A DNA stretch of 64,000 nt from Spartobacteria bacterium (GTDB lineage: Bacteria > Verrucomicrobiota > Verrucomicrobiia > Chthoniobacterales > UBA6821): positions 1-64,000 of the forward strand of contig CANKWU010000008.1 of the NCBI GenBank assembly GCA_947487385.1, read 5' to 3'. Position 1 is the stretch's first letter, and every line of letters starts with the position of its first letter. Under the pieces are notes generated by a model. That model was not told the DNA's origin. It ran no database searches and saw only the letters and a program-made list of their open reading frames with translations. Below are positions 1 through 64,000 of the stretch, piece by piece. Both the position numbers and the translations under genes were made by a program.

Positions 1-254
1 AGTAATGGCGGATCGATGGAAGCAGAGCGATCCGTCGAGAATGCAAAGTGACGGTCCGGCCAGCCAATGCATCAAGGATCACGAGAACTTATCACATCCA
101 TACCTATTCAGCTTTTCTTCCTGAGTTCCTGAGTTCCATATTCAAAAAACCCTGTTTGGTTCTTCTAAATCCTTTTCGAAACCAAAGGCCTAGGCGCTGA
201 TTGTTTTTGATCCAGCAGATTCACCCATTCCAAATAGCGGAGAGCCATAATTCC
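1..254. other. non-coding stretch at left edge, 3' side of ispA
   Basis: No convincing gene is visible on either strand. The stretch holds a small inverted repeat (GGATCG near 11 with CGATCC near 28), a short tandem repeat (CTGAGTTC twice near 121-136) and a weak hairpin near 143-164 that is followed by a T-run when read on the minus strand. The hairpin could end ispA transcription, but its stem is only about four base pairs. Confidence 0.4.
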
Positions 255-1184
255 TTATGAGGAGCGTCCAAGCAACTGGTCGGCAATCTGTGCCAACCGG
301 GTTGATTTGGATCCGAGCCCCTTCAAGGCACTCAGTGCTTTTTTAGTCAGGCGATCAGCCTCCTTGCGTGAAGCCTCCAGGCCGATCACCGCAGGGTAGG
401 TAGCCTTGGAGGCCTTCAGGTCCTTACCGGCACTCTTGCCGAGTTGTTGGCTGGATTGCGTGACATCGAGAATGTCGTCGATGATCTGGAAGGCGAGACC
501 CAGTGCCTCACCGAATTGCGTGACTGCCTTCAGTTGCCCCGGCGTTGCATTGGCGATCATCGCCCCCAGGCGAAGGGAGAGCACGATCATGGCCGCTGTC
601 TTTCGCTCGTGAATGAAGCGCACATCGGCGATCTTCAGCTTTCTTCCCTCCGCCTCAAGGTCGGCGACCTGTCCCGCGATTAACTGGAGACTTCCTGCAG
701 CCACCGCAGTCTCTTGGAGCAGAATCGAAAGGGGATAGCGTTTGGCAGGAGTAATCTCAGCAAGAAGGGCAAAAGCCCTTGTCAGAAGAGCATCCCCGGT
801 AAGGATGGCGACCCCTTCGCCGTAGACCTTATGCGAGGTCGGGCGGCCTCGCCGGAGGTCATCGTTATCCATGCAGGGAAGATCGTCATGGATCAGTGAG
901 TAGGTGTGGATCAGTTCCACAGCACACGCTGCTGGAAGAATGGAAGGGAGATTCTCGGCTCTTTCGAAGTCAACGGCTTCCGCAGCTGCTAACACAAGGA
1001 TGGGACGGAGTCGCTTACCTCCCCCAAGTACGCTGTAGCGCATCGCCGCGTGAATGGTGATTGGTCGAGCGGAAGCCGCGGGCATAGCCTTAGCGAGCGC
1101 TTTCTCGACAAGCTTGCGCTGCTTCTCCAGATAAGCAGAAAGGCCATCCACGCCTTGGGAGCGGATGGCCTTTCGGGAAGTCAT
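255..1184 (-). CDS. ispA: farnesyl/geranylgeranyl diphosphate synthase
   Basis: This trans-isoprenyl diphosphate synthase condenses IPP with allylic diphosphates in the cytoplasm. The 309-residue protein has the first Asp-rich motif at residues 100-106 (DDLPCMD, IspA-type spacing), followed by the NDDLRRG segment, and the second at 236-240 (DDILD). The open frame continues upstream, but the ATG at 1184 is chosen because the extension would run into the aminotransferase gene and has no family-like sequence. It lies 40 bases after that gene on the same strand. A second family member, crtE, is at 43562-44479, so this copy probably serves housekeeping quinone or undecaprenyl synthesis. The FPP versus GGPP product cannot be read from sequence alone. 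Confidence 0.92.
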   Translation of the reverse strand: MTSRKAIRSQGVDGLSAYLEKQRKLVEKALAKAMPAASARPITIHAAMRYSVLGGGKRLRPILVLAAAEAVDFERAENLPSILPAACAVELIHTYSLIHDDLPCMDNDDLRRGRPTSHKVYGEGVAILTGDALLTRAFALLAEITPAKRYPLSILLQETAVAAGSLQLIAGQVADLEAEGRKLKIADVRFIHERKTAAMIVLSLRLGAMIANATPGQLKAVTQFGEALGLAFQIIDDILDVTQSSQQLGKSAGKDLKASKATYPAVIGLEASRKEADRLTKKALSALKGLGSKSTRLAQIADQLLGRSS

Positions 1185-1224
1185 GGTTTGGTCGGGGATG
1201 CCCCGGGAAACCAATAATGGAAAC

Positions 1225-2388
1225 TTAGAGGGTCTTGCAGAAGTCCTCGAAGCGGTCGAGACCTGGCTTGATGACATCAAGACCGGTCGCATAGCTGAGG
1301 CGGACCACACGATCATCACCGAAGGCAATACCGGGGACGACGGCGACATTGGCCTTGCTGAGCAGACGATCGGCGAAGTTCGAGGAGGTCATGCCGAGCT
1401 TGGAAACATTGGCCAGCATGTAGAAGGCACCCTTCGGCTTCACGGCGGTGATGTTGTGAATTGCGGAGAGGCGCTCGAACATGTACTCGCGGCGGATGTT
1501 GAACTCCTCGCGCATGTCGGCAACGCACTGCTGGCTACCAGTGAGAGCGACGAGACCACCTTTCTGGGAAAAGGAGCAGGGACCCGAGGTGGTGTGGCTC
1601 TGCATGGAGTCGATCGCCTTCGCGATCTTCTCAGGAGCACCGAGGTAACCAAGACGCCATCCAGTCATGGCATAGGCCTTGCTGAAACCATTGACAGTGA
1701 TCGTTAGATCCTTGGCCTCAGGCGTGAGGGAGGCGACGGAGACATGCTCGGCACCGTCGTAGGTGAGGCTCTCGTAGATCTCGTCGGAGAGAATCGTGAT
1801 TTCCTCTTCGGCGGCCACCTCGACCAGAGCGCGAAGCTCTTCCTTGGTGTAAACGGAACCCGTTGGATTGCCGGGGGAATTGATGATGACCATCTTGGTA
1901 CGGGGGCTCATCGCCTCCTCGAACTGCTGAGGGGTCATCTTCCAGTCATTCTCCTGAGTCGTCTGGACGATGATCGGCTCGGCACCGGCAAGACGGACCA
2001 TGTCAGGATAGCTGAGCCAGTAAGGAGCAGGGATGATGACCTCATCACCCTCGCCGCAGACAGCCATGATGGCGTTGAAGCAACTCTGCTTGGCACCATT
2101 GCTGACAATGATCTCACTCGGCTTGTAGTCGAGACCGTTGTCGCGCTTGAACTTCTCGCTGATCGCGGCGCGCAGCTCGGGCATTCCGGAGCTGGGGGTG
2201 TACTTGGTGAATCCGGCATTGAGGGCCTCGATGGCAGCTGCCTTAATATGCTCTGGTGTGTCAAAATCAGGCTCTCCGGCTCCGAAACTGTAGATATCTA
2301 CACCCTCGGCGCGCAGGGCCTTGGCCTTGCTGTCGATGGCCAGGGTAAGTGAGGGGGTGAGTTCGCTGACGCGTGTTGCGAGATCCAT
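1225..2388 (-). CDS. aspC: aspartate aminotransferase, class I PLP enzyme
   Basis: This 387-residue fold-type I aminotransferase interconverts aspartate and oxaloacetate with 2-oxoglutarate and glutamate. The PLP lysine is Lys237 in NGFSKAYAMTGWRLGY, the pyridine-contacting Asp is Asp202 in SDEIY, and the substrate-loop signature NSPGNPTG lies at 170-177. Length is normal for subgroup Igamma enzymes, which also include prephenate or aromatic transaminases, so specificity is inferred. The start is the ATG at 2388. The gene sits 59 bases downstream of the nucleoside diphosphate kinase gene in a minus-strand run of four genes. Aspartate from this reaction would feed the lysC, hom and thrC products encoded at 26960-30634. 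Confidence 0.9.
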   Translation of the reverse strand: MDLATRVSELTPSLTLAIDSKAKALRAEGVDIYSFGAGEPDFDTPEHIKAAAIEALNAGFTKYTPSSGMPELRAAISEKFKRDNGLDYKPSEIIVSNGAKQSCFNAIMAVCGEGDEVIIPAPYWLSYPDMVRLAGAEPIIVQTTQENDWKMTPQQFEEAMSPRTKMVIINSPGNPTGSVYTKEELRALVEVAAEEEITILSDEIYESLTYDGAEHVSVASLTPEAKDLTITVNGFSKAYAMTGWRLGYLGAPEKIAKAIDSMQSHTTSGPCSFSQKGGLVALTGSQQCVADMREEFNIRREYMFERLSAIHNITAVKPKGAFYMLANVSKLGMTSSNFADRLLSKANVAVVPGIAFGDDRVVRLSYATGLDVIKPGLDRFEDFCKTL

Positions 2389-2447
2389 GGTAAACAGTGG
2401 GTTGGGTGTTGGGTTGCTAGTGGTGCGCTATGTGCTATGAAGAGAAA

Positions 2448-3461
2448 TCAGAGAGCGGCCGTTATCTTCGTTTTGAAGTCATTTTCCTCAAGGCGGATGA
2501 TCCCGGTCTCGCGGACGACATTCTCAACGGAATCGGAAGCATGGGCTCCATTAATCATGATAGTGGTGCCGAACTCCTTGCGGATCGTGCCATGGGCGGC
2601 ATTGGCTGGATTCGTCGAGCCAAGGGCCTCGCGGATCTTAGCCACGGCGTTCGGTCCCTGATAGATGAGTGCGACGCAGGGCTGGGTTCCGGGGATAATC
2701 TTCTCCTCGTCCGTACATTCGGAGGGACGCTTGCCAGACATGAAGGCGATGATCGACTCCCACTGGGCGCGGCCATCAGGGAGCTTCTCAATCAAAAAGT
2801 CCAGAACAGGGCCGTAGAATTCCTCGCCCTGAGCCACGGACATATAAAAGGGCTTGAACCCGACCAGCGCCAAGCCGGTGCGCGCAAAGAGATCGATCAC
2901 CCCACCCGGGCGGGTGTTTGGGTAGGCAAAGTTATCAGGCTTGATCAGAACGAGTGTCTTCTCCGTAGCCTCAGCAAAGGAGGTAGCGACATCCTGAGTC
3001 CCACCCTCGGCATCAGAAGCTGCCGCGAGCAATGTGAGTCCAGCAACCGCCTCGGCGACACTCGTAGGAGCGATCACGCCTGGCTCGAAATAGAGAATCT
3101 TGCCGTTTTCCTCAGCGCTTTCCACAAGGTCCCCGTACGTGTCACGGAGAGTCTCGCCACGCCCACCCATGGAGTCATCGTTGCCGACAATCGAGGCGAC
3201 TTTGGCGACCGCATCCTCACCCTTGAGAACCAGGATAAGGCTCTGTGAACCAGCAGAAAGCGCGTTCAGGTAAACGGCTGTCTTGGCCTGTCCAGAGAGC
3301 GTTGAGGCAAGCTCCGAGAGAAGCTTGGCGGAGGGAGCGAAAACACGTCCGGTATAAAGCTCAAGTCCGCTACGCGAAATGAGGCGGCTTAGAATGCCCC
3401 CGGCGCGCCCCTTGCGGAGTGCGGAGGGAGTGATGAATGCGTAGGAAAGCTGTTCAGCCAT
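2448..3461 (-). CDS. ndk: tandem two-domain nucleoside diphosphate kinase, N-terminal domain degenerate
   Basis: This enzyme family equalises NTP and dNTP pools through a phosphohistidine. The protein has 337 residues, more than twice the usual 140 or so. The C-terminal domain (about 168-337) has LIKPD near its start, the NPANAAHGTIR segment and the active-site histidine at His307 in NGAHASDS. It also carries an insertion of roughly 20 residues around the segment that contains GKRPSECTDEEK. The N-terminal domain (about 1-155) keeps an Ndk-like start (AFITPSALRKG) and the core VLKGEDAV, but the usual KPD lysine is Thr and the active-site histidine region reads FEPGVIAPTS. It therefore looks catalytically dead and may be structural or regulatory. 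The start is the ATG at 3461. Confidence 0.85.
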   Translation of the reverse strand: MAEQLSYAFITPSALRKGRAGGILSRLISRSGLELYTGRVFAPSAKLLSELASTLSGQAKTAVYLNALSAGSQSLILVLKGEDAVAKVASIVGNDDSMGGRGETLRDTYGDLVESAEENGKILYFEPGVIAPTSVAEAVAGLTLLAAASDAEGGTQDVATSFAEATEKTLVLIKPDNFAYPNTRPGGVIDLFARTGLALVGFKPFYMSVAQGEEFYGPVLDFLIEKLPDGRAQWESIIAFMSGKRPSECTDEEKIIPGTQPCVALIYQGPNAVAKIREALGSTNPANAAHGTIRKEFGTTIMINGAHASDSVENVVRETGIIRLEENDFKTKITAAL

Positions 3462-3720
3462 GGAATGAAGAAGAATAAAGATGATTTACCGCCCAAGAGG
3501 GCGCTACGTAACGGCGTTCCAAGGCGGATGAAAAAGGTAGAGTCCCCACCCTTGGGAGTCAAAGGCTTTCTCTGATGCCCGGCAAAGCCGGCCTACCATG
3601 ATGGCTCACAGGGATGAAGGGGATGCAAAGGATACTCAAGAAGAACGGCAAGATCGGAGTTCGGCATAGGAGCTGATCCCCGTGAAATCTCAACCTGCTC
3701 CTGAACTATGCCTCAACCCT
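3462..3720. other. intergenic spacer between rarA and ndk
   Basis: There is no gene here. A short GC-rich hairpin (CCGG, loop CAAAG, CCGG) lies near 3579-3591. The spacer presumably holds the rarA transcript end and an ndk promoter, but no clear promoter hexamers were seen. Confidence 0.4.
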
Positions 3721-5064
3721 TCAACCCATCTTCTTAGCTTCTTCAAACTGGGCACGCCACACTTCCAACCTGTAGGCGATGCGTGACTCGGCGCCATAGC
3801 GGGTCGGATGATAATAGCTGCGCCCCTCCGGCAGATAGGCTTGAGGAACATAGCCCCCTTCGTCGTTGTGGGCGTATTTGTACCCCTCGCCATGACCGAG
3901 GGACTTGGCTCCTTTATAATGCGAATCCCTCAGATGAGCCGGAACCGCCAACGTGCGGCCCTGGGCCAGATCCTTCTCGGCTTTGCCTAGGGCAGCATAG
4001 GCACTGTTGCTTTTGGGGGAGGTCGCCAGATAGACCACTGCGTGAGCCAGGGTGATCCGGGCCTCGGGTAATCCAACAAACTCCACCGCCTGCTGGGCGG
4101 AAATCGCCAGCGGGAGCGCCAAGGGATCAGCCAACCCGACATCCTCGCTGGCAAAGATCACGAGCCGCCGTGTGATGAAGCGGAGCTCTTCCCCGGCATG
4201 GAGCATCTTGGCCAGCCAATAGAGAGAGGCATCGGGATCACTACCCCGCAGGCTCTTGATGAAGGCACTGGCCGTGTCGTAGTGATCATCCCCGGTTCCG
4301 TCATAAACCACGGCCTTCTTCTGGATGCTCTCGGAGGCAGTTTCCAAGGTAATATGAATCCTGCCGTCCTTTGCAAAGGGGGTGGTGCGAGCAGCGATCT
4401 CCAAGGCATTCAGGCACTTGCGGGCATCACCATCAGAGACAGCAGCAAGATGACGGGCCGCATCTTCATCGAGATCAATCGGAAGATTTCCGAGCCCGCG
4501 CTCTGGATCAGCGATCGCACGGTTCTGGAGTACTATCAGATCCTCCTCAGTGAGGGGTTGCAGTTGGAAAATCTGGGATCGGGAGACCAGCGGGCTATTG
4601 ATCGAGAAAAAGGGGTTCTGGGTCGTGGCCCCGATCAGGCGCACCGTTCCTCGCTCCACATCGGGAAGGAGAGCATCCTGCTGGGCTTTGTTAAAGCGGT
4701 GGATCTCATCGATAAAGAGCACTGTGCGCCCACCGTTCCGGGCCTCGAGTGCCGCCATGCCGACAGCCCTCCTGATATCGGCGACCGAGCCCTCGACTCC
4801 GCTCAACTCGATGAAGCGACTCTTTGTTCGGTTGACAATCACCTTTGCTAGGCTGGTCTTTCCCGTGCCCGGAGGACCATAGAAGATCACCGAGGAGAGG
4901 CGATCCGCTTCGATGGCGCGGCGCAGGAGCTTCCCCTCGCCCAGGATATGGCTCTGGCCGACATATTCCTCGAGCGTGCGCGGGCGCATCCGTGCTGCCA
5001 GAGGGGCATCGGCAGGCAGCGAAACCTCTGCATCCGTGGTGGCACTCCCGAAAAAATCATCCAT
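3721..5064 (-). CDS. rarA: replication-associated recombination protein A, AAA+ ATPase
   Basis: RarA/MgsA (the bacterial WRNIP1 homologue) acts at stalled replication forks and single-strand gaps. The 447-residue protein matches the family length. It has Walker A at 63-70 (GPPGTGKT), Walker B at 116-121 (LFIDEI, followed by HRFNKAQQDALLP), and sensor 1 in the GATTQNPFF segment. The C-terminal tetramerisation region has typical sequence (HYKGAKSLGHG, YKYAHNDEGGYVPQAYLP). The start is the ATG at 5064, giving MDDFF, a common N-terminus in this family. The gene is divergent from the universal stress protein gene with 66 bases between them, which must hold both promoters. Confidence 0.95.
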   Translation of the reverse strand: MDDFFGSATTDAEVSLPADAPLAARMRPRTLEEYVGQSHILGEGKLLRRAIEADRLSSVIFYGPPGTGKTSLAKVIVNRTKSRFIELSGVEGSVADIRRAVGMAALEARNGGRTVLFIDEIHRFNKAQQDALLPDVERGTVRLIGATTQNPFFSINSPLVSRSQIFQLQPLTEEDLIVLQNRAIADPERGLGNLPIDLDEDAARHLAAVSDGDARKCLNALEIAARTTPFAKDGRIHITLETASESIQKKAVVYDGTGDDHYDTASAFIKSLRGSDPDASLYWLAKMLHAGEELRFITRRLVIFASEDVGLADPLALPLAISAQQAVEFVGLPEARITLAHAVVYLATSPKSNSAYAALGKAEKDLAQGRTLAVPAHLRDSHYKGAKSLGHGEGYKYAHNDEGGYVPQAYLPEGRSYYHPTRYGAESRIAYRLEVWRAQFEEAKKMG

Positions 5065-5130
5065 CCATTCAGCCTAAGGAGTGCTCATTTGACTGGCAAG
5101 GCAACCGCCTCCATTCCATGCTGAAGTTGT

Positions 5131-5580
5131 ATGAAAACCATTCTGACAGCACTTGATTTCAGCTCGATCTCCCAGAAAGTCGTGGATGGTGCGGCGGAAC
5201 TAGCTGGCGCCATGAACGCCCGCCTGGTGCTCCTGAATGTCGTTGAACCTGTCGCCGCCTATGTTCCGGTAGGTGCGGCCATGGATGTGATCACGGCGCC
5301 GATTCCTATGGAGCCTGCCGACCTGAATCTGGTCAAGGAGCGCTTGGAGCAGTTCGCAGCCCCACTCCGTGCCAAAGGGCTGACTGTCGAGACCATGGCT
5401 GTCGTCTCACTACCGGCCAATGAGATCCTGAACCAAGCCGCGTCGACCCAAGCCACGATGATTATCCTCGGCTCCCACGGCCATGGTGCGGTCTACCAAC
5501 TCTTCAGCGGAAGCGTGGTGACCTCGGTGCTGCACAAGTCGCGTGTACCGGTCACAGTGATCCCGGTTCACGCGGTTTAA
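5131..5580 (+). CDS. universal stress protein, UspA family
   Basis: This is a single Usp domain of 149 residues. The nucleotide-binding signature G-x2-G-x9-G-S/T is present in the C-terminal part (GSHGHGAVYQLFSGS, about residues 118-132), so the protein probably binds ATP as UspFG/MJ0577-type members do. The strand order and the C-terminal VPVTVIPV strand are typical. The start is the ATG at 5131. It lies 35 bases upstream of a glycosyltransferase on the same strand and may be cotranscribed, although no functional link is evident. Its exact role cannot be told from sequence. Confidence 0.9.
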   Translation: MKTILTALDFSSISQKVVDGAAELAGAMNARLVLLNVVEPVAAYVPVGAAMDVITAPIPMEPADLNLVKERLEQFAAPLRAKGLTVETMAVVSLPANEILNQAASTQATMIILGSHGHGAVYQLFSGSVVTSVLHKSRVPVTVIPVHAV

Positions 5581-5615
5581 TCCGAGGCCATAGAGACTCG
5601 AGACCCGTCAAGCCG

Positions 5616-6662
5616 ATGCGGATTCTTTTCACGAAGCTTCTGCATATTGGCGACAATCTTCTTCTCACGCCGACCCTTGTTGCTACCAAGGGAAAATTTC
5701 CGGACTCCGAGATCTGGGTCGCCGTACGCCGAGGCACGGAAGGCATTCTTGCCGGGTGTCCCGAGATCGACCGGATCGTCACCACAGCCCGTCCCGAAGA
5801 GGGGCGCCGTACCTGGGGCGACTTCGGCAAGGATCTCTCCACGCTTGCGGAGATCGCCACGACTCCCTTCGACTATGCCTTCGAGTTGGGCGATAACAAC
5901 CGGGGGCGGATCCTCACCACGTCCAGCCGGGCCAAGATCCGCTGTGCCAACAGCTACGAGCGCCCCGAAGGAATCCCGCTCTCCAGTTCCTGGAAAAAAC
6001 GCTTCACCCACCTCGTCACCACCGGCCATGGCCCGGTGCATCAGGTGCTCCGTGATTACAATGCCGTCCGGGAGACCTTGGTATTGCCGGAGAATCCGCC
6101 ACCGATGCGTTTCGCACGCGAAGCCATGCTCTCCCATTCGCTGGAGGCGGCCATCTCGGGTCCCTACGCTGTAGTCCACGCCGCCACCCGCTGGGCCTCG
6201 AAATCCTGGCCCCCGGATCGTTGGAAGCAGGTCGTTGCCGCACTCCTGAAAAAATTTCCCCAGGTCGTGATCAGCTGCGGCCCGAACCCCCGCGAGATCG
6301 CAGAGGCCTTGCTCCTCTGCGAAGGATTTCAGGGCAACGTCGTCTCCACCGAAGGTAAGCTCTCCTGGTCTCAGCTTGCCAGCATGCTTGGCTCGGCATC
6401 CCTCTTCGTCGGCGTCGACACGGCGGCCATGCATCTGGCAGCGGCGCTTCAATGCCCTTCTGTCATCCTCTTTGGACACCCTCCCTCCTATCAGTTCCGC
6501 CCATGGAAATGTTCTCACCGGATCGTCCGTGCGAAAGATTCAATGATTGAAACCGAGCGCTATCAGCTCCCCGGCGAGCAACTCATGCAGGAGATCAGCG
6601 TCCCAATGGTCACGGAGGCCATTGAGTCGCTGCTTGCTGAGAGAGTCTCCGTTTTAAGCTGA
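5616..6662 (+). CDS. glycosyltransferase family 9 (heptosyltransferase-like)
   Basis: This 348-residue protein has the family 9 layout. The N-terminal Rossmann half opens with MRILFTKLLHIGDNLLLTP, the usual R-x-G-D-x-L pattern, and the C-terminal half has HAATRWASKSWPPDRW and the sugar-nucleotide motif GVDTAAMHLAAAL. Family members add heptose to the LPS inner core at the cytoplasmic face of the inner membrane. Other envelope genes nearby (kdsD at 8299, lpxC-fabZ and lpxA near 48-50 kb) fit an LPS-making organism. Donor and acceptor are not readable from sequence. The next gene runs convergently and ends four bases away. Confidence 0.85.
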   Translation: MRILFTKLLHIGDNLLLTPTLVATKGKFPDSEIWVAVRRGTEGILAGCPEIDRIVTTARPEEGRRTWGDFGKDLSTLAEIATTPFDYAFELGDNNRGRILTTSSRAKIRCANSYERPEGIPLSSSWKKRFTHLVTTGHGPVHQVLRDYNAVRETLVLPENPPPMRFAREAMLSHSLEAAISGPYAVVHAATRWASKSWPPDRWKQVVAALLKKFPQVVISCGPNPREIAEALLLCEGFQGNVVSTEGKLSWSQLASMLGSASLFVGVDTAAMHLAAALQCPSVILFGHPPSYQFRPWKCSHRIVRAKDSMIETERYQLPGEQLMQEISVPMVTEAIESLLAERVSVLS

Positions 6663-6665
6663 GGC

Positions 6666-7811
6666 TCAGGCTTTCGCGGCAAGTCGCCCATAGAGCTCGG
6701 CGAGTTGCAGACTTAATGTTGGCAATGAGGGTCTTGGCAACTTCTCCTGAAAATCGAGCAGTGATTTCCTGAAATCCTCATCGGTAACGGCCCGCTCCAG
6801 CAAATCCGCATAGGCGGCATGATCAGTCGGTTCAAAAAGTCCGGGATGCCCTTCACTCAGCAATGCCGTGTTCCCCTCAATGCGGCTGGCCAGTATCGGA
6901 ATCCGGCAATCGAGGGCCTGCAGCAAGGCGAGCGGCTGCCCCTCCCAGTGCGATGCCAGCACAAAGAGATCCAGCGACTGAAGCCACGGGGCCACTGGGC
7001 GCTTCCTTCCGGCCAGAATCAGATGCTCACCCAGATGATGGACGGCAATTCCCTTCTCCAGCGCAGGGCGGTCCTGCCCCTCGCCAAAGAGCAGGAACTT
7101 GGGGACAACACCCCCGCGCTTGGCAAGCAAAGCCATCGCTTCGATTGTCGCTTGGTGGTTCTTGGTCGGATGAAGGGAGGCGACGGAGCCGGCTAGGAAT
7201 TCCTTGCGATCAAAGCCAAGTCCCGAGCGAAGACTATCCCGATCCCGATTCTCAACCGCCCGGAAAACAGCCGGGTCGATCGCATTCGGCACAACGGAAA
7301 CCTCGTTCGGATTCAGTGCGAAGGCTGCAATAAGATCACGCCGAGTCTCCTCCGAGAGGGCGATCACATGGTCGGCCCAGCGATAGATATACCGCATGAA
7401 GAAGCCCTTCCGACCCTTGAGCTCCAGAAAGGTCTTCTGCTGATGAACAATCGATCGGATCCCAGCCAGCTTGGCAGCAATCACGCCGAAGAGTTGGTCG
7501 TGATACGACTGCGCATGCACTACTTGAATTCCCTTCTGACGGAACCATCGGGCCAGTCGCAGCATGCCGAGTGGGTTCATTCGTTTCGTCGGGAAGACTG
7601 GAACCACTTCGATCGGAAGACCCGCTTCCTTGGCCTCCTCGCCAAGGACTCCGAGATGTCGCAAGCAGACAAAGCGCGCCTCGACACCCCCGGGAAGGTA
7701 CTTGCTCGCGGAGAGGAGAAAATCCTCGGCGCCTCCAACCGGCATCGAGATGAAGAGAAAGGCAACCTTCACCGGTTGATCCGGCTGCTCTATGCCCGTG
7801 GCCTGATTCAT
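6666..7811 (-). CDS. glycosyltransferase family 4, GT-B fold
   Basis: This is a 381-residue retaining GT-B glycosyltransferase. The N-terminal domain starts with a glycine-rich SMPVGGAEDFLL segment. The C-terminal domain carries GSVASLHPTKNH, the AGRKRPVAPWLQSLDLFVLASHWEGQPLALLQAL donor-binding region with its E-x7-E glutamates, and the SEGHPGLF end segment. The open frame extends 46 codons further, but the ATG at 7811 is preferred because GGCGGGG lies just upstream and the extension overlaps the exported protein gene at 7849. The likely role is envelope or exopolysaccharide assembly. It is convergent with the family 9 gene. Confidence 0.88.
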   Translation of the reverse strand: MNQATGIEQPDQPVKVAFLFISMPVGGAEDFLLSASKYLPGGVEARFVCLRHLGVLGEEAKEAGLPIEVVPVFPTKRMNPLGMLRLARWFRQKGIQVVHAQSYHDQLFGVIAAKLAGIRSIVHQQKTFLELKGRKGFFMRYIYRWADHVIALSEETRRDLIAAFALNPNEVSVVPNAIDPAVFRAVENRDRDSLRSGLGFDRKEFLAGSVASLHPTKNHQATIEAMALLAKRGGVVPKFLLFGEGQDRPALEKGIAVHHLGEHLILAGRKRPVAPWLQSLDLFVLASHWEGQPLALLQALDCRIPILASRIEGNTALLSEGHPGLFEPTDHAAYADLLERAVTDEDFRKSLLDFQEKLPRPSLPTLSLQLAELYGRLAAKA

Positions 7812-7848
7812 GAATTCCCCGCCATGTCCACCTGACTCACAACCAACC

Positions 7849-8175
7849 CTACCACTGGAGACCAAACAGAATGATGCCTTTCGGTTTCTCGGGATTATCG
7901 GGATCCCAGGTGACATTGTCATGGCCATCACCATATTTCCTCGGGGCAAGAGGATTCACCAACTGGAGCGGCTTCTTCATGTTGAAAGCTTGGGCCACCA
8001 CGCCGGTGATGTCATAGGGAGCGGGTTTCTCGATCGAGTTTGGCTCGACCTTGGTTTTCTTGGGCTTGGGAGCCACAAAGGAAGCATCCGAAACGGCCTG
8101 CTGCGCAAAGCCGGAACCTGCAGCCATGAGAAAGGCGGCCAAGGGGATAATGAGGCGAGGGAGCTTGCCGTACAT
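7849..8175 (-). CDS. small exported protein of unknown function
   Basis: This 108-residue protein has a clear signal peptide (Lys4 and Arg7, a hydrophobic stretch to about residue 20, and a likely cleavage after GSGFA). The mature part is rich in Lys and Pro (APKPKKTKVE), followed by a conserved-looking C-terminal half (ITGVVAQAFN, NPLAPRKYGDG, GIILFGLQW). I recognise no domain. The aromatic C-terminus resembles an outer-membrane strand end, but the protein is too short for a barrel. It lies 37 bases upstream of the family 4 glycosyltransferase and may be cotranscribed with it. Confidence 0.7.
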   Translation of the reverse strand: MYGKLPRLIIPLAAFLMAAGSGFAQQAVSDASFVAPKPKKTKVEPNSIEKPAPYDITGVVAQAFNMKKPLQLVNPLAPRKYGDGHDNVTWDPDNPEKPKGIILFGLQW

Positions 8176-8298
8176 AAAAGAACTTTACTCCCCTTTCGGA
8201 GCGAGGAGCAAGCCTCCCGAGCCAACTCTTGCCATTCCATCTAACGACATTGCTGCTTCAGCGTTGCCCAATCCTCCCGCGCCGTTCAGAATACCAGG

Positions 8299-9270
8299 AT
8301 GGATTCTCTCGAGCGCGCTCGGCGCGTTCTCTCAATCGAAATCGACCAACTGCATCGACTCTCCGAGCGACTGGACGAGAGCTTTACTGTGGCGGTGAGC
8401 CTCTTGCGCCATGCTATTGAGCACCGTGGGAAGATCGTCGTCCTGGGAGTCGGCAAGTCGGGTCATGTGGGTGAGAAGATCGCCGCAACCCTCACGAGCA
8501 CCGGCGCCCCCTCCGTGGTTCTTAATTCTCTCAATGCTCTTCATGGTGACCTCGGCCTGATCAACGACGGGGATGTGATTCTCACGCTCAGCTATAGCGG
8601 GGAGACCGAGGAACTTCTCAGAGTTCTGCCGGCGCTTGCACGGTTCAACGTGAAGAAGGTCTCCCTGACCGGAAATCCCTCCTCGACCCTTGCCAAGGCG
8701 AGCGACGTCGTCCTCGATGTCTCCGTCACCCAGGAGGCCTGCCCCCATAATCTCGCTCCCACCTCCAGCACGACCGTCATGCTGGCTCTGGGTGATGCGC
8801 TGGCCATGGTGCTTCTGGAAGAGCGGGGCTTTACCCGCGAGGAATTCGCGCGTTACCACCCGGCCGGCCAGCTCGGTCGCTCCCTCCTGCTCAAGGTGCG
8901 TGATATCATGCGGGGCGGCGAGGAATCTGCGATCGTCACAACGAGCGATTCGGTCATTGAGGTTCTGAAGACCTTGACCTCGAAGCGGGCTGGCGCCGCA
9001 CTGGTCGTGAACGCCGAGGGTCAGCTTGCCGGCATCTTTACCCATGGTGACTTTGCACGCCGTTTTCCCACGGATCCTCAGATTGGAATGCGCCCCGTCG
9101 GTGACGTCATGACACCCAACCCCATCACCATCCACGCCGACAAACTTGCCGCCGAGGTTCTGATGGTGCTAGAACAGCATCGGATAGATGATCTCGTGGT
9201 CACGGATACCCAGGGAAATCCCTTGGGCGTGGTCGACTCCCAGGATCTTGCCCGACTCAAACTCATTTAA
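8299..9270 (+). CDS. kdsD: D-arabinose-5-phosphate isomerase, SIS plus two CBS domains
   Basis: KdsD interconverts ribulose-5-phosphate and arabinose-5-phosphate, the first step to Kdo for LPS. The 323-residue protein has the standard order. A sugar-isomerase (SIS) domain at about 30-180 carries GVGKSGHVGEKIAATL, LSYSGETEE and the family signature ACPHNLAPTSST. Two CBS domains follow (about 205-323, with RDIMR and DVMTPNP starts). The start is the ATG at 8299, and a second possible start upstream was not seen. The gene precedes efp by 25 bases on the same strand. GutQ-type paralogues have the same architecture, but the LPS context favours KdsD. Confidence 0.92.
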   Translation: MDSLERARRVLSIEIDQLHRLSERLDESFTVAVSLLRHAIEHRGKIVVLGVGKSGHVGEKIAATLTSTGAPSVVLNSLNALHGDLGLINDGDVILTLSYSGETEELLRVLPALARFNVKKVSLTGNPSSTLAKASDVVLDVSVTQEACPHNLAPTSSTTVMLALGDALAMVLLEERGFTREEFARYHPAGQLGRSLLLKVRDIMRGGEESAIVTTSDSVIEVLKTLTSKRAGAALVVNAEGQLAGIFTHGDFARRFPTDPQIGMRPVGDVMTPNPITIHADKLAAEVLMVLEQHRIDDLVVTDTQGNPLGVVDSQDLARLKLI

Positions 9271-9295
9271 TCTTCACCCTTCACACCACGACATC

Positions 9296-9853
9296 ATGGC
9301 ACTCGCAAACGACCTCCGCAAAGGAATGGCAATCAAGTACAACAGCAACGCTGCCATCGTCCTTGAAGTCACTCATCGCACCCCCGGCAACCTCCGCGCC
9401 TTCGTCCAACTCATCATCCGCTACATCGGCACGGGTAAGTCCGCCGATGTTCGCTTCGCTTCCACGGAAAAGGTCGAACTCGTCGAAGTCCATCGCACCA
9501 AGCTCGACTTCAGTTATGCAGATCAGGACGGCTATAACTTCATGGATCCCGAGACCTTCGAGACCATCACCCTTCAGGGCGATCTCCTTGGTGATGCCAA
9601 GGATTTCCTTGTTGAGAACATGCAGGTGGAAATCCTCTATGTCGAGGGACGCGCCGTCTCCGTGGAGCTTCCCGCCTCGGCCAATATCAAGGTAACCGAG
9701 TCACCCGAGGGAGTTAAGGGCGACTCTTCCAGCAACGTCATGAAGACCGCCACGCTGGAGACCGGAAAGGTGATCCAGGTTCCCCTCTTCATCAAGGAAG
9801 GCGAGATCGTGAAGGTTGATACCCGGACTGGGGCCTACATGGGCCGAGCCTAA
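9296..9853 (+). CDS. efp: elongation factor P with Asn at the tip position
   Basis: EF-P relieves ribosome stalling at proline runs. This 185-residue protein has the three-domain layout and typical segments (DFSYADQDGYNFMD, the GVKGDSSSNVMKTATLETG signature, and the C-terminal VDTRTGAYMGRA). The domain I loop, normally PGKG with the modified Lys34 of E. coli, reads TPGNLRAF here, so the tip residue (position 32 in this protein) is Asn. A Lys cannot be modified at this site. The start ATG at 9296 gives MALANDLRKGM, and the longer frame overlaps kdsD. EfpL/YeiP was considered, but the overall sequence is closer to EF-P. Confidence 0.92.
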   Translation: MALANDLRKGMAIKYNSNAAIVLEVTHRTPGNLRAFVQLIIRYIGTGKSADVRFASTEKVELVEVHRTKLDFSYADQDGYNFMDPETFETITLQGDLLGDAKDFLVENMQVEILYVEGRAVSVELPASANIKVTESPEGVKGDSSSNVMKTATLETGKVIQVPLFIKEGEIVKVDTRTGAYMGRA

Positions 9854-9984
9854 GAGGTAGCTTCCAAGAAGCGCAACCTCACCGACGCGTGGCACGCCCT
9901 TCTTCTCCACAGAGAAAGGGCGACAGCCGATCATCGGGGAAATCACCCCGCGCCGCGACGCGTCGCGTCCGCGTCACGAGTACG

Positions 9985-10836
9985 ATGAACGACTCTCCGG
10001 ATCTCTTCGACCCGGAAGAGCCTACCCCTCAGTGTGATCGGCCACGTCACCCTGATCACCCTGATCACCCTGAACAGACCACGGCAACCATACCCAAGTC
10101 GTGGGTGAAGTTCATTATTGGACTTTTCCTGCTTCCTGTGGCGCTCATCCTGACCGAGACCTTCTTCCAGGCCTTCACCGCCTCGATTCAGCATGGCCTC
10201 TTGGCTACGCAATCTTTCGGCTGTTTCGCAGCGGGAATGGTTCTCCTCGGCATCCTTTTCTTCATCGTTCCCCGCCAGATCCTCATGTGGCCCTATGTCT
10301 TCGGCCACGAAATGACGCATGCCATCTGGGTCAAGCTCTTTGGCGGCAACGTGAGTGACCATTTCCATGTCAGTCTGGATGGCGGGCATGTCCTCACGGA
10401 TCGGGTGAATACCTGGATCGCCCTCGCCCCGTACTTCTTCCCCCTCTACAGCTTTCTGGTCGTGACCCTCTACGGCGCCGCATCCCTGGCGGCGGACCTT
10501 AGTGCCTACCGCTGGGTGTTGTTTCTGCTGCTCGGTTTCACGATGGCCTTTCATCTCGTCTTCACCTGCCTCCTGATCGCCAAGGGCCAGCCGGATCTTC
10601 ATTACGGAGGGACTTTTTTTTCACTCGTGCTCATCTACCTCATCAATCTCCTGATCATCACCGGACTGCTACTGCTAACGGGAAAGGATATTTCCCTGAC
10701 CTCGCTTGGTCATGACTTCGTGGAGAATACCAAGGACTTCGTTCAATTCACCAAGGAGCTTGCTGGGTTTCTCGGGATCCTCGTGACCTTTATCTCGGAT
10801 TGGATCAGCGACCTTTGGAAAGGATTCGCGAAGTAG
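9985..10836 (+). CDS. polytopic membrane protein with HExxH motif, M50-like
   Basis: From the ATG at 9985 the protein has about 283 residues. A charged, Pro-rich N-terminus contains a small HPD repeat (HPDHPDHPEQ), then about six hydrophobic segments follow. HEMTHAIW after the second segment matches the zinc-metallopeptidase HExxH pattern and lies next to GGNVSDHFHVSLDGGHVLT, as in M50 site-2-protease relatives. No clear NPDG-type second motif is visible, so peptidase activity is uncertain. An in-frame ATG at 9889 is also possible. The C-terminus overlaps the open tail of the antisense integrase remnant. The substrate is unknown. Confidence 0.65.
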   Translation: MNDSPDLFDPEEPTPQCDRPRHPDHPDHPEQTTATIPKSWVKFIIGLFLLPVALILTETFFQAFTASIQHGLLATQSFGCFAAGMVLLGILFFIVPRQILMWPYVFGHEMTHAIWVKLFGGNVSDHFHVSLDGGHVLTDRVNTWIALAPYFFPLYSFLVVTLYGAASLAADLSAYRWVLFLLLGFTMAFHLVFTCLLIAKGQPDLHYGGTFFSLVLIYLINLLIITGLLLLTGKDISLTSLGHDFVENTKDFVQFTKELAGFLGILVTFISDWISDLWKGFAK

Positions 10837-11188
10837 TTAGTTCACAGAGGGAAAGAGGGGGACGCAGCACCTCGGCAGGACGCCCCAAGGATACATCCAG
10901 GGTCGAAGGAGTAGTGGGACAGTCCCGACGTGCCCAATCCATCGGCACCACATCCCGGTAGAATAACTCCAATGCTTCACTGGCCTGGGCAACCTGCCAT
11001 CCGGCCTTGCCTTCTCTTACCAGGAGAGCTAGGTATTGCCCCCCATCATCTCGTAGCGCCTGATCCCACTTTCTCGGTTTCACAAACCCAATGAACTTCC
11101 TCACCCAGTTGCGAAAAAAGTCATGCTTCCCCGCAACGATGCTGCGGGAGAGCAGGCCTTGTGAAAATCTTGCCCACCTCTCATCCCA
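10805..11188 (-). pseudogene. truncated tyrosine recombinase, integron-integrase-like N-terminal fragment
   Basis: Between a TAG at 11189-11191 and a stop at 10805 the minus strand is open for 127 codons but has no good start (a GTG at 11104 is the best). The translation reads like the N-terminal SAM-like domain of integron integrases: FFRNWVRKFIGFVKPRKWDQ, then YLALLVREGKAGWQVAQASE and ALELFYRDVVPMDWA. The similarity stops at about position 10920. The whole catalytic domain with its R-H-R-Y residues is missing, and the tail runs antisense into the preceding gene. Its orientation, divergent from four cassettes that begin about 200 bases away, is the classic intI-attI-cassette arrangement. This is a remnant and not a working recombinase. 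Confidence 0.65.
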
Positions 11189-11309
11189 CTACGCATCGGA
11201 TTTGGGAAAAACTCTGAGGAACATTGGAAATCAACGAGTTATCAATCATACTTCTAACCAACACATGTGTTCCATTATTACAATATAATGGCATGTCGTT
11301 CTAAAATAC

Positions 11310-11316
11310 GTTCGCC
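11310..11316 (+). other. possible attI core (first cassette boundary)
   Basis: The sequence TACGTTCGCCC resembles the ACGTTAGGC ends of the attC sites below and lies between the integrase remnant and the first cassette gene. It differs from the GTTRRRY consensus and from the GTTGGCT expected from the left core of the first attC, so this is only a candidate. Confidence 0.25.
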
Positions 11317-11354
11317 CAACCGCATAGCGCACCTAATCTCACCCAGATATACCC

Positions 11355-11594
11355 ATGAGCTCCACAATCGCCCAAGCTAAAATTCGCAGTCCAGAAGCCA
11401 TTTTACAGGCGATGGATAAAGATGGGGTCCGCGACAACTCCAACTTACTTACTCAACTCAGTGCGGAGCTAAGCGTGTCACTGGCGAAAGAAGCCGACAC
11501 AGTTTCACGCCGGAACCTGAAGATTGCCAATATTTCTTGCTTCGTAGCCGTGATTGCTTTGATCATCTCCGTAGTCCAGATTTTCGCACACTGA
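11355..11594 (+). CDS. cassette 1: small tail-anchored-like protein, unknown
   Basis: This 79-residue protein has a polar, helical N-terminal part (about 1-54, with many Ser, Ala, Glu and Lys) and one C-terminal hydrophobic segment (about 57-76, ISCFVAVIALIISVVQIF). That gives it the look of a single-pass protein anchored by its tail. I recognise no family. The stop codon overlaps the first base of the first attC site, the tight packing typical of integron cassettes. The start is the ATG at 11355, about 40 bases after the possible attI core. It is probably read from an external promoter. Confidence 0.65.
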   Translation: MSSTIAQAKIRSPEAILQAMDKDGVRDNSNLLTQLSAELSVSLAKEADTVSRRNLKIANISCFVAVIALIISVVQIFAH

Positions 11595-11697
11595 GCCAAC
11601 CAAGGGCGAACAAAACGGATGCAGGCAACGGCTCGAAGGCGATCTGTCGTGTCAGCAACGTCTTGCACTCGCCGTCGCCTGATCCGAGACGTTAGCC
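11594..11697 (+). other. attC site 1 (104 bp)
   Basis: The left core AGCCAAC (11594-11600) and right core GTTAGCC (11691-11697) bound an imperfect palindrome. The right end GAGACGTTAGCC has the same style as the next three sites (ACGTTAGG). It ends cassette 1, and the TTAGCC of its right core is the first sequence of cassette 2. It is the least canonical of the four sites. Confidence 0.7.
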
Positions 11698-11707
11698 AAA
11701 AGTTATC

Positions 11708-12412
11708 ATGACTACCCATGAATTAGTCGAAGGTCTGAACCAAATCCGTGACCTAATGGTTTCCGTTTCCACGGGCGGACCTCGAATCCAAGATGTAGAC
11801 GAGCGGTATCAACGCACCTACGCCAGAATTTCAGCAGCGTTGGCCGCAAAAGGCATCACGAATCCAATTACGTATGGAAGCCTTTGGGATTGGTATGGAC
11901 GGTGGAGTTCTGGAGATTTGCCAAGCTATCAATCTCGTAGGACGTTCGTATCGAACCTCTTTACTCCATTACTGAATCGAATTCAGACTGGGAAAGAACA
12001 GGAATATAAACTTACCGGATGGGAACGGGTGGATAGAACAGTTGGAGAGATCCGTAACCGCCTGGCCGCAGCCGAAAATGAGGAGCAGTTCCAAGCCGTC
12101 GGCCTTCTGTGTCGTGATGGATTGATCTCCTTGGCGCAGGCCGTTTATGTCCGATCCGAGCATCCCCCACTAGATGGAACAGAGCCAAGCATAACGGACG
12201 CCAATAGAATGCTAGAGTCGTATATTGCGGTAGAAATGAAGGGTGATGCGAATGAAGAGCTTCGGAGATACGCCAAGGCTTCTCTCCGAATCTCAAACGC
12301 ACTGACGCATTCTCGGACTGCTGATTTCCGTAGCGCAGCCATTTGTGTAGATGCGACTACGACTACTATAAATGTCATAGCGATTCTCGCAGGTAAGCGT
12401 GATCCCAAATAG
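11708..12412 (+). CDS. cassette 2: 234-residue protein with HEPN-like C-terminus
   Basis: The gene starts 11 bases after the attC core, has 234 residues and ends eight bases before the next attC. The N-terminal half (about 1-95) is helical with several Trp (LWDWYGRWSS). The C-terminal half contains LLCRDGLISLAQAVY and, at residues 194-201, RISNALTH, which fits the R-x4-6-H motif of HEPN RNases and is followed by a long helix. Proteins of this kind are found in cassettes and defence islands, sometimes labelled abortive-infection-like. I recall the pattern but cannot name a family with certainty. A toxin or phage-defence role is an inference. Confidence 0.75.
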   Translation: MTTHELVEGLNQIRDLMVSVSTGGPRIQDVDERYQRTYARISAALAAKGITNPITYGSLWDWYGRWSSGDLPSYQSRRTFVSNLFTPLLNRIQTGKEQEYKLTGWERVDRTVGEIRNRLAAAENEEQFQAVGLLCRDGLISLAQAVYVRSEHPPLDGTEPSITDANRMLESYIAVEMKGDANEELRRYAKASLRISNALTHSRTADFRSAAICVDATTTTINVIAILAGKRDPK

Positions 12413-12420
12413 GAAAATGA

Positions 12421-12509
12421 GGCTAACAAGGCGCTCCAGCGAACAGCGGCGGGCCGTCGCGGTTGCAATCTATGCTTCTCGGCGCCGGTGCCACAGCTAG
12501 ACGTTAGGC
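12421..12509 (+). other. attC site 2 (89 bp)
   Basis: The left core GGCTAAC (12421-12427) continues as AAGGCGCTCCAGCGAAC, a very typical attC left arm. The right core is GTTAGGC (12503-12509), preceded by AGCTAGAC. The left core is the exact reverse complement of GTTAGCC, the junction at which cassette 2 begins, as expected for a cassette inserted as a circle. Confidence 0.88.
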
Positions 12510-12598
12510 AATGATAATTAGCTTGCTAGATATTTATATTTAAAAATGAGAAATCTCTCTTGATTATTAATCATATATAATATATTATTGATAGTCAA

Positions 12599-12796
12599 AT
12601 GAAAAACTATAACTATACATTATATACAAAATACGGATCAGCATTTGAGAATATATTTGCAAACACCCATTGGATAGAGGGAGAATTATTCATTCTTGAA
12701 TCCGATGGTATCGAAAGTTCCTACAGAGATATTATTGAATTTAACAGACAGGAATTATCCGATGGTAAAGAACCAATTCCCCCTATTTTTACTTAG
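12599..12796 (+). CDS. cassette 3: AT-rich 65-residue protein, unknown
   Basis: This acidic 65-residue protein is rich in Tyr, Asn, Ile and Glu (KNYNYTLYTKYGS, FILESDGIESSYRDIIEF) and has no recognisable domain. The cassette is strikingly AT-rich compared with the rest of the window, including its roughly 90-base leader with TATAAT-like stretches near 12576-12581, which may supply its own promoter. Composition and position both mark it as recently acquired. It stops nine bases before the third attC. A small antitoxin or immunity role would be guesswork. Confidence 0.6.
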   Translation: MKNYNYTLYTKYGSAFENIFANTHWIEGELFILESDGIESSYRDIIEFNRQELSDGKEPIPPIFT

Positions 12797-12805
12797 CATT
12801 CAAAA

Positions 12806-12863
12806 GCCCAACCAAGCGATGCACCCAACGCCCTGCGGTCGTCGCTGAGCTTAGACGTTAGGT
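12806..12863 (+). other. attC site 3 (58 bp)
   Basis: The left core GCCCAAC (12806-12812) and right core GTTAGGT (12857-12863) bound a compact site, with CCAAGCGATGCAC on the left and CGCTGAGCTTAGAC on the right. The left core matches the cassette 3 start (GTTAGGC) with one mismatch. The site closely resembles attC site 4 in length and sequence. Confidence 0.88.
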
Positions 12864-12919
12864 GCTTTGTGCTCCCTCAACACTCTTGCCTTGATGCTTT
12901 CAACTGATACGATGCCTCC

Positions 12920-13084
12920 TTGCCAGAAGTGCTTCGTATCCACGGATACCGTTTTTTCTTCTTTAGCCGTGAGGGAACAGAATCTCATGGCTTTCGCAGC
13001 ACGGAACTGCGAGAACTCCACAAATTGATTGAGCAGCATCGCGAATCGTGAATCGTTGCTTGGGATGAGCACTTTAGCCAGTAG
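12920..13084 (+). pseudogene. cassette 4: decayed DUF4160 gene
   Basis: From the TTG at 12920 the frame reads MPEVLRIHGYRFFFFSREG, a typical DUF4160 start. It then jumps to ESHGFRSTELRELHKLIEQ, the usual C-terminal helix. The central segment with the conserved PPHIHV-like strand and the AKFWL-type strand (about 23-26 residues) is absent without a frame change. A TGA at 13049 interrupts the frame, but the reading beyond it is still family-like (IVAWDEHFS) up to the TAG at 13082-13084. The gene therefore carries both an internal deletion and a nonsense codon. DUF4160 genes commonly sit directly upstream of DUF2442 genes, as here. The usual pair is thought to be toxin-antitoxin-like, which is not firmly established. 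Confidence 0.7.
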
Positions 13085-13304
13085 GCCTGTTGCAGATGCC
13101 GTGGATGTATCCTTCCCGGACGACGAACTTGTCGTCACGCTCGCTGATGCTCGACGGGTTTCAGCCCCGCTCGAATGGTTTCCTAGGCTACTACGCGCCT
13201 CACCCGAGCAACGCTCAAACTGGCGTCTCATAGGTCGGGGGGTCGGCATCCACTGGGATGATGTTGATGAAGACATCTCTGTGCGGAGCCTTTTGGCAAT
13301 CTGA
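13065..13304 (+). CDS. cassette 4: DUF2442 domain protein
   Basis: This 79-residue protein has the hallmark DUF2442 pattern: SFPDDELVVTLADARRVS, then APLEWFPRLLRASPEQRSNW, then GRGVGIHWDDVDEDISVRSLL. The ATG at 13065 overlaps the 3' end of the decayed DUF4160 frame, which suggests the pair was once translationally coupled. A longer TTG start at 13029 is possible but lies inside the DUF4160 region. The gene stops six bases before the fourth attC. DUF2442 is often regarded as the antitoxin-like half of the pair, and here it appears to have outlived its partner. Confidence 0.85.
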   Translation: MSTLASRPVADAVDVSFPDDELVVTLADARRVSAPLEWFPRLLRASPEQRSNWRLIGRGVGIHWDDVDEDISVRSLLAI

Positions 13305-13310
13305 CCGAAC

Positions 13311-13368
13311 ACCTAACCAAGCGATGCAGCGATCGCCCTACGGTCGCCGCTGATCTTATACGTTAGGC
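13311..13368 (+). other. attC site 4 (58 bp)
   Basis: The left core ACCTAAC (13311-13317) is the exact reverse complement of GTTAGGT, where cassette 4 begins. The right core is GTTAGGC (13362-13368). The inner arms CAGCGATCGCC and GGTCGCCGCTG form a clear imperfect hairpin around CTAC. It is the most canonical site in the array and its last element, followed after about 70 bases by the end of glmM. Confidence 0.9.
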
Positions 13369-13437
13369 AGTCCCATCTCCAAAGCGCAGGAAGTTTGAAT
13401 GCGGGGTCACGCCCTAGCTCAATCCCAGGCCTGATCT

Positions 13438-14796
13438 CTAGGCCCCGATCGCGGCGGTCAACGCTTCACCAATCTTGTCAGCAGCCACGTTGATCATCGT
13501 TTTGTCGGGACCTTCGATCAGAAGTCGGACCTTGGGCTCGGTGCCGGAGTAGCGGAGGAGGACGCGGCCCTTCCCAGAGAGAGCTAGTTCTGTCTCTGAA
13601 ACGAGCGCTGAAACTTCCGTCAAGGAATCAAGCGACGGCTTCTCCCTCACGCGAAGGTTCCGCTGAGCCTGGGGGTATTTCTTGAGGCAGCGGCGGAGTT
13701 CGCTGAGTGGCTTGCCGCTTTCGGTCATGATACGCAGCACCTGAAGTGCCGCAATCAGTCCATCTCCTGTCGTGCCATGGTCACGGAAGATCAAGTGGCC
13801 GCTCTGCTCGCCTCCGATCGAGAAGTTCCCCTCACGCATGGCCTCGACGACATAGCGATCACCCACAGCTGTGCGGAGCACCTTGCCTCCGGCAGCGGCG
13901 ATGGATTCATCAAGGCCGAAATTGCTCATCACCGTGGCGACGAGTGTCTTCCCGGCAAGCGTTCCGCGCTGGAGTGCATCCAGCGCTGTCATGGCTAGAA
14001 TCTCATCCCCATCGACGATCTCCCCCGTTTCATCACAGAGAACCAATCTATCGGCATCCCCATCATGTGAGATGCCGATCTGAGCGCCGCTCTGCTGAAC
14101 CAAACGGCTGATCTCTTCTCCATGGGTGCTTCCGCATCCCTCATTGATATTCATGCCGGTCGGCTCCGCATGGAAAACCGAGAGGGTCGCCCCAAGGTCC
14201 TTGAGAACCTGGGGAGTCGTCTGAAACGAAGCCCCATTCGCACAATCAAGGGCTATTTTGAGTCCATGTAGCGACATTCCGGGGACGCTTGCCTTCGCCA
14301 TCGCTCCATAGAGCGCGATGGCATCAGAAATGATCGAGGTGGTACCAATCGCCTCGCCGAGCGGCCTCTCTCCATCAATCTCATCCGTGAGGATCAGTCT
14401 CTCCAAGCGCTCTTCCAAGGCGTCATCCAACTTGTAGCCATCACTCCCGAAGAGCTTCAGCCCGTTGTCCCCGGAGGGATTGTGCGAGGCGGAGATGACG
14501 ACTCCCCCATCCGCATTAAGTTCCCGAACCAGGCAGGCGACTCCGGGTGTCGGGATCACCCCCGCAAGCAGCACATCGGCTCCGATCGAGTTAAGGCCGG
14601 CAATCAGGGCAGACTCAAGCATTTCTCCCGATCGACGCGTGTCCCTACCAATCACGAAACGGGGGCGGCCCTCTCCCTTTCCCCTCATCAGGTATCCGGC
14701 GGCGCGTCCTAGTCTTAAGGCGACCTCAGGTGTGATGGGATGGGAATTCGCGGGTCCGCGGATGCCATCCGTACCAAAAAGCTTTCTGACTGCCAT
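13438..14796 (-). CDS. glmM: phosphoglucosamine mutase
   Basis: GlmM converts glucosamine-6-phosphate to glucosamine-1-phosphate for UDP-GlcNAc, and so for peptidoglycan and LPS. The 452-residue protein has the phosphorylated serine at Ser104 in SASHNPSG, the metal-binding DGDAD loop near 245-250, the EQSGH substrate loop and the C-terminal RYSGTEPKVR phosphate-binding loop. The start is the ATG at 14796. It is the last gene of a minus-strand run with cdaA, a common arrangement (cdaA-cdaR-glmM) in many bacteria where GlmM can bind and inhibit CdaA. The integron remnant lies just downstream. Confidence 0.96.
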   Translation of the reverse strand: MAVRKLFGTDGIRGPANSHPITPEVALRLGRAAGYLMRGKGEGRPRFVIGRDTRRSGEMLESALIAGLNSIGADVLLAGVIPTPGVACLVRELNADGGVVISASHNPSGDNGLKLFGSDGYKLDDALEERLERLILTDEIDGERPLGEAIGTTSIISDAIALYGAMAKASVPGMSLHGLKIALDCANGASFQTTPQVLKDLGATLSVFHAEPTGMNINEGCGSTHGEEISRLVQQSGAQIGISHDGDADRLVLCDETGEIVDGDEILAMTALDALQRGTLAGKTLVATVMSNFGLDESIAAAGGKVLRTAVGDRYVVEAMREGNFSIGGEQSGHLIFRDHGTTGDGLIAALQVLRIMTESGKPLSELRRCLKKYPQAQRNLRVREKPSLDSLTEVSALVSETELALSGKGRVLLRYSGTEPKVRLLIEGPDKTMINVAADKIGEALTAAIGA

Positions 14797-14808
14797 GAGA
14801 GGGGAGCG

Positions 14809-15006
14809 TTATTTCTTGGGGTTATGAGCCTTGCGCTCCGGTTTAGGTGTCGCGACTTTCTCCTCAGAGCTCGGAGAGTTCTCCACGGTCCACGATTTGT
14901 GTTCCGGGAGAGGGCCGAGGTTTTGATGAATGAGATACCAGAGCGCCGACCCCAGAAGCAGGCAGACCAGTTTCTCCTTCCAGTTGTTTAGCAGGATTTT
15001 TCGCAT
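14809..15006 (-). CDS. short CdaR/YbbR-like membrane protein
   Basis: This 65-residue protein has an N-terminal membrane segment (NNWKEKLVCLLLGSALWYLI, about 7-26) that matches the start of YbbR/CdaR proteins, and then a polar Lys- and Pro-rich tail. The YbbR repeat domains that normally follow are absent. It occupies the usual cdaR place between cdaA and glmM. The reading frame overlaps the end of cdaA by 143 bases in another frame, which is unusually long and suggests translational coupling, or a cdaA tail extended into a former intergenic space. Its start is the ATG at 15006. A role as a CdaA regulator is inferred from position only. Confidence 0.55.
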   Translation of the reverse strand: MRKILLNNWKEKLVCLLLGSALWYLIHQNLGPLPEHKSWTVENSPSSEEKVATPKPERKAHNPKK

Positions 15007-15781
15007 GATTTTCTTCGCTGATCAGAAGCTGTGACAGGCGCTTTCTGAACTGCTCGACGTTGAGGTTGCGCTCGATGGCACCCGAGTGACAAATCGAAAC
15101 TTGTCCGCTCTCTTCGGAAACCACCAGGACGAGGGTGTCGCTTTCTTCGGTAAGCCCAAGCCCCGCACGGTGCCGCAGTCCGATCGTCCGGTCGAGATCG
15201 TCGCGCTGAGTGAGTGGAAAAATACAACCCGCCGCCACGATCCGATCACCACTCAAGATCACTCCGCCGTCATGCAAGACCGTCTTGGGATGAAAAATCG
15301 TAAGCAGAAGCTCCTTGGAGAATTCGGCATCAATATAGACTCCGCTCTCAGCAACAGACTTCAGGCTCAGGTCCCGCTCCACTGCGATGAGGGCTCCGAA
15401 GCCCTTGCTTGATAAATCAAAGACCGTGTCGGTGATCTCCTCGATGGCCTCGCGACGCTGAAGAGCCGTGGTAAAGAACCGATGGCTGCCGAGTTCATTA
15501 AGCGCTCGCCGGAGTTCAGGCTGAAAGAGGACGACCAAGGCGATGGCAAGGAAGATAGAAAAGCTCCGGAGCAGCCACCCAAGCACGGCAAGATCCAGCA
15601 CCTGGGAGATAAAGGTGAGCGTGAGAAACACCAGGGCCAAGCCGATCAGGATCCGCGCTCCATGCGTTCCCCGGAGGTAGAGATAGATGTAATAGAGGAT
15701 CGCCGAAAGGATCAGGACCTCGAGCCCCGAGGTCCAATAATGCCCGATCAATGCAAGGGTTTTATGGAAAATAACACTCAC
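14864..15781 (-). CDS. cdaA: diadenylate cyclase CdaA
   Basis: CdaA makes c-di-AMP from two ATP at the inner face of the membrane. The protein has three N-terminal membrane segments (roughly residues 18-86), then a DAC domain with LHDGGVI (the DGA-type motif with Gly as third residue) and GLRHRAGLGLTEESD (RHR motif). The GTG at 15781 is chosen because it directly follows the folP stop. An ATG at 15829 would overlap folP by 44 bases. The C-terminal 50 residues are low-complexity and overlap the small YbbR-like gene. c-di-AMP usually controls potassium and osmolyte transport and wall homeostasis, consistent with glmM downstream. Confidence 0.92.
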   Translation of the reverse strand: MSVIFHKTLALIGHYWTSGLEVLILSAILYYIYLYLRGTHGARILIGLALVFLTLTFISQVLDLAVLGWLLRSFSIFLAIALVVLFQPELRRALNELGSHRFFTTALQRREAIEEITDTVFDLSSKGFGALIAVERDLSLKSVAESGVYIDAEFSKELLLTIFHPKTVLHDGGVILSGDRIVAAGCIFPLTQRDDLDRTIGLRHRAGLGLTEESDTLVLVVSEESGQVSICHSGAIERNLNVEQFRKRLSQLLISEENHAKNPAKQLEGETGLPASGVGALVSHSSKPRPSPGTQIVDRGELSEL

Positions 15782-15785
15782 GGCA

Positions 15786-16640
15786 TCAGCGGTTCCCTGG
15801 CAGAGCCTCGGCCATGCGTAAAGCCTCAAGGTGGGGGCTCACGTCATGCACCCGGAAGAGGCTGGCTCCAAGGGAGCGGGCAAGTGCTGTCACGGCCAGA
15901 CCTGCGGCAAGTCGCGACTCAGGGGAGACTTGATGCTCTGTGCCAGTGACTTTCCCAAGAAAAGACTTTCTGGAGTGTCCGATCATAAGCGGTGCCCCGA
16001 GCTTGTGCAGCAGGGGGATTCCACGAATGAGCGCCAGGTTATGCGCTACGGTTTTCCCGAAGCCAAGGCCAGGATCGAGAATGATAGCCGCAGAGTCCAC
16101 ACCACAGCCTAGGGCCGCGTCACGGCGTGCTGAAAGATATTTTGCCACCTCGCCCACCACGTTGTCCTGTGGATAGGTGGGATCGGCCTGCATGGTTTGG
16201 GGGGTCCCCTGCATGTGCATCAGGATAAGTCCGGCGCGGGCCTCAGCAACCACCTTTCCCATGCCAGGATCACCTGAGAGGGCTGTCACATCATTGATAA
16301 TATCGGCCCCCTCGGACAGGCACGCCTCGGCCACAGCGGCCTTGGAGGTATCGATGGAAATCGGCGCATCGGATTGTCGTCGCAGAGCTTTCACCACAGG
16401 CACGACACGGCGCAGCTCGTCTTCAGTGGAGACTGGAAGTGATCCAGGTCGCGTTGACTCACCACCGAGATCAAGCAGCAAGGCTCCCTCCTCGAGAAGT
16501 TTTAATCCCTGCTCGCAGGCCGCGGAAGGATCCAAAAATGCCCCACCATCCGAGAAGGAATCCGGGGTCACATTTACAATCCCGACGATGCCACCCCGCA
16601 AGGAGAGATCCAACTCACGCCCGCAGAATCTCCAGATCAT
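15786..16640 (-). CDS. folP: dihydropteroate synthase
   Basis: FolP joins p-aminobenzoate to hydroxymethyl-dihydropterin diphosphate in folate synthesis. The 284-residue TIM-barrel protein has all expected motifs: GIVNVTPDSFSDGG near residue 20, DLGGESTRPGS, the DPGLGFGK loop, IGHSRKSFLG and the C-terminal RVHDV. The start is the ATG at 16640 (MIWRFCGRELDL). It lies 72 bases after hisD and its stop codon almost abuts the cdaA start. Linkage of folP to cdaA and glmM is common (folP-glmM in proteobacteria). Confidence 0.95.
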   Translation of the reverse strand: MIWRFCGRELDLSLRGGIVGIVNVTPDSFSDGGAFLDPSAACEQGLKLLEEGALLLDLGGESTRPGSLPVSTEDELRRVVPVVKALRRQSDAPISIDTSKAAVAEACLSEGADIINDVTALSGDPGMGKVVAEARAGLILMHMQGTPQTMQADPTYPQDNVVGEVAKYLSARRDAALGCGVDSAAIILDPGLGFGKTVAHNLALIRGIPLLHKLGAPLMIGHSRKSFLGKVTGTEHQVSPESRLAAGLAVTALARSLGASLFRVHDVSPHLEALRMAEALPGNR

Positions 16641-16712
16641 AACTAGGGATTTAGGCTCTTCGGGGAGCGTTCGGAAATGAAAGACTTAATCAGATGAGAT
16701 GCCTTAGATGCT

Positions 16713-18017
16713 TCAGCCTTCAGTTCTTTTGCCTAGCCGAAGGCTGACCGAGCGTCCGTGGGCATCAAGTCCTTCGACGGCGCAGAAGGTCTCGATGAAC
16801 GGAAGCGATTTCTTAAGCGAGGCGACATCGTAGCGGACGATGCTGGTGCGGCGCTGGAACTGCTCCGCAGTGAGGCCGGCAAAAGCCTTGCCCGCGCCAC
16901 CAGTCGGCAGCTCGTGGCTCGGTCCGGCAAGGAAGTCCCCCGCAGCCACCGGTGAGATGTCGCCGAGGAAGATGCCCCCGGCAGAGTTTAGCTTGGTTGC
17001 AAGGATCTCCGGCTTGCGGACAGCGAGGGACACATGCTCGGCGGAGAATCCGTTGGCGATCTCCACGGCTTGAGCCATGTCACGCACGCGGACAAGGACG
17101 GCATTAGCCATTGCCTTGGCGAGATGCTCCGGACGGGTGGAGAGCGCCGACTGCCGGATAATCTCTTTCTGGACAGCCTTGATCATCTTGTCCGAATCAC
17201 TCAACAGCACGACGACGCTGCCGGCACCATGCTCAGACTGAGCGAGCAGATCAGCAGCCACCCAGACGGGATTAGCCTTCGCATCAGCAATCACGAGAAC
17301 CTCGCTGGGTCCCGGGAGCAGGTCAATGCCGACACGCCCGAAAACCTGGCGCTTCGCCTCGACGACATAGGCATTGCCGGGACCGAAGATCTTGGTGACG
17401 GGACGGATGCTCTTGGTGCCATACGCCAGAGCCGCTATCGCCTGGGCTCCACCCACGCGGTAGATTTCCGTGGCGCCGCAGAGATCAAGTGCCGCGAGCA
17501 GGGCGGGAGCCACCGTCCCATCGGCAGAAGCGGGAGTGACAGCCACAATTTCGGGAACACCAGCCGCCTTCGCGAAGCCACAGGTCATGATCGCGCTGGA
17601 AACAAGAGGCGCCGTTCCCCCTGGAATATAAAGGCCCACACGGGGAAGAGGATCAAAGCGCTCACCGACAAGTGCCCCCTGCGCGTTCTTCATCGACCAG
17701 TTCTTGCGCAGGCTTTTTTTGGCAAAAGCCGTGACGTTCGCAATCGATGCAGAGAGTGCTTTCTTGATCTCCGGAGACAAGGAGGCGCGGGCCTTTTTGA
17801 TCTCCTCGGGAGTGACGCGGATCTTTGCAGGCGTGATCTTCGGCCCGCCAAATTTCAACGTGTAGGACAGCAGTGCCGCATCACCCTTCTTCCGGATATC
17901 GGCAATGATTTCCTCGACCGTCTCTCGCACCTCGGCACGCGGTTCGGCCTGGCGGTTTAACTCGGCAAGGGAGCGGTCAAAGCCGCGGTCGTTGTAGGAA
18001 ATCAAACGCATCCGCAA
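16713..18017 (-). CDS. hisD: histidinol dehydrogenase
   Basis: HisD carries out the last two steps of histidine synthesis, oxidising histidinol to histidine with NAD. The 434-residue zinc enzyme has the family signatures: GLYIPGGTAPLVSSAIM, FGPGNAYVVEAKR, DLLPGPSEVLV, the zinc-ligand LLAQSEHGAGS and AGDFLAGPSHELPTGGAGKAF. The start is the ATG at 18017 (MRMRLISYND). No other his genes are in the window, so the pathway is dispersed. It heads the minus-strand run hisD-folP-cdaA-glmM, although a functional link with folP is not obvious. Confidence 0.95.
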   Translation of the reverse strand: MRMRLISYNDRGFDRSLAELNRQAEPRAEVRETVEEIIADIRKKGDAALLSYTLKFGGPKITPAKIRVTPEEIKKARASLSPEIKKALSASIANVTAFAKKSLRKNWSMKNAQGALVGERFDPLPRVGLYIPGGTAPLVSSAIMTCGFAKAAGVPEIVAVTPASADGTVAPALLAALDLCGATEIYRVGGAQAIAALAYGTKSIRPVTKIFGPGNAYVVEAKRQVFGRVGIDLLPGPSEVLVIADAKANPVWVAADLLAQSEHGAGSVVVLLSDSDKMIKAVQKEIIRQSALSTRPEHLAKAMANAVLVRVRDMAQAVEIANGFSAEHVSLAVRKPEILATKLNSAGGIFLGDISPVAAGDFLAGPSHELPTGGAGKAFAGLTAEQFQRRTSIVRYDVASLKKSLPFIETFCAVEGLDAHGRSVSLRLGKRTEG

Positions 18018-18078
18018 ATACTAACGCGAGAATCTCCCGGGGTCAAAACCCGTGCGTAGCCACAATCACTTCAGCCAA

Positions 18079-19473
18079 TTACGCGAGACGGAAGCGGATG
18101 GCGGCAGCCACTCCCAGCGCGCCCAGACCAAAGAGTACACAGGCGGAGGGTTCGGGCACCGCTCCCGGATAGAATCCAGAGGTGAAATAGACATAACTAT
18201 TGGTCGCGCCATAGTCATTGGTGATCAGTCCAATATAACCGTTTGAAGCATCGTAAAGCATGTTGAATGCATTGAAGACATTGCGTCCTGAGTTGAAATA
18301 CTGCGATCCATACGGGGACTGATTCTGTGAGTAGATTCCATTCGTTCCCGGTGGTGACAGGAAGACATTATTGCTGGTGCCTCCATCCGAGGCGCTGGTG
18401 TTATCAAAGGAAGGATTCAGATAATTATTAGAATCACCATTGATTTTGTAACCAACGCCCCCTCCTGAGTTGATCAGATTGATCGACAATGCCGGATTGG
18501 AGAGGGCACCATTGGTGTAGTCGGCAAGGGTGAGATACGAATAGCCAATGCCGGAATCAAGAACGATAGAACCGGGTGCGTTCGTTACCCCACCGATGAC
18601 AACCTGTCCGGTTGGAGTCTGCCAGTCGGGCACTGAATTCGAGCTGGTGAAGCCGGTGGGATTGAGCTGCGTGTAGGCGTAGCCTGTATTCTTCTCCGTC
18701 AGACCAAGCTGCACTCCGGTCGGAGTGATCACATAGCCCGCCACCATGAGGCCATTAGTCATCGATGAAAAATTCAGGAAGGGATTATAAATCTGATTCC
18801 TATTATTTCCAATGGGACCCGTGCCCTGGCCATTCAAATCAAATCCAACTCCGAAATTGGAGACTGAACTGAGCAGAGGATTATTAGAATAATACATTTT
18901 CTGCCCATTGGAGAGAGTGACATTCGCACCTGTAAAATTCGTTGAATATGTATTCCCATTGGTATCAACGATCATGGCAGTTCCTGAACTGCTCCTCATT
19001 CCGAAGGTTGCATTATCTTTGGTTGCCTGAACGGCTTCTACGGCAAGAATATCGACCGTTTCCGAGACATTGGTCAGGTGTCCGTTTTGATCGGTTACGA
19101 CAAAGCTCACGGTGGAAGGTGTCCAATAGCCAAGATTATTTCGTCCGGAACTGGTAAGATTGATTTCCCCAGCGAACGAGCCGGCGTTGGTTGTGAAACT
19201 AGGCCCAAGTGTATTAGCATCAACATAGATTCCGCGGGATCCGGTATCCAGATTGAAAGTTAGTGACTGGCCTGCAATTTGGGCCGTCACCTTGACGTCA
19301 TGCGAGTTAGTGCCAGAGTTGTCAGGGCTAAATCCGGTCCCATCGGCATAGTTGAGAAAATAGGAATTCCTGTATCCTGCATAGCCAGTCAGTGGATTAT
19401 CCTGAGCGTACAGAAAAGTTCCGCCCGCCAGACAACAAAGCGTTGCCAACACTGAGACAAGGGATTTTTTCAT
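18079..19473 (-). CDS. PEP-CTERM exported protein with aspartic-protease-like motifs
   Basis: The protein has about 464 residues. It has a signal peptide (MKKSLVSVLATLCCLAGG, cleavage after LYAQ) and a C-terminal PEP-CTERM sorting tail (VPEPSACVLFGLGALG followed by basic residues), which exosortase systems process. The mature part is rich in Asn, Gly, Ser and Thr. Two short motifs match the paired catalytic loops of pepsin-like peptidases: LDTGSRGIYVD with Asp76, and VLDSGIGYSYLT with Asp306. Their spacing of 230 residues fits a bilobal fold. Similar inactive folds exist, so activity is unproven. The ATG at 19473 is preferred over 19488 because AGG lies at a suitable distance upstream. Confidence 0.75.
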   Translation of the reverse strand: MKKSLVSVLATLCCLAGGTFLYAQDNPLTGYAGYRNSYFLNYADGTGFSPDNSGTNSHDVKVTAQIAGQSLTFNLDTGSRGIYVDANTLGPSFTTNAGSFAGEINLTSSGRNNLGYWTPSTVSFVVTDQNGHLTNVSETVDILAVEAVQATKDNATFGMRSSSGTAMIVDTNGNTYSTNFTGANVTLSNGQKMYYSNNPLLSSVSNFGVGFDLNGQGTGPIGNNRNQIYNPFLNFSSMTNGLMVAGYVITPTGVQLGLTEKNTGYAYTQLNPTGFTSSNSVPDWQTPTGQVVIGGVTNAPGSIVLDSGIGYSYLTLADYTNGALSNPALSINLINSGGGVGYKINGDSNNYLNPSFDNTSASDGGTSNNVFLSPPGTNGIYSQNQSPYGSQYFNSGRNVFNAFNMLYDASNGYIGLITNDYGATNSYVYFTSGFYPGAVPEPSACVLFGLGALGVAAAIRFRLA

Positions 19474-19526
19474 AGGCGCATGCCTCATAACAAAAGAGGC
19501 TCACATTCGGCAATTGGAAAACTCCT

Positions 19527-20747
19527 CTATGGCTTTGTCCAAACAGGTCTCCCAATCCAGAAGGGGTTGGCAACACCCTCTCGATAGGCTTTCAAGGAAG
19601 CGCGGGAGGAGTTCACCCGCAGATTACTGTAGGAGCCGTCGTCGTTCTGCCACCGCTCGTGCCAGAAAATTGCTGCCTTCAACCTCGGATATTTGGCAGC
19701 ATTTTCCATCTCACGGAAAGCCTCCGCGATCCAGATGCCCTTGTCCTCATTGAGCTGATGGGATTCCGTGACACCCCATTCGGCCAGCATGATCGGCTTC
19801 TCGGGATCAAGGGCACACATTTCGGCATAGGGCCACTCAAGCAGGCTGGCAAAGCCGCACCATTTGTCATCCTCCTGATTGCTGGTCTGCTTTCCGTAGA
19901 CGCTGAGACCCAGCCAATCAACATACTTCGACCCGGGATAGTAGGCAGCCGGTTGGTTCCACGAGATGTAACCGGGAGGATCAGAGTAGTTATTGGGCTG
20001 GAAGACCCAGAGAACATTGGTCGCGCCGCGGGCACGCACGCGCTCAACGACATGTCGCCAGGCTTTCTTGAAGGTTTCAGGGCCTTCCCAGGTAGCGGGG
20101 TTCTTGATGTCCCCTTTGCCGAACCAACTCTTCTCGGGGCCGTCATCCATCCCCGTGAGCTTGTCTACGGCAGCGTTTGAGGGAGTTGTGCTTGAGGGAT
20201 TTGCGCTGACAGGCGACGTAAGCTTGATCGGATCACGGGGACCCTTGCCATAAAACCATCCCGACCAGGGGAACCAGGTGCCGTTCATTTCACAGGCAAA
20301 GGAGACAAAGAACTGGCAAGGTACCTTTGCCGCTTCGTCGGCCCATTGGTCGATATAGCCATCCCATTTCCCGGCAATGATCTCGGTAAGGGAAAACTTA
20401 TCAGGCCCTTGTTTCTGAACATACGGATCATCCCAAGGAGACCAGAAGAGGAGTGGCACAGCTCCATAAGATCGGACACACTGCACCTGCTGGGTGGGAA
20501 AGGTTCCCCTTCCCCAGAAGGATCCAAGAGCAACAAGGGCCATTGGCTTGCCCGTGAGATGCTGAAAGCTCTCCAACGCCTCGTAGGTCACTCCATCCTC
20601 CCCATCACCGAAGTCACAATAGGCTCCGGTATACATACCCTTCTCCGGAATCTGCAATTGCTGGTACGGGCTGGCGGCGCCCAGAAGAGAGCTTGCAGCA
20701 CCTAGCAGGAGTGCTGAAAAAGTGATGTTAATGAGGCGGGACTTCAT
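19527..20747 (-). CDS. exported glycoside hydrolase family 26-like protein
   Basis: This 406-residue protein has a signal peptide (MKSRLINITFSALLLGAAS, cleavage near residue 25) and a TIM-barrel like that of GH26 beta-mannanases. The predicted acid/base is Glu153 in FACEMNGTWFPWSGW and the nucleophile is Glu323 in MLAEWGVTE. Both contexts are typical of the family, which cleaves beta-1,4-mannan or related beta-glycans. The ATG at 20747 overlaps the stop of the upstream GT2 fusion gene by four bases (ATGA). The long upstream open frame is an antisense-like extension into that gene. The coupling suggests it trims or releases the polysaccharide made by the fusion protein. Confidence 0.85.
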   Translation of the reverse strand: MKSRLINITFSALLLGAASSLLGAASPYQQLQIPEKGMYTGAYCDFGDGEDGVTYEALESFQHLTGKPMALVALGSFWGRGTFPTQQVQCVRSYGAVPLLFWSPWDDPYVQKQGPDKFSLTEIIAGKWDGYIDQWADEAAKVPCQFFVSFACEMNGTWFPWSGWFYGKGPRDPIKLTSPVSANPSSTTPSNAAVDKLTGMDDGPEKSWFGKGDIKNPATWEGPETFKKAWRHVVERVRARGATNVLWVFQPNNYSDPPGYISWNQPAAYYPGSKYVDWLGLSVYGKQTSNQEDDKWCGFASLLEWPYAEMCALDPEKPIMLAEWGVTESHQLNEDKGIWIAEAFREMENAAKYPRLKAAIFWHERWQNDDGSYSNLRVNSSRASLKAYREGVANPFWIGRPVWTKP

Positions 20748-23700
20748 GCGTCGGGCAAAACGTGCGGGGCTGTCTTGGCGGTCATCGTAGGCTGCAATGG
20801 CGCCCGTTGTTCCTTCTGGATGATTGCGGCGGCTGTCCGGTCGAGCTTCGACCAGCGCACCCAACTTCCGGCGAGAGCCTTGAGAATGCATTTCCAGACG
20901 ACATAGCCGAGCAGGGGTCTGTAAAGAAGCCTCATTGGAACACTCAGCCATGCTATCCGCCGTGGCCGACCAGCCATCGAGAGTGCGATGACACCAAGGA
21001 AGACATCCAATAGCAGCGAAGCGACAAAATAAGGCCAGATCGCGACACCACGGCCAAGCCAGAGCGACCAGAGCACGATCAGGTCGAGCACAGGAGTCAA
21101 CGCCACCACTCCCATCTGAAAGATCCAGACCGAGGGAAGGGCAAACCAACCGAGCCAAGCTGAACCGGGATTGAATGTCAGATCGCCATGCTTCCAGAGA
21201 CACTGAAGCGTTCCGAAGGCCCAACGGAAACGTTGCGAAACAAGGGCCTTGACGCTCTCGGGCGCCTCGGTATCGGCAAATGCCTTTGAGGAAAAAACAA
21301 CCTTCCATCCCAGACGATGGAGCTGAAGTGTGAGATCGGTATCCTCGGCCAACGTATCGTTGGTGATGGGTCCGGCTTCCAGAAGCGCCTTGCGCCGGAA
21401 GGCACTGAGTGCTCCAGGCGCCACGGAGATACAGCCTAGGAGATCCTGGGCACGGCGGTCGATCTCGAAGGCAGCAGTATACTCCAGATCCTGAAAACTA
21501 CCGAGCCAGTGCTTTGTATTGCCAACACGGATGTAGCCAGAAACCCCACCGACCTCCGGATCGGAAAGAGAGGTAACCAGCTGGCGGATGCCGTCCGGCG
21601 CGACCATGGTATCGGCATCAATCATAACGATCGTCTCGTAACTCGCGAGTCCCAGTGCGCGGTTGAGAGCCAAGGCTTTCCCAGTATTCTGCTGGCTTAT
21701 GAAGCGGACAAGGGGCTCAATCGCCGCGATCGCTTCCACGACTTCCGCTGTGCGATCCTTGGAGCCGTCATCGACCACGATGATCTCGAGTGGTGCGGGA
21801 TAATCGGAATCCAGGAGATGCTGGATGGTCGAGGCTATGACCCGTTCCTCATTATAGGCCGCGAGCAGGACACTGGCAGGCGGATAGGAAATCGGCGGGT
21901 GCTGCGGATGTAATCTCTCTCGCTTTCGTTGACGTTGAGCACAGAAGCAGTAGAAGAAAACACGCAGCAGCGCGAGCAGGGTGACGATGACAAGAAGCGT
22001 CCAAGCGGCACTCTCCAGGAAGCGCATGACCGCGAAGGCCCCGTAGACATAACGGGCTGAGAGCGGCTGATTTTCCTCACGGAGCGGAGCCATGATAGTG
22101 TCGCGGGGGAGATTGATGATATCTGCTAGCGGCACGATCACGTCGCCTCGGCTTCGTAGCCAATCGATGATCTCCGGAAGGGCCTCCACGGTCTGGGATC
22201 GATCACCGCCGCCGTCATGCATCAGGATGACCGATCCTGTAGCCCGTTGATTCTTAACCCTGTCGATGATTGCCCGCGCGCTCGGCCTCTCCCAATCATC
22301 GGGATCAATCGATTCGGCAACGGTTAGATATCCAAGATCACTTACCACCCTTAGAGACCTGACTTCGCCAGGCTGGGTCGGAGTTCCGTCAATGCCAAAC
22401 GGGGGTCTGAAATAAGCGGTCGAATGGCCTGTTACAGCCTCGATCAGCCTGGTTGTGGCGTTTAGCTCCAATTCGATCTGCTCGTCGCTCTCTTCGGCGA
22501 TATTCTGGTGGGAGTAGGTATGATTGCCAACCTCGTGTCCGTCTCGTACGATTCGCTCTAGTAGATCGGGATAATGCTGGGCCTGAGTTCCAAGCACAAA
22601 GAATGATGCGGGGGCATTCTTTTCTTTCAGAATCTCCAAGATCTTCGGAGTCCATTTCGGATCAGGACCGTCATCAAAGGTGAGCGCTACCTTGTGGGGC
22701 CCTGGATCACCCTGCCGCGTGATACTCTCGGGCATCGGCAACTTGATGTACTGCTCCACCAATTCGCCGTCGGGATGGATCTCCAGATGGCGTTCCCCCC
22801 CATGGGAATCGCCACCGACGGTGATAAAGTCTCCTGTGCCGCTGGAGGCGATGAGTTCATCAAGGTTAAGCTGGGAGAGCTTGGCAATGGACTGGAGATC
22901 AGGCCGCTTTTCTGGATTCATTCTCAGGACATCCCAGACAGCGGGATCTTCCTGCCCAAGCCGGTAGAGGCCAATACCACCGGGATGGAAAGGAGCAATC
23001 AGGCGGCGCTGATTGAAGAGCGTGACCGCATCAAGGAACCAGAGTTCGTGCTCCTGGTTCTGATCGGGGCCTGAGAGATAGTTGAAATTTGGAGAGCCAT
23101 CCTCGCAATCTAAACCATTCAGCGGGTCGATCCCCGCCAGCGAGGCCCTGGCCATGGCGTCGGTAAAGCCAATCTGCTCGACGCTCTTATTGTCCTTCCT
23201 CCAGTCATTGGCACAAGTGCCAAGACCGATCACCCACTGCGAAGGATCGCCGTAGACCATCATCGTTTTCAGCCAACCCTGGAACCAGGTGCTGCTGGCG
23301 AGGGGGCCCGGGTCGTCGACTTCCGAGTTCTCGTCATAGAGCGCGGCGACCAACCTGTCAACGAACCCGGCGATGGCATTCAGATCAAAGGCATCAAAAT
23401 CAGCTCCCGTAGGAACGGCAAACCAGAGCTCTTTCCTTGCGGCATGGAGATGGTCGGCCATCTCCTTAATCAGCCTCGAATACTCATCCTGATAGGTCGG
23501 ATCAAGCTGGCTTAGTTCCAGAATCAGCCCTGTCGAACCCGGCGGCAGTCGGCTCACAAGCCGGTCTAGGAAGAGACTACGCTCGGCCTCGGGTTCATGA
23601 GCCAGCTCCTCCACAGCCTCTGGTTGCCATGTATCCCCATCCAGGTTGCGAAGAATCGGCAGGAATCCAAGACCCTTCCGTAGGGAGAGGAGGCGAGCCT

Positions 23701-24154
23701 TGTCGCTGGCATCCTCCTTGAGCGTTCCTTCCACCCCGCTGAGGATGAACCAATCGACCGCCACATGGGTTAGTTGGTCGGCATGATGCTCCAGGGAAAG
23801 AAGTGAGGCAGGATCCCAGGGGGATACATAGCCAAGCACGATGCCTGAATTCTTCGGAATGCTGGTCACGATGGATTGCCCCCGATCCTGCTGGCCTAGG
23901 TGAATGCGGCTCCAGTCATCTTTTGCATTCCGGAGGGGAATCTTGGCCGGGGGAAGTGCCTTGAACCGAGCGCGGAACTCTCGCACCACCGAGGGAAGCA
24001 GTAGCTTAGGTCCGATCAGCAGGCCCCAGATGAAATAACCGGTAGCGGTGACAAGCAAGAAGCATCCGACAACGGCCGTTAACTGAAGGACACGACGCCT
24101 GATACCCCGAGGGTCGGCAAAGACACCCTTTTCCTGATCAGAGGACACGTTCAA
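20744..24154 (-). CDS. membrane fusion protein: GH18-like, NodB deacetylase and GT2 synthase
   Basis: This 1136-residue protein joins three polysaccharide activities. A membrane anchor (about 28-50) is followed by an extracytoplasmic GH18-like barrel (about 85-430, GYVSPWDP near its start). Next comes a NodB deacetylase (about 490-690) with LTFDDGPDPKW and the metal-binding HTYSHQN. After a second membrane segment comes a cytoplasmic GT2 domain (about 755-1000) with VDDGS, the DADT metal site, the acceptor EDTD and the QRFRW motif, and then C-terminal membrane segments. GT2 synthases of this type make poly-N-acetylglucosamine or other beta-glycans, and NodB would deacetylate the product. Whether the GH18 part is active is unclear. 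The gene is coupled to the GH26 gene. Confidence 0.88.
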   Translation of the reverse strand: MNVSSDQEKGVFADPRGIRRRVLQLTAVVGCFLLVTATGYFIWGLLIGPKLLLPSVVREFRARFKALPPAKIPLRNAKDDWSRIHLGQQDRGQSIVTSIPKNSGIVLGYVSPWDPASLLSLEHHADQLTHVAVDWFILSGVEGTLKEDASDKARLLSLRKGLGFLPILRNLDGDTWQPEAVEELAHEPEAERSLFLDRLVSRLPPGSTGLILELSQLDPTYQDEYSRLIKEMADHLHAARKELWFAVPTGADFDAFDLNAIAGFVDRLVAALYDENSEVDDPGPLASSTWFQGWLKTMMVYGDPSQWVIGLGTCANDWRKDNKSVEQIGFTDAMARASLAGIDPLNGLDCEDGSPNFNYLSGPDQNQEHELWFLDAVTLFNQRRLIAPFHPGGIGLYRLGQEDPAVWDVLRMNPEKRPDLQSIAKLSQLNLDELIASSGTGDFITVGGDSHGGERHLEIHPDGELVEQYIKLPMPESITRQGDPGPHKVALTFDDGPDPKWTPKILEILKEKNAPASFFVLGTQAQHYPDLLERIVRDGHEVGNHTYSHQNIAEESDEQIELELNATTRLIEAVTGHSTAYFRPPFGIDGTPTQPGEVRSLRVVSDLGYLTVAESIDPDDWERPSARAIIDRVKNQRATGSVILMHDGGGDRSQTVEALPEIIDWLRSRGDVIVPLADIINLPRDTIMAPLREENQPLSARYVYGAFAVMRFLESAAWTLLVIVTLLALLRVFFYCFCAQRQRKRERLHPQHPPISYPPASVLLAAYNEERVIASTIQHLLDSDYPAPLEIIVVDDGSKDRTAEVVEAIAAIEPLVRFISQQNTGKALALNRALGLASYETIVMIDADTMVAPDGIRQLVTSLSDPEVGGVSGYIRVGNTKHWLGSFQDLEYTAAFEIDRRAQDLLGCISVAPGALSAFRRKALLEAGPITNDTLAEDTDLTLQLHRLGWKVVFSSKAFADTEAPESVKALVSQRFRWAFGTLQCLWKHGDLTFNPGSAWLGWFALPSVWIFQMGVVALTPVLDLIVLWSLWLGRGVAIWPYFVASLLLDVFLGVIALSMAGRPRRIAWLSVPMRLLYRPLLGYVVWKCILKALAGSWVRWSKLDRTAAAIIQKEQRAPLQPTMTAKTAPHVLPDA

Positions 24155-24279
24155 TCAACGGCTGAAAATCGCTGCTTCCGATCTGAATAAGAGCTCACCT
24201 TCGCATATTATCACGGGGAGCCCCACAAGTATATGAGAAGAGCCCATCACCACGGGCACGATGAAAGAATCTATTCCTT

Positions 24280-25230
24280 CTATTCGAAGCCGCCTGGTGA
24301 TGCGGGGATGGGAGTAGGAAACCGTGGAGGGGGGTTTTGGAAAGCACCATTAGCTCCCTGCGGACCCATCGGATTGTTATTCTGTGAACCACCAGAACTT
24401 GTGGAGGATTGAGATTGACTCGACTGGCCATTCTGAGCTGGTGAAGCCGCCTGTTGGGCCACTATTTGAATTACCTTTTGCGCTATGGCCGCTTGGGGAC
24501 CTACCCCGGCTGGCTCGGAAGCTGCAGCTTTTGTTCCGTCACTAATTGCTTGGGTAACAGCACTCGGACTCATGCCTACAGCTACCGCGGCAGCGGTAGC
24601 TTGCGCCAGAACCTCACGTACTGTCGTAGTAGCTATGGCAGCCTCTGTTGCCGTATTAGCAGCAGTAGTACCATTGGGAGCTGCTTCGCCTCCGCCAACT
24701 CCACTAGGAGATGCGTCTGAAGCCTGCTGAGCTGAGACAGCCTGGATAGTCGTCGTGGTCGCGGCGGCCAAAACGGAACCTATGTCCGCGCTAGAAGCGC
24801 CTCCGATCGAGGCCCCGCTGATGGTACCGGTGACGACTGCGGCAATGGACGCTGTTTGCGCTGTTTGACGACCTTCGGCAGGTCCAGTTCTTGGCGCACC
24901 AGGAGCTGAGGCAGTGGCTTTCACCGCAGCGTTTACAGTTGCTCGTGCAATGGCAGTGGCAGCATAGGGAGCTGCCGCGGCACTTGCCTTGGCGCAGGTC
25001 TGGGCAGTGGCGGCTGCTGATGATGACGAGACTCCTGATCTAGGCGAAAGGACTGAAGAGACGGCAGCAGCGGCAATAGAGGCTGCAGCCGGGCAACTGG
25101 AGACACTTCCGAGTCCACCGTTGTTCTGAGCAAGCAGAAATTCCGTCTGGAGCATGAGGAAACAGGGCGCGATCATGCCTGCCCCAATAAGCCTGCTTGA
25201 CGAACGAAAGAAGAAGGCGCCGTGTTTCAT
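24280..25230 (-). CDS. Ala-rich low-complexity exported protein, unknown
   Basis: This 316-residue protein starts with a hydrophobic N-terminus (about 15-35, ending near FLLAQ) that fits a signal peptide. The rest is dominated by Ala, Ser, Thr, Gly and Val in short helical runs (AAVSSVLSPRSG, AVAVGMSPSAVTQAISDG). The Ser-, Gln- and Pro-rich tail contains SQSQSSTSSGGSQNNN and PPPRFPTPIP. I see no known domain. The base composition is skewed, but the frame is intact over 950 bases and has a sensible start, so it is probably real. It could be a surface or matrix protein, given the neighbouring exported proteins. Confidence 0.6.
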   Translation of the reverse strand: MKHGAFFFRSSSRLIGAGMIAPCFLMLQTEFLLAQNNGGLGSVSSCPAAASIAAAAVSSVLSPRSGVSSSSAAATAQTCAKASAAAAPYAATAIARATVNAAVKATASAPGAPRTGPAEGRQTAQTASIAAVVTGTISGASIGGASSADIGSVLAAATTTTIQAVSAQQASDASPSGVGGGEAAPNGTTAANTATEAAIATTTVREVLAQATAAAVAVGMSPSAVTQAISDGTKAAASEPAGVGPQAAIAQKVIQIVAQQAASPAQNGQSSQSQSSTSSGGSQNNNPMGPQGANGAFQNPPPRFPTPIPASPGGFE

Positions 25231-25256
25231 GAAGATAGATGAGGGTTATCTCTTGG

Positions 25257-25844
25257 TTAAATCGAACGAAGGGTGATGCAGATCATGCCTTGATCACTAT
25301 GATCACTATTTTTTGCCGAACGGGGTCTGGAGTTCCCAATGATGCCTCCCTTGCTGACATTGATCGCCTGCATCACGCCATCTTGCTTTGCAAGGATCGG
25401 AACCTTTTTGCCATCGACAAGCAGCGTCACGATAATTTCGCCGACTTTGACCATGTCGCCGGGGTGCTTGTGAACTGCGATCACTTTGGCGCCCAGAGGG
25501 GCTGGGATATCGTGCTGGACACTATTTTGATTAATAACTTTTTTTACAGCAGAGGCTACCGCGCGTTGATCGGATAACTTCCCATCCTCTGCGAGCTTAT
25601 CAATTTCGGAAGTCATCTGCGTGACAGCTGGGGAGTTCGTGGTAGCCATTGCTTGGGGGGCAACGGGTGGCTGAACTAAAGTCGTGGCCGGCTTCGGAAG
25701 CGGGCTAGGAGATATCGCAGGAGAAGGCATCTGGCTCGGCGCCGGAGTCGCATCCTGCGCCTGAAGAGCGGACGGCGCCGAGAAGACCAGCAAGATAATT
25801 GCTGAACCCAAATTCATGAAATCTGTTCTATTTGACAAAATCAT
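25257..25844 (-). CDS. exported protein with biotinyl/lipoyl-like domain
   Basis: The protein has about 195 residues. A signal peptide (hydrophobic stretch around NLGSAIILLVFSAPSALQA) is followed by a Pro-, Ser- and Ala-rich linker. Then comes a biotinyl/lipoyl-type barrel: IPAPLGAKVIAVHKHPGDMV, then KVGEIIVTLLVDGKKVP and AKQDGVMQAINVSKGG. The position of the modified lysine aligns to Gly, with Lys at the next positions, so it is probably an unmodified single-hybrid domain like those in membrane fusion proteins. An exported free-standing version is unusual. The ATG at 25844 has AAGG five bases upstream. It lies 27 bases from the Ala-rich gene and is likely cotranscribed with it. Confidence 0.7.
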   Translation of the reverse strand: MILSNRTDFMNLGSAIILLVFSAPSALQAQDATPAPSQMPSPAISPSPLPKPATTLVQPPVAPQAMATTNSPAVTQMTSEIDKLAEDGKLSDQRAVASAVKKVINQNSVQHDIPAPLGAKVIAVHKHPGDMVKVGEIIVTLLVDGKKVPILAKQDGVMQAINVSKGGIIGNSRPRSAKNSDHSDQGMICITLRSI

Positions 25845-26000
25845 CTTAACCTTAACTTCCACCGGTAGCCTCGGTTATGCAAGCAGGAAAGGCTCCCTCC
25901 ATGTGACAATTTTGAAGCAATTGACAGATTGCGTTGATTGAGCTTCGAGTGTTGGGTAGTTCATTTTTAGGCTTTGTTTATTCCCCGAAACAGTCTTCTG

Positions 26001-26870
26001 ATGATGAAATATTTAATGGGCTGTCTAGTCCTAATTTGCTCCGGATTTGTTACATCCTCCCCTCTGGCCCGCTATGGGCTGGATGGACATGCCTTGGATT
26101 CATCCGGCCATGGAAGGGATGGATCACTTAAAGAGACATCAACCGCCCTAGATAGAAGCTCTCATGAGAAAGGAGCTCTCAGTTTCAGAGCCCACTCCGA
26201 AGCCCGCTTTCCGGTTGACTTCACAACCGTAAAGGAAATCACCATCTCCGTTTGGGTATGGAGGCAGTCGGCGGATAATAGTTTCTTTGTAATTAACGAT
26301 GGGTGGATGAAGGGAGTCATTCTAGCATTTGAACCCATACTTGGCCCTACCCATCAGGAGCGAGTTGCTCTTTTGGCGGGAAATGGCACGGAGTGGTTCA
26401 AGGCGGTTACTCTGGCGGAGTTGCCGGTTCGCTCATGGTTCCATCTGGTTGGCACCATCGATGCCAAAGGGAATATGATGATTTACCTTGATGGAAAGTC
26501 ATTGGCTTCCGGCTCCATGCAGCCTTCGCTGAATTTCGAACCAGGCAATCCGACAGCAACGGTCTTCGGAAGCATGCACCATGATGCCATGGATGCTGAA
26601 TTGGGAAGGGTGAATGATTTAACTTTTTATGATAAGGCACTCACGCCAACCGATGTACAGAAGTTACACAGTTCGGAGTTGGCAGGGACTTTACATTCAT
26701 TGATTTTCTGGATGCTGATTCTTCGATTGGTCCCCTTGACTTTCATGGGGGTCGGTTTCTCGGTTTATTTGATTTATTGGATGAGAAAGCACCTCAGGAA
26801 ACACAAAGAGGAAGTCAGGCAGAAAGAGGAACAAGGGTTTATTGCAGAAATTCCTGTTAACCCCTACTGA
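26001..26870 (+). CDS. membrane-anchored LamG/concanavalin-like protein
   Basis: The protein has about 289 residues. A signal peptide (MKYLMGCLVLICSGF) is followed by a LamG-like jelly roll with typical landmarks: LDGHALDSSGHGRDG, then ITISVWVW, SWFHLVGTID, MMIYLDGKSLASG and GRVNDLTFYDKALTPTDVQKLH. A C-terminal membrane segment (about 235-260) and a charged cytoplasmic-looking tail (KHLRKHKEEVRQKEEQ) complete it. Such domains bind glycans or serve as structural modules at the cell surface. The ATG pair at 26001 and 26004 leaves the start slightly uncertain. No partner gene is evident, and the next gene, hom, lies 90 bases away. Confidence 0.8.
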   Translation: MMKYLMGCLVLICSGFVTSSPLARYGLDGHALDSSGHGRDGSLKETSTALDRSSHEKGALSFRAHSEARFPVDFTTVKEITISVWVWRQSADNSFFVINDGWMKGVILAFEPILGPTHQERVALLAGNGTEWFKAVTLAELPVRSWFHLVGTIDAKGNMMIYLDGKSLASGSMQPSLNFEPGNPTATVFGSMHHDAMDAELGRVNDLTFYDKALTPTDVQKLHSSELAGTLHSLIFWMLILRLVPLTFMGVGFSVYLIYWMRKHLRKHKEEVRQKEEQGFIAEIPVNPY

Positions 26871-26959
26871 AGTTGGGGGGTGATTCGCAGATCATAACTT
26901 TTTTAAAAAAAGGCGTCTTTACCTGAGCGGGCTCAACAGAGAAGATAGAAGGCTGATTT

Positions 26960-28252
26960 ATGAGGACGATCGGCATTGGACTAGCCGGCTTCGGCACTGT
27001 AGGCGCTGGGGTCTATGAGAATCTGGAGCGCCACCGCGAACTGATTGCGGAACGTTCCGGATATGCATTTTCCGTGCGTCGGATCGTCGTGCGCGATCTG
27101 AAGAAACCTCGTGATGTCCCGGCCCCCGCCTCTCTCTTCTCCAGCCGGTGGCAGGACCTGCTAGAGGATCCCGAAATCAAGATCGTCGTCGAACTGATCG
27201 GCGGGACAACGGAGGCCTTCGACCTGACGATGGCGGCGATCCGCTCGGGACGCATCGTCGTCACGGGAAACAAGGCTCTTTTGGCTGAGCGGGGAGCGGA
27301 AATTTTTGGCCTGGCGAGCGAGTGCAAAGTTCCAGTTTTCTTCGAGGCGGCAGTGGCCGGCGGCATTCCGATCATCCAGTCTCTCCGCGATGCCTTCGTC
27401 GGCAACCGTATCGAGTCAGTACACGGAATCCTCAACGGCACAAGCAACTATATCCTGACCCGGATGCAAGAGGCAGGGCTCGACTACCCCGATGCCCTCG
27501 CGGAGGCGGTCGCGCTAGGTTATGCCGAGGCCGACCCCACGCTTGATATCAATGGTTGGGACGCCGGACACAAGGCGATCATCCTGGCCGCCCTCGCCTA
27601 CGGATTCTGGGTCGATCCTGCCACGGTCCGTGTCGAGGGGATAGACCGCGTGAGTGCGGCGGACATTCATTTCGCGAAGAGCCTCGGCTACTGCATCAAG
27701 CTCCTGGGATCGATTCGCGAGAAGGAGGGCAACGTCGAGGTGGGGGTCGCCCCGACTCTCATCCCTCTCGGGAATGTCCTAGCGTCGGTGACCGGGGTCT
27801 TCAATGCGGTGGCCGTCCGTGGTGATCTCGTCGGCGACAGTCTTTTCTACGGACGCGGGGCTGGACGCGGCCCCACTTCCACCTCGGTCATCGGGGATCT
27901 TGTGGAAGCGGCCCATGTGCTGGATGCCCCGCGCCAGACCTACGGCTTTTCCTCCCACGGTCTCTATGGCAGCAGTCGTCCCGCTGCAGAAATCATCGGC
28001 TCCTATTACCTGCGCCTCTCCGTGGATGACAAGCCAGGCGTTCTAGCCCTCATTGCCGGAGTTCTCGGCGGGGCAGGTATTGGCATTTCTTCGGTAGTCC
28101 AGCCTGAGTCGATAGCCGGGGTTGAAACCCCTCTTGTGCTGATGATCCACGAAGCCGCCTACGGAGCCATGTGTGCCGCCCTTGCGAAGATCGCCGCCCT
28201 CAACTGCGTGAAGGGAGAGCCCGTTCTCTTCAATGTGGAAACCTTTTCCTGA
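26960..28252 (+). CDS. hom: homoserine dehydrogenase
   Basis: Hom reduces aspartate semialdehyde to homoserine, the branch point to threonine and methionine. The 430-residue monofunctional enzyme has the N-terminal nucleotide site GLAGFGTVGAGV, VVTGNKALL, the catalytic region with EAAVAGGIPII and NGTSNYILTRM, the ALGYAEADPTLDINGWDAGHKA signature, and a C-terminal ACT domain (about 345-430). The start is the ATG at 26960. It is the first gene of hom-thrC-lysC with short gaps. No attenuator or riboswitch was seen in the short leader. Confidence 0.95.
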   Translation: MRTIGIGLAGFGTVGAGVYENLERHRELIAERSGYAFSVRRIVVRDLKKPRDVPAPASLFSSRWQDLLEDPEIKIVVELIGGTTEAFDLTMAAIRSGRIVVTGNKALLAERGAEIFGLASECKVPVFFEAAVAGGIPIIQSLRDAFVGNRIESVHGILNGTSNYILTRMQEAGLDYPDALAEAVALGYAEADPTLDINGWDAGHKAIILAALAYGFWVDPATVRVEGIDRVSAADIHFAKSLGYCIKLLGSIREKEGNVEVGVAPTLIPLGNVLASVTGVFNAVAVRGDLVGDSLFYGRGAGRGPTSTSVIGDLVEAAHVLDAPRQTYGFSSHGLYGSSRPAAEIIGSYYLRLSVDDKPGVLALIAGVLGGAGIGISSVVQPESIAGVETPLVLMIHEAAYGAMCAALAKIAALNCVKGEPVLFNVETFS

Positions 28253-28270
28253 TTTCCTGATCTGAATTTG

Positions 28271-29374
28271 ATGAAAGAGACCTTCAATGATTGTGGCGTG
28301 ATTGAGCGCTACCGGGAATTCCTTCCCGTCACCGATGCCACGCCCGTCATCTCCCTGAGCGAAGGCTCCACGCCACTGATCCATTCGCCCAAGCTGAGTG
28401 CGATCACCGGCGGTGAGGTCTATGTCAAATACGAGGGGCTGAATCCAACCGGCTCCTTCAAGGACCGAGGCATGACCATGGCGATCTCCAAGGCTGCCGA
28501 GGAGGGGGCCCATACCGTCCTCTGCGCTTCCACGGGAAATACCTCTGCCGCAGCTGCAGCCTATGCTGCGCGCGCCGGAATGAAGTGCGCCGTCCTTCTT
28601 CCTGCGGGACGTATCGCAGGAGGCAAGATGGTCCAGGCCTATATCTATGGAGCGACTGTCGTTGCCATCCGGGGAAACTTTGACGACGCCCTGCGACTCG
28701 TGCGCGAGTTGGGAGAGACCGGTGACTTTGCAATCGTCAACTCGATCAATCCCTACCGTATCGAAGGACAAAAGACCGCCGCCTTCGAGATCATCGAGGA
28801 GTTGGGGAATGCCCCCGATATCCATATCCTCCCCGTTGGCAATGCCGGGAATATCACGGCCTACTGGAAGGGCTACAAGGAGTTCAAGGATCTGGGCCGC
28901 AGCCACAAGCTTCCAAGGATGCTCGGCGTTCAGGCTGCCGGATCAGCGCCCCTCTATCATGGTGCCCCAATGGCCAATCCCGAGACCGTGGCCACAGCCA
29001 TCCGGATCGGACGCCCCGCCAGTTGGGACGGAGCCATCAATGCCGTCTCAGAGTCTGGCGGCTGCTTCGAGATCGTCGAGGACTCGGAGATCCTGGCAGC
29101 CCAGAAGTGGCTTGCTTCCAACGAGGGAATCTTTGTGGAGCCTGCCAGCGCCGCCCCCGTGGCCGCTCTCTTCAAATGCTTCAACCGCAGCGGAAAAACC
29201 ACGCAGTGCGACTCCTGTCCCTTCCGCCAGGTCCAGCCTGGATCCAAGGTGGTACTCACGGTCACCGGTCACGGACTTAAGGATCCCGATACGGCCAAGC
29301 ATGCGGTGACTGCACCCATCGAAACCGAGGCCACGGCAGCAGCTGTCCGTGAGGCCCTGGCTAAGATCGGCTGA
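28271..29374 (+). CDS. thrC: threonine synthase
   Basis: ThrC converts O-phosphohomoserine to threonine with PLP. The 367-residue protein has the PLP lysine in [10 protein letters not shown], the glycine-rich [17 protein letters not shown] loop and [20 protein letters not shown] segment near the C-terminus (about residue 315) could be a small metal site. The start is the ATG at 28271, with a TTG just before it. It lies between hom and lysC, which makes it the likely main threonine synthase. A second homologue at 37378-38634 sits under a SAM riboswitch and so probably has another job. No homoserine kinase gene was found in the window. Confidence 0.93.
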
Positions 29375-29416
29375 TCCCAAGCCCTCAACTCTAGCCCCTC
29401 GACACTCGACTCACTC

Positions 29417-30634
29417 ATGCCCCTCATCGTTCAGAAATACGGCGGCACTTCTGTCGGTAATCCCGAGCGCATCAAGAATGTCGCGCGTCGTTTACTGGAG
29501 GCTCAGCGCGAGGGGAATTCCGTCGTCGCGGTCGTTTCCGCGATGTCTGGTGTTACCGATTCCTTGATCAAGCTCGCCCGCGAGGTCTCCTCGAAGCCCA
29601 CGGAACGAGAGATGGATGTTCTGCTCTCCACGGGTGAGCAAACTACAATGTCTCTTACTGCCATGGCGATCCAGAGTCTTGGCGGCAAGGCTGTCTCCCT
29701 GACGGGTGCCCAGGCTGGCATTGTCACCAACGGCGTCCATACCAAGGCCAAGATTAGTAATGTCACCCCAGACCAGATCAAAAAGCACCTCGATGAGGGG
29801 GCGATTGTGATCGTGGCTGGCTTCCAGGGAGAGACCAGCGAGGGAGACATCACAACGCTCGGTCGTGGCGGCTCCGACCTCACGGCCATTGCGCTGGCTT
29901 CTGCCCTTGATGCCGATGCCTGCCAGATCTTCACCGATGTTGACGGCGTCTACACGTGCGATCCCCGCATTGTGCCGACCGCCACAAAAATCGAGGCCAT
30001 CTCCTACGACGAGATGCTCGAGATGGCCAGCAGCGGCTCCAAGGTCATGCAGTCCCGCTCGGTGGAATTCGCCAAGAAATTCGGCGTGACCTTTGAGGTC
30101 CGCAGTAGCTTCAACAACAACCCAGGAACAACCGTGAAAGAAGAATCCGCAGGAATGGAACAGGTCGCCGTGCGCGGCGTCAGCGTCGAGCGCAATCAGG
30201 CCAAGGTCACCGTCAGCCAAGTCCCCGACAAGCCGGGATGCGCGGCCCGCCTCTTCACAGCACTCGCAGATGCTCATGTCATGATCGACGTGATTGTTCA
30301 GAACGTCTCCGCCGCAGGTTCCACCGACATCTCCTTCACCATGAACCGTGACGAACTCGAGAAGATCGGAGATCTTCTCGACCGCGTTGCCACCGAGATC
30401 GGGGCGGGCAAGGTCAGCAAGCAGGATGGGATTGCCAAGCTCAGCGTCGTTGGCATCGGAATGCGCACCCATTCCGGCGTTGCGGCAAAGCTCTTTGAAG
30501 CCCTTGCCAAGGGTGGCATTAACATTCAGATGATCTCCACCTCGGAGATCAAGATCGCCGTCATCCTCGACGAGGAGAAGATCTCCGATGCAGCTAAGCT
30601 GGCCCATACCGCCTTCGGCTTGGACGCAGCATAA
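29417..30634 (+). CDS. lysC: aspartate kinase
   Basis: LysC phosphorylates aspartate as the entry to lysine, threonine and methionine synthesis. The 405-residue protein has the N-terminal kinase motif VQKYGGTSVG, the GRGGSDLTAIALA loop and FTDVDGVYTCDPR, followed by two ACT domains (about 265-405, QVPDKPGCAARLF and GIGMRTHSGVAAKLF) that usually give feedback inhibition by lysine or threonine. It is a monofunctional enzyme of normal length. It is the last gene of hom-thrC-lysC and is followed by an inverted-repeat element and a bidirectional terminator. Confidence 0.96.
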   Translation: MPLIVQKYGGTSVGNPERIKNVARRLLEAQREGNSVVAVVSAMSGVTDSLIKLAREVSSKPTEREMDVLLSTGEQTTMSLTAMAIQSLGGKAVSLTGAQAGIVTNGVHTKAKISNVTPDQIKKHLDEGAIVIVAGFQGETSEGDITTLGRGGSDLTAIALASALDADACQIFTDVDGVYTCDPRIVPTATKIEAISYDEMLEMASSGSKVMQSRSVEFAKKFGVTFEVRSSFNNNPGTTVKEESAGMEQVAVRGVSVERNQAKVTVSQVPDKPGCAARLFTALADAHVMIDVIVQNVSAAGSTDISFTMNRDELEKIGDLLDRVATEIGAGKVSKQDGIAKLSVVGIGMRTHSGVAAKLFEALAKGGINIQMISTSEIKIAVILDEEKISDAAKLAHTAFGLDAA

Positions 30635-30642
30635 AATTCAAA

Positions 30643-30856
30643 TTCTCGCGCAGAGACGCAAAGGCGCAGAGATGGGATGACGAAATGTCATGAGGCAAAA
30701 GACCCAGCCAAGAGTCCGCTTAATGATGAGAGATGGTATGAGAACCCATTGCTGATCAATCAAGTGATTCTCTGATTTGAGGAGAGTAATGATGACGGTC
30801 CTCTCCGACCCAACCCTTCGTCTTTTCCTCCGCGCCTTTGCGCCTCTGCGCGAGAA
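30643..30856. repeat. inverted-repeat element with CGCAGAGACGC-type ends, copy 1
   Basis: The left arm at 30643-30672 (TTCTCGCGCAGAGACGCA and following) and the right arm at 30831-30856 are near-perfect inverted repeats of about 26 bases, separated by about 160 bases with no gene. A second element with the same arms lies at 51919-52077. It looks like a non-autonomous palindromic element of the REP or MITE kind. This element and the terminator fill the 322-base gap between lysC and rplQ. Confidence 0.75.
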
Positions 30857-30907
30857 CTCTCCCTTTCGAAGGCTTGGCCACCACCCACGCCATTCCCACA
30901 AAAGAGA

Positions 30908-30931
30908 AAGCCCCGGATTACTCCGGGGCTT
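30908..30931. terminator. bidirectional Rho-independent terminator between lysC and rplQ
   Basis: A nine-base-pair stem (AAGCCCCGG and CCGGGGCTT) with a six-base loop is followed by TTTCGTT on the plus strand and by TCTCTTTT on the minus strand. It can end the hom-thrC-lysC transcript from one side and the rpoA-rplQ transcript from the other. Confidence 0.85.
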
Positions 30932-30956
30932 TTCGTTGATTGATTGAAGAAGAGTT

Positions 30957-31460
30957 TTATTCCTCGCTCTTCTCTTCCTTGGCTTTCTTAGGAGCGGCCT
31001 TCTTTTTAGGAGCTTCAGCTTCAGCTTTTTCAGCCTTAGGTACCTTCGCTTTCTTGGCTGGCTTTTCAGCAGCTTCGGCGACAGCTTCTTCCTTCGCAAC
31101 GGGGGCATAATCGACCCACTCGAGGTAAGCCATCGGGGCGCTGTCACTGAGGCGTGCTCCGAGCTTCACGATGCGGGTGTATCCTCCCTTGCGGTCGGCT
31201 GCGGCGGGTGCGATCTCGGTGAAGAGCTTCTTCACGATATCCTTATGTTTCAGATAGGAGATCGCAACGCGACGGGAGTGAAGATCACCCTGCTTGCCCA
31301 GAGTGAGCATGCGCTCAGCCAGGGGCTTGGTAGCCTTGGCTTTGGCAAGGGTGGTCTTGATGCGATGGTGCTCAATGAGGCTGCAGACCTGGTTCGCGAG
31401 AAGCGAATCCCGGTGTGCTTGGCTACGGCCCAGCTTGACGGTTTTTTTACGATGACGCAT
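30957..31460 (-). CDS. rplQ: 50S ribosomal protein L17 with long Lys/Ala-rich tail
   Basis: L17 binds 23S rRNA near the exit tunnel. Residues 1-117 are standard (MRHRKKTVKLGRSQAHRDSL, then TTLAKAK, then DRKGGYTRIVKLGARLSD). A 50-residue tail rich in Lys, Ala, Glu and Pro (AEKPAKKAKVPKAEKAEAEA and more) follows, an extension seen in several phyla. The start is the ATG at 31460. It lies 29 bases after rpoA in the usual order. The tail is probably disordered and surface exposed. Confidence 0.96.
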   Translation of the reverse strand: MRHRKKTVKLGRSQAHRDSLLANQVCSLIEHHRIKTTLAKAKATKPLAERMLTLGKQGDLHSRRVAISYLKHKDIVKKLFTEIAPAAADRKGGYTRIVKLGARLSDSAPMAYLEWVDYAPVAKEEAVAEAAEKPAKKAKVPKAEKAEAEAPKKKAAPKKAKEEKSEE

Positions 31461-31489
31461 GGCGTTTTAGTTTTTTCTACTATGCCTTA

Positions 31490-32497
31490 TTATTCGGCAG
31501 CGGGGGCAAGATTCTCAACAAGGCCGGGCTCAAACTTCATGCCAAGGCCCAGACCGAGCTGGACGAGCTTGTCCTTGATCTCGTTCAGCGACTTCTTGCC
31601 GAAGTTGCGGTACTTAAGCATCTCGGCTTCGCTCTTGAGGGCGAGCTGTCCAACAGAGGTGATGTTCGCGTTGTTAAGGCAGTTCGCAGCACGTACGGAA
31701 AGTTCGATCTCGTTCACGCTCATGGCGAGCAATTTCTTGAGGCGATTGTTTTCCTGGCTGACCTCAACCGGGGTCTCGTCAAACTCGACCTGTGCGTCGT
31801 CGAAGTTGACAAAAACGTCCAGGTGATGACGGAGGATCGCCGCGGACTGAAGAAGGGCTTCGTCTGGGGTTAGGCGTCCATCGGTCCAGATGTCGAGGAT
31901 GAGCTTGTCGTAATCGGTCCTCTGGCCGACGCGGGTCTGCTCGACGGCGTACTTGACCTTGGTGACGGGCGAGAAAATCGAATCGATGGCGATAACACCG
32001 ATCGGCTTGTCCGGGGCCTTGTTCTCGTCACCCGTGGCGAAGCCGCGGCCAACCTTGACCTCGAACTCAGCCTCGAACTTCATTTTCTTGTCGAGGGTGC
32101 AGATGTGCTGATCAGGATTGAGAACCTCGCACTGGGCGGTTGATTGGATATCACCGGCTGTGATGGCGCCCTGCTTGTTGACCGAGAGGATCAGGTTACG
32201 GACCTCATGATCATGGGCTTTGAACTTGACCTTCTTGAGGTTGAGAATGATCTCGACGACATCCTCGACGACTCCGGGGATAGCGGTGAACTCATGGGGA
32301 GCCCCCTCGATCTTGACCGAGGTGATGGCTGCTCCCTCAAGGGATGAGAGAAGGGTGCGGCGAAGCGAGTTGCCGATGGTGTGGCCGTAACCGGCCTCAA
32401 AGGGCTCGGCAACGAACTGTGCGTAAGTTTCAGTGGCGGTTTTCTCGTTCTTGACGAGGGTCTTCGGCATTTCGAAGCGACCGAGGCGGATGGGCAT
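31490..32497 (-). CDS. rpoA: RNA polymerase alpha subunit
   Basis: This is the alpha subunit that seeds polymerase assembly. The 335-residue protein has the N-terminal dimerisation domain (GYGHTIGNSLRRTLLSSLEG, then IEGAPHEF and the LTPDEALLQSAAIL segment) and the C-terminal domain that contacts UP elements and activators (about 260-325, ELSVRAANCLNNANI, then RNFGKKSLNEIKDKL). The ATG at 32497 gives MPIRLGRFEMPK, a typical start in related bacteria. Upstream there is no rpsM, rpsK or rpsD, so the alpha operon is cut down to rpoA-rplQ here. Confidence 0.97.
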   Translation of the reverse strand: MPIRLGRFEMPKTLVKNEKTATETYAQFVAEPFEAGYGHTIGNSLRRTLLSSLEGAAITSVKIEGAPHEFTAIPGVVEDVVEIILNLKKVKFKAHDHEVRNLILSVNKQGAITAGDIQSTAQCEVLNPDQHICTLDKKMKFEAEFEVKVGRGFATGDENKAPDKPIGVIAIDSIFSPVTKVKYAVEQTRVGQRTDYDKLILDIWTDGRLTPDEALLQSAAILRHHLDVFVNFDDAQVEFDETPVEVSQENNRLKKLLAMSVNEIELSVRAANCLNNANITSVGQLALKSEAEMLKYRNFGKKSLNEIKDKLVQLGLGLGMKFEPGLVENLAPAAE

Positions 32498-32629
32498 AAT
32501 ATCTGATGGATTCGTTACCGGGTTTCCCTTGGCGCGTTTCGATGATCAGCAAGCGCTGCTCACCCAAGGACCGACGGCAAAATGTTTGATGCGCAGCTGA
32601 TAAGAATAGCCCATTTGTAATGAGCTGCA

Positions 32630-32721
32630 AGGATGAATAATGAGGGATGAAGGATGAAAAGATTTTTTCGGGGCAGATCTGCCTTTTTCGGCGTCTTCAT
32701 CACTCTGACTTCATCTTTTCA
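32630..32721. repeat. imperfect inverted repeat of ATGAA/TTCAT words
   Basis: The left side (AAGGATGAATAATGAGG, then GATGAAGGATGAAAAG) and the right side (CTTCATCACTCTGACTTC, then ATCTTTTCAT) are imperfect inverted repeats in the spacer between rpoA and the glutamine synthetase gene. The same word pattern recurs near 63331-63410 and 63626-63720. No gene lies in this 286-base spacer apart from this repeat and the terminator next to it. Confidence 0.5.
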
Positions 32722-32728
32722 TGCCAAA

Positions 32729-32760
32729 AAAACCGCCACCCCTTTCGGAATGGCGGTTTT
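32729..32760 (-). terminator. Rho-independent terminator of the glutamine synthetase gene
   Basis: A perfect ten-base-pair stem (AAAACCGCCA and TGGCGGTTTT) with a 12-base loop lies 24 bases after the stop codon. Read on the minus strand it ends in a run of seven T. Confidence 0.9.
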
Positions 32761-32783
32761 CTGAATGATACTGGTCGTTGGGA

Positions 32784-33806
32784 TTACTTAAGCGGAACGG
32801 TCTTTATGGTCTGAAGAACGCGGCTGGCAATTTTGTAAGGGTCGCCCTGGGAATTCGGACGGCGATCTTCGAGGTAACCCTTGTATTCGCTGTTCACAAA
32901 GCTGTGAGGCACACGGATCGAGGCACCGCGATCGGCGACACCATAGCTAAACTTGTCGATCGACTGGGTCTCGTGGAGACCTGTCAGGCGGAAGTGATTG
33001 TCAGGTCCATAGACGGCGATGTGCTCGTCCTTGAACTTGTCGAATGCTGCCATGAGCTTCTCGAAGTACTTCTTGCCACCCTTCTCGCGCATGAACTTGG
33101 TCGAGAAGTTGCAGTGCATTCCGGATCCGTTCCAGTCAACATCCTTGCCAAGCGGCTTGCAGTGGAACTCCACATCGACGCCGTACTTCTCGCAGACGCG
33201 CATCAGGACATAACGGGCAAGCCAGATTTCGTCGGCAGCCTTTTTGGATCCTTTGCCAAAGATTTGGAATTCCCACTGGCCCTTGGCCACCTCGGCGTTG
33301 ATACCTTCGTGGTTGATCCCCATCTCGAGGCAAATATCAAGGTGCTCCTCGACGATATCACGGGCGATGTCGCCAACGCTGTTGAAGCCGACTCCGCAAT
33401 AGAACCTGCCCTGCCCCTCGGATGGGAAGCCGCCCTTCGGGAAACCAAGCGGTGCACCATCCTTATAGAGGAAATATTCCTGTTCGAATCCGAACCAAGT
33501 ATCGGGATCATCATGGATGGTGGCGCGGCCGTTGGAAGGATGAGGCTTGCCGTCAGGCATCAGCACCTCGCACATGACGAGATAAGCGTTCTCGCGGGTC
33601 GGATCAGGGTAGCTGGCGACGGGCTTGAGGAGGCAATCGCTGCTCTTGCCCTCGGCCTGACGCGTCGAGCTGCCGTCGAAACCCCACATTGGGAGATCCT
33701 TTAGAAGGGGGGCCTTGGTGAACTCCTTGATGGCTGTCTTGCTGCGGAGGTTGGGAACCGGCTCGTAACCGTCGAGCCAGATGTATTCGAGTTTGTACTT
33801 CGCCAT
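32784..33806 (-). CDS. glutamine synthetase, eukaryotic-type GSII
   Basis: This enzyme makes glutamine from glutamate, ammonia and ATP. The 340-residue protein is of the short GSII type (octameter or decamer), not the 450-residue GlnA type. It has YIWLDGYEPVPNLRSK, WGFDGSSTRQAEG, the catalytic FGFEQEYFLY, the INAEVAKGQWEFQ segment and SFVNSEYKGYLEDRRP. The ATG at 33806 gives MAKYKLEYIW, and the longer frame adds a His-rich leader without family similarity. GSII is known in eukaryotes, actinobacteria, rhizobia and Verrucomicrobiota. It lacks the adenylylation tyrosine region of GSI, so regulation is probably at transcription. Confidence 0.93.
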   Translation of the reverse strand: MAKYKLEYIWLDGYEPVPNLRSKTAIKEFTKAPLLKDLPMWGFDGSSTRQAEGKSSDCLLKPVASYPDPTRENAYLVMCEVLMPDGKPHPSNGRATIHDDPDTWFGFEQEYFLYKDGAPLGFPKGGFPSEGQGRFYCGVGFNSVGDIARDIVEEHLDICLEMGINHEGINAEVAKGQWEFQIFGKGSKKAADEIWLARYVLMRVCEKYGVDVEFHCKPLGKDVDWNGSGMHCNFSTKFMREKGGKKYFEKLMAAFDKFKDEHIAVYGPDNHFRLTGLHETQSIDKFSYGVADRGASIRVPHSFVNSEYKGYLEDRRPNSQGDPYKIASRVLQTIKTVPLK

Positions 33807-33905
33807 GTGATTGGGGTGGTTGTGGTGCGTCCGTTGTCTATTTTTAATCACTTTCCGCGTATCGGACTACCGACGAAAGGTGATGTCCCAACTTTAAGAT
33901 CGGGT

Positions 33906-33934
33906 ATAATATGATCAAGCAACTTCAATGCCAA
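33906..33934 (-). promoter_or_regulatory. sigma-70-type promoter of the glutamine synthetase gene
   Basis: On the minus strand TTGGCA and TATTAT are spaced by exactly 17 bases, about 100 bases upstream of the start codon. This predicts a 5' leader of about 90 bases. No activator site could be assigned. Confidence 0.55.
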
Positions 33935-34060
33935 AATGCGGAATTCCTCTCGTGCGAAGAATTCCGAGTGAAAAGTAGGAAAGTGCAAAGGTAGAATGAA
34001 GGGGGCACGCAAACCTTTCACTTTCACTTTTTCCCACCTTTTACTTTCCCCCCTCTCATC

Positions 34061-35281
34061 ATGCTCACCGTCAAGGATACCCAGCGCGCCACAGTTCAGG
34101 TCTGCTTCGATGGGAGCGTACGGAAGGCGTTCCATGGGCCGAAGGCCCAAGAGCGTTTTGAGAATGAGCTGTTTGTACTCCGTTATCTAGAAAAGTCAGG
34201 GTGCGATTTTGTTCCCCGCGTGATTTCGGCAGATTTAGAAAAGCTTCTTCTGGTCACAACGAACTGCGGCTCCCGTGTCGACCGTCTCGACGAAGAGCGC
34301 TGCCGGGAACTCTTTGCGGAGCTGGAAGGGTTCGGGGTCCGGCACGACGATCCCGAACTCCGTAATGTCACTTACCGCCAGCAGGACGGGCGCTTCTGCC
34401 TAATCGATTTTGAGTTTGCGACGATTCTGAAGAAGGAAGAACTGCCGATCTTAACACCCGAGAAGTTACCGTCCCCCAAGCTTTCTCTCACATGGTCCGG
34501 ATGCTCTGACAAAGGACCCTCGCGAGCCAAAAACGAGGATGCCTTCATGGGCTTGGCGATTGATGAGGTAGAGGTGCGTCATCTCGGAAAAATCGGGGCC
34601 TCATCGAATGCAGACGCCGATCTTCTGTTTGCTGTCAGCGACGGGATGGGGGGAGCGAATGCCGGTGAATTCGCCAGCAGGATAACCATTGAGAAAATTA
34701 CCCGCATGTTTCCCCCGCTGATCCGTCAACGGGCGAGTGGCACTCCGATTGGCTATGAGGGAGCCTTTGCCTCACTCTTCTCGGAAATTAACAAGGCTTT
34801 GCAATACTTGGGGGACAGCTACGAGGAGTGCCGGGGAATGGGTGCGACCCTGAGTCTCTGCTGGTTCTCGGAAGAGATGATGCACTTCGCCCACATCGGT
34901 GACACCCGCATCTACCACCTGTTCAAAGATGGAAGAATCCTTCAGCTCACCAAGGACGACACGCATGTCGGCTGGCTCCAGCGGACCGGTCAGATCAGTG
35001 AACGGGAGGCCAAGTCACACCCCGCCAAGAACCGCCTCCAGAAAGCCCTCGGCGCGGGGAATCAGTTCGTCAACCCGCAGGTGGGTGAAACCCCATGCCG
35101 GCCCGGAGACCGCTTCCTCATCTGCACCGACGGCGTTACCGACGCCCTCTACAACGACCAGTTGCCCGAAGTTCTCGCCGAGTGCCCCAAGGGAACACTC
35201 CCCGCCCTGCATCTCGTCGGCGAAGCGATCGAACGCTCCGGACGGGATAACACGACGGCCGTGATCGTGACGGTCGGATGA
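34061..35281 (+). CDS. kinase-like domain fused to PP2C phosphatase
   Basis: This 406-residue protein has two parts. The N-terminal part (about 1-130) is a small protein-kinase-like domain of the Bud32/RIO style: KAF lysine near residue 22, a glutamate in ERFENELFVLRYL, a catalytic loop HDDPELRN and LIDFEFA at the DFG place. The C-terminal part (about 145-406) is a complete PP2C phosphatase with KNEDAF, SDGMGGANAGEFAS, GMGATLSLCWF, HIGDTRIYHL, CTDGVTDAL and DNTTAVIV. Kinase and phosphatase on one chain suggest a self-contained signalling switch. The ATP-binding glycine loop is weak, so kinase activity is uncertain. It is followed after seven bases by an exported EEP-family gene. Confidence 0.85.
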   Translation: MLTVKDTQRATVQVCFDGSVRKAFHGPKAQERFENELFVLRYLEKSGCDFVPRVISADLEKLLLVTTNCGSRVDRLDEERCRELFAELEGFGVRHDDPELRNVTYRQQDGRFCLIDFEFATILKKEELPILTPEKLPSPKLSLTWSGCSDKGPSRAKNEDAFMGLAIDEVEVRHLGKIGASSNADADLLFAVSDGMGGANAGEFASRITIEKITRMFPPLIRQRASGTPIGYEGAFASLFSEINKALQYLGDSYEECRGMGATLSLCWFSEEMMHFAHIGDTRIYHLFKDGRILQLTKDDTHVGWLQRTGQISEREAKSHPAKNRLQKALGAGNQFVNPQVGETPCRPGDRFLICTDGVTDALYNDQLPEVLAECPKGTLPALHLVGEAIERSGRDNTTAVIVTVG

Positions 35282-35288
35282 AGCTTCC

Positions 35289-36194
35289 ATGAGAACCTTC
35301 CTGCTGCTGATCCTTTGTGTCACTGGGCTCCAGGCGGCCGATACGATCCGGGTGGTGACATGGAACCTTGCATGGTTTCCGAGCGGGTCACCGAGGAGGG
35401 CCTCTCCTGAAGTTGAGGAGCGGCGGGTGCAAGCGGCGGCGGCCGTGCTGAAATCGATCGACGCCGACCTAATCTTTCTTCAGGAGATGCGCGACTGGGA
35501 AACCTGCGAGCGGTTGGCGCGCGCGATGGCCCCCTCACGCTACGAGGTGGCGGTCTGTTCGGCCTTTCCCCAGACTCCCACACAGCGGCAACCGGGCAGA
35601 CAGCAGGTGGCCCTGCTGACCAAAAAAAGCGCCCATGCTGCCTGGAGCGAACCTTGGAAGGGTGATGCCGGAACCTCGTTGCCGCGCGGTTTTGCCTTTG
35701 CGGCGGTCCCCTCCCGGGAATCACCAGCTTCGGCGGATACTTCCAACCCGGCGCTCAAGTTACTGGGCTGTTACTCGCTCCACTTGAAGAGCAACCTTAT
35801 CCGCGGCAAGGATCCCGAGAAGGCCGCCGAGAACATCCTGAAGCGCGAACTCTCGGCACGCCAACTCGTCACCCATCGCCATGATATCGAGGGACGCATT
35901 CTGCCAGCCGTGAAACGCTTCCTTGTGGCCGGGGACTTCAACACCGATGACGGCAATTCCGAACTGGCCCGGGAGCAAACGTTGGAGACCTTCGCCAAAG
36001 GCGGCCTCAAGGATTCGACCGAAGGGCTTCCCAGATCGGAACGGATCACCCACCCGAAACGGGGACACTACAAGGATGCCGTCTTCGACTACGTGCTCTA
36101 CTGCGGTCTCAAGCCCAAGGGAAAACCGCGCACGCTCAGGAGCAACGTCTCCGACCACTGGCCGCTGGTTGCGGAATTTGAAGTCGAGAAGTAG
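35289..36194 (+). CDS. exported endonuclease/exonuclease/phosphatase family protein
   Basis: The 301-residue protein has a short signal peptide (MRTFLLLILCVTGLQA) and an EEP (DNase I-like) domain. Family residues are visible in VVTWNLAW, FLQEMRDW, YSLHLKSN, VAGDFNTDDGN and VSDHWPLVAEF, which carry the metal-binding and catalytic Asn, Glu, Asp and His. Exported members act as nucleases, phosphodiesterases or sphingomyelinases. The substrate is not predictable here. The start is the ATG at 35289, eight bases from the upstream stop, so it is probably cotranscribed with the kinase/PP2C gene. Confidence 0.85.
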   Translation: MRTFLLLILCVTGLQAADTIRVVTWNLAWFPSGSPRRASPEVEERRVQAAAAVLKSIDADLIFLQEMRDWETCERLARAMAPSRYEVAVCSAFPQTPTQRQPGRQQVALLTKKSAHAAWSEPWKGDAGTSLPRGFAFAAVPSRESPASADTSNPALKLLGCYSLHLKSNLIRGKDPEKAAENILKRELSARQLVTHRHDIEGRILPAVKRFLVAGDFNTDDGNSELAREQTLETFAKGGLKDSTEGLPRSERITHPKRGHYKDAVFDYVLYCGLKPKGKPRTLRSNVSDHWPLVAEFEVEK

Positions 36195-36291
36195 CGAAGT
36201 TGATCTGCCCAAGTGGAGCTATTGCTCCGCAGGCCAGAAACTATCCTTTTAACCTTTTAACTCTTCCACTTTTTAACCCAATCGCCTCGCA

Positions 36292-36744
36292 TTACTGCAT
36301 TGGCTGACCCAACTCGTACTTAGCAAGTTCTTCAATACGCTTGAGGTGGCGGCCACCGTCGAACGGGGTGGAGAGCCAGAGATCAACCAGTCGCTTTGCG
36401 GTCTCGAGCGAGACCATGCGCTCACCAATCGAAAGGACATTCGCGTTGTTATGCTGGCTGGCCAGCTTGGCGGTTTCATCGCTCCAGGCGATGGCGCAAC
36501 GGATCCCCTTCACCTTGTTGGCCGCGATAGCCTCACCGTTTCCAGACCCGCCAAAGACAATCCCCTTATCAGCCTCTCCCTTGGCAACCTTCTCCGCGGC
36601 GGGAATGCACCAGAGAGGATAGTCCGTCGACTCGGCGGAATGAGAGCCGCAATCGATCACCTCGTGTCCCTGAATACGGAGCATTTCTGCAATCGCCTGC
36701 TTGTATTTGAATCCTGCGTGGTCGTTGCCGAGAGAAATTTTCAT
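36292..36744 (-). CDS. rpiB: ribose-5-phosphate isomerase B
   Basis: RpiB interconverts ribose-5-phosphate and ribulose-5-phosphate. The 150-residue protein starts MKISLGNDHAGF. The phosphate-binding loop GGSGNGEAIAANKVKGIRCA lacks the catalytic Cys of the E. coli enzyme (CGTGIG) and instead matches the Mycobacterium type, in which a Glu acts as base. It keeps SQHNNANVLSIGERM. It lies 27 bases downstream of the NIL-domain gene and is the last gene of the riboswitch-controlled run, but it may be there by chance. Confidence 0.93.
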   Translation of the reverse strand: MKISLGNDHAGFKYKQAIAEMLRIQGHEVIDCGSHSAESTDYPLWCIPAAEKVAKGEADKGIVFGGSGNGEAIAANKVKGIRCAIAWSDETAKLASQHNNANVLSIGERMVSLETAKRLVDLWLSTPFDGGRHLKRIEELAKYELGQPMQ

Positions 36745-36770
36745 GATCGGGTGTATCGGGAGCTGCTAAA

Positions 36771-37013
36771 TTAGCCCTCGATCGTGTTGATCTCAACCGG
36801 CTCGACCTTCACTCCCAGCTCCTCGAGCCAGGCGATCGATCGCTTGATCTCGCCGCGCTCGCCGATGAGCTCGAGGCAGACGAGACCGATCTCATTAGTG
36901 ACGCTTGCCTGGCGGACATTCGTCGTGACGGCGAACTTGTGCCCGAGCTCATAGACGATGGGGCGTGTGATGAGCTTCGCCGGATACATGAGCCAGAGGC
37001 GGGTCGTTTCCAT
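36771..37013 (-). CDS. NIL-domain protein
   Basis: This is an 80-residue stand-alone NIL domain (ACT-like fold), METTRLWLMYPAKLITRPIV at the start and then a two-repeat pattern (NEIGLVCLELIGERGEIKRS, then ELGVKVEPVEI). NIL domains occur at the C-terminus of MetN methionine importers, where they bind methionine, and in NIL-ferredoxins of a homocysteine pathway. The ATG at 37013 is chosen, and the longer frame lacks family sequence. It follows a MoaD/ThiS-like carrier gene by 45 bases and a ThrC-like gene under a SAM-I riboswitch. That context fits a sulfur or methionine role, perhaps as a sensor. Confidence 0.85.
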   Translation of the reverse strand: METTRLWLMYPAKLITRPIVYELGHKFAVTTNVRQASVTNEIGLVCLELIGERGEIKRSIAWLEELGVKVEPVEINTIEG

Positions 37014-37058
37014 GGTTACTATGATCGGTGCTTTTCTCGTGTTGGGCAAGCGGGGCTT

Positions 37059-37331
37059 CTAGCCTCCAGCGATGGCGGGGACGATGGAGATGACATCGGC
37101 CTCGTTTATCGGAGTCTCCTTTTCCTGAAGGAAGCGCACATCTTCGTCGTTCACGAAGATGTTCACGAAGCGACGGATGGTTCCATTCTCATCGACTATG
37201 CGTTCACTAAGGCCGGGAAAGGAAGCATTGAGCTCGTCGAGAACTGCCCCAAGTGTCGCTCCAGAGGAAATGACCTCCTCCTGATTGTTGGTAAGTTTAC
37301 GTAGTGGGGTGGGGATGCGGACGGTGGGCAT
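37059..37331 (-). CDS. MoaD/ThiS-like sulfur-carrier protein
   Basis: This is a 90-residue beta-grasp protein of the MoaD/ThiS/ubiquitin-like type: MPTVRIPTPLRKLTNNQEEV, then GATLGAVLDELNASFPGL, then NIFVNDEDVRFLQEKETPI and the C-terminal VISIVPAIAGG. The terminal Gly-Gly is what such carriers need for activation as a thiocarboxylate. No moaE, thiG or E1-like partner is adjacent. It lies 46 bases after the ThrC-like gene and 45 before the NIL gene. By analogy with CysO-CysM and with the ThiS-like carriers of homocysteine synthesis, it may hand sulfide to the ThrC-like enzyme. A true ThiS gene is at 63417-63617. Confidence 0.88.
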   Translation of the reverse strand: MPTVRIPTPLRKLTNNQEEVISSGATLGAVLDELNASFPGLSERIVDENGTIRRFVNIFVNDEDVRFLQEKETPINEADVISIVPAIAGG

Positions 37332-37377
37332 GGGATTAGGTTATAGGGTTTGGGTGATAGATATTGGGGAGTGAAGG

Positions 37378-38634
37378 TTAGCTTTTTGCCCCGACCTCAT
37401 CGGCGACGAGAGCCTCGAACTCACGGAGGCTCGGTCCGATCACGCGAGGCTCACCGACTTTGCCAACAATGGCTTCCTGAGTCTTGAGTCCATGACCAGT
37501 GATGCAGAGGACTGCGCTCTCGTCCTTGGGGATCTTTCCCGAGGCAATGAGCTTCCTCGCACAGGCAACGGTGACGCCACCTGCGGTCTCGGCGAAGATC
37601 CCAGTGGTCTCGGCAAGAAGTTTGATACCCTCGACGATCTCCTCATCGGTGCAATCTTCACAGCTTCCACCTGTCTCCTTCATGCTCCGGATCGCATAAT
37701 ACCCATCCGCAGGAGTACCGATGGCGAGTGACTTGGCGATGGTGTCGGGGTTCTGGACCGGCTTGACTATTTCAGTTCCTGCCTTGAAGGCCGTACTGAT
37801 GGGTGAGCAACCCGATGCCTGGGCTCCGTGTATCGAGAAATCGCTCTTAGGAACGATGTCGAGGTCGATGAACTCCTTGTAAGCCTTGTGGAGCTTGGTC
37901 AGGAGTGATCCGGAGGCCATGCAGACCACGGTGTGGCGCGGTAGCTTCCAGCCGAGTTGTTCGGCAATCTCAAAGCCCATGGTCTTGGAACCCTCCGCGT
38001 AGTAGGGCCGGAGATTCACGTTCACGAAGCCCCATCCGTACTTGCCTGCGATCTCGGAGCAGAGACGGTTCACCTGATCATAGGGCCCCTTGATCCCGAT
38101 GACATTGGTTCCATAGACTAGCGAACCGAGCACCTTGCCCTGCTCAAGGTTTGAAGGGATCAGCACGTAGCTCTTGAGTCCGGCATTGGCGGCGTTGGCG
38201 GCGACCGAGTTCGCCAGATTGCCGGTGGAGGCGCAGGCAACGACCTTGAAGCCGAGCTCTCGGGCGCGGCTGAGCGCCACGGAGACCACGCGGTCCTTGA
38301 AGGAAAGAGTTGGATAATTGACGGAGTCGTTCTTGATCCAGAGTTCGCGGATGCCGAGGGCCTTGGCCAGTCGGTCGGCCTTCACTAGGGGGGTAAAGCC
38401 CACCTGGGTGCCAACAGTCGGTTCTCCATCGATCGGGAGCAGCTCCCGATAGCGCCACATCGTCTGGGGTCGGGACTCAATAAGCTTCCGGGTCAGCACG
38501 GCGCGGATCGCCTCGTAGTCATAGGCGGCCTCCAGCGGGCCGAAGTCGAACTCGCAGATGTGGATTGCCTCTTTCTCGTAGAGGCGTCCGCATTCGCGGC
38601 ATTTCAGATTACTAAACCAAGGTTTTGTGGTCAT
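37378..38634 (-). CDS. threonine-synthase-like PLP enzyme under SAM-I riboswitch
   Basis: This is a 418-residue fold-type II PLP protein of the ThrC family. An N-terminal Cys cluster (CRECGRLYEKEAIHIC, residues 13-28) resembles a zinc ribbon. The PLP lysine is in YPTLSFKDRV, and the phosphate loop is ASTGNLANSVAANAANAG. It is only distantly similar to the thrC product at 28271. The SAM-I riboswitch in its leader and the carrier and NIL genes downstream suggest that it makes a sulfur amino acid, for example homocysteine from O-phosphohomoserine, rather than threonine. This is an inference, and plain threonine synthase activity cannot be excluded. The ATG at 38634 has GAGGAG just upstream. Confidence 0.88.
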   Translation of the reverse strand: MTTKPWFSNLKCRECGRLYEKEAIHICEFDFGPLEAAYDYEAIRAVLTRKLIESRPQTMWRYRELLPIDGEPTVGTQVGFTPLVKADRLAKALGIRELWIKNDSVNYPTLSFKDRVVSVALSRARELGFKVVACASTGNLANSVAANAANAGLKSYVLIPSNLEQGKVLGSLVYGTNVIGIKGPYDQVNRLCSEIAGKYGWGFVNVNLRPYYAEGSKTMGFEIAEQLGWKLPRHTVVCMASGSLLTKLHKAYKEFIDLDIVPKSDFSIHGAQASGCSPISTAFKAGTEIVKPVQNPDTIAKSLAIGTPADGYYAIRSMKETGGSCEDCTDEEIVEGIKLLAETTGIFAETAGGVTVACARKLIASGKIPKDESAVLCITGHGLKTQEAIVGKVGEPRVIGPSLREFEALVADEVGAKS

Positions 38635-38636
38635 GG

Positions 38637-38676
38637 GATCTCCTCGTTGTTGCTCATCAAGAGTGGCGAAGAGACC
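38637..38676 (-). promoter_or_regulatory. ribosome-site-sequestering hairpin of the SAM riboswitch
   Basis: On the minus strand GGTCTCTTCG (38676-38667) can pair with CGAGGAGATC (38646-38637) over ten positions, two of them G-U, which hides the GAGGAG ribosome-binding site. The 20-base loop contains CACTCTTGATGAG (38665-38653), which is complementary, with one mismatch (paired as G-U), to the 5' strand of the aptamer (CTTATCAAGAGTG). Pairing of the loop with the aptamer would compete with both SAM binding and this hairpin, which fits translational control. Confidence 0.6.
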
Positions 38677-38710
38677 TGGTGCCTCAATCCCTGCGGATCA
38701 TCGGCTCTGC

Positions 38711-38831
38711 CAAGTATCTCATCTTTTCCCCGATTGCTCGGAGCTGGATTTGGCACCTGGGCCTACGAAAAAAATCCGTAGCGGTTGCCGTGACATCAGC
38801 GGGCCAGTCCCTCCGTCACTCTTGATAAGAT
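38711..38831 (-). ncRNA. SAM-I riboswitch (S-box) aptamer
   Basis: The minus strand matches the SAM-I core in order: CTTATCAAGAG at the 5' end, then GGAGGGACTGGCCC, then a TGATGTCACGGCAACC stretch, a GGTGCCAAATCC segment and GATGAGATA at the 3' end. The P1 helix pairs CTTATC (38829-38824) with GATGAG (38723-38718). A P3-like stem CTACGG/CCGTAG lies between the core parts. Such riboswitches repress methionine and cysteine synthesis or transport genes when S-adenosylmethionine is plentiful. Here it leads the ThrC-like, MoaD-like and NIL genes. Confidence 0.93.
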
Positions 38832-38840
38832 TGAAATCGA

Positions 38841-38869
38841 ATCATTGAATTTAAGATTCTACTCGTCAA
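38841..38869 (-). promoter_or_regulatory. promoter of the riboswitch transcript
   Basis: On the minus strand TTGACG and AATGAT are separated by 17 bases. The predicted start of transcription falls about ten bases upstream of the riboswitch P1 helix, where it should be. Confidence 0.5.
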
Positions 38870-38937
38870 GAGAAGTTTCAGCAAATGCGTTGACCATGCA
38901 GCCGTTCTCTGATTATCATTTCTCTCCTTTGTTACAT

Positions 38938-39011
38938 GCAGCCATAGCTCAATTGGATAGAGCATCTGACTACGGATCAGAAGGTTTGAGGTTCGACTCC
39001 TCATGGCTGCA
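38938..39011 (+). tRNA. tRNA-Arg (anticodon ACG)
   Basis: The sequence folds as a standard cloverleaf of 74 bases. The acceptor stem is GCAGCCA with TGGCTGC. The D arm is GCTC and GAGC, the anticodon stem TCTGA and TCAGA with loop CTACGGA, and the T arm TGAGG and CCTCA with loop TTCGACT. The discriminator base is A and CCA is not encoded. The ACG anticodon reads CGN codons after deamination to inosine. Confidence 0.96.
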
Positions 39012-39022
39012 CTCTCTTTTAA

Positions 39023-39937
39023 TCAGGGTCTCTGAAATGCACCCTTGATCCACCCAGAGAATCGGACGCGTTCCACAAGCGCCATGTGAGGGACCGTCAG
39101 AGCGGCCAGTCCTACAAAAACAATCTGAATCAGGCGTTCATCGAGGGACTTTCCTTTAAGGAACCACCAGGCAAGCGCCGAGACCATGGCAACGCCGATC
39201 ATCGGCAGGAGAGCAGAAAGAGCCAGGAGGCGTCTCGAAAGAGATCCCGAGTAGTCGATGGTCCTGAGGATATGGCGAGCGCTGTGCATGCCGCAAAAAA
39301 AGAGGGTGAATGCGATGAGCGGAGGCGCTGCAACACTCAGCAAAACGACGGAGGCTATCTCAATGGCTCCCAGCCAATCACTCCACGCAAGCAGGATCAC
39401 TCCGATTACAACGCACGGTAGCCAGAGCCAGGCAATCAGCTTGATCCATGGCATGAGCAGAAGGGCAGGCTCATTACCCACAAGAAGCCCAAAAAGTTGC
39501 GCCATCTCCTCCGAGTGAAAGAGTGCGGGCAATAGGAGCACGCTTCCCCCATAGAGGATTCGAGTGGCGTGGGGGGTTCCCTCCTCAGGATCCCCCGAGA
39601 AATGGGCCGCTGAGATTAAAAGAAACAAAATCAAAAAACCCATCGGCGCCCACCACCAAACCGCCACAACAACTGCCGCTAGAAGAAGATAGATCATGGT
39701 GAAAATCATCCAGTCTGTTGGCTTCCGAAGATCGTAAAGTCTGTAAGCAAAGATCGTGTCGAATGCCCCATGCGGGACCCCCAGAAGAAGGATCAAGGTC
39801 GCAAGGATAATGAGTCCTGATTGCCCGTTGAAATCCCCCTTCTGGGACCCAACCAGTGCGAAAAAAGCCGCCGCTCCAAGCGCGCAGAGGCTGAATAAAA
39901 ATCCTTGAATGCGGAACGGGCTCATCGGTTTCATCAT
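39023..39937 (-). CDS. blh: Blh/Brp-type beta-carotene 15,15'-dioxygenase
   Basis: Blh cleaves beta-carotene to two retinal molecules in the membrane. The 304-residue protein has about eight hydrophobic segments and the family histidines in GVPHGAFDTIF, SAAHFSGDPEE, FCGMHSARHIL and TVPHMALVER, which are thought to bind iron. It is the last gene of the crt run, and its start overlaps the crtY stop by four bases. Together with crtEIBY and the rhodopsin it completes a retinal pathway. The start is the ATG at 39937, with alternative ATGs one and four codons in. The tRNA-Arg gene lies just beyond its stop. Confidence 0.93.
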   Translation of the reverse strand: MMKPMSPFRIQGFLFSLCALGAAAFFALVGSQKGDFNGQSGLIILATLILLLGVPHGAFDTIFAYRLYDLRKPTDWMIFTMIYLLLAAVVVAVWWWAPMGFLILFLLISAAHFSGDPEEGTPHATRILYGGSVLLLPALFHSEEMAQLFGLLVGNEPALLLMPWIKLIAWLWLPCVVIGVILLAWSDWLGAIEIASVVLLSVAAPPLIAFTLFFCGMHSARHILRTIDYSGSLSRRLLALSALLPMIGVAMVSALAWWFLKGKSLDERLIQIVFVGLAALTVPHMALVERVRFSGWIKGAFQRP

Positions 39938-41127
39938 TCCCCCTTTTCTTTTTTTTCTCTTCTTGATTTATGGCTGTAGGGTAACCTCATGGTCTTGTCC
40001 AATTCGCTCAGAAAAGGCGCCGGAGGAAGTGATGCCATGATTGTGAGGCAATCAGCAAGACTCGCGCGATCACTCATGAAGCGGGCCACGCGAGTCGGGT
40101 CCACCTTGGAAAAGAGTGAAAAGAAAATATCGGGAGCCAGTTCGGGATGGGCGTTAAGCACATGCAGAAACAGAGCGTCCATGGTGCGGATGATGAGAGG
40201 ATCTTGCGGATGGGATATTGGGGGACGACCCTTGGCCAACACCATGGCGCACTCTTGCGACCACCTCCAGATACGCTGAAAGGCGTATCCACTGCTGGGT
40301 CTGGCCCCTCCAGCCATCAGCCCCGCACGGACGTAGCTGGGATCAGTCTGTCGATTTTCAGGAGGTATCCCCATGGGGAGGATTCCATGCTCTTTTCTGC
40401 CGCTTGAGTAACGGCGCCCTTGAAGTCGTTGTTTGACGAGAACGCCAAACGACTCCTCCAAATCCTCTGCTTTCAAAGGCTCCGATCCGAAAACCGTAGC
40501 CTCCACAAGGGCTTTCCTCTTGGAGAAAGGGAGAACATATAGAAAGAGGATCCTTTCGGATGAACTTCCAGAAAAATCCATCAGCTCCACGCAACCCGGA
40601 TCAAAGATCTCTTCTTCAGTTGTGATCTCTTCCCCAAGGAACGACTGCCAAAGAAGAGGATCAAAATCACCAAAATGCGGGACCTTGGGACGAGTATCCA
40701 CGATCCGTGGGGCCGTGGAGACTCCCATCGGAGTTTCCACATGCCAGAGCCCACCTCTCTTCAAAACCTCACCCGAGACGATGCTTTCCATCTTCAAATT
40801 GATCCGAGAGGACTGGTCAATCACTCCTACTGCAGCCTGATAGAAGTCTTTGGAGGCGACCATGAGGTAGGGATTTTCTTTGCATCGGCGGGTGATGCGG
40901 CCCTTGGCCGTGATGATTGAAAAAGATTCCCAACGGTGGGTCGCAAGCTTTTCTGAATTGGACCCAAACCCGCCCCAAAAACACCAGGTGCGGTCATTGG
41001 TATATTCCTGCCTGCCCTCGAGAATAAGAGTCCGGGGGCTGGCCTCTCCATAGTTGGCAAGATTCATACCGAGGCTCAATCCGGCACAGCCACCCCCCAA
41101 GATGATGAGATCGGATTGATTGCTCAT
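39934..41127 (-). CDS. crtY: lycopene beta-cyclase, CrtY type
   Basis: CrtY closes both ends of lycopene to beta-carotene. The 397-residue flavoprotein has the N-terminal dinucleotide fold DLIILGGGCAGLSLG, the family NDRTWCFWG segment, a middle AXXPXF-like region (PRIVDTRP) and a C-terminal part with MAGGARPSSGYAFQRI, which is typical of bacterial CrtY. Its start overlaps the crtB stop and its stop overlaps the blh start by four bases each, so the genes are translationally coupled. The start is the ATG at 41127. Confidence 0.92.
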   Translation of the reverse strand: MSNQSDLIILGGGCAGLSLGMNLANYGEASPRTLILEGRQEYTNDRTWCFWGGFGSNSEKLATHRWESFSIITAKGRITRRCKENPYLMVASKDFYQAAVGVIDQSSRINLKMESIVSGEVLKRGGLWHVETPMGVSTAPRIVDTRPKVPHFGDFDPLLWQSFLGEEITTEEEIFDPGCVELMDFSGSSSERILFLYVLPFSKRKALVEATVFGSEPLKAEDLEESFGVLVKQRLQGRRYSSGRKEHGILPMGIPPENRQTDPSYVRAGLMAGGARPSSGYAFQRIWRWSQECAMVLAKGRPPISHPQDPLIIRTMDALFLHVLNAHPELAPDIFFSLFSKVDPTRVARFMSDRASLADCLTIMASLPPAPFLSELDKTMRLPYSHKSRREKKEKGE

Positions 41128-42056
41128 GGAGCGATCTCAAGGCCTGCAAGTGCGATGTGGAGTTCCGAGCGGTGAGCGCAGGTAGCGGACCAAAACGATC
41201 TCTCTCTCGATCCCTTTCTCGATCCCTTAAGCGCGAGGCTCGCGAGAGCTGACACTGTGATAATCGCCTTTTGATGGGAAGAGACCATAGCACGTCGGGA
41301 CCAGCAATCTCCCTTGCGTGAAATAAGATCGAGACCAATGCCACGATAGACCCTGGAGGCGATCAAGATAGCCCCGCGTGCACGCAAGGGCAGGTAGGAG
41401 AGTCCCTCTTCGCCGCTTCGGTAGTAGTCTTCGGAAAGTCGCAAGAGCTCGAGGACGCCCGAGGCAATCTTAGCGCACACGGCAGAGCTAGGGTTGATCA
41501 ACTCTTGGGAAGAAAGATCTCCAACAAGGGTCCAAGGAAGGTATCGGCGACCCATTGCGCCATCCTCAAGGACATCGCGACAGATGTTGGTCAATTGCAT
41601 GGCAATCCCAAGGTCGACGGCATGCGGGTAGGCTGCTGGTGAGCTGACATCAAGAACACGGCACATCATGAGACCCACAGTGCCGGCCACGCGGTAGCAG
41701 TAGCGAATGAGTTCATCCACATCACCGATCCGAACCTCCTCCAGATCCGAAGCGATTCCATTGATGAGTTCAAGAATCGGCTCTTTCGAAATACCACACT
41801 CTCGGGCTAGTGCTAGGCCGTCGCTGAGGGAGGCATCAGCAGATTCACCACTTAGGACATCTTCCCGAGCCGCTTCGATTTTTGAGCGCGCCTCATGGGG
41901 AGAGGAGGACTCATCGGCAAGATCGTCCAAATAGCGACAAAATGCATAAAGCCTTGTTGCTCTCTCCGCATGCCTGCTCCCCAAAAAGTGTCGTGCCCAA
42001 TAAAAGCTCCGCCCCTTACTGGAGAGCACCTCGTTGGCAGAGGGTTCTAAGCTCAT
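41124..42056 (-). CDS. crtB: phytoene synthase
   Basis: CrtB joins two geranylgeranyl diphosphates to phytoene. The 310-residue protein has the two Asp-rich sites of the family: YAFCRYLDDLADE and the QLTNICRDVLEDG segment with RRYLP after it. It also has the YCYRVAGTVGLMM helix. The ATG at 42056 is preferred because it lies seven bases after the crtI stop, and the longer frame overlaps crtI with no family sequence. The C-terminal 35 residues are variable (GSRKGSRERS). Confidence 0.94.
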   Translation of the reverse strand: MSLEPSANEVLSSKGRSFYWARHFLGSRHAERATRLYAFCRYLDDLADESSSPHEARSKIEAAREDVLSGESADASLSDGLALARECGISKEPILELINGIASDLEEVRIGDVDELIRYCYRVAGTVGLMMCRVLDVSSPAAYPHAVDLGIAMQLTNICRDVLEDGAMGRRYLPWTLVGDLSSQELINPSSAVCAKIASGVLELLRLSEDYYRSGEEGLSYLPLRARGAILIASRVYRGIGLDLISRKGDCWSRRAMVSSHQKAIITVSALASLALKGSRKGSRERSFWSATCAHRSELHIALAGLEIAP

Positions 42057-42063
42057 GCCGGCC

Positions 42064-43548
42064 TCATGCCGGGTTAAAGGCTTCGGCACGCGGCAGAAGG
42101 GCATCCACCACCTTTGCCGAACAGAGAACCCCGGGCAATCCAGCGCCAGGATGAGTGCCTGCTCCGGTAAGGAAGAGATTCCTGATCCCCTCACCTTTAT
42201 TATGAAAGCGAAACCAAGCAGACTGACGAAAAATAGGGGCGATGGAAAAACCTGCCCCATGGGTACTCAGGTACTCATCCCTAAAATCCTCCGGAGTCTT
42301 GAAAAAATCTGCCCTGATCGTGGAGGAAAGTTCCGGAAGAATCGTCTCCTCCAAGGCCTTCACGATCCGATCCCGAAGTCTTGGTCCCTGAATGCTCCAA
42401 TCAATACCGGATTGCAAATTGGGCACCGGGCAAAGGACATAAAAGCTATCGCACCCCGGTGGCGCAAAGCTTGGATCCGTGGCTGTCGGACGGTGAAGGT
42501 AGAGCGAAAAGTCATCCGCCAGGATTTTTCGGTCGAAGATATCTTTGAGTAACTCCTGATACCTTGGGCCAAGCCAGATTGTGTGATGGGCGACCTCCGG
42601 GTAGAGGCGCGTCGTTCCAAAATAGAGTACAAAGAGCCCCATCGAGTATTTTGCCCCGGCTAGCTTGAGTCGTGAGGAGAGCGCCTGTTTCTTGGAGCTG
42701 ATCATCTTACCGTAGAGGTGAGCGGGGTCGGTGTTGGTGATGACGAGGTCTGCTTTGACTATCTCCCCACCCTCCAAGAGCGCCCCTGTCGCCTTCCCAT
42801 CCTCCACGACAATCCCCTCGATCGTTGTGCCCAACCGTGTCGAGATCTGATGTCTCTCCATGAGACTCCCGAGTGCCGAGGTTATCGCCGCAGTGCCACC
42901 CATCGCAAAATGGACGCCGTGGACCCTCTCCAGATAATGGATCAGGGAATAAATACTCGTGGTGTTGAAGGGGTTACCACCAACAAGGAGCGGCTGAATC
43001 GAGAAGGCCTGCCGCAGCTTGGGACTGGAAAGGTAACGGCAGACCATTTGCCAGACGGTTTCATAGTTACGCAGGCGAAGCAGTTTAGGAACCTGCCGTA
43101 TCATGGTTAAGACACGGTGAAAAGATACCGCAGAAAGCTCCTCAAACCCGACTTTGTAAATTCGCTTGGAATGCTCCACGAGGCGCAAATATCCCTCCCG
43201 GTCCTTGGGTTCGATGCGCCCTATTTCTTCCAGAGTCTCCTCGAGCGTCCCACCGTAATTGAAGGCGGTGCCGTCGGGGTATCTGAACCGGTACCACGGT
43301 TTCAGAGGCACGAGTTTCACATGGTCATGGAAGTTTTCCCCAAAGAGTGCAAAAAGCTCCTCAAAAAGAAACGGAGCGGTGATGACCGTGGGACCGGCAT
43401 CGTGACGAAACCCCTCCTTCTCATAAACCTGCGCACGACCTCCCAGCCTAGGGGATCGATCAATCAGCGTGACCTGATATCCTTTTGCCCGGAGCCTAAG
43501 CGCAGACGCCATGCCTCCATAACCGGCTCCGATAACGAGAGCGTGCAT
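42064..43548 (-). CDS. crtI: phytoene desaturase
   Basis: CrtI introduces double bonds into phytoene to give lycopene, using FAD. The 494-residue protein has the N-terminal FAD site ALVIGAGYGGMASALRLRAK, the DAGPTVITAPF segment, and the C-terminal carotenoid desaturase signature NLFLTGAGTHPGAGLPGVL. The ATG at 43548 gives MHALVIGAG, and an upstream ATG adds 20 residues without similarity and overlaps crtE. It lies 13 bases after crtE. The four-step desaturation to lycopene is the usual outcome and fits crtY downstream. Confidence 0.95.
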   Translation of the reverse strand: MHALVIGAGYGGMASALRLRAKGYQVTLIDRSPRLGGRAQVYEKEGFRHDAGPTVITAPFLFEELFALFGENFHDHVKLVPLKPWYRFRYPDGTAFNYGGTLEETLEEIGRIEPKDREGYLRLVEHSKRIYKVGFEELSAVSFHRVLTMIRQVPKLLRLRNYETVWQMVCRYLSSPKLRQAFSIQPLLVGGNPFNTTSIYSLIHYLERVHGVHFAMGGTAAITSALGSLMERHQISTRLGTTIEGIVVEDGKATGALLEGGEIVKADLVITNTDPAHLYGKMISSKKQALSSRLKLAGAKYSMGLFVLYFGTTRLYPEVAHHTIWLGPRYQELLKDIFDRKILADDFSLYLHRPTATDPSFAPPGCDSFYVLCPVPNLQSGIDWSIQGPRLRDRIVKALEETILPELSSTIRADFFKTPEDFRDEYLSTHGAGFSIAPIFRQSAWFRFHNKGEGIRNLFLTGAGTHPGAGLPGVLCSAKVVDALLPRAEAFNPA

Positions 43549-43561
43549 GAATGGATGATAC

Positions 43562-44479
43562 TCAGTGCATCCCCTCGAGGCGATGCGAGAGTTCCTGGGC
43601 AAGCTCACGAAGCAGTACTCCAGAGCCGTTAGGAAGCGATCCAGCGAGTGAGACCGCCTTGGCCAAGTGCTCGAGCGCGTGACGGCGCGCCTTCTCGGAC
43701 GCCTCGTGGATCTGGCAGCGGCTTGCCTCGGAAATCACTAGGAGCGCATTGACGGAAAGGGTCCCGCGATCCTGCTCCACATCCTCCATATCATCGGCGA
43801 TCTGGTATCCGATGGCAAAGTGCTCCGCCGCACGCCTCGCATCCTCCGACCACATCCCTTTGGAGGAACCCTGAAGGGTAAGCTCCAGCGGAAGGCTCAA
43901 AAGCGCGCCTGACTTGGCTGAGGCAATGGCGTCATAGGTGGCCATGTCCTTCTCTTCATCTCCGATCGGGACAAGCCGCGCGCACTGACCTCCAATCACG
44001 CCGGCAATACGGGAGTGAACCAAGGATAGCAATTCGGGAAGGAGGAGGTCGTTGCTGAATCGCGCAAGGGCTGCATAAGCGGCCGAGAGAAGCAAATCCC
44101 CGGAACACAGGGCGACATGGAAGCCATAGGCTGCGTGGACGGTTTCCACTCCACGACGGAATTGCTGGCGATCCTCCAGATCATCATGAACAAGGGAAGC
44201 ATTGTGGATGAGCTCCACGCAGGAGGCAATGGCTACCGAATCCTCCGGGGGAAGCCCCAGGGCATTCCCCGCAGAGAGTGCAAGCCTAGCACGGATACGC
44301 CGACCTCCAGAGGAGAGGTGATAGAGAGCAGCACGAGTGGAGTCTGAATGCCCCTCGATCAATCCTGCCGATCCCGCCAGCGATGCGTGGACTATTTCCA
44401 TCATTCGCTCCTCCACCACGCCGAGCAAGGACTCACCAGGGAGTCCGGCTCCGACTCTTATCTTGGGAATCGTGGACAT
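43562..44479 (-). CDS. crtE: geranylgeranyl diphosphate synthase
   Basis: CrtE makes the C20 precursor for carotenoids. The 305-residue polyprenyl synthase has the first Asp-rich motif in HDDLEDRQQFRRG (four-residue-spaced DDxxD) and the second in QIADDMEDVEQD. The CELIHNASLVHDD segment is typical. It is the first gene after the rhodopsin, separated by 97 bases that hold a strong terminator, so it may need its own promoter or read-through. It is distinct from the ispA product at 255-1184. The start is the ATG at 44479. Confidence 0.93.
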   Translation of the reverse strand: MSTIPKIRVGAGLPGESLLGVVEERMMEIVHASLAGSAGLIEGHSDSTRAALYHLSSGGRRIRARLALSAGNALGLPPEDSVAIASCVELIHNASLVHDDLEDRQQFRRGVETVHAAYGFHVALCSGDLLLSAAYAALARFSNDLLLPELLSLVHSRIAGVIGGQCARLVPIGDEEKDMATYDAIASAKSGALLSLPLELTLQGSSKGMWSEDARRAAEHFAIGYQIADDMEDVEQDRGTLSVNALLVISEASRCQIHEASEKARRHALEHLAKAVSLAGSLPNGSGVLLRELAQELSHRLEGMH

Positions 44480-44533
44480 AATGGTAGGCCTAGGGGGTAG
44501 TGCCCGAATACTGACCTTACTGTACAGAGAAAA

Positions 44534-44562
44534 TCCGTGCGCCGAATAAACCGGCGCACGGA
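44534..44562 (-). terminator. strong terminator between rhodopsin and crtE
   Basis: A perfect 11-base-pair GC-rich stem (TCCGTGCGCCG and CGGCGCACGGA) with a seven-base loop lies 15 bases after the rhodopsin stop and is followed on the minus strand by TTTTCTCT. It should end much of the rhodopsin transcript before crtE. Confidence 0.88.
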
Positions 44563-44576
44563 GAAACCCCTAAACG

Positions 44577-45368
44577 TTACTTCGCGTGGGAGTCTGTCTC
44601 GGTGACAGCAGCAGCCCAGATGATGACACCGAAGGCGATTTTATTGAGCACATCGGCCAAATTATAAACAATGTTGAGGCCCTTCATGCTCTCCTCATGG
44701 TTCATTCCAGTAAGGTAACCGACGAAATAACCGATGGGATAGATCGCCCAACCGAAGGTCACAATCAGACGCATGAGGTTGAATGCCGTCTTGACAGCAG
44801 GAGGTGACTGATGAGCGTTGATGCGGCTGGCCTCGCCGAAGAAAATCTCAAAAAGGATGAATCCCCAACCGAGCATTCCCACGATGAAGGCAGGGAGTAC
44901 GGGGACATAACCGGCCTCGCCCACATATCCACCGATCAGCATGACAAGGGTCCCGATCAGCAAGCGCCAGAAAACGCCTGCGGGAACCTTCGTGATGGCC
45001 GAAAGGATTAAGAAGAACTCCACCATGAGGAGTGGCACGGTGATGAGCCAATCGATGTAGCGATAAACGGTCGGTGTGTCGTGGGTGGTTACCCAGACTT
45101 CACGCATGTAAAAGTAGTGAACGGCGGCAACCAGCGTCACGAGCCCGGAGACAGTGAGAGAAGTTTTCCACTTCCCAGAAACCCGCTGGGTTTCAAGGAA
45201 GAAAAACGCGGTGGAGGCAACAAGAGCCATAGAAATCAGCCAGAAAGAAATTCCGACAAAATCATTTGGCTCAAGGACAACTCCTGCGGAGGCTTGCGCT
45301 CTGGCAGGGATGAGAAGAGTCGCAAATGCGACTAGCGGTAGTTTAGAGAACAGGGGACGCATCTTCAT
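44577..45368 (-). CDS. proteorhodopsin, predicted green-absorbing proton pump
   Basis: This 263-residue seven-helix protein has an N-terminal signal peptide (cleavage near ARAQA). The helix C motif is D-T-E, Asp106, Thr110 and Glu117 in DWLITVPLLMVE, which marks an outward proton pump. The spectral-tuning residue is Leu114, typical of green-absorbing forms. His84 is the partner of the Asp counterion, and Lys243 in NLADVLNKIAFG binds retinal. Phe161 is at the site where Gly opens a window for carotenoid antennas, so none is expected. Retinal would come from the crtE-crtI-crtB-crtY-blh genes downstream. No clear ribosome-binding site precedes the ATG. Confidence 0.97.
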   Translation of the reverse strand: MKMRPLFSKLPLVAFATLLIPARAQASAGVVLEPNDFVGISFWLISMALVASTAFFFLETQRVSGKWKTSLTVSGLVTLVAAVHYFYMREVWVTTHDTPTVYRYIDWLITVPLLMVEFFLILSAITKVPAGVFWRLLIGTLVMLIGGYVGEAGYVPVLPAFIVGMLGWGFILFEIFFGEASRINAHQSPPAVKTAFNLMRLIVTFGWAIYPIGYFVGYLTGMNHEESMKGLNIVYNLADVLNKIAFGVIIWAAAVTETDSHAK

Positions 45369-45408
45369 TTTTTTTGGTGTTATGGGTTGAGACTTACTCT
45401 TTCTTTAA

Positions 45409-45437
45409 ATTACAAAACTTAAAATTAAGAAAGTAAA
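45409..45437 (-). promoter_or_regulatory. probable rhodopsin promoter
   Basis: On the minus strand TTTACT and TGTAAT are spaced by 17 bases in an AT-rich stretch, ending about 40 bases upstream of the rhodopsin start. The match to consensus is moderate. Confidence 0.45.
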
Positions 45438-45561
45438 AAATCGTGCCCGCTAGTTTTTCCGCTCTGTCCAGGATGGATCGCGTTCACCGCACCGCGATAT
45501 ACTTTCGTTTTCTCCTTCATAATCCTTTGACGGGATTCGTTTCTTGGCTTGAAGTAGTCTT

Positions 45562-46185
45562 GTGAAGACTGTTTCCCCCGCATCCTCCACGAGATGGCTC
45601 CTCCCAATGATTGCCCTGCTCTCACTCTTTGTTGGATGCGAAAAATCGACGTATGAATCCCCCGAGTACAAGGTCGTGGAGAAAGAGGGCTCCTTCGAGA
45701 TCCGAGACTATCCCGAACTCACGATCGTCTCAACTCCGATGCAGAAACGCGGTGAGGATGGATCCTTCATGCGGCTCTTCCGATTTATCTCAGGACGCAA
45801 CGAGCGCTCGCAAAAGATCTCCATGACCACCCCTGTCCTCATGACGGGCGCTGAGTCCGGAATCATGAGCTTTATTGTGCCAAAGGATGTCGCTCGGCAA
45901 GGGGTCCCGACCCCCTCCAATCCCGAGGTAACGATCAGCACCAAGCCTCCAGCCCGCTATGCTGTCTATCGGTTCTCAGGACCCAGCAAGCCGATCCCTA
46001 GTCAAGAAGCCGCTAAAAAACTCCTTGCCTGGGTCGACGCGAAACATCTTGAGATTTCCGCTTCGCCTTCACCATTGCCTCTCTACGCTTACTATAATCC
46101 CCCATGGACACCAGGATTCATGAGACGGAATGAGGTTTTGCTTCGATTGGCACCTTTGGCAACTAAAGTGCCGGCCCATCGCTAG
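45562..46185 (+). CDS. SOUL heme-binding family lipoprotein
   Basis: This 207-residue protein has an N-terminal lipoprotein signal with a lipobox at LFVGC (Cys26). A SOUL domain follows, with YESPEYKVVEKEGSFEIRDY, then FMRLFRFISGRNERSQKISM, then TTPVLM and the C-terminal PPWTPGFMRRNEV. SOUL proteins bind heme or porphyrin in some cases, and bacterial members often sit beside photolyase or rhodopsin genes. Here it is divergent from the rhodopsin, about 190 bases away. The start is a GTG at 45562, just before the signal sequence. A light- or porphyrin-related role is only suggested by position. Confidence 0.88.
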   Translation: MKTVSPASSTRWLLPMIALLSLFVGCEKSTYESPEYKVVEKEGSFEIRDYPELTIVSTPMQKRGEDGSFMRLFRFISGRNERSQKISMTTPVLMTGAESGIMSFIVPKDVARQGVPTPSNPEVTISTKPPARYAVYRFSGPSKPIPSQEAAKKLLAWVDAKHLEISASPSPLPLYAYYNPPWTPGFMRRNEVLLRLAPLATKVPAHR

Positions 46186-46203
46186 AAGGCTATCAGCCAG
46201 CGC

Positions 46204-46755
46204 ATGGATCTCTGGCTCTCACCGCATGATGCCAGAGTCAGGGATCTGAGAGTCCAAGGCGGTTTATCTTATGGGTTTGCCGAGACTCCGTTTGGAGGGT
46301 GTGCGCTGTTGATGAGCGATCGGCACGTGATGTCCCTTCATTTCACAAATTCCAAGCAGGAGTGCCTCGACTCCCTGCAAATGAAGTGGTCCAATTTCCC
46401 ACTTCGTCACAGTGAAGTCGCCGATACGATCATTCCGCGGATTTTTGAAAATCCGGAATCAATCCCACTCCTGGTGATAGGCACTCCCTTTCAACTCACG
46501 GTCTGGGAATATCTGCGGACTATTCCAAAAGGATTAACCCTCACCTATAGCGACGTGGCTCGTGCGATAGGACGACCGACCGTAGCGCGCGCCGTTGGAC
46601 AGGCCGTCGGGGCCAATGAGCTTGCAGTTCTCATTCCCTGTCATCGGGTTGTTTCAAAAGGGAAACTGACAGGATACCGCTGGGGACTAGAGCGCAAAAG
46701 AAATCTCTTGGCTTGGGAGCTGACCAGCCGCGACCCGCTCGAGATGCCGTTCTAA
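46204..46755 (+). CDS. ogt: O6-alkylguanine-DNA alkyltransferase
   Basis: This suicide enzyme removes alkyl groups from O6-alkylguanine by transfer to a cysteine. The 183-residue protein has the C-terminal catalytic domain with GTPFQLTVWEYLRTIPKG, then TYSDVARAIGRP, then AVGQAVGANELAVLIPCHRV, where the Cys in PCHR is the acceptor, and the final KLTGYRWGLERKRNLL. The N-terminal domain is divergent, as usual. It starts 18 bases after the SOUL gene and may be cotranscribed. The ATG at 46204 is the only good start. Confidence 0.94.
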   Translation: MDLWLSPHDARVRDLRVQGGLSYGFAETPFGGCALLMSDRHVMSLHFTNSKQECLDSLQMKWSNFPLRHSEVADTIIPRIFENPESIPLLVIGTPFQLTVWEYLRTIPKGLTLTYSDVARAIGRPTVARAVGQAVGANELAVLIPCHRVVSKGKLTGYRWGLERKRNLLAWELTSRDPLEMPF

Positions 46756-47525
46756 GAATTCTTCAGAAACTCGATCAGATCCTCCGAGAGGGGCGATTCC
46801 CAGCAATGGGTCTGACCCAGGTAATCGAGCTCCAGCAGGCAAGAATGTAGCGCGTGGCGTGGGAGCCAGAGCTGCGCGGCAAGTTCCGGGGTCCAGCCGG
46901 TCTCGATAAATCGTAGGTAGTATTCCTCGGAAGGCCCATAGATTTTGTCGCCCACCACGGGATGCCCCGAATGCGCAAGGTGGATTCGAATCTGATGCGT
47001 CTTCCCGGTAAAGGGAGTGCAGTGAATGAGAGCGATGGGGCCATGCTCCCGATGAGTTACTCTTTTTAGAACGCGAAAGACTGTACGCGAAGGGGCCCCC
47101 TCCGGGTGGACTCCGCGCTTGAGCCAGATCCGGGCATCCTGCACCTCGCCGAGTCGTAGGATCGGCTCCCGTATCTCCCATTCCTCTCTCTCGGGCCAGC
47201 CCGTGACGATGGCCTGGTATTCCTTCTTCACCTCCCCCCGCGCCATCGTCATGCCGCAGGTGCGGGCGGCCGGGGCATTCTTGGCCACGAGCACGATGCC
47301 GCTTGTCTCACGGTCAAGCCGGTTGATCAATGAAACCTGACCTCCACTGGCGATCTCGTAGGCAAGCAACTCCTTGAGCCGGTCCCAGAGCGTCACCGGA
47401 TCGCCCGGCTTGCTGGGATGGATAAGCAAGAAAGGGGGCTTCTCCACAGCCAGCAGATCGGGGGTTTCCCCAAGAATTCGAAAGTCTCCTGAAAGGGAGG
47501 CCGTTATAGAAGCTTGCTCGGACAT
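46752..47525 (-). CDS. RluA-family pseudouridine synthase
   Basis: This 257-residue protein converts uridine to pseudouridine in rRNA or tRNA. The catalytic Asp is in the signature INRLDRETSGIVLVAKN. Other family parts are LAVEKPPFLLIHP, KKEYQAIVTGW, CTPFTGKTHQIRIHLAHSGHPVVGDKIYG and PRHALHS. It lacks an N-terminal S4 domain, as in RluA and TruC. The ATG at 47525 is preferred to an upstream one that would overlap the divergent transporter gene. The site modified cannot be told. Confidence 0.93.
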   Translation of the reverse strand: MSEQASITASLSGDFRILGETPDLLAVEKPPFLLIHPSKPGDPVTLWDRLKELLAYEIASGGQVSLINRLDRETSGIVLVAKNAPAARTCGMTMARGEVKKEYQAIVTGWPEREEWEIREPILRLGEVQDARIWLKRGVHPEGAPSRTVFRVLKRVTHREHGPIALIHCTPFTGKTHQIRIHLAHSGHPVVGDKIYGPSEEYYLRFIETGWTPELAAQLWLPRHALHSCLLELDYLGQTHCWESPLSEDLIEFLKNS

Positions 47526-47550
47526 GGTTGGTCGTTCATTTGTGAACAAC

Positions 47551-48219
47551 ATGATCCAACTCGTCAAAGCCTCCCGCTCCTACGGCACCCCTCCGGTCAT
47601 GGCTCTCGACTCGGTTTCCTTGAACATCGGACAGGGTGAATTCCTTGCGATCACGGGAGCCAGTGGTTCAGGCAAAAGCACGCTGCTGAACCTGCTGGGA
47701 GGGCTTGACCACCCCACCTCGGGCCAGGTCATCGTGGATGGGATCCATCTGGAGCATGCGGATGACCAAACCCTCACCCAGTACAGAAGGCTGAAACTCG
47801 GTATCGTCTTCCAGTTCTTCAACCTGCTTCCCTCAATGACCGTAGTGGAGAATGTCGAGCTTCCCCTCTTGCTCCGCGGTGATCCCTCCTCGGGAGTCAG
47901 ACAATCCGCCCTGAGCATGCTCGACCAGGTCGGGATGACTCGGCGTGCCATGCACTTCCCCCACCAGCTCAGCGGGGGAGAGATGCAGCGCGCGGCCATT
48001 GCCAGAGGGCTTGTGCACACACCATCCCTCTTGCTGGCGGATGAACCGACCGGCAATCTCGACTCTGAAAATGCTTCCCAGGTTCTCGACGTGATTGCAA
48101 AGATTGCTTCACTCCGCACCACTACCGTCATTATGGTAACACACAGCGATTCGGTGGCGGCTCTGGCCGACCGGCGCATTAGGATGAGGGATGGGCGCAT
48201 CACTCCAGATGCGACCTGA
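47551..48219 (+). CDS. ABC transporter ATP-binding protein, LolD/MacB-like
   Basis: This is a 222-residue ATPase of the type that partners FtsX-fold permeases. It has Walker A (GASGSGKST, about residues 39-47), Q-loop (FQFFNLLPSMTVVEN), signature LSGGEMQRAAIARGL, Walker B (LLLADEPTGNLD) and the H-loop VTHSD. LolD releases lipoproteins from the inner membrane, and MacB and other members export antibiotics or lipids. No permease gene is next to it, which is unusual. The ATG at 47551 is chosen by alignment, although an in-frame ATG at 47524 exists. It lies 50 bases upstream of lpxC-fabZ on the same strand. Confidence 0.9.
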   Translation: MIQLVKASRSYGTPPVMALDSVSLNIGQGEFLAITGASGSGKSTLLNLLGGLDHPTSGQVIVDGIHLEHADDQTLTQYRRLKLGIVFQFFNLLPSMTVVENVELPLLLRGDPSSGVRQSALSMLDQVGMTRRAMHFPHQLSGGEMQRAAIARGLVHTPSLLLADEPTGNLDSENASQVLDVIAKIASLRTTTVIMVTHSDSVAALADRRIRMRDGRITPDAT

Positions 48220-48268
48220 TTCGTCCACGTATCATCCTCATAACACTTTAAGAAACAGAAGATTTTCC

Positions 48269-49573
48269 ATGGAACTCCAGCGCACTCTTGCGAAGTCTGC
48301 CAGCCTCAGCGGCCCCGCCCTCCACAACGGAGGCAACGTCACTCTTACCATCCATCCCGCACCAGCCGGCCATGGTTACAAATTCCGCAGAACGGATCTA
48401 CCGGATGAGCCGATCGTGGATGCCTTGGTCGATTATGTGAAGACCGTCGAACGATCCACAACCCTTGTGCAGGGAAATGCCAAGATCCAGACCGTCGAGC
48501 ATGTCCTCTCAGCCCTGGCGGGCCTGGGTGTCGATAACGCCCTGATCGAGATGGATGCCAACGAGCCTCCGATAGCCGATGGCAGCGCAGCCCCCTATGT
48601 TGCCCTGATCCAGCAGGCTGGCATCGTTGACCAGGAGTCTGTCCGCGCCCCCTTCGAGCTAGGCCAACCGATTCATCTTGAAACGAGCGGTGGCTCCATC
48701 ATGTCGGTCTTCCCTCATGCGGGATTCAAGATTTCCTGTACCCAGGCCAATCACGACGGACGTTTCACCCAGTACCTTTCTCTTGAGATCACCCCCGAGG
48801 TCTATGCTCGAGAGATTGCCCCGGCCCGCACCTTCGTGCATTACGAAGATGTGAAGGATCTGATGGAAAAGGGTCTCATCAAGGGTGGCAGTCTGGAGAA
48901 CGCCCTCGTGATCCGTGGCGAATCTGTCCTCAGCAAGGAACCGCTCCGGTTTGCTGACGAGTTCGTCCGTCATAAGATCCTCGATATCATCGGCGATCTG
49001 GCCCTTGCAGGACGTCCCCTGAGAGGTCATGTCGTCGCCGTCAGGCCCGGCCATGGCCCCAATACAGAACTCGCGCGCGCCATTGCCAAGCGCCATAGCG
49101 ACCTTCTGGCGATGGCTCCCACCCCGGTAACCTCGTCGTCACCCGTGATGGATATCAATGAGGTGATGCGTGTCCTTCCCCACCGCTACCCCTTCCTAAT
49201 GGTTGATCGCGTGGTCGAGTTTGACGGCGAGACGAAGGCTGTTGGCGTCAAATGCGTCTCGATTAATGAACCCTTCTTCCAGGGGCATTTCCCGGGACAC
49301 CCTGTCATGCCGGGAGTCCTGCAGCTAGAGGCCATGGCTCAGGTGGCGTCCATCGTCATGATGCGCAAAAGCGAGAATACCGGAAAAATCGGCTACTTCA
49401 TGAGCGCCGACGAGGTGAAGTTCCGCAAGCCGGTCTTTCCGGGCGATACGCTCTTCATCCATGTCGAGATGCTTAAGGCTCGTAAGAATCTTGGTAAAGC
49501 TTCCTGCAAGTGCGTCGTCAACGGCGATGTGGTGAGCGAAGGAGTCCTACTCTTCGGAATCATCAACAAATAG
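48269..49573 (+). CDS. lpxC-fabZ: fused LpxC deacetylase / FabZ dehydratase
   Basis: This 434-residue protein joins two enzymes. Residues 1-285 are LpxC, the zinc deacetylase of the committed lipid A step, with TVEHVLSALAGLGVDNALIE, the KISCTQANHDGRF segment, FVRHKILDIIGDLALAG and the catalytic GHGPNTELA. Residues 295-434 are FabZ, the beta-hydroxyacyl-ACP dehydratase, with MRVLPHRYPFLMVDRVVE, then FFQGHFPGHPVMPGVLQLEA. The fusion is known in Bacteroidota, Chlamydiota and Verrucomicrobiota and may balance lipid A and fatty acid flow, since both draw on hydroxyacyl-ACP. It is followed after nine bases by lpxA. The start is the ATG at 48269. Confidence 0.97.
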   Translation: MELQRTLAKSASLSGPALHNGGNVTLTIHPAPAGHGYKFRRTDLPDEPIVDALVDYVKTVERSTTLVQGNAKIQTVEHVLSALAGLGVDNALIEMDANEPPIADGSAAPYVALIQQAGIVDQESVRAPFELGQPIHLETSGGSIMSVFPHAGFKISCTQANHDGRFTQYLSLEITPEVYAREIAPARTFVHYEDVKDLMEKGLIKGGSLENALVIRGESVLSKEPLRFADEFVRHKILDIIGDLALAGRPLRGHVVAVRPGHGPNTELARAIAKRHSDLLAMAPTPVTSSSPVMDINEVMRVLPHRYPFLMVDRVVEFDGETKAVGVKCVSINEPFFQGHFPGHPVMPGVLQLEAMAQVASIVMMRKSENTGKIGYFMSADEVKFRKPVFPGDTLFIHVEMLKARKNLGKASCKCVVNGDVVSEGVLLFGIINK

Positions 49574-49582
49574 GAGTCTGTC

Positions 49583-50356
49583 ATGTCACGTATTCATCCC
49601 ACAGCGATCATCGACCCGAGTGCCAAAATCGGCCAAACAAGTCTGGTGGGTGCCTACTGCATCATCGGAGCAGGAGTGGTCATTGGCGAGGAATGCCGTC
49701 TCCGCGCCCATGTTACAATAGCCGGCCCGACGACAGTCGGTAATGGCAATAAATTCTATCCCTATTCCTGCATCGGCCATCGGAGCCAAGACCTCAAATA
49801 CGAGAAGGAGCCGACCTACCTCGAGATCGGCGACGACAATTGCTTCCGGGAGTTTTCGACGGTTCACCGTGCCACGGCACCCGGTGGCGTGACACGCGTG
49901 GGTAGCCGCGGCAACTTCCTGGCCTACTCCCACATCGCCCACGACTGCGTGGTCGGAGACGATGTTGTTTTTTCCAACAACGGCACACTGGCCGGCCATG
50001 TGGTTGTCGGGGATCATGCGGTGATCGGCGGTCTTAGCGGCGTTCATCAATTCTGCCGAATCGGAGCCCATGCCATCGTGGGTGGCTGCACAAAGATCGT
50101 ACAGGATGTCCCCCCGTTCCTGATCGCTGATGGGAATCCCGCCGAGATCCGTGGCGTGAACCACGTAGGCCTTGAACGTCGTGGGTTTACCCATGAGTCA
50201 ATCCGCGATCTCCGCGAGGCCTACAAGGTGATCTTCCGCAGTAATCTCAATACCACTCAAGGCCTAGAAGCCCTGCGCTCCCAATTCCCTAACTCCGATC
50301 TTGTCACTCATCTCGCCGATTTCATCGCCTCAAGTGAACGCGGGATTGTGAGATAG
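49583..50356 (+). CDS. lpxA: UDP-N-acetylglucosamine acyltransferase
   Basis: LpxA adds a hydroxyacyl chain to UDP-GlcNAc, the first lipid A step. The 257-residue left-handed beta-helix protein shows hexapeptide repeats (IHPTAIIDPSAKIGQT and onward) and the family catalytic His in AYSHIAHDCVVGDD. It also has GGLSGVHQFCRIGAHAIVGG, DGNPAEIRGVN and the C-terminal helical domain (LRSQFPNSDLVTHLADFI). It follows lpxC-fabZ by nine bases. Chain-length preference cannot be read by eye. Confidence 0.97.
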   Translation: MSRIHPTAIIDPSAKIGQTSLVGAYCIIGAGVVIGEECRLRAHVTIAGPTTVGNGNKFYPYSCIGHRSQDLKYEKEPTYLEIGDDNCFREFSTVHRATAPGGVTRVGSRGNFLAYSHIAHDCVVGDDVVFSNNGTLAGHVVVGDHAVIGGLSGVHQFCRIGAHAIVGGCTKIVQDVPPFLIADGNPAEIRGVNHVGLERRGFTHESIRDLREAYKVIFRSNLNTTQGLEALRSQFPNSDLVTHLADFIASSERGIVR

Positions 50357-50440
50357 GGATGACCCGCTGGAGCATTAATCACTAAAGGAGCAGAGGCACC
50401 TCTTCACCTTTTTTTCTCTCAGGGAGACCTTTTCCTCTCT

Positions 50441-51841
50441 TCAACCCTTCCATCCAAAGAACTTACGGCTCTTGATGATCTCGGCTACTTTGGGAGGAAC
50501 CATTTGCTCCCAGCCAGGATCACCTTCCTGAAGCTTGGTCAGGGTCTTTGCTGAGTCGATGCCTAGGTAGTCGAGCTTGCAACCGGCCATCGGAACGATG
50601 AAACGGTTCTCGATCAGATAGGAATACAAGGCTCGAAGGCTTGGTTCGACCTTGTAGGAGGCAGCCTCGATGATGTGACCCTTCTCATCCTTGGTGGGAT
50701 AGACATAGAGACGCACCCCTTTCTTAAAGAGCCGCCCAAGACCCTCGAGAATGCCTCCGTCCAGATTGGTGTAGTACTTCTCGTCGAAGATCTCGTGGAG
50801 ACTCGGAATGCCAAGCGGCATCCCGATCACACGGTCCGTGTAGCGCCGCAAATACTGAATCAGACGGTAGAACTCGCCGTAATTGGAGATGAGTACCGTC
50901 TGCCCCAGAGCTCCGAGCATGTCGACGCGGTCGAGGAAATCCTGCAAGTCGAGCTCCCCGCCGCTCATCAGATTCCTCATCGTGATCTCCAGAATGATTT
51001 CTGGCTTCTCGCTGTTCAGCTCCTCCTCCATCAGGAACATCGAGTGACCGCACTCGAGCATATCGTAAGCCACATTGGTGACCGGGCGGAAACTGCCGCG
51101 CTCGATGATGAGGGGCTTGTGATAGAAGGCATCCGCCGCCTGCACCACTTCCCCATCAGGACGGAAAAGCACGGCCTGGGCAAGCCCCTGAGTGACCAGC
51201 TCCAGACACATGATCCGGTTATCGACCATCGCGAAATCAGGTCCCGAGAATCGGATCATATCGATCTCGATGCGCGTTGACTCCAGATCATCCAGAAGCG
51301 AGGCGATGAATTTCTTCAGATCCTTACGAAGGAAAAACGCCCCATAGATCAGGTTCAGTCCGACGATACCCAGCGCCTCCTGCTGCTCGAGGTTATGTGG
51401 ATCGAGCATGCGGACATGCATGATGATCTCGTTGGGCTGAGTGCGGGGATGACTCTGGAAGCGGATTCCCATCCATCCGTGCGATTCATTGAGTGTCTTG
51501 TAGGACCGGGCCGCTACGGTGTCGGCAAAGGCAAAGAAAGTGCGTTCCGCTCCTACCTTCTCGTCCAGACGTTCGATTAGCAAATCATACTCATGATCTA
51601 GCATCTCTCCCAGACGCTGACGACTGACAAAGCGTGTGCTCTTCCCGTAGATCGCATCCGAGAAAGTCATGTCATAGGCGGAGATCGTCTTGGCGACCGT
51701 CCCGGCTGCACCGCCGACATGGAAGAAACGCCGGGCAACTTCCTGGCCTGCCCCAATCTCGGCGAAGGTTCCATAGATCGGCTTGGACATGTTGATGTCG
51801 AAGGCCTTCTTGTTCGCTTTCAGATCGATCGGATTGAGCAT
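50441..51841 (-). CDS. conserved protein of unknown function
   Basis: This is a 466-residue soluble protein without signal peptide or membrane segments, starting MLNPIDLKANKKAFDINMSK. It has many conserved-looking blocks (PIYGTFAEIGAGQEVARRFF, then HVGGAAGTVAKTISAYDM, then NESHGWMGIRFQ and SQHPRTQ-like SHPRTQPNEI, GIVGLNLIYGAF, MPLGIPSLHEIFDEKYY). Close relatives occur in Bacteroidota and Verrucomicrobiota and are often labelled as TonB-dependent receptor or nicotinate-nucleotide adenylyltransferase. Neither label fits what I see. The length and conservation suggest an enzyme, but I cannot name a reaction. It has no operon partner. Confidence 0.8.
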   Translation of the reverse strand: MLNPIDLKANKKAFDINMSKPIYGTFAEIGAGQEVARRFFHVGGAAGTVAKTISAYDMTFSDAIYGKSTRFVSRQRLGEMLDHEYDLLIERLDEKVGAERTFFAFADTVAARSYKTLNESHGWMGIRFQSHPRTQPNEIIMHVRMLDPHNLEQQEALGIVGLNLIYGAFFLRKDLKKFIASLLDDLESTRIEIDMIRFSGPDFAMVDNRIMCLELVTQGLAQAVLFRPDGEVVQAADAFYHKPLIIERGSFRPVTNVAYDMLECGHSMFLMEEELNSEKPEIILEITMRNLMSGGELDLQDFLDRVDMLGALGQTVLISNYGEFYRLIQYLRRYTDRVIGMPLGIPSLHEIFDEKYYTNLDGGILEGLGRLFKKGVRLYVYPTKDEKGHIIEAASYKVEPSLRALYSYLIENRFIVPMAGCKLDYLGIDSAKTLTKLQEGDPGWEQMVPPKVAEIIKSRKFFGWKG

Positions 51842-51918
51842 GGAGAATTTCTAGAGAAGCCTTTCGCCTCTGCCTAGGCAATCCGTGTGGCAATTTCGAA
51901 ACAAAGGTTGGTGATTTT

Positions 51919-52077
51919 TTCTCGCGCAGAGACGCAGGGACGCAGAGATGGTGTTGCTGAACTCTTTCTCGGGGGATGCCTCTTGATATGATATCCTGCC
52001 ATTTTCCGATGGGTATCTCCCCACTCACGGCATTTTATCCAATGTTTTTCTCCGCCTCCCTGCGTCTCTGCGGGAGA
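51919..52077. repeat. inverted-repeat element with CGCAGAGACGC-type ends, copy 2
   Basis: The left arm at 51919-51951 (TTCTCGCGCAGAGACGCA and following) and the right arm at 52050-52077 are inverted copies of each other, and both match the arms of the element at 30643-30856. The inner 98 bases differ from copy 1 and hold no gene. With flanking non-coding sequence it fills the 363-base gap from 51842 to 52204. Confidence 0.75.
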
Positions 52078-52204
52078 TTATCTTACAGGCAGTACTGTTC
52101 AGTTTTCTGATTTCATGAGTTCCACATATGCGGTCTAACCCCTCTATATATTCTGCCCGGAAGCCAGGCGCCCCCACCAGAATGAGGGTTCGCTTTCAGC
52201 GAAT

Positions 52205-53101
52205 CTAACGCGGCATTACCCTGATGCCTTGTTTCATCACTCTGCGGCCCATGGACGGGGCGGGGTCTCCGCTGGGGTGATTATGGGCAATTAATGCGGA
52301 GACGATACCGGGGGACTTCTCCTTGGCTTTTTGGAAAGAGATCAGGATATCCCTTGGCGCGGCGATGGACTCATTCAGCGTTCCGACAAAGAGAACCTGG
52401 CTATGGATCACGCGGTCGTCTTTATCCAAGAACGCAACCTTGAGGCTCTCCAGTGAGAAATCAGGCGTCTTGCGGGCCTCATCAAAGAATCCCATGAAGT
52501 GCTGTCCGGCCCGTTTCTCCAAGCTAGTTAACTCGTCAGTCTCGTAGCGGTTGGGCCCCTCTTCTTGACGCTTGCGGCTGAGTTGGCGCATCCGTGCAAT
52601 GGGATTCTCTGCGCGGCGTGACTGGAGAGATTCCGCTTCTGTCAGGGCGTTCTTCCTGAAATGCGAATCAATTCCAGCTTGAAGTGTGTCCCCCATGCTT
52701 CGCGCTCCACCAAACATATCGGGCTCGTCGGAGTGGTTCTTGATGGAGGTGGTGATGTCGCGCATCAGGTCCTCAAATCCCGACACCGTCTCCTCGGAGT
52801 TGACTGGCTTGATCCCTTTTTTGTTCTGGGGGTAGTATTCGATCTTCTTCTGGAGAGCTAATGCGATGGCGTTGATGGTATCCCCATCTTTCCCCATTTC
52901 AGTTTGCTCGGACGCCCGCCTGAATGCCTGACCAATGCGGTCGCCGTTCTTGACGTACTCGACGACATTCTCAAGCATCCTTCCGATGGCCTCTGCGGTA
53001 TTCCCGTAACCAGCTTCCCTTAGATGGAGGGCGGCGGATGTGGCTGACGGTATAGCAAAGAGCTGTTCAAGCCGTAGCAGTCCTCCGGTGGCTGCAGGAC
53101 A
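52205..53101 (-). pseudogene. RadC/JAB-domain gene fragment, truncated
   Basis: From the ATG at 52978 the frame gives 257 residues. Upstream it stays open to about 53101 without a start codon (family-like text GGLLRLEQLFAIPSATSAAL), so the 5' end is missing. The C-terminal part is a RadC-type JAB domain: VIHSQVLFVGTLNESIAAPR, then the metal site HNHPSGDPAPS. After that the frame changes to MGRRVMKQGIRVMPR and stops, so the last Asp of the JAMM site and the final strands are absent. RadC-like domains are frequent in phages, plasmids and islands. It is probably a remnant of a mobile element wedged between an inverted-repeat element and sufD. Confidence 0.6.
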
Positions 53102-53130
53102 ACACAGCTATTAGCCAATATCCTGAAACT

Positions 53131-54417
53131 TTAAAGGTTGAGTTTTTTATCAAGTATAGATCCCAGATGCTCTTGGAGATCTTCATTCTCAAGGCGCTCG
53201 AGAACAGTTCCGAAAAAGCCTCGCACGATGAGCTGAGCCGCCCGTTGGGGAGCAATGCCTCGGGCCATCATGTAGAAGAGCTCGTCCTCGTTCAGTTCTC
53301 CTGAGGTTGCCCCGTGCGTGCAGCGGACGTTATCAGCAAGGATTTCCAAACCAGGCATGGAGTTGGCCTCGGCCTCGTCGCTCAGCATCAAGTTCCTGAC
53401 CTTCTGGTAGGCGTCAGTCTCATGGGCATGCTCCTCGACCTTGATCAGGCCTGCAAAGATCGTCCGTGAGGAATCCGCCAAGGCATTGTGATAGAGCAGA
53501 TCGCTTGTGGCACGCGGGGCAAAATGATCTTGGAAGGTCCGCTGGTCGATCTCTCGGGTTCCGGTTGCAGGGTTGATCGAGAGCATGACACTGCGGGATT
53601 GCTCTCCCAGAAGGTGGCTGTTGCTCTCGCCCCGGATATAGGCACCTCCAAGATTCATCTGCAGGGCGGTTGAAACTGCCTCCTTCTCCACCTCGGTGGT
53701 GTTGATATGAAAAGCTGTTGTCTTGTCGCTCCATTCTTGGACAGCCACGTAATTCAGCTTCGCATTCGTTCCCAGCGTGAGGTCATTCACGGCAATAGCG
53801 AGGGAACGCTCCTCCCGCGATGAAACAAAATGATCAATCACGGTAGCGGAGGCCCCTTCACCGAGGACGATCAGGGTGTGGGGAAAGATGGTGGCATTCT
53901 CCCCCTGGACCCAATGCCAGATCTCGATCGGTTTCTCGATAACGACTCCCTGAGGGACGTAGACGAATGCCCCGGAGCGCAGAAGGGCACGGTGAAGGGC
54001 GGCGAATTTCTTTGAGCCAAGGCGCACCTCGGAAGTCATGAAACTCTTACGGAAGAGTTCTTCGTGATTCTTGGCAGCTTCCTCCAGTGGAAGGAGAAGC
54101 ACTCCGGCAGGCAATCCTTTCTGATCACTGTGGACGAGAACTTCATTCGCGAAGATGAGCTTCGCAGCGAGGTTGGAGTGGGCCGAGGAACGGGCGACAA
54201 GTAACGCAGCATCCGTGACGGGAACAGCGGCATGGAAATCGGAAAGATCGATCGCCTGGAGATTGGCAAAGCGCCACGGTTCATCATTGCGCTTTGGCTG
54301 GGGCAGAGATTGAAAAAGCTCCCAAGCCTTATACTGGTCCTTACGGAACCATTCGGGCCAGTTGTTGGGGGTGCTCGAAATGCCAGTCTCGGCGGAAAAA
54401 GTGGTGGAGATACTCAT
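53131..54417 (-). CDS. sufD: Fe-S cluster assembly protein SufD
   Basis: SufD is part of the SufBCD scaffold that builds Fe-S clusters, together with the SufC ATPase. The 428-residue protein has the family right-handed helix with typical segments: [14 protein letters not shown]-like [19 protein letters not shown], then ISNAQVQE-type region, [20 protein letters not shown], the [20 protein letters not shown] stretch and the C-terminal [22 protein letters not shown] with its conserved His. Its start overlaps the sufB stop by four bases. It is the last gene of the suf run. sufS and sufE are not adjacent. Confidence 0.93.
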
Positions 54418-55826
54418 CCGACCGATCCCTCCATCTCGAGGTCGATGAGACGCTTCAACTCAACGGAATATTCCATCGGAAACTGCTGAACGAGATCATT
54501 CACGAAGCCGTTCACCGCAAGGCTCATGGCGGCGGCTTCACTCAAACCGCGCTGCTGCATGTAAAAGATCTGCTCCGCGCTGATCTGACTAACGCTCGCC
54601 TCATGCTGGACGGCATTTCCCTGACCGCGAACGCTGATGGCAGGATAGGTGTCGGTGCGACTGTGACTGTTGATCAAAAGCGCATCGCACTCGGTGTTAT
54701 TCTTGCAACCCTTGAGATGCTTCGGGACATGGACCATACCGCGGTAAGTGGAGCGGCCAGTGCCGAGACTGATCGACTTGGAAATGATGTTGCTGGTCGT
54801 GTTGTCAGCCGCATGGATCATCTTGGCACCGGTATCCTGGTGCTGGCCGTCACCGGCGAGCGCAATAGAGACGACCTCACCGCGAGCCCCCTTCCCCTTC
54901 ATCACAACACCGGGATACTTCATGGTGAGTCGGGATCCGATATTACAGTCGATCCATTTCACCTCGGCATCCTCGTGAGCGATACCGCGCTTGGTGACGA
55001 GATTGAAGACATTCGAACTCCAATTCTGGACGGTGATGTATTGGATCTTGGCACCCTTCATGGCGACAAGCTCCACAACGGCGCTGTGCAACGTGGCTGT
55101 TTCGAATTTTGGCGCGGTACAACCCTCCATGTAGGTGAGTTCGGCCCCCTCATCCGCGATGATCAAGGTTCTCTCAAACTGGCCGAAGTTTTGGGCATTG
55201 ATTCGGAAGTAAGCTTGGAGCGGGTGCTTCACCTTCACTCCGGGGGGGACATAGATGAAACTTCCCCCGCTAAAGACAGCGGAGTTCAGGGCGGAGAATT
55301 TGTTGTCACCACTCGGGATCACTTTGCCGAACCACTTCTTGAAGATTTCGGGGTGCTCTTTAAGACCCTCAGAGGAGCCGACAAAGATGACTCCCTGCTC
55401 GCCGACGGCAGCCTTGATATTCGAGTAAGCTGCCTCGCTATCGAACTGGGCCTCCACTCCGGCAAGGAACTTGCGTTCCTGCTCGGGAATACCGAGACGC
55501 TCGAAGGTCTTTTTGATGTCATCAGGGACCTCATCCCAGGTTCGCTTGGGAATCTGTCCCTGCGAGAGGTAGTACCGGATATTCTCGAAGACAATACTCT
55601 CGAGGTCCTTGGTCGCCCAATGAGTCGGCATCGGCTTCTCCAAGAACTTACGATATCCCTCCTTGCGGAAGGCACGAACCCAATCGGGGTCATCCTTCAC
55701 ATCGCTGATGTAGTCGATCGTCGCCTCGGTCAGTCCTACGCCCGCATCGTAGGCGTAGTCCATCTCATAGCGAAAATCACCTGCGGAACGGTCAATATCG
55801 ATGTCGGGTTTGGTCTCGGTGCTCAT
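54414..55826 (-). CDS. sufB: Fe-S cluster assembly protein SufB
   Basis: SufB is the main scaffold on which the nascent Fe-S cluster forms. The 470-residue protein has the standard landmarks: [36 protein letters not shown] with the conserved Cys region, [31 protein letters not shown] and the final [20 protein letters not shown]. The start is the ATG at 55826 ([12 protein letters not shown]). It lies about 50 bases after sufC, and the spacer contains a short series of TTAAAAAGTTAAAG-like words seen elsewhere in this genome. Confidence 0.97.
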
Positions 55827-55875
55827 GTTGGGAGTTAAAAAGTTAAAGAGTTAAAAGAGCAGGGAAGATACCCGC

Positions 55876-56661
55876 TTAGGCGGCCTTTGTGCTGGATTCC
55901 CCGTATTCTTTCTCGACCCAGTCATAGCCCAGAGACTCAAGCTTGAGGGCGAGATCCTTGTCGCCGCTGTGGATAATCCGCCCTTCGGACATGACATGGA
56001 CCTTGTCAGGAACGATGTAGTCAAGCAGGCGCTGATAGTGGGTGATGATAAGCATGCCGATATTAGGGCCACGGAGGGCATTCACACCTGCGGAGACGAT
56101 CTTCAGCGCATCGATATCGAGACCGCTATCGGTCTCATCGAGCACCGCATAGGAGGGCTCGAGCATTGCCATCTGAAGGATCTCACAACGCTTCTTCTCA
56201 CCGCCGGAGAATCCCTCGTTGACCGAGCGGGAGGTAAAATTGCGGGGCACGCTCAGCGCATCCATCTTGGCATAGAGCTTGGCGTAGTAGTCGGTCGCCT
56301 CAAGCTCCTCTCCCTCGGGAAGACGCGCCTGAAGTGCGGCGCGGATGAAATTGGCAATGGTGACGCCAGGTATCTCCATCGGGTACTGAAAGGCAAGGAA
56401 GAGTCCGAGGCGGGCGCGAACATCAGGCTCCAATCCGAGAATACTCTCCCCGTCGAGCAGGACATCGCCTGAAGTCACGTTGTAGTCGGGATGTCCGGCC
56501 ATGATCTTGGCAAGCGTGCTTTTTCCGGCACCATTCTTGCCCATGATGGCGTGGACCTCTCCCTTGGGAATGTCGAGGGTCAGTCCCTTGAGGATCGGCT
56601 TGTCACCGATGGAGGCGTGAAGATCCCGAATGGAAAGTGACGAAGAGGAAGGAGCGGACAT
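55876..56661 (-). CDS. sufC: Fe-S cluster assembly ATPase SufC
   Basis: SufC is the ABC-type ATPase that drives the SufBCD scaffold. The 261-residue protein has Walker A (GKNGAGKST), Q-loop ([15 protein letters not shown], typical of SufC), signature [19 protein letters not shown], Walker B ([16 protein letters not shown]) and the H-loop ITHYQRLL. The start is the ATG at 56661, seven bases after the Fur-family gene, so the regulator and suf genes form one transcript. It is soluble and carries no membrane partner, as expected. Confidence 0.97.
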
Positions 56662-56667
56662 GGTCGG

Positions 56668-57168
56668 TTACTTGGTGGATGGTTTAGCGTTGGAATGATT
56701 TGCGTTGGAATGATTTGAGGTTTTGGAAGGGGTTCCGCAGTTCGCGCAAAGGCCGCGGAGCGTGACATCATGCTGGGTCACCAAGAATCCGGGAGGGAGC
56801 TTCCATCCTTTCCCACGGGTCTCGGAAAATTCGATATCAGAGATATGCCCGCATTCCGTGCAGTGGAAGTGTCCATGCTCCTGAAGATTTGCGCAAAAGC
56901 GTGTCGGTTCCCGATCAACATGGACTGCTTTCACCAAACCACTGCCCACCATGGTCTCGAGGCAGTTATAGACGGTGGCGAGCGAGATCGAGGGCATCCT
57001 TTTCTGGGAACGGATGAAGACCTCCGTGGCTGTCGGATGATCCATCTTGTCCATCAGCACTTCGTAGACTTGGCGGCGCTGCGGCGTCAGCCTCAGGCCT
57101 CCCTGCACCATGGCCGAGGCATACTTCCTCATGGGGGAGTCGTTGGGGGGGGATGTAGATTTAATCAT
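56668..57168 (-). CDS. Fur/PerR-family transcriptional regulator
   Basis: This 166-residue metal-dependent repressor starts the suf transcript. It has the winged-helix domain (YASAMVQGGLRLTPQRRQVY, then SLATVYNCLETMVGSGLVK) and the C-terminal metal domain with HGHFHCTECGHISDI and LCANCG, which supply the two CxxC pairs of the structural zinc site. Whether it senses iron (Fur) or peroxide (PerR) is not clear. Linkage to sufCBD suggests iron or oxidative control of cluster assembly. The ATG at 57168 is preferred to one at 57183. The C-terminal tail contains the repeat NHSNANHSNA. Confidence 0.92.
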   Translation of the reverse strand: MIKSTSPPNDSPMRKYASAMVQGGLRLTPQRRQVYEVLMDKMDHPTATEVFIRSQKRMPSISLATVYNCLETMVGSGLVKAVHVDREPTRFCANLQEHGHFHCTECGHISDIEFSETRGKGWKLPPGFLVTQHDVTLRGLCANCGTPSKTSNHSNANHSNAKPSTK

Positions 57169-57216
57169 GAGATAGAATCTCAATCTACCACCCGTATCAA
57201 CGCATTCAAGCTTAAT

Positions 57217-57231
57217 TAAGAACGATTCTAA
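57217..57231 (-). promoter_or_regulatory. Fur/PerR-box-like operator
   Basis: The 15-base sequence TAAGAACGATTCTAA is an imperfect 7-1-7 inverted repeat, the form used by Fur, PerR and Zur boxes. It lies about 49 bases upstream of the Fur-family start, so the regulator may control its own transcript with sufCBD. Confidence 0.55.
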
Positions 57232-57241
57232 ATAAGGGGGG

Positions 57242-58411
57242 TTAATGAATTTGATAGATCGCCCGGCTCGCCTTCCCCGACATCAGAATCAAGCAGAGGA
57301 GATTGATCGAGTCTTCGTAATACTGCTCCCTACTCCCGAGCGCATAGCGTTCCACCTTTTCCTTCCATGGCGTCATACCTAACGCCATCGCAGCCACGCC
57401 GGTAGGAGTAATGAAACAGGCTGTGTCAAAGTCGCTATGATGCAGGGGACGCCCATCCAGGCGGTACCCGGCCCTGAACTGTTCCGGATCGTTCACGTTC
57501 ATCATGGCCCATTGCATAAAAGATCCTAGGATCTCCTTAGCTCGAACATCCTGTGTGACGAGGAGAGCCCAACCAATTCTCCACGGGACTCGGCAAGCAT
57601 TGTAGTAAAAGTCACCGTCATGGTACCCCTCCAGAAAGCCCGGCCGAGCGGGTGCCCAAGTCCAGTTTTTTTGAACGCCGAAATCCGGAATGAGTCCCGT
57701 CGTTGGCGCGGATTGATTCTGTAATTCTTTGAGGATTTCATAGGAGCGATCCTCAACCTTGCCCCAGAGCGGATCTCCCGTGGCATCGGCAAAGGCCCGA
57801 AAATGAGTCGGCATCAAGTCAGAGGGACGAGTCTGCCCCGGGGCCTCATTCCAATCGCCAAGACGCAGCGAAAAATCGGGCCTCACCAGCGATGATCCGA
57901 TGGCCCCGATCAGGTTCTTCGCTTCCACCTGATAGGCATCATCCCCCCAGCGTTCATAAGCCAGCAGAAGGGCATAGGCCATATCGAGTTCCCCGTCGGT
58001 GGCGCAGTCGTTTTTGCCGGGACGTTCATCTGGCGGAATCTTCCAACACATGAAGGCGTGATTAATCGATGAAGGAAAACGCTTCCGAAACCTATTGAGA
58101 CCGTCGAACTGTTGTTTGGCCTCGGGATCCTCATCGGCCATGAGCGCAGTGATCAGCATTCCATATCCCATCGCCTCGGAGACCGTTCCTCCCTTACCAT
58201 TGTAGTCTACCTTGAAGTCTCCCGAAAACCGGATGGAGGGCTTTAAGTATTTCTGCTTCCAGTAGGAATAATAGGCATAAGTAGCCTTGCGTGAGGTCCG
58301 ACTGAGTGCGGGCACGACATCCCCCGCTTTCAGGGGATGAACACCAGGAAGAAACACTCCCGCGAGCACACAGATCAGTCCGACGTTCCATGCAAAGGAT
58401 CGGGGATTCAC
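57242..58411 (-). CDS. exported glycoside hydrolase family 8 (endoglucanase-like)
   Basis: This 389-residue protein has a signal peptide (hydrophobic stretch NVGLICVLAGVFLPGVHP) and an alpha/alpha barrel of GH8. Typical parts are GGTVSEAMGYGMLITALMAD, with the catalytic Glu in SEAMGYGM, CATDGELDMAYALLLAYERW with the catalytic Asp region, and YYNACRVPWRIGWALL. Members include BcsZ cellulases, chitosanases and xylanases. With the GT2/NodB fusion and the GH26 elsewhere in the window it suggests secreted beta-glycan handling. The start overlaps the recO stop by four bases, so it is transcribed after recO. Confidence 0.9.
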   Translation of the reverse strand: MNPRSFAWNVGLICVLAGVFLPGVHPLKAGDVVPALSRTSRKATYAYYSYWKQKYLKPSIRFSGDFKVDYNGKGGTVSEAMGYGMLITALMADEDPEAKQQFDGLNRFRKRFPSSINHAFMCWKIPPDERPGKNDCATDGELDMAYALLLAYERWGDDAYQVEAKNLIGAIGSSLVRPDFSLRLGDWNEAPGQTRPSDLMPTHFRAFADATGDPLWGKVEDRSYEILKELQNQSAPTTGLIPDFGVQKNWTWAPARPGFLEGYHDGDFYYNACRVPWRIGWALLVTQDVRAKEILGSFMQWAMMNVNDPEQFRAGYRLDGRPLHHSDFDTACFITPTGVAAMALGMTPWKEKVERYALGSREQYYEDSINLLCLILMSGKASRAIYQIH

Positions 58412-58944
58412 AGGCTTTCGGAGAGATGCTCCAGAAGGCGCGGGCGGCTCTCTGGAAGCTTATGCGCGACGGAGGCCAGGGATCGATGGGCAGGAACTGA
58501 GGGATCATGGATGCCGAGAGATTTGGCGAGTTCCGTCTCAAAATGGGTCACGGCGCGCCGACTCGGTGACTGCGTTCGCAGGAAGCCCCAGGCCCGTTCC
58601 AACAAGGCAAAAACTTCCGGAACCGGATGCATCGGTTCGGTGAAGAGATCGCAGAGTTCTGAGAAATAGGCTGCCGAAAGAATGGTGGAATAGGTCGAGG
58701 GGAGAAGCGCACTGGTCTCGACCACCACCTCGCTGAGAGAATGAAGTTCACCACTTTTGGAAGACTTGAAGGAGATTTCCGCAACCGTGAAAAGTTCCAA
58801 CCTTCCGGAAAAGAGGCCTCCCGGCTTGGTAGCGCTGCGGGCCGTCGTCTTCACCTTGCCATGCCGGTCAGTGAGCCAGATCACCACAAGGCTATTCTCG
58901 GAGAACCTGTACCGCCTCAGCAGAATGGCACGCGCTTCCTCCAT
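58408..58944 (-). CDS. recO: DNA repair protein RecO, short form
   Basis: RecO helps load RecA on SSB-coated DNA. The 178-residue protein has the N-terminal OB fold (ARAILLRRYRFSENSLVVIW, then DRHGKVKTTARSATKPGG) and a helical part (ILSAAYFSELCDLFTEPMHP). The typical length is about 240 residues. The zinc-finger region normally present in the C-terminal half is absent or replaced (RRAVTHFETELAKSLGIHD). The start is the ATG at 58944, and its end overlaps the GH8 start. The match to RecO is clear in the N-terminal part only. Confidence 0.78.
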   Translation of the reverse strand: MEEARAILLRRYRFSENSLVVIWLTDRHGKVKTTARSATKPGGLFSGRLELFTVAEISFKSSKSGELHSLSEVVVETSALLPSTYSTILSAAYFSELCDLFTEPMHPVPEVFALLERAWGFLRTQSPSRRAVTHFETELAKSLGIHDPSVPAHRSLASVAHKLPESRPRLLEHLSESL

Positions 58945-58950
58945 TCGCTA

Positions 58951-59454
58951 TTATCTTCCCGATTCATCCTCCATTGCCTGGAGAAGGCACTCCTGAATGA
59001 ACGCGTAAAAATTCACCTGCATGAGAGCGAGGCCCCGTTCGGTGGAGAGATCGGAGGACTCCTTCTCGGAGAGATCTTTTTCAGTGAACCGATTTTCCTC
59101 AGCAAGAGCTAAGCGGAGAGCATTCAGTGTCGTCAACCAGGCATCCGTATGATCGGGAGAGATCTCCAGGATCCAGGAGGGAGTCTTCCCCTTCTGCTGA
59201 ATCATGCCGGCCAGATCGTCCGACACTACGGCTCGCTCCAGATCAAAATGATGCCTTAGGTCCGGCTGTACATGGTCCTGCCAGTCAAGGCGCAGCTCCT
59301 TGCCCTCACCGGGAGATGGCAATAGACGCGCACTCCCCTCGGGATAACGCTCCCAGGGGTCCATGGCGACAACCTGCAGCAACTCGCCCAGCAAAGGATG
59401 AATCCTGCTAAAGCGGAAGTTTCCGTTTTTTGAGCGCTCGAAGATCATCGGCAT
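58951..59454 (-). CDS. DUF2017-type protein next to clpS
   Basis: This 167-residue protein is acidic, soluble and mostly helical: FERSKNGNFRFSRIHPLLGE near the start, then DLRHHFDLERAVVSDDLAGM, and a C-terminal LMQVNFYAFIQECLLQAM helix. It resembles DUF2017, a family found beside clpS in actinobacteria (for example the Mycobacterium clpS locus). Here too it lies 39 bases downstream of clpS. A role as a partner of ClpS or of the Clp protease is plausible but not shown. It is followed by recO after six bases. Confidence 0.65.
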   Translation of the reverse strand: MPMIFERSKNGNFRFSRIHPLLGELLQVVAMDPWERYPEGSARLLPSPGEGKELRLDWQDHVQPDLRHHFDLERAVVSDDLAGMIQQKGKTPSWILEISPDHTDAWLTTLNALRLALAEENRFTEKDLSEKESSDLSTERGLALMQVNFYAFIQECLLQAMEDESGR

Positions 59455-59492
59455 TCAGTCCCTTAATTAACCTCTAGTAATCTTAATTAACC

Positions 59493-59789
59493 TCAGGAGG
59501 ACTTCTCCAGGGTTGCCAGCAGAAGGAACGCGTGAAGCTGCTGAACGTAGTGCTCCGCCCGCTCTCTGCCGCCGCTCCAGACGACCGATCGTCCCTTGCT
59601 ATGGACCTCCATCATGTGTCTCTCGGCGCGCTCCCTTGTCCACCCGAAGATCCTACGGAAAACCATCGTGACATAGCTCATGAGATTCACAGGATCATTG
59701 TGAACCACGACCAGCCAAGGAAGATCAAGACCCTCCAACAGATCGGCTTCTGGAGCATCAAGAAGCCCCGGCTCGCTCATCGCCTGCAT
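59493..59789 (-). CDS. clpS: ATP-dependent Clp protease adaptor ClpS
   Basis: ClpS delivers N-degron substrates to ClpAP or ClpCP. The 98-residue protein has the core pattern LPWLVVVHNDPVNLMSYVTM, with the HNDxxNxM residues that bind the N-terminal side chain, then FGWTRERAERHMMEVHSKGR. The end (AEHYVQQLHAFLLLATLE) is typical. The ATG at 59789 overlaps the previous gene, and an ATG at 59780 is equally possible. It lies between a UreF-like gene and a DUF2017 gene in a compact run. Confidence 0.93.
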   Translation of the reverse strand: MQAMSEPGLLDAPEADLLEGLDLPWLVVVHNDPVNLMSYVTMVFRRIFGWTRERAERHMMEVHSKGRSVVWSGGRERAEHYVQQLHAFLLLATLEKSS

Positions 59790-60382
59790 GGTTGACTCAC
59801 AGGCATGATCTGCTCCGAGCTGGCAAGATCAACCGAGGCCCCGATCCCATCGATCAGAAAACGGGAGATATCACGGCCATCCATGCCGGCACCGATTCCC
59901 TCCTGCATCAAGTACGAGGCGACCATCACCCTGGGTGGAAGATGAAACAGGTTAGCTCGCAACGCATGGGTGATCGCGAAATGCCCGGGTGAGTTTCCCG
60001 CTTGGACCGCAGCGCGATACCGCTCGACCACCCGGTCACCACGGGGAGCAAGCAATCCCAGAAGCAGCCTCTTTCCCTCATCACGGCTCGACAGGCGGAC
60101 CGATAAGGGAAGCGCCTTATCCAGCACACAATCAAGTGCCGTGAGTTCAAAACTCCCGCCCTCGGTTGCCAAGGCGACAACCTGCAGAAGCGTTGGATGA
60201 ATGATCGGGGTAAAGAGCGAGGCATTCCAGTTTAGCACCGAGGAGGCCACCGGCCCCCGGATCGAGAGGGTCGCCTCCCCCATGGCATCCAGAAACGGAT
60301 TGCAGAGCTCGGCACTCCGGGCAACAAGGGAATAATCCCCCTCCTCAGGAATTTCCTCACGTTGGATGGCAGCCTCTCTCAC
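59777..60382 (-). CDS. UreF-like protein, tentative
   Basis: This 201-residue soluble helical protein has no membrane segments. Some stretches recall the UreF family: TLLQVVALATEGGSFELTAL near residue 63, RLSSRDEGKRLLLGLLAP in the middle and GHFAITHALRANLFHLPPRV with ASYLMQEGI later, in the right order. No other urease gene is present, so if it is a UreF homologue it has another job or works with distant genes. It could also be an unrelated helical protein. The stop overlaps the clpS start, and ybeY lies ten bases upstream. Confidence 0.5.
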   Translation of the reverse strand: MREAAIQREEIPEEGDYSLVARSAELCNPFLDAMGEATLSIRGPVASSVLNWNASLFTPIIHPTLLQVVALATEGGSFELTALDCVLDKALPLSVRLSSRDEGKRLLLGLLAPRGDRVVERYRAAVQAGNSPGHFAITHALRANLFHLPPRVMVASYLMQEGIGAGMDGRDISRFLIDGIGASVDLASSEQIMPVSQPCRR

Positions 60383-60392
60383 GGGTCGAAAG

Positions 60393-60836
60393 CTAGCATA
60401 CCTCCCGAAGGGAGGCCTCTAAAATTTCCTTCTGCCGTGCGTGCATAATGAAACGCTCTTTTTCAGTCAGATCATCATAGCCCAGGAGGTGCAGCAGACC
60501 ATGAATGGCACAGAGGGCAACCTCGTGGTCAGCAGGATGAGCGAACTTGCGGGCATTAGCCGTGGCAATCGGAACACCGATCAGGATCTCCCCATGCTCG
60601 AAGGTGATCACATCAGTCGGCGTCGGATCATCCAGAAACTCAGCGTGAACCTTCGTGATCGCAGCCTCCCCCACCAGCGTGATCTCGATTTCCGGAGGGA
60701 GCTGCCTTCCCGGAGATCGAGGTTGGGAAAGACAGAGGGGCAGCGCTGCTTCCACGATCCTACGGATGAATGGCACATCGAGCTTCAAGGAACGGGAACG
60801 CTGGCGGTTGGCCCAGAGAAGAGTGGTTCGTTTCAT
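60393..60836 (-). CDS. ybeY: endoribonuclease YbeY
   Basis: YbeY is a zinc-dependent RNase that matures the 3' end of 16S rRNA and takes part in ribosome quality control. The 147-residue protein has the metal site HGLLHLLGYDD (family HGxLHLxGYDH, the last His being Asp here) and the middle DVITFEHGEILI segment. The N-terminal part is short but typical. The start is the ATG at 60836 (MKRTTLLWANRQR). The next gene downstream is a UreF-like gene. Confidence 0.92.
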   Translation of the reverse strand: MKRTTLLWANRQRSRSLKLDVPFIRRIVEAALPLCLSQPRSPGRQLPPEIEITLVGEAAITKVHAEFLDDPTPTDVITFEHGEILIGVPIATANARKFAHPADHEVALCAIHGLLHLLGYDDLTEKERFIMHARQKEILEASLREVC

Positions 60837-60894
60837 CAGATTGCGTCAGCGGTCCCTAAAAGCACTGTATCCACCCAATGCACTCTTTTTCACT

Positions 60895-63324
60895 CTATTC
60901 CCTCTCATCCAGAGTGCCGGCGGTGACTCCGAGCTGGGATCTCGCTCGGAGTGAGCGCCAGAGATCGCTTCCCTGGGTCTGACCTCCTAGAAGGGCTTGG
61001 TAAGCACTCAGGATCTCCCGCGTCCTTCCAGCATCCTCCTCGAGTAACTCGACGCGGAAGTGACGCACTCCGGCATCGCAGAACTCCTGAAAATATTCCG
61101 CCCCAGTTTGAGCGACTGCATTAAACAAAGTATTCCTACACCCAACATCAGCGCGCAGTGGATGCTTCATGCCGACGCGATCGCGAAGGTGGACGCGGTG
61201 GCTCTCGCACGGTCTGCCGCAGTCGGTGTGATCCTTCCCCTCGGAGAGGAAGGCGGCGAAGACACAATGCTCCATATGAAACATCGGCATATGCTGATGA
61301 ATCGTCAGCTCGAACCATGCAGGAGTCGCGGCCTTGAGAAGGTCCAAGACTTGACCCGCATTCAAATCATAGCTCACCGTGACGCGGTTCAGACCACGAT
61401 CCATGAAGAACTGGGCACTTAGTGGATTGGCCACATTGAGGGAAAAGTCACCGACCGTGACGAGATCTGTCCCTGCGAAATGGGTGATGGCCCCGAGATT
61501 ACGAATCAAGACACCATCGGGATCGGCATTTTCAATCAGCTTGAAGAATCCCTCCTCTGTCGCTTTCTGAATACGAGGAGTAGCCAGCAGAATGCGGGCA
61601 CCGCCATGAGCCCTCACCAGGACCACGGCATCCTTGTAACGACGAATATCCTCGAAGTCGGCATAGAGTTCCTGCACCCCCGCGTCGAGCGCGGCTTCCA
61701 GCTGTTCCATGCTACGGCAGAGCACATTGAGTGAGAGTGGCTCAGCGGTCGGTATAGCCACCTTTGTCGCAGGCCTCACATTCTGAAGAAGATCGCTCCA
61801 ATGACCGGGAATCTCAATCCGTGGGTGGTTGGATGCGATCAGCAACCGCTCCAGCAATTGACGCCTCATTCTGTTGATCTCACCGATCGGAAGAATCACC
61901 TCCCCCTCGATATTGATGATGATCTTGCGAAGTTCGAGGCCTGAGTCGGCCGTTTTTTCAAGCTGCACGCGAAGTTTTTCCTCCGTGAGAGGTGCATTCC
62001 TCGCAGCCTCGAGTGGCAGGATCGACTCCACGGAGACATCTCCGGACTGCATCACAAGAGGCATCTCGGCACGGCCTGAAAGGATAACATCAAACGGGGT
62101 TCGATGCCGCGGAGCGATACGGCTTGTGTAGGATTGACGGAGTCGCTTGTCGAGATCGGGATCATTGGTTTTCCAGATCCGATCACCAACCTTCAGACAC
62201 TTCATGTTGAGATGTCCGTGACGGAAATAGTAGCGGCCCTCCCGGATTTCATAGATTCGCCCCCCCTGTTCCTGATCGGTATCAGTTCCTGCATCAAAGA
62301 CGATCCCGTCTCCAGGTTTAAGCGGGACAAGGGCCTCAAAGGCCACGAAGTCCGAGCCGAGCGAGGCAATCGTCGCGACAAAGGCTCCTCTCTTCTTGCC
62401 GAAGCGGGCATGCACCAACTCCTGATGATTCACCCCATGCATCCACCCGGAGTAGAGTCCTCGTGAAAAGGCCATCTCCAGCTGGTAACGATCCTCAGGA
62501 CTTGCCTCACGGGCAAGACCAGCCAAGGAAGCATCGATGGCCTTCCGGTAGACTTGGCAAACCGCCGCCACATATTCAGGGGACTTGAGGCGTCCCTCGA
62601 TCTTGAAACTGGTGACGCCCGAGGCGATCAGTTCGGGAAGATCGTTCACCGCCGCCAAATCCTGAGGTGAGAGCAGATAGCGGCGGTCTCCGAGATCACG
62701 AATGGCCCCATCGACCACCAGCTCATACGGCATGCGGCACGCTTGGGCACACTCCCCACGGTTTGCACTCCGCTGTCCCAGGGACTCACTGGTCAGACAT
62801 TGGCCGGAGTAGGCCACACAGAGGGCACCGTGAACAAAGACCTCAAGCGGCATCCTGGAAGTGTCGAATCGCTTCAGTTCACGCAGGGAAAGCTCGCGGG
62901 CCAGCACCGAACGCGTGATTCCCAACTCCCTGGCGATTTCGACACCCTGGGGAGAGGTCAGCGTCATCTGGGTCGAGGCATGAATCGGAAGCTCCGGCAC
63001 CAAGGCAGCCGCCAGCCTCACTAGGCCGATATCCTGAACGATCAGGGCATCGACCCCGCAGCGGTTCAGCAATCGCAGGTAATCAGCCGCATCCTCCAAC
63101 TCCGAGGTGAACACCAAGGTATTCAACGTCACATAGGCCTTCACCCCATGGCGGTGACAGAAGGCGATGACTTCGGGGAGTTCCTCCTCGGTGAAGTTAT
63201 CGGCACGCAGGCGTGCATTGAACCTTGGCAATCCGAAAAAGACGGCATCAGCCCCGTTCGCGACGGCCGCTTTCAGACAGTCCCATCCTCCCGCAGGAGC
63301 AAGCAGCTCGGGACTTAAAGGCAT
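60895..63324 (-). CDS. U32 family peptidase-like protein
   Basis: The protein has about 809 residues. The N-terminal part is a U32 domain, SPELLAPAGGWDCLKAAVAN, then ADAVFFGLPRFNARLRADNF, and the family signature ELSLRELKRF with the HGALCVAYSGQCLTS segment and CAQACRMPYEL, whose Cys residues fit a metal or Fe-S site. Members such as RlhA hydroxylate 23S rRNA, and others act in ubiquinone synthesis or collagen degradation. A second U32-like half (about 530-812) ends with FMDRGLNRVTVSYDLNAGQV and CGRPCESHRVHLRDRVG. The ATG at 63324 is preferred to a TTG nine bases earlier. Confidence 0.9.
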   Translation of the reverse strand: MPLSPELLAPAGGWDCLKAAVANGADAVFFGLPRFNARLRADNFTEEELPEVIAFCHRHGVKAYVTLNTLVFTSELEDAADYLRLLNRCGVDALIVQDIGLVRLAAALVPELPIHASTQMTLTSPQGVEIARELGITRSVLARELSLRELKRFDTSRMPLEVFVHGALCVAYSGQCLTSESLGQRSANRGECAQACRMPYELVVDGAIRDLGDRRYLLSPQDLAAVNDLPELIASGVTSFKIEGRLKSPEYVAAVCQVYRKAIDASLAGLAREASPEDRYQLEMAFSRGLYSGWMHGVNHQELVHARFGKKRGAFVATIASLGSDFVAFEALVPLKPGDGIVFDAGTDTDQEQGGRIYEIREGRYYFRHGHLNMKCLKVGDRIWKTNDPDLDKRLRQSYTSRIAPRHRTPFDVILSGRAEMPLVMQSGDVSVESILPLEAARNAPLTEEKLRVQLEKTADSGLELRKIIINIEGEVILPIGEINRMRRQLLERLLIASNHPRIEIPGHWSDLLQNVRPATKVAIPTAEPLSLNVLCRSMEQLEAALDAGVQELYADFEDIRRYKDAVVLVRAHGGARILLATPRIQKATEEGFFKLIENADPDGVLIRNLGAITHFAGTDLVTVGDFSLNVANPLSAQFFMDRGLNRVTVSYDLNAGQVLDLLKAATPAWFELTIHQHMPMFHMEHCVFAAFLSEGKDHTDCGRPCESHRVHLRDRVGMKHPLRADVGCRNTLFNAVAQTGAEYFQEFCDAGVRHFRVELLEEDAGRTREILSAYQALLGGQTQGSDLWRSLRARSQLGVTAGTLDERE

Positions 63325-63330
63325 GGTAAT

Positions 63331-63412
63331 CAAAAGATGAATGATGAAATGTAGAAATAAGTCGGAATGCTCAGCTCTTCATCGTTCATTCTTCACTCCT
63401 CCTTTTTCCTTT
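63331..63412. repeat. imperfect inverted repeat of ATGAA/TTCAT words
   Basis: The left side (AAAAGATGAATGATGAAATG) and the right side (CTTCATCGTTCATTC, then TTCACTCCTCC) are imperfect inverted repeats in the spacer between thiS and the U32 gene. The words match those near 32630-32721 and 63626-63720. Confidence 0.5.
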
Positions 63413-63416
63413 GAGT

Positions 63417-63617
63417 TCATCCTCCCGCTGCAACCTTCATGAGTTCCAGGCGATCACCCTCGACCAATGTGACAGATGACCACTCCGACCGATGAAGTGC
63501 CTTGCCATTATACTCCACGAGCATCAAGGGCAACGGCAGGGAAAGCTCGTGAAACAGATCCTCCAATGACGTGGACGTCACCTCGCTGGATTTACCGTTA
63601 ATCGTCAGAAGAGGCAT
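63417..63617 (-). CDS. thiS: sulfur carrier protein ThiS
   Basis: ThiS carries sulfur as a C-terminal thiocarboxylate for thiazole synthesis in thiamine. The 66-residue beta-grasp protein reads MPLLTINGKSSEV, then LEDLFHELSLPLPLMLVEYN and the final EGDRLELMKVAAGG, with the required Gly-Gly end. The start is the ATG at 63617. It lies downstream of thiH, from which it is separated by a small inverted repeat, and is upstream of the U32 gene on the same strand. Confidence 0.93.
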   Translation of the reverse strand: MPLLTINGKSSEVTSTSLEDLFHELSLPLPLMLVEYNGKALHRSEWSSVTLVEGDRLELMKVAAGG

Positions 63618-63625
63618 CAGCTTGA

Positions 63626-63720
63626 ATGATAAAGGTTGAGGGATGAATTATGAAATTGAGGCCACAGCCAAAGGCTTCCTACTTTCATCATTCATACTTC
63701 TGACTTGATCCTTTCTCAAT
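63626..63720. repeat. imperfect inverted repeat invading the end of thiH
   Basis: Left words (GAATGATAAAGGTTGAGG, then GATGAATTATGAAATTG) and right words (CTTTCATCATTCATAC, then TTCTGACTTGATCC, then TTTCTCAAT) form an imperfect inverted repeat. The right half lies inside the thiH reading frame and encodes its last residues, so the element seems to have inserted at the 3' end of that gene. Confidence 0.5.
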
Positions 63721-64000
63721 ATCGCAGCGTCCCAGTCTTTCCAGACGGGCTCCAGACCACGGGCTTCAAGCATGGAGGCGACCTCTGCAGGAGTACGCTC
63801 ATCGCTGATTGAGAACTGCTCGGTGGCCGAGGTGCTTCCACAGGTTGCCTCGATCCTTTTCCCCTTTACCGTTTGATGGAGTTGATCAGCTCCCTGTCCG
63901 GTATAGCCGCCCGGTTCGGTATGGCTTCCAGCGCTCATCATCGTGATGCCGAGAGGGGCCAAGGCATCGCGCAAGGGGGCAGTTTCACGCGTGCTTAGGA
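63648..64000 (-). CDS. thiH: 2-iminoacetate synthase ThiH, C-terminal part (runs off the window)
   Basis: ThiH is a radical-SAM enzyme that makes dehydroglycine from tyrosine for the thiazole ring. Only the C-terminal 117 residues are in the window. The reading frame is open to the right edge, so the start lies outside. Visible family parts are [53 protein letters not shown] and [14 protein letters not shown]. The final residues after about DAAILRK ([13 protein letters not shown] and the rest) are encoded by an inverted-repeat element and look like an added tail. The radical-SAM CxxxCxxC site is not in view. Confidence 0.85.

Follow-up and report, generated by a model that had tools for sequence, protein, structure and literature searches.

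A predicted pepsin-like protein with a PEP-CTERM sorting signal in a Spartobacteria bacterium, and its relatives

Does a PEP-CTERM protein of a Spartobacteria bacterium represent a pepsin-like aspartic peptidase at the bacterial surface? The question is raised by a gene on the minus strand, at positions 18079 to 19473 of a 64,000-nucleotide stretch of contig CANKWU010000008.1 (the window), in which the original prediction had recognized a DTGS and a DSG motif followed by a PEP-CTERM tail. The host is a freshwater-type bacterium. As far as the available text of three sources goes, the described bacterial homologs of pepsin are few and cytoplasmic, with PecA as the surface-located exception (PMC4814920, PMC2761423, PMC6819658). 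A literature search, with most subscription journals outside its coverage, returned no description of a pepsin-like protein sorted by an exosortase.

The open reading frame with both motifs is present as described, and encodes 464 amino acids plus a stop codon. A probable Shine-Dalgarno sequence, GAGG (19483–19486), lies 9 bases upstream of the ATG at 19473. The GC content of the gene is 49.0%, compared to a window mean of 55.8%, and 9 of 314 equal-length stretches are lower. In the translation, residues 1–24 (19402–19473) resemble a signal peptide by eye, with a KK pair, a hydrophobic stretch and the sequence LYA-Q. The first invariant position in the family alignment, residue 31, follows this stretch, and a propeptide of pepsinogen size is thus absent. 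The putative first catalytic motif, D76-T-G, is embedded in the sequence LDTGSRG (19240–19248), of which DTGSR is invariant in 18/18 aligned rows, and is followed by the predicted flap hairpin S108-S-G-R (19141–19152), with S108 and S109 invariant. The segment N206-F-G-V-G-F (18841–18858) corresponds in position, by eye, to the first hydrophobic-hydrophobic-Gly loop, and the putative second catalytic motif, D306-S-G in VLDSGIG (18550–18558), was assigned from the same alignment. The C-lobe signature FNSGRNVFNAFNMLYDASNGYIGL (residues 393–416; 18226–18297) contains the invariant residues N394, G396, R397, D408, G412 and G415. A YD..NGYIGL pattern in the C-lobe resembles the C-terminal end of pepsin. 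The protein ends in a PEP-CTERM sorting signal, consisting of VPEPS, a membrane stretch and a basic end (18100–18162), and its cysteines, at positions 13, 14 and 445 only, are confined to the signal and the tail.

Although the spacing of the two motifs had been taken to be that of bilobal aspartic peptidases, D76 and D306 are 230 residues apart, which exceeds the spacings given in the cited texts for pepsin (183 residues, Asp32–Asp215; PMC2761423) and PecA (177 residues, 293–470; PMC6819658). Taken alone the motifs are weak, since 8.5% of 20,000 shuffled sequences with the composition of the window protein contain two D[TS]G. They might therefore have arisen by chance in a low-complexity PEP-CTERM protein, rich in Asn, Gly, Ser and Thr, that is unrelated to aspartic peptidases, and the searches of sequence libraries are in line with such an origin. 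Neither the window protein nor the profiles A3, A4 and A5 lead to a named protease when searched against Pfam, NCBIfam and PDB sequences, and the window protein itself gives no PDB sequence match. PF00026 gives no match to the window protein at E 10, nor to any of the 18 family members at E 1, and none of the Pfam and NCBIfam models recognizes the window protein outside its PEP-CTERM tail, its NCBIfam matches being PEP-CTERM families below their cut-offs and one chance match. Chance is nevertheless extremely improbable in view of the invariance of the motifs across phyla, the match in fold and the profile-profile matches far over shuffled controls, as described below.

A single-sequence search of the GTDB contigs with the window protein yields no relatives. 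With a six-row profile the search of these contigs yields 19 loci encoding a domain of this type (the A domain), which are found in Verrucomicrobiota, Mycolicibacterium/Mycobacterium, another actinobacterial metagenome-assembled genome (MAG), Planctomycetaceae, a MAG titled Candidatus Kuenenia, two Rhodospirillales MAGs and one Burkholderiales MAG; a profile search of viral contigs for the A domain finds none. The window protein and 17 of the 19 loci make up alignment A5 (18 rows, four phyla), from which L045 (in two frames) and L046 (partial) were left out. The columns invariant in 18/18 rows comprise D76-T-G-S-R, D306, G308 and 38 more, and family-specific conservation outside the catalytic motifs includes NQxYN, PDW and NTGR. 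Among 213 genomes of the order, 12 give matches at E 0.001, of which six were dropped because they comprise only the C-terminal PEP-CTERM end (18–21 bits). The remaining six genomes contain the A domain (G000, which is the genome of the window, G010, G015, G116, G124 and, as an interrupted copy, G053). In a phylum sample of 387 genomes the five matches besides G000 are all matches of the PEP-CTERM tail, and in a 201-genome sample of the family of M. rhodesiae the A domain is matched in the M. rhodesiae genome only. On these counts the A family, with members in four phyla, is spread widely but thinly. The A genes of L045 (4830–6079, the Burkholderiales MAG) and L046 (175–807, a Chthoniobacter MAG) are broken or partial, reflecting either decay or assembly error. 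The A domain of L037, from the MAG titled Candidatus Kuenenia, groups with the Mycolicibacterium rows, which may indicate a mis-binned contig or a transfer. In L031 (1544–3436, plus strand) a C-terminal extension with no Pfam match replaces the PEP-CTERM tail.

The proposed pepsin-like bilobal fold is borne out by structure prediction. AlphaFold2, run on the 18-row alignment A5, produces a two-lobed beta model (pLDDT 79.7, pTM 0.82), and its likeness to the pepsin fold removes the objection, raised with the original prediction, that the structure might not be a bilobal beta-barrel. A Foldseek comparison of this model with the PDB reveals 533 chains at E 0.001 or better (best E 3.1e-9). The 50 listed matches are all pepsin-type and include plasmepsins, BACE1, BACE2, fungal aspartic proteinases and renin, with modest TM-scores (query-based 0.41, target-based 0.54). 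Among the matches listed by VIA-align, 50/50 are pepsin-type aspartic proteases, the best being a P. vivax plasmepsin (Z 19.4, 276 residues aligned, RMSD 3.7 Å), and human pepsin gives similar values (Z 19.2, 274 residues, 3.6 Å). PE_PGRS16 (4EHC) is absent among the 50 listed matches of either program. The structural matches span about residues 35–421 of the window protein. Over this region the window protein has the same predicted fold as eukaryotic pepsin, renin and the plasmepsins, together with the DTGS and DSG motifs, but the identity in the listed structural alignments is 10–19%. It further differs from the eukaryotic A1 enzymes in the longer motif spacing, the altered flap and second loop, and the lack of cysteines outside the signal and the tail.

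The motif of family A1 is given in the available text of one source as Xaa-Xaa-Asp-[TS]-Gly-[STA], present in both lobes (PMC4814920). In the N-lobe motif of the window protein, N-L-D76-T-G-S, the Asp, Thr, Gly and Ser agree with this pattern, with an Asn, which is not hydrophobic, as the first Xaa. The C-lobe motif, V-L-D306-S-G-I, deviates, having an Ile where A1 has Ser, Thr or Ala. The flap tyrosine of A1 (Tyr75) is missing as well: T107 aligns with the position of the flap Tyr/Phe in module B, the partner domain introduced below, and T, N, D, S or W is found at this position in the A5 rows. In view of the absent PF00026 match and these altered hallmarks, the sequence argues that the window protein should not be classed as a plain A1 family member, and the Ile after DSG and the missing flap tyrosine make its peptidase activity less certain. 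As far as the cited text describes them, the shewasins, bacterial A1 homologs, share with the window protein a pepsin-like bilobal design without a propeptide, but they have no signal peptide, and the cytoplasm is the site where shewasin D accumulates, in contrast to the export signal and sorting tail seen here (PMC4814920). The window protein is also set apart from the shewasins by the lack of a PF00026 match.

The sorting tail proposed in the original prediction is confirmed by PF07589, which matches residues 438–458 at 21.0 bits, over its cut-off of 20.7, in addition to the PEP motif, membrane stretch and basic end; NCBIfam TIGR02595 gives 14 bits, below its cut-off of 16. The genome of the window (G000; 2.05 Mb in 48 contigs, 94.5% complete) contains 12 PEP-CTERM matches over the cut-off and three under it. 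The suggested search for an exosortase reveals one gene, G000:C1:259956–260729, with a PF09721 score of 148 bits, far over the cut-off, and a sorting enzyme thus exists for the PEP-CTERM tail of the window protein. A search for paralogs shows the A domain to be present in a single copy. The two invariant aspartates, the predicted bilobal fold with Z-scores of about 19, and the presence of a PEP-CTERM tail together with an exosortase argue for the reading that we favour as fairly probable, namely that the gene product is an aspartic peptidase with pepsin architecture that is exported and sorted by the exosortase. According to this prediction the N-terminal signal would direct export by Sec, and the PEP-CTERM helix would keep the protein anchored in the inner membrane until its tail is cut off by the exosortase. 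A mature domain of approximately 410 residues, containing neither cysteines nor a propeptide, would then reach the cell surface or the extracellular matrix. Its two lobes would bring together D76 of DTGS and D306 of DSG, such that water could be activated and extended peptides could be cut under the flap. We infer the export, sorting, activity and substrates of the window protein, the last by analogy with PecA, which would point to other surface proteins, possibly including other PEP-CTERM proteins, as substrates.

In most relatives the A domain is accompanied by a second pepsin-like domain (module B), either adjacent or fused. The gene immediately 5′ of the A gene in L002/L028 and L011/L033 lies on the same strand and encodes a PEP-CTERM-like protein with two D-T-G motifs; the tails of these proteins score below the Pfam PEP-CTERM cut-off. 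A single long protein comprises both domains in Mycobacteriaceae and Planctomycetota, in the order B-A and, in the three proteins scanned, separated by a beta helix. The order in the Rhodospirillales fusions is A-B, with a terminal Hint domain in the one scanned. For L035, B and A are encoded in separate frames of a short contig that includes a masked stretch. The A-B fusions are located at L043:4800–8312 and L044:4959–8294 (both plus strand), and the Hint_2 domain at the end of the L043 protein (159.5 bits) may cut the fused pair loose. In the actinobacterial loci L038, L039, L040 and L041 a second long B-domain protein is encoded directly 3′ of the fused B-A gene, with no A domain in the stretch examined. 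In the 18 B domains of alignment A6 both Asp and both Gly are kept, and 15 of the domains have Tyr and three have Phe at the flap position, as read by eye. PDB matches of the A6 profile are mostly designed armadillo repeat proteins, aligned through many short pieces of the D-x-G stretch, and were rejected as spurious. The model of the B domain of L034 (pLDDT 90.7) superimposes on porcine pepsin with a Z-score of 24.2 (268 residues, RMSD 2.9 Å). Modules A and B thus have the pepsin fold in common, and B differs in having D[TS]G in each lobe and the flap Tyr/Phe. A profile-profile comparison with hhalign (probability 96.5, E 1e-9) aligns the first D-T-G of A with the first of B, the second D-x-G with the second, and the C-terminal ends as well, with a score of 82; 100 column shuffles reach at most 23.9 and a reversed profile 15. 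As judged from these profiles, A and B are homologous across both lobes. A match to B is found in 11/213 order genomes, that in G053 arising from the end of its A fragment alone, and none is found in G000.

The second motif of the A domain varies with the presence of this partner. It is D[IML]G in 13/13 A domains with a B partner (L028 and L033–L044), whereas the solo A domains, defined by the absence of B within the fetched flank, have DSG (the window, L029, L030 and L032, the last with an upstream flank of just 0.66 kb) or DAG (L031); B does occur at other places in the genomes of L030 (G015) and L031 (G010). An exception is L045, which has DIG and no B in the locus, but here the gene is broken and the locus ends 2.7 kb downstream. 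Two distant partnerless relatives, L113 (lipoprotein-like by eye) and L112 (an autotransporter with PF03797), have DTG as second motif. In the latter, encoded at L112:4584–8432 (minus strand) in a Rhodospirillales genome, the passenger begins with the A-like pepsin domain (DTG, DTG), which is followed by weak PATR repeats and the PF03797 barrel. DUF3443 is a DTG-bearing family. The five solo rows form one clade in the tree (support 100/99), and their shared state thus points to a single evolutionary change in the lineage rather than five. Rooted on the two distant rows, the tree nests the solo clade among the D[IML]G rows, on long branches, which would mean that DSG was regained. Placing all D[IML]G rows in one clade gives p-values of 0.024 (both distant outgroups) and 0.067 and 0.079 (one each) in the AU test, a borderline result as to the direction of the change.

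Since the second motif is altered in most A relatives, much of the family may be inactive, and it is possible, though on balance doubtful, that the window protein is itself a surface binding, adhesion or inhibitor protein in which the aspartates are kept for structure. Such pepsin folds without catalysis exist in the TAXI-type plant xylanase inhibitors. The altered flap position and the Ile after DSG fit this explanation, as do the common loss of the second motif in partnered A domains and the large share of conservation (NQxYN, PDW, NTGR) that lies outside the catalytic motifs. It accounts less well for the invariance of both aspartates and both motif glycines in 18/18 rows, and for the Ser or Ala in the clade of the window at the position occupied by a large hydrophobic residue in the partnered rows. 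The latter difference, D[SA]G in the solo clade against D[IML]G in the partnered rows, favours an aspartic peptidase. A more elaborate scheme, which we regard as rather unlikely, proposes a two-module surface pepsin system in bacteria, made up of adjacent genes in Verrucomicrobiota and of fused giants in Mycobacteriaceae, Planctomycetota and Rhodospirillales. Here B would be catalytic, and the partnered A domain, having lost the Ser/Thr beside the second Asp as well as the flap Tyr, would be a pseudopeptidase that guides or restrains B, while in the lineage of the window A would have left its partner and regained DSG, the pseudopeptidase becoming a stand-alone surface peptidase again.

Additional evidence for an aspartic peptidase comes from the relation of the A family to the mycobacterial surface aspartic protease domain PE-PGRS_C (PF20729), which includes PecA and PE_PGRS16. 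PF20729 does not match the window protein at E 10. However, hhalign comparison of A with an alignment (A8) of six PE-PGRS_C proteins, encoded in two Mycolicibacterium genomes and scoring over the PF20729 cut-off, gives a probability of 82.9 (E 9e-6), in which the two DTG motifs coincide and the second D-x-G of A is paired with D-S-G, and a score of 43.8 against a maximum of 22.5 in 100 column shuffles. For B the probability is 94.7% (E 6e-8). With other settings the values are 71.7% (A) and 78.7% (B), and 100 shuffles each reach about half the score. In addition, a 388-residue protein of M. rhodesiae bridges the two families, scoring 34.3 bits with PF20729 (cut-off 33) and E 4e-43 with the A profile, and matches of PF20729 below its cut-off fall on the A domain in the protein of L042 and on the B domain in that of L043. 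The profile-profile relation and the bridging protein indicate that the A family and PE-PGRS_C are of common descent. By profile comparison and the bridging protein, the PE-PGRS_C domain of PecA is the nearest described relative of the window protein and offers the best functional analogy. Both PecA and PE_PGRS16 are bilobal and surface-located, with DTG and DSG motifs and an NTG near the C-terminal end, as in the window protein. The window protein differs from PE-PGRS_C in the longer segment between the motifs, the Ile after DSG, the invariant Arg after DTGS and the use of PEP-CTERM sorting instead of type VII secretion.

According to the available text of the PecA report, the DTG aspartate is required for self-cleavage, and PecA also cuts other surface PE_PGRS proteins (PMC6819658). 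The self-cleavage of PecA, and the fact that relatives of the window protein belong to large modular surface proteins, would also suit an active domain that is purely self-processing, cutting itself or its own tail to release or shape a surface protein. For the window protein this is improbable, because it consists of little more than the domain and a sorting tail, the removal of which is the task of the exosortase. The window protein is a candidate peptidase for the PEP-CTERM world. More generally, the A family suggests that surface pepsin-like proteins form a broader set than sequence libraries reveal, with members in at least four phyla. Relatives in other lineages carry surface or secretion modules of their own (beta helix, autotransporter, Hint), in favour of the surface peptidase reading and suggesting that surface pepsin-like proteins have been joined to varied devices of this kind. 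The contrast of D[IML]G in partnered and DSG in solo domains would provide a natural test of the re-arming of a pseudopeptidase.

The genomic surroundings offer hints on the setting of the gene. Its upstream neighbour, across a short gap, is a glycoside hydrolase family 26 (GH26) type gene (19527–20750), followed by a gene encoding a fusion of a polysaccharide deacetylase and a family 2 glycosyltransferase with a weak GH18-like region (20744–24154). Both are on the same strand as the pepsin-like gene, and their sequences hint at an exopolysaccharide setting, although GH26 is common to genomes that lack the pepsin-like genes at this site as well and is found in 15/16 genomes of the genus. On the other side lies a gene (16713–18017, minus strand) which we take to be hisD-like by sequence likeness. 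In 14 other genomes of the genus the corresponding slot (window 18017–19527; L095–L108) could be compared: hisD adjoins GH26 with an empty gap in 12/14, while the slot contains B′, B and A in G010, and B′ and B in G015. In the hisD tree G010 and G015 group together (98/97), and the window is placed among the genomes with an empty slot (82/79). Together with the slot contents, this suggests that the hisD–GH26 site was either filled by pepsin-like genes in two lineages, or filled once at an early stage and emptied many times since.

Follow-up and report, generated by a model that had tools for sequence, protein, structure and literature searches.

The window, the whole stretch of 64,000 nucleotides that was analysed, contains a SAM-I riboswitch in front of a gene annotated as threonine synthase. 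How does this riboswitch act on the gene, and what is a SAM sensor doing there? The genome (2.05 Mb, 94.5% complete) belongs to the order Chthoniobacterales of the Verrucomicrobiota, and the closest named records of the gene, which is called thrC-like below, are from freshwater 'Spartobacteria'. We consider it likely that the riboswitch shuts off translation of an operon of thrC-like, moaD-like and NIL-domain genes when SAM is plentiful.

The SAM-I aptamer and its promoter

The aptamer (38716-38831, minus strand) was recognised by the covariance model of the SAM-I (S-box) family, RF00162, with 80.3 bits (gathering score 44.4). The match was full length (model positions 1-108) and confirmed the assignment made in the initial annotation of this DNA. 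Judged by its sequence, this is an ordinary SAM-I aptamer, with SAM as the presumed ligand, assigned by family. A genome search showed a single copy of SAM-I.

A sigma-70-like promoter, TTGACG-N17-AATGAT, is present at 38841-38869 (minus strand), with a predicted transcript start at about 38834, just 5' of P1. By eye, the TTGAC box and its 17-nt spacing are preserved 5' of the aptamer in the genus. The ATG start codon (38634-38632, minus strand) lies 81 nt past P1, and the ribosome site (RBS) is not within the 3' side of P1.

Two mutually exclusive folds of the leader

It had been proposed that the ribosome site GAGGAG can be closed in a ten-pair hairpin, and all ten pairs were found. The anti-SD strand GGTCTCTTCG (38676-38667, minus strand) and the 3' strand CGAGGAGATC (38646-38637, minus strand), which contains the SD sequence GAGGAG at 38645-38640, form an uninterrupted helix of ten pairs, including two G-U, with an energy of -14.0 kcal/mol. 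The fold in which the aptamer was forced includes this hairpin. Its stability was equalled by 4 of 200 shuffles, and a run of at least ten pairs over the SD was present in 1.1% of the shuffled leaders; because of this chance rate, the SD hairpin carries little weight by itself.

The unconstrained fold of the leader (z -3.8) was not the aptamer, but a helix of about 25 pairs between CTTATCAAGAGTGACGGAGGGACTGG and CCAGGTCTCTTCGCCACTCTTGATGAG. The first of these (38804-38829, minus strand) comprises the 5' strands of P1, J1/2, P2 and P2b, the aptamer half taken up into the helix in the absence of SAM; the second (38653-38679, minus strand) is complementary to this 5' half and is referred to as the antisequestor. 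Within the helix, CTTATCAAGAGTG (38829-38817) and CACTCTTGATGAG (38665-38653) form 13 pairs, including the single G-U that had been noticed before, and the extension to about 25 pairs is made by CGGAGGGACTGG (38815-38804) with CCAGGTCTCTTCG (38679-38667). A 13-pair run with the aptamer occurred in 0.13% of the shuffled leaders, and the full duplex of aptamer and leader (-38.4 kcal/mol) was matched by none of 200 shuffles (z -5.6).

The initial annotation had named the loop of the hairpin as the alternative partner of the aptamer. The loop does pair with the aptamer, but it is only part of the partner, as the helix of about 25 pairs also includes GGTCTCTTCG. Since the antisequestor helix thus consumes the anti-SD strand itself, the exclusivity of the two folds is direct. 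Folding showed that the antisequestor and the aptamer are mutually exclusive, in line with the two exclusive states first proposed.

The energies of the two states, which take no account of pseudoknot, kink-turn or ligand, were -86.4 kcal/mol for the SAM-free fold and -75.2 kcal/mol with the aptamer helices forced. With the SAM-free fold 11 kcal/mol better in the absence of tertiary and ligand terms, either switching must be kinetic or the binding of SAM must be strong; in this model the gap suggests kinetic control. When growing transcripts were folded, P1 formed at nt 115-120 and lasted to nt 165, and the antisequestor was dominant from nt 170. As P1 lasts until the antisequestor takes over, SAM would have about 50 nt of transcription to decide.

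The unpaired fraction of the RBS in this leader was 0.45 in the SAM state and 0.73 in the free fold. All members of the genus that were inspected had a more open RBS region in the SAM-free fold, in agreement with the OFF direction first proposed. Over 86 leaders the difference was a small shift (0.50 in the SAM state, 0.55 in the free fold, p=0.03), with several members reversed.

Conservation across the Chthoniobacterales

SAM-I was present in 87 of the 213 genomes of the order, and 88 oriented SAM-I leaders from the Chthoniobacterales made up the comparative set. Nearly all of these contain an element 5' of the start codon (CACTCTTG, CRCTCTCG or CACTCTGG) that matches J1/2 of their own aptamer (ATCAAGAG, ATCGAGAG or ATCCAGAG); the first form, CACTCTTG, is the core of the antisequestor in the window and is conserved across the order. 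In most families the duplex of aptamer and leader was better than most or all of 200 shuffles. By the same comparison, families f4 and f9 had no clear antisequestor. Aptamers paired better with their own leader (-26.9 kcal/mol) than with the leaders of other families (-23.2 kcal/mol).

Covariation was assessed on leaders aligned on [AG]CTC[TC]; 20 of 85 leaders lacked this anchor and were excluded. The anchor fixes pairs 10-14 beforehand, so the other pairs alone count. In 58 of 65 leaders the free J1/2 nucleotide and its partner form a Watson-Crick pair; 28 were expected from an overall shuffle and 49 from a shuffle within families. Among 57 leaders this pair was A-U in 24, G-C in 23 and C-G in 3. 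The RF00162 consensus structure leaves this J1/2 nucleotide unpaired, so the aptamer fold does not explain its covariation. For the helix of 16 pairs (57 distinct rows), 80.4% of the cells were paired, against 38-51% for slid versions, and cells changed on both sides numbered 51 in the 57 leaders versus 21 after shuffling.

The shuffles for J1/2 and for the 16-pair helix ignore relatedness, and their p-values are optimistic. On a tree of the ThrC-like protein the changes were few and partly clade-wide, among them a swap from G-C to C-G between neighbouring f6 clades; a strict sign test on independent pairs of this tree had too few pairs for significance. With few independent events and relatedness ignored, the shuffle numbers are not to be taken as probabilities, and since the sign test is powerless, the support comes from the sliding control, the within-family shuffle and the duplexes with own versus foreign leaders. 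The antisequestor is strongly backed, at the level of sequence, by conservation and covariation across the order.

Covariation in relatives, which had been named as a check, was thus found for the antisequestor across the order, but not for the ten-pair hairpin. In ten leaders of the genus the hairpin had no compensatory changes, the anti-SD strand showing no covariation, and 77.8% of its cells were paired against a shuffled mean of 77.5%. Within the genus GAGGAG was found in this genome only, the nearest relatives having CGACGAG. The ten-pair hairpin was rejected as a conserved core because of the lack of compensatory change in the ten genus leaders and because the SD is not conserved. Other members of the genus have CUUGAU/AUCAAG or GAUCGG/CCGAUC hairpins, or a start buried in UGGGA/UCCCA. 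Going by these leader sequences, relatives have preserved the antisequestor and rebuilt the sequestor in other forms. In the window the SD core was found for 7 of the 42 long ORFs (starts not curated), and with SD use this sparse the structure of the start region may matter more than the SD.

In family f5 (L003, L005, L017, L033, L037, L039, L040, L044 and L166) a GGTGGG sequence adjoins the antisequestor. Its partner directly before the start codon varies (CCCGCC, CCTACC, CCCATC or TCCTGCC), which makes this, by eye, a second candidate covarying helix. Family f16 (L171-L174 and L176), which is Methylacidiphilum-like and lies outside the order, has the same arrangement of SAM-I and thrC-like gene with a shorter element of the CCTCG type.

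Probable translational control and its alternatives

The leader in the window contains no intrinsic terminator-like site, as had been noted for T-run terminators, and such sites were found in nearly none of the 88 leaders of the order. As there is no T-run terminator, the leader is best read as an OFF switch of translation. Transcription would begin at the 5' edge of P1, and the aptamer would be complete by about 119 nt. P1 is predicted to be the best fold until about nt 165, and SAM bound within that interval would lock the aptamer. The downstream element would then be free, with the SD and the start region in a local hairpin, and loading of the ribosome would be blocked. When SAM is absent, CCAGGTCTCTTCGCCACTCTTGATGAG would from about nt 170 capture the 5' strands of P1, J1/2, P2 and P2b in about 25 pairs; this would destroy the binding site and use up the anti-SD strand, leaving the SD free. 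From the folds and the family assignment we infer that the action is translational and not at the level of the transcript, that SAM is bound and that the timing is co-transcriptional.

Control could instead be exerted mainly at the transcript level: the SAM-bound leader, being untranslated, would be terminated by Rho or attacked by RNase, and blocking of the ribosome would play a minor part or none. Messages that are not translated are often accessible to Rho. In other lineages terminators follow the same aptamer: they are clear in L170 (G111) and L190 (G334), and a stem followed by a T-run was seen by eye in L043 (G197), L175 (G330) and L178 (G501). Such terminators in related SAM-I leaders indicate repeated changes of platform type within the phylum. 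A weak transcriptional effect was also reported for the SAM-I riboswitch of Xanthomonas (PMC7270179). However, with intrinsic terminators absent here and nearly absent from the 88 leaders, and with both the antisequestor and the hairpin ending at the RBS, we regard control at the transcript level as unlikely.

In an ON switch, SAM would make the RBS accessible and increase threonine synthase, the equivalent in RNA of the plant threonine synthase that SAM activates. This is suggested by the annotation of the gene and by family f5, where the SD-like GGTGGG belongs to the stretch that is base-paired to the aptamer in the SAM-free structure. This GGTGGG pairs, however, also with CCYRCC just 5' of the start in the SAM state, and in the genus it is the free fold that opens the RBS. 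Moreover, a canonical cluster of hom (26960-28252), thrC (28268-29374) and lysC (29417-30634), all on the plus strand, is present in the same window, which means that the gene under SAM-I control is a paralogue and not the threonine synthase of that cluster. An ON switch is therefore very improbable. That the complementarity is incidental (for example a duplicated P1 strand), without switching past the aptamer, is hardly credible in view of the conserved and covarying pairing in most of the order's families, even though GATGAG of the element repeats the 3' strand of P1 and the hairpin alone is near chance (1.1%).

Comparison with known SAM-I platforms

Translational OFF control, our preferred reading, shares with the S-box riboswitches of the Firmicutes type (RF00162) the aptamer, the ligand (by family), the OFF logic and the use of P1 for switching. 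In the classical S-box the antiterminator is built with the 3' strand of P1, whereas the alternative partner here takes the 5' strand of P1-J1/2-P2, and there is no terminator. Translational SAM-I control had initially been called less common in well-studied Firmicutes; outside them, riboswitches in general are most often predicted to control translation (PMC2258182). As such control is expected there, the mechanism alone is not surprising.

The SAM-I riboswitch of the Xanthomonas campestris met operon is likewise a translational OFF switch of a Gram-negative bacterium with the SD in a hairpin in the presence of SAM (PMC7270179). There, the SD is closed even without SAM and is opened by uncharged initiator tRNA, and the operon is a classical met operon (PMC7270179); in our folding model, by contrast, the antisequestor would free the SD. 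SAM-I riboswitches in which the 3' side of P1 contains the RBS (PMC2258182) have translation attenuation by the aptamer in common with this leader, but with the start codon so far past P1 a separate sequestor is needed here.

What sets this system apart is that a conserved antisequestor captures the 5' half of the aptamer and that the sequestor turns over, along with the operon that is regulated. In the literature searched, which mostly excluded subscription papers and is thus weak evidence of novelty, no paper joined Verrucomicrobia, a SAM riboswitch and threonine synthase, or Methylacidiphilum and a SAM riboswitch. A single riboswitch lineage in which covariation preserves the aptamer pairing while the closure of the ribosome site is repeatedly rebuilt offers a test case for the evolution of expression platforms.

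The regulated operon

The regulated operon outweighs the mechanism in interest, as it combines a SAM sensor with a thrC paralogue and a sulfur carrier in genomes where no known homocysteine synthase was found. The first gene (37378-38634, minus strand) encodes a thrC-like PLP enzyme of fold type II (TIGR00260, 274.6 bits), a proposed homocysteine synthase, whose nearest solved structures are threonine synthases. It is 40% identical to the canonical thrC product about 8 kb away. It is followed by genes for a MoaD/ThiS-like sulfur carrier with a C-terminal Gly-Gly (37059-37331, minus strand) and for a NIL-domain protein of 92 aa (PF09383; 36771-37049, minus strand). The MoaD-like gene was adjacent (3') to the thrC-like gene in 74 of 80 loci and all 74 carriers end in GG; a homologue of the NIL protein was present at 49 of the 80, mostly just 3' of the moaD gene.

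MetB, MetC, MetY and MetZ had no strong match in the genome (the best for PF01053, 4.2e-6, was partial and under the cut-off) and none strong in the genus, and the genome search found neither MetX nor DUF39 (HcyBio, PF01837). Two genes of the homocysteine S-methyltransferase family are present in the genome, and an E1-rhodanese gene lies at a contig edge. Among 58 relatives SAM-I was confined to genomes with the thrC-like orthologue (32 of 37, versus 0 of 21), and a strong PF01053 gene was rarer in genomes with the paralogue (8 of 37 versus 13 of 21, p=0.004, relatedness ignored). Two reduced genomes of 0.9 Mb (G028 and G038) have the thrC-like orthologue and no SAM-I match.

A GG-ending, ubiquitin-like carrier beside a PLP enzyme is also found in the protein-thiocarboxylate methionine synthesis of Wolinella and in the CysM/CysO/Mec+ synthesis of cysteine. 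The operon described here shares this arrangement, together with an E1-rhodanese gene elsewhere in the genome, but its PLP enzyme is ThrC-like and not MetY or CysM, and no JAMM protease gene was found: the sole Prok-JAB match in the genome (94.5% complete, with the E1-rhodanese gene at a contig edge) was RadC, and a Mec+/JAMM partner was dropped from consideration for this reason. With the homocysteine pathway of DUF39, NIL-ferredoxin and COG2122 (PMC5764234) the operon has a NIL-domain protein in common; DUF39 is, however, missing from the genome search results and the 92-aa protein matched no ferredoxin domain.

In other classes of Verrucomicrobiota, SAM-I precedes genes that we take, by recognition of their sequences, to be metY-like or metX-like; in family f16, which is Methylacidiphilum-like, the gene that follows it is presumably the same thrC paralogue, named in the same way. 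With the same sensor on metY or metX in sister classes, the thrC paralogue becomes a candidate enzyme for an unassigned methionine route. On the simplest reading the operon would make homocysteine, probably from O-phosphohomoserine. In full, we propose a homocysteine synthase of threonine-synthase fold that exchanges the phosphate of O-phosphohomoserine for sulfur, with a MoaD-like thiocarboxylate (charged by the E1-rhodanese) and the NIL protein, in place of MetX, MetY or MetB; the riboswitch with its 5'-strand antisequestor would regulate this route by feedback in Chthoniobacterales and Methylacidiphilales. We judge the chances of this whole scheme to be about even. According to PMC5764234, at least one route to homocysteine had yet to be discovered in 2018, and if the proposal is true, a related enzyme might explain some organisms whose homocysteine route is missing.

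Neighbouring genes

Just 5' of the riboswitch promoter lies a divergent tRNA gene (38938-39011, plus strand; anticodon ACG by eye), which is retained in several members of the genus. Beyond it, at 39023-45368 (minus strand), a bacteriorhodopsin-like gene (44577-45368, PF01036) adjoins genes of an apparent carotenoid pathway, recognised by eye as those for a prenyl synthase, a desaturase, a phytoene synthase, a cyclase and a Brp/Blh-like membrane protein.
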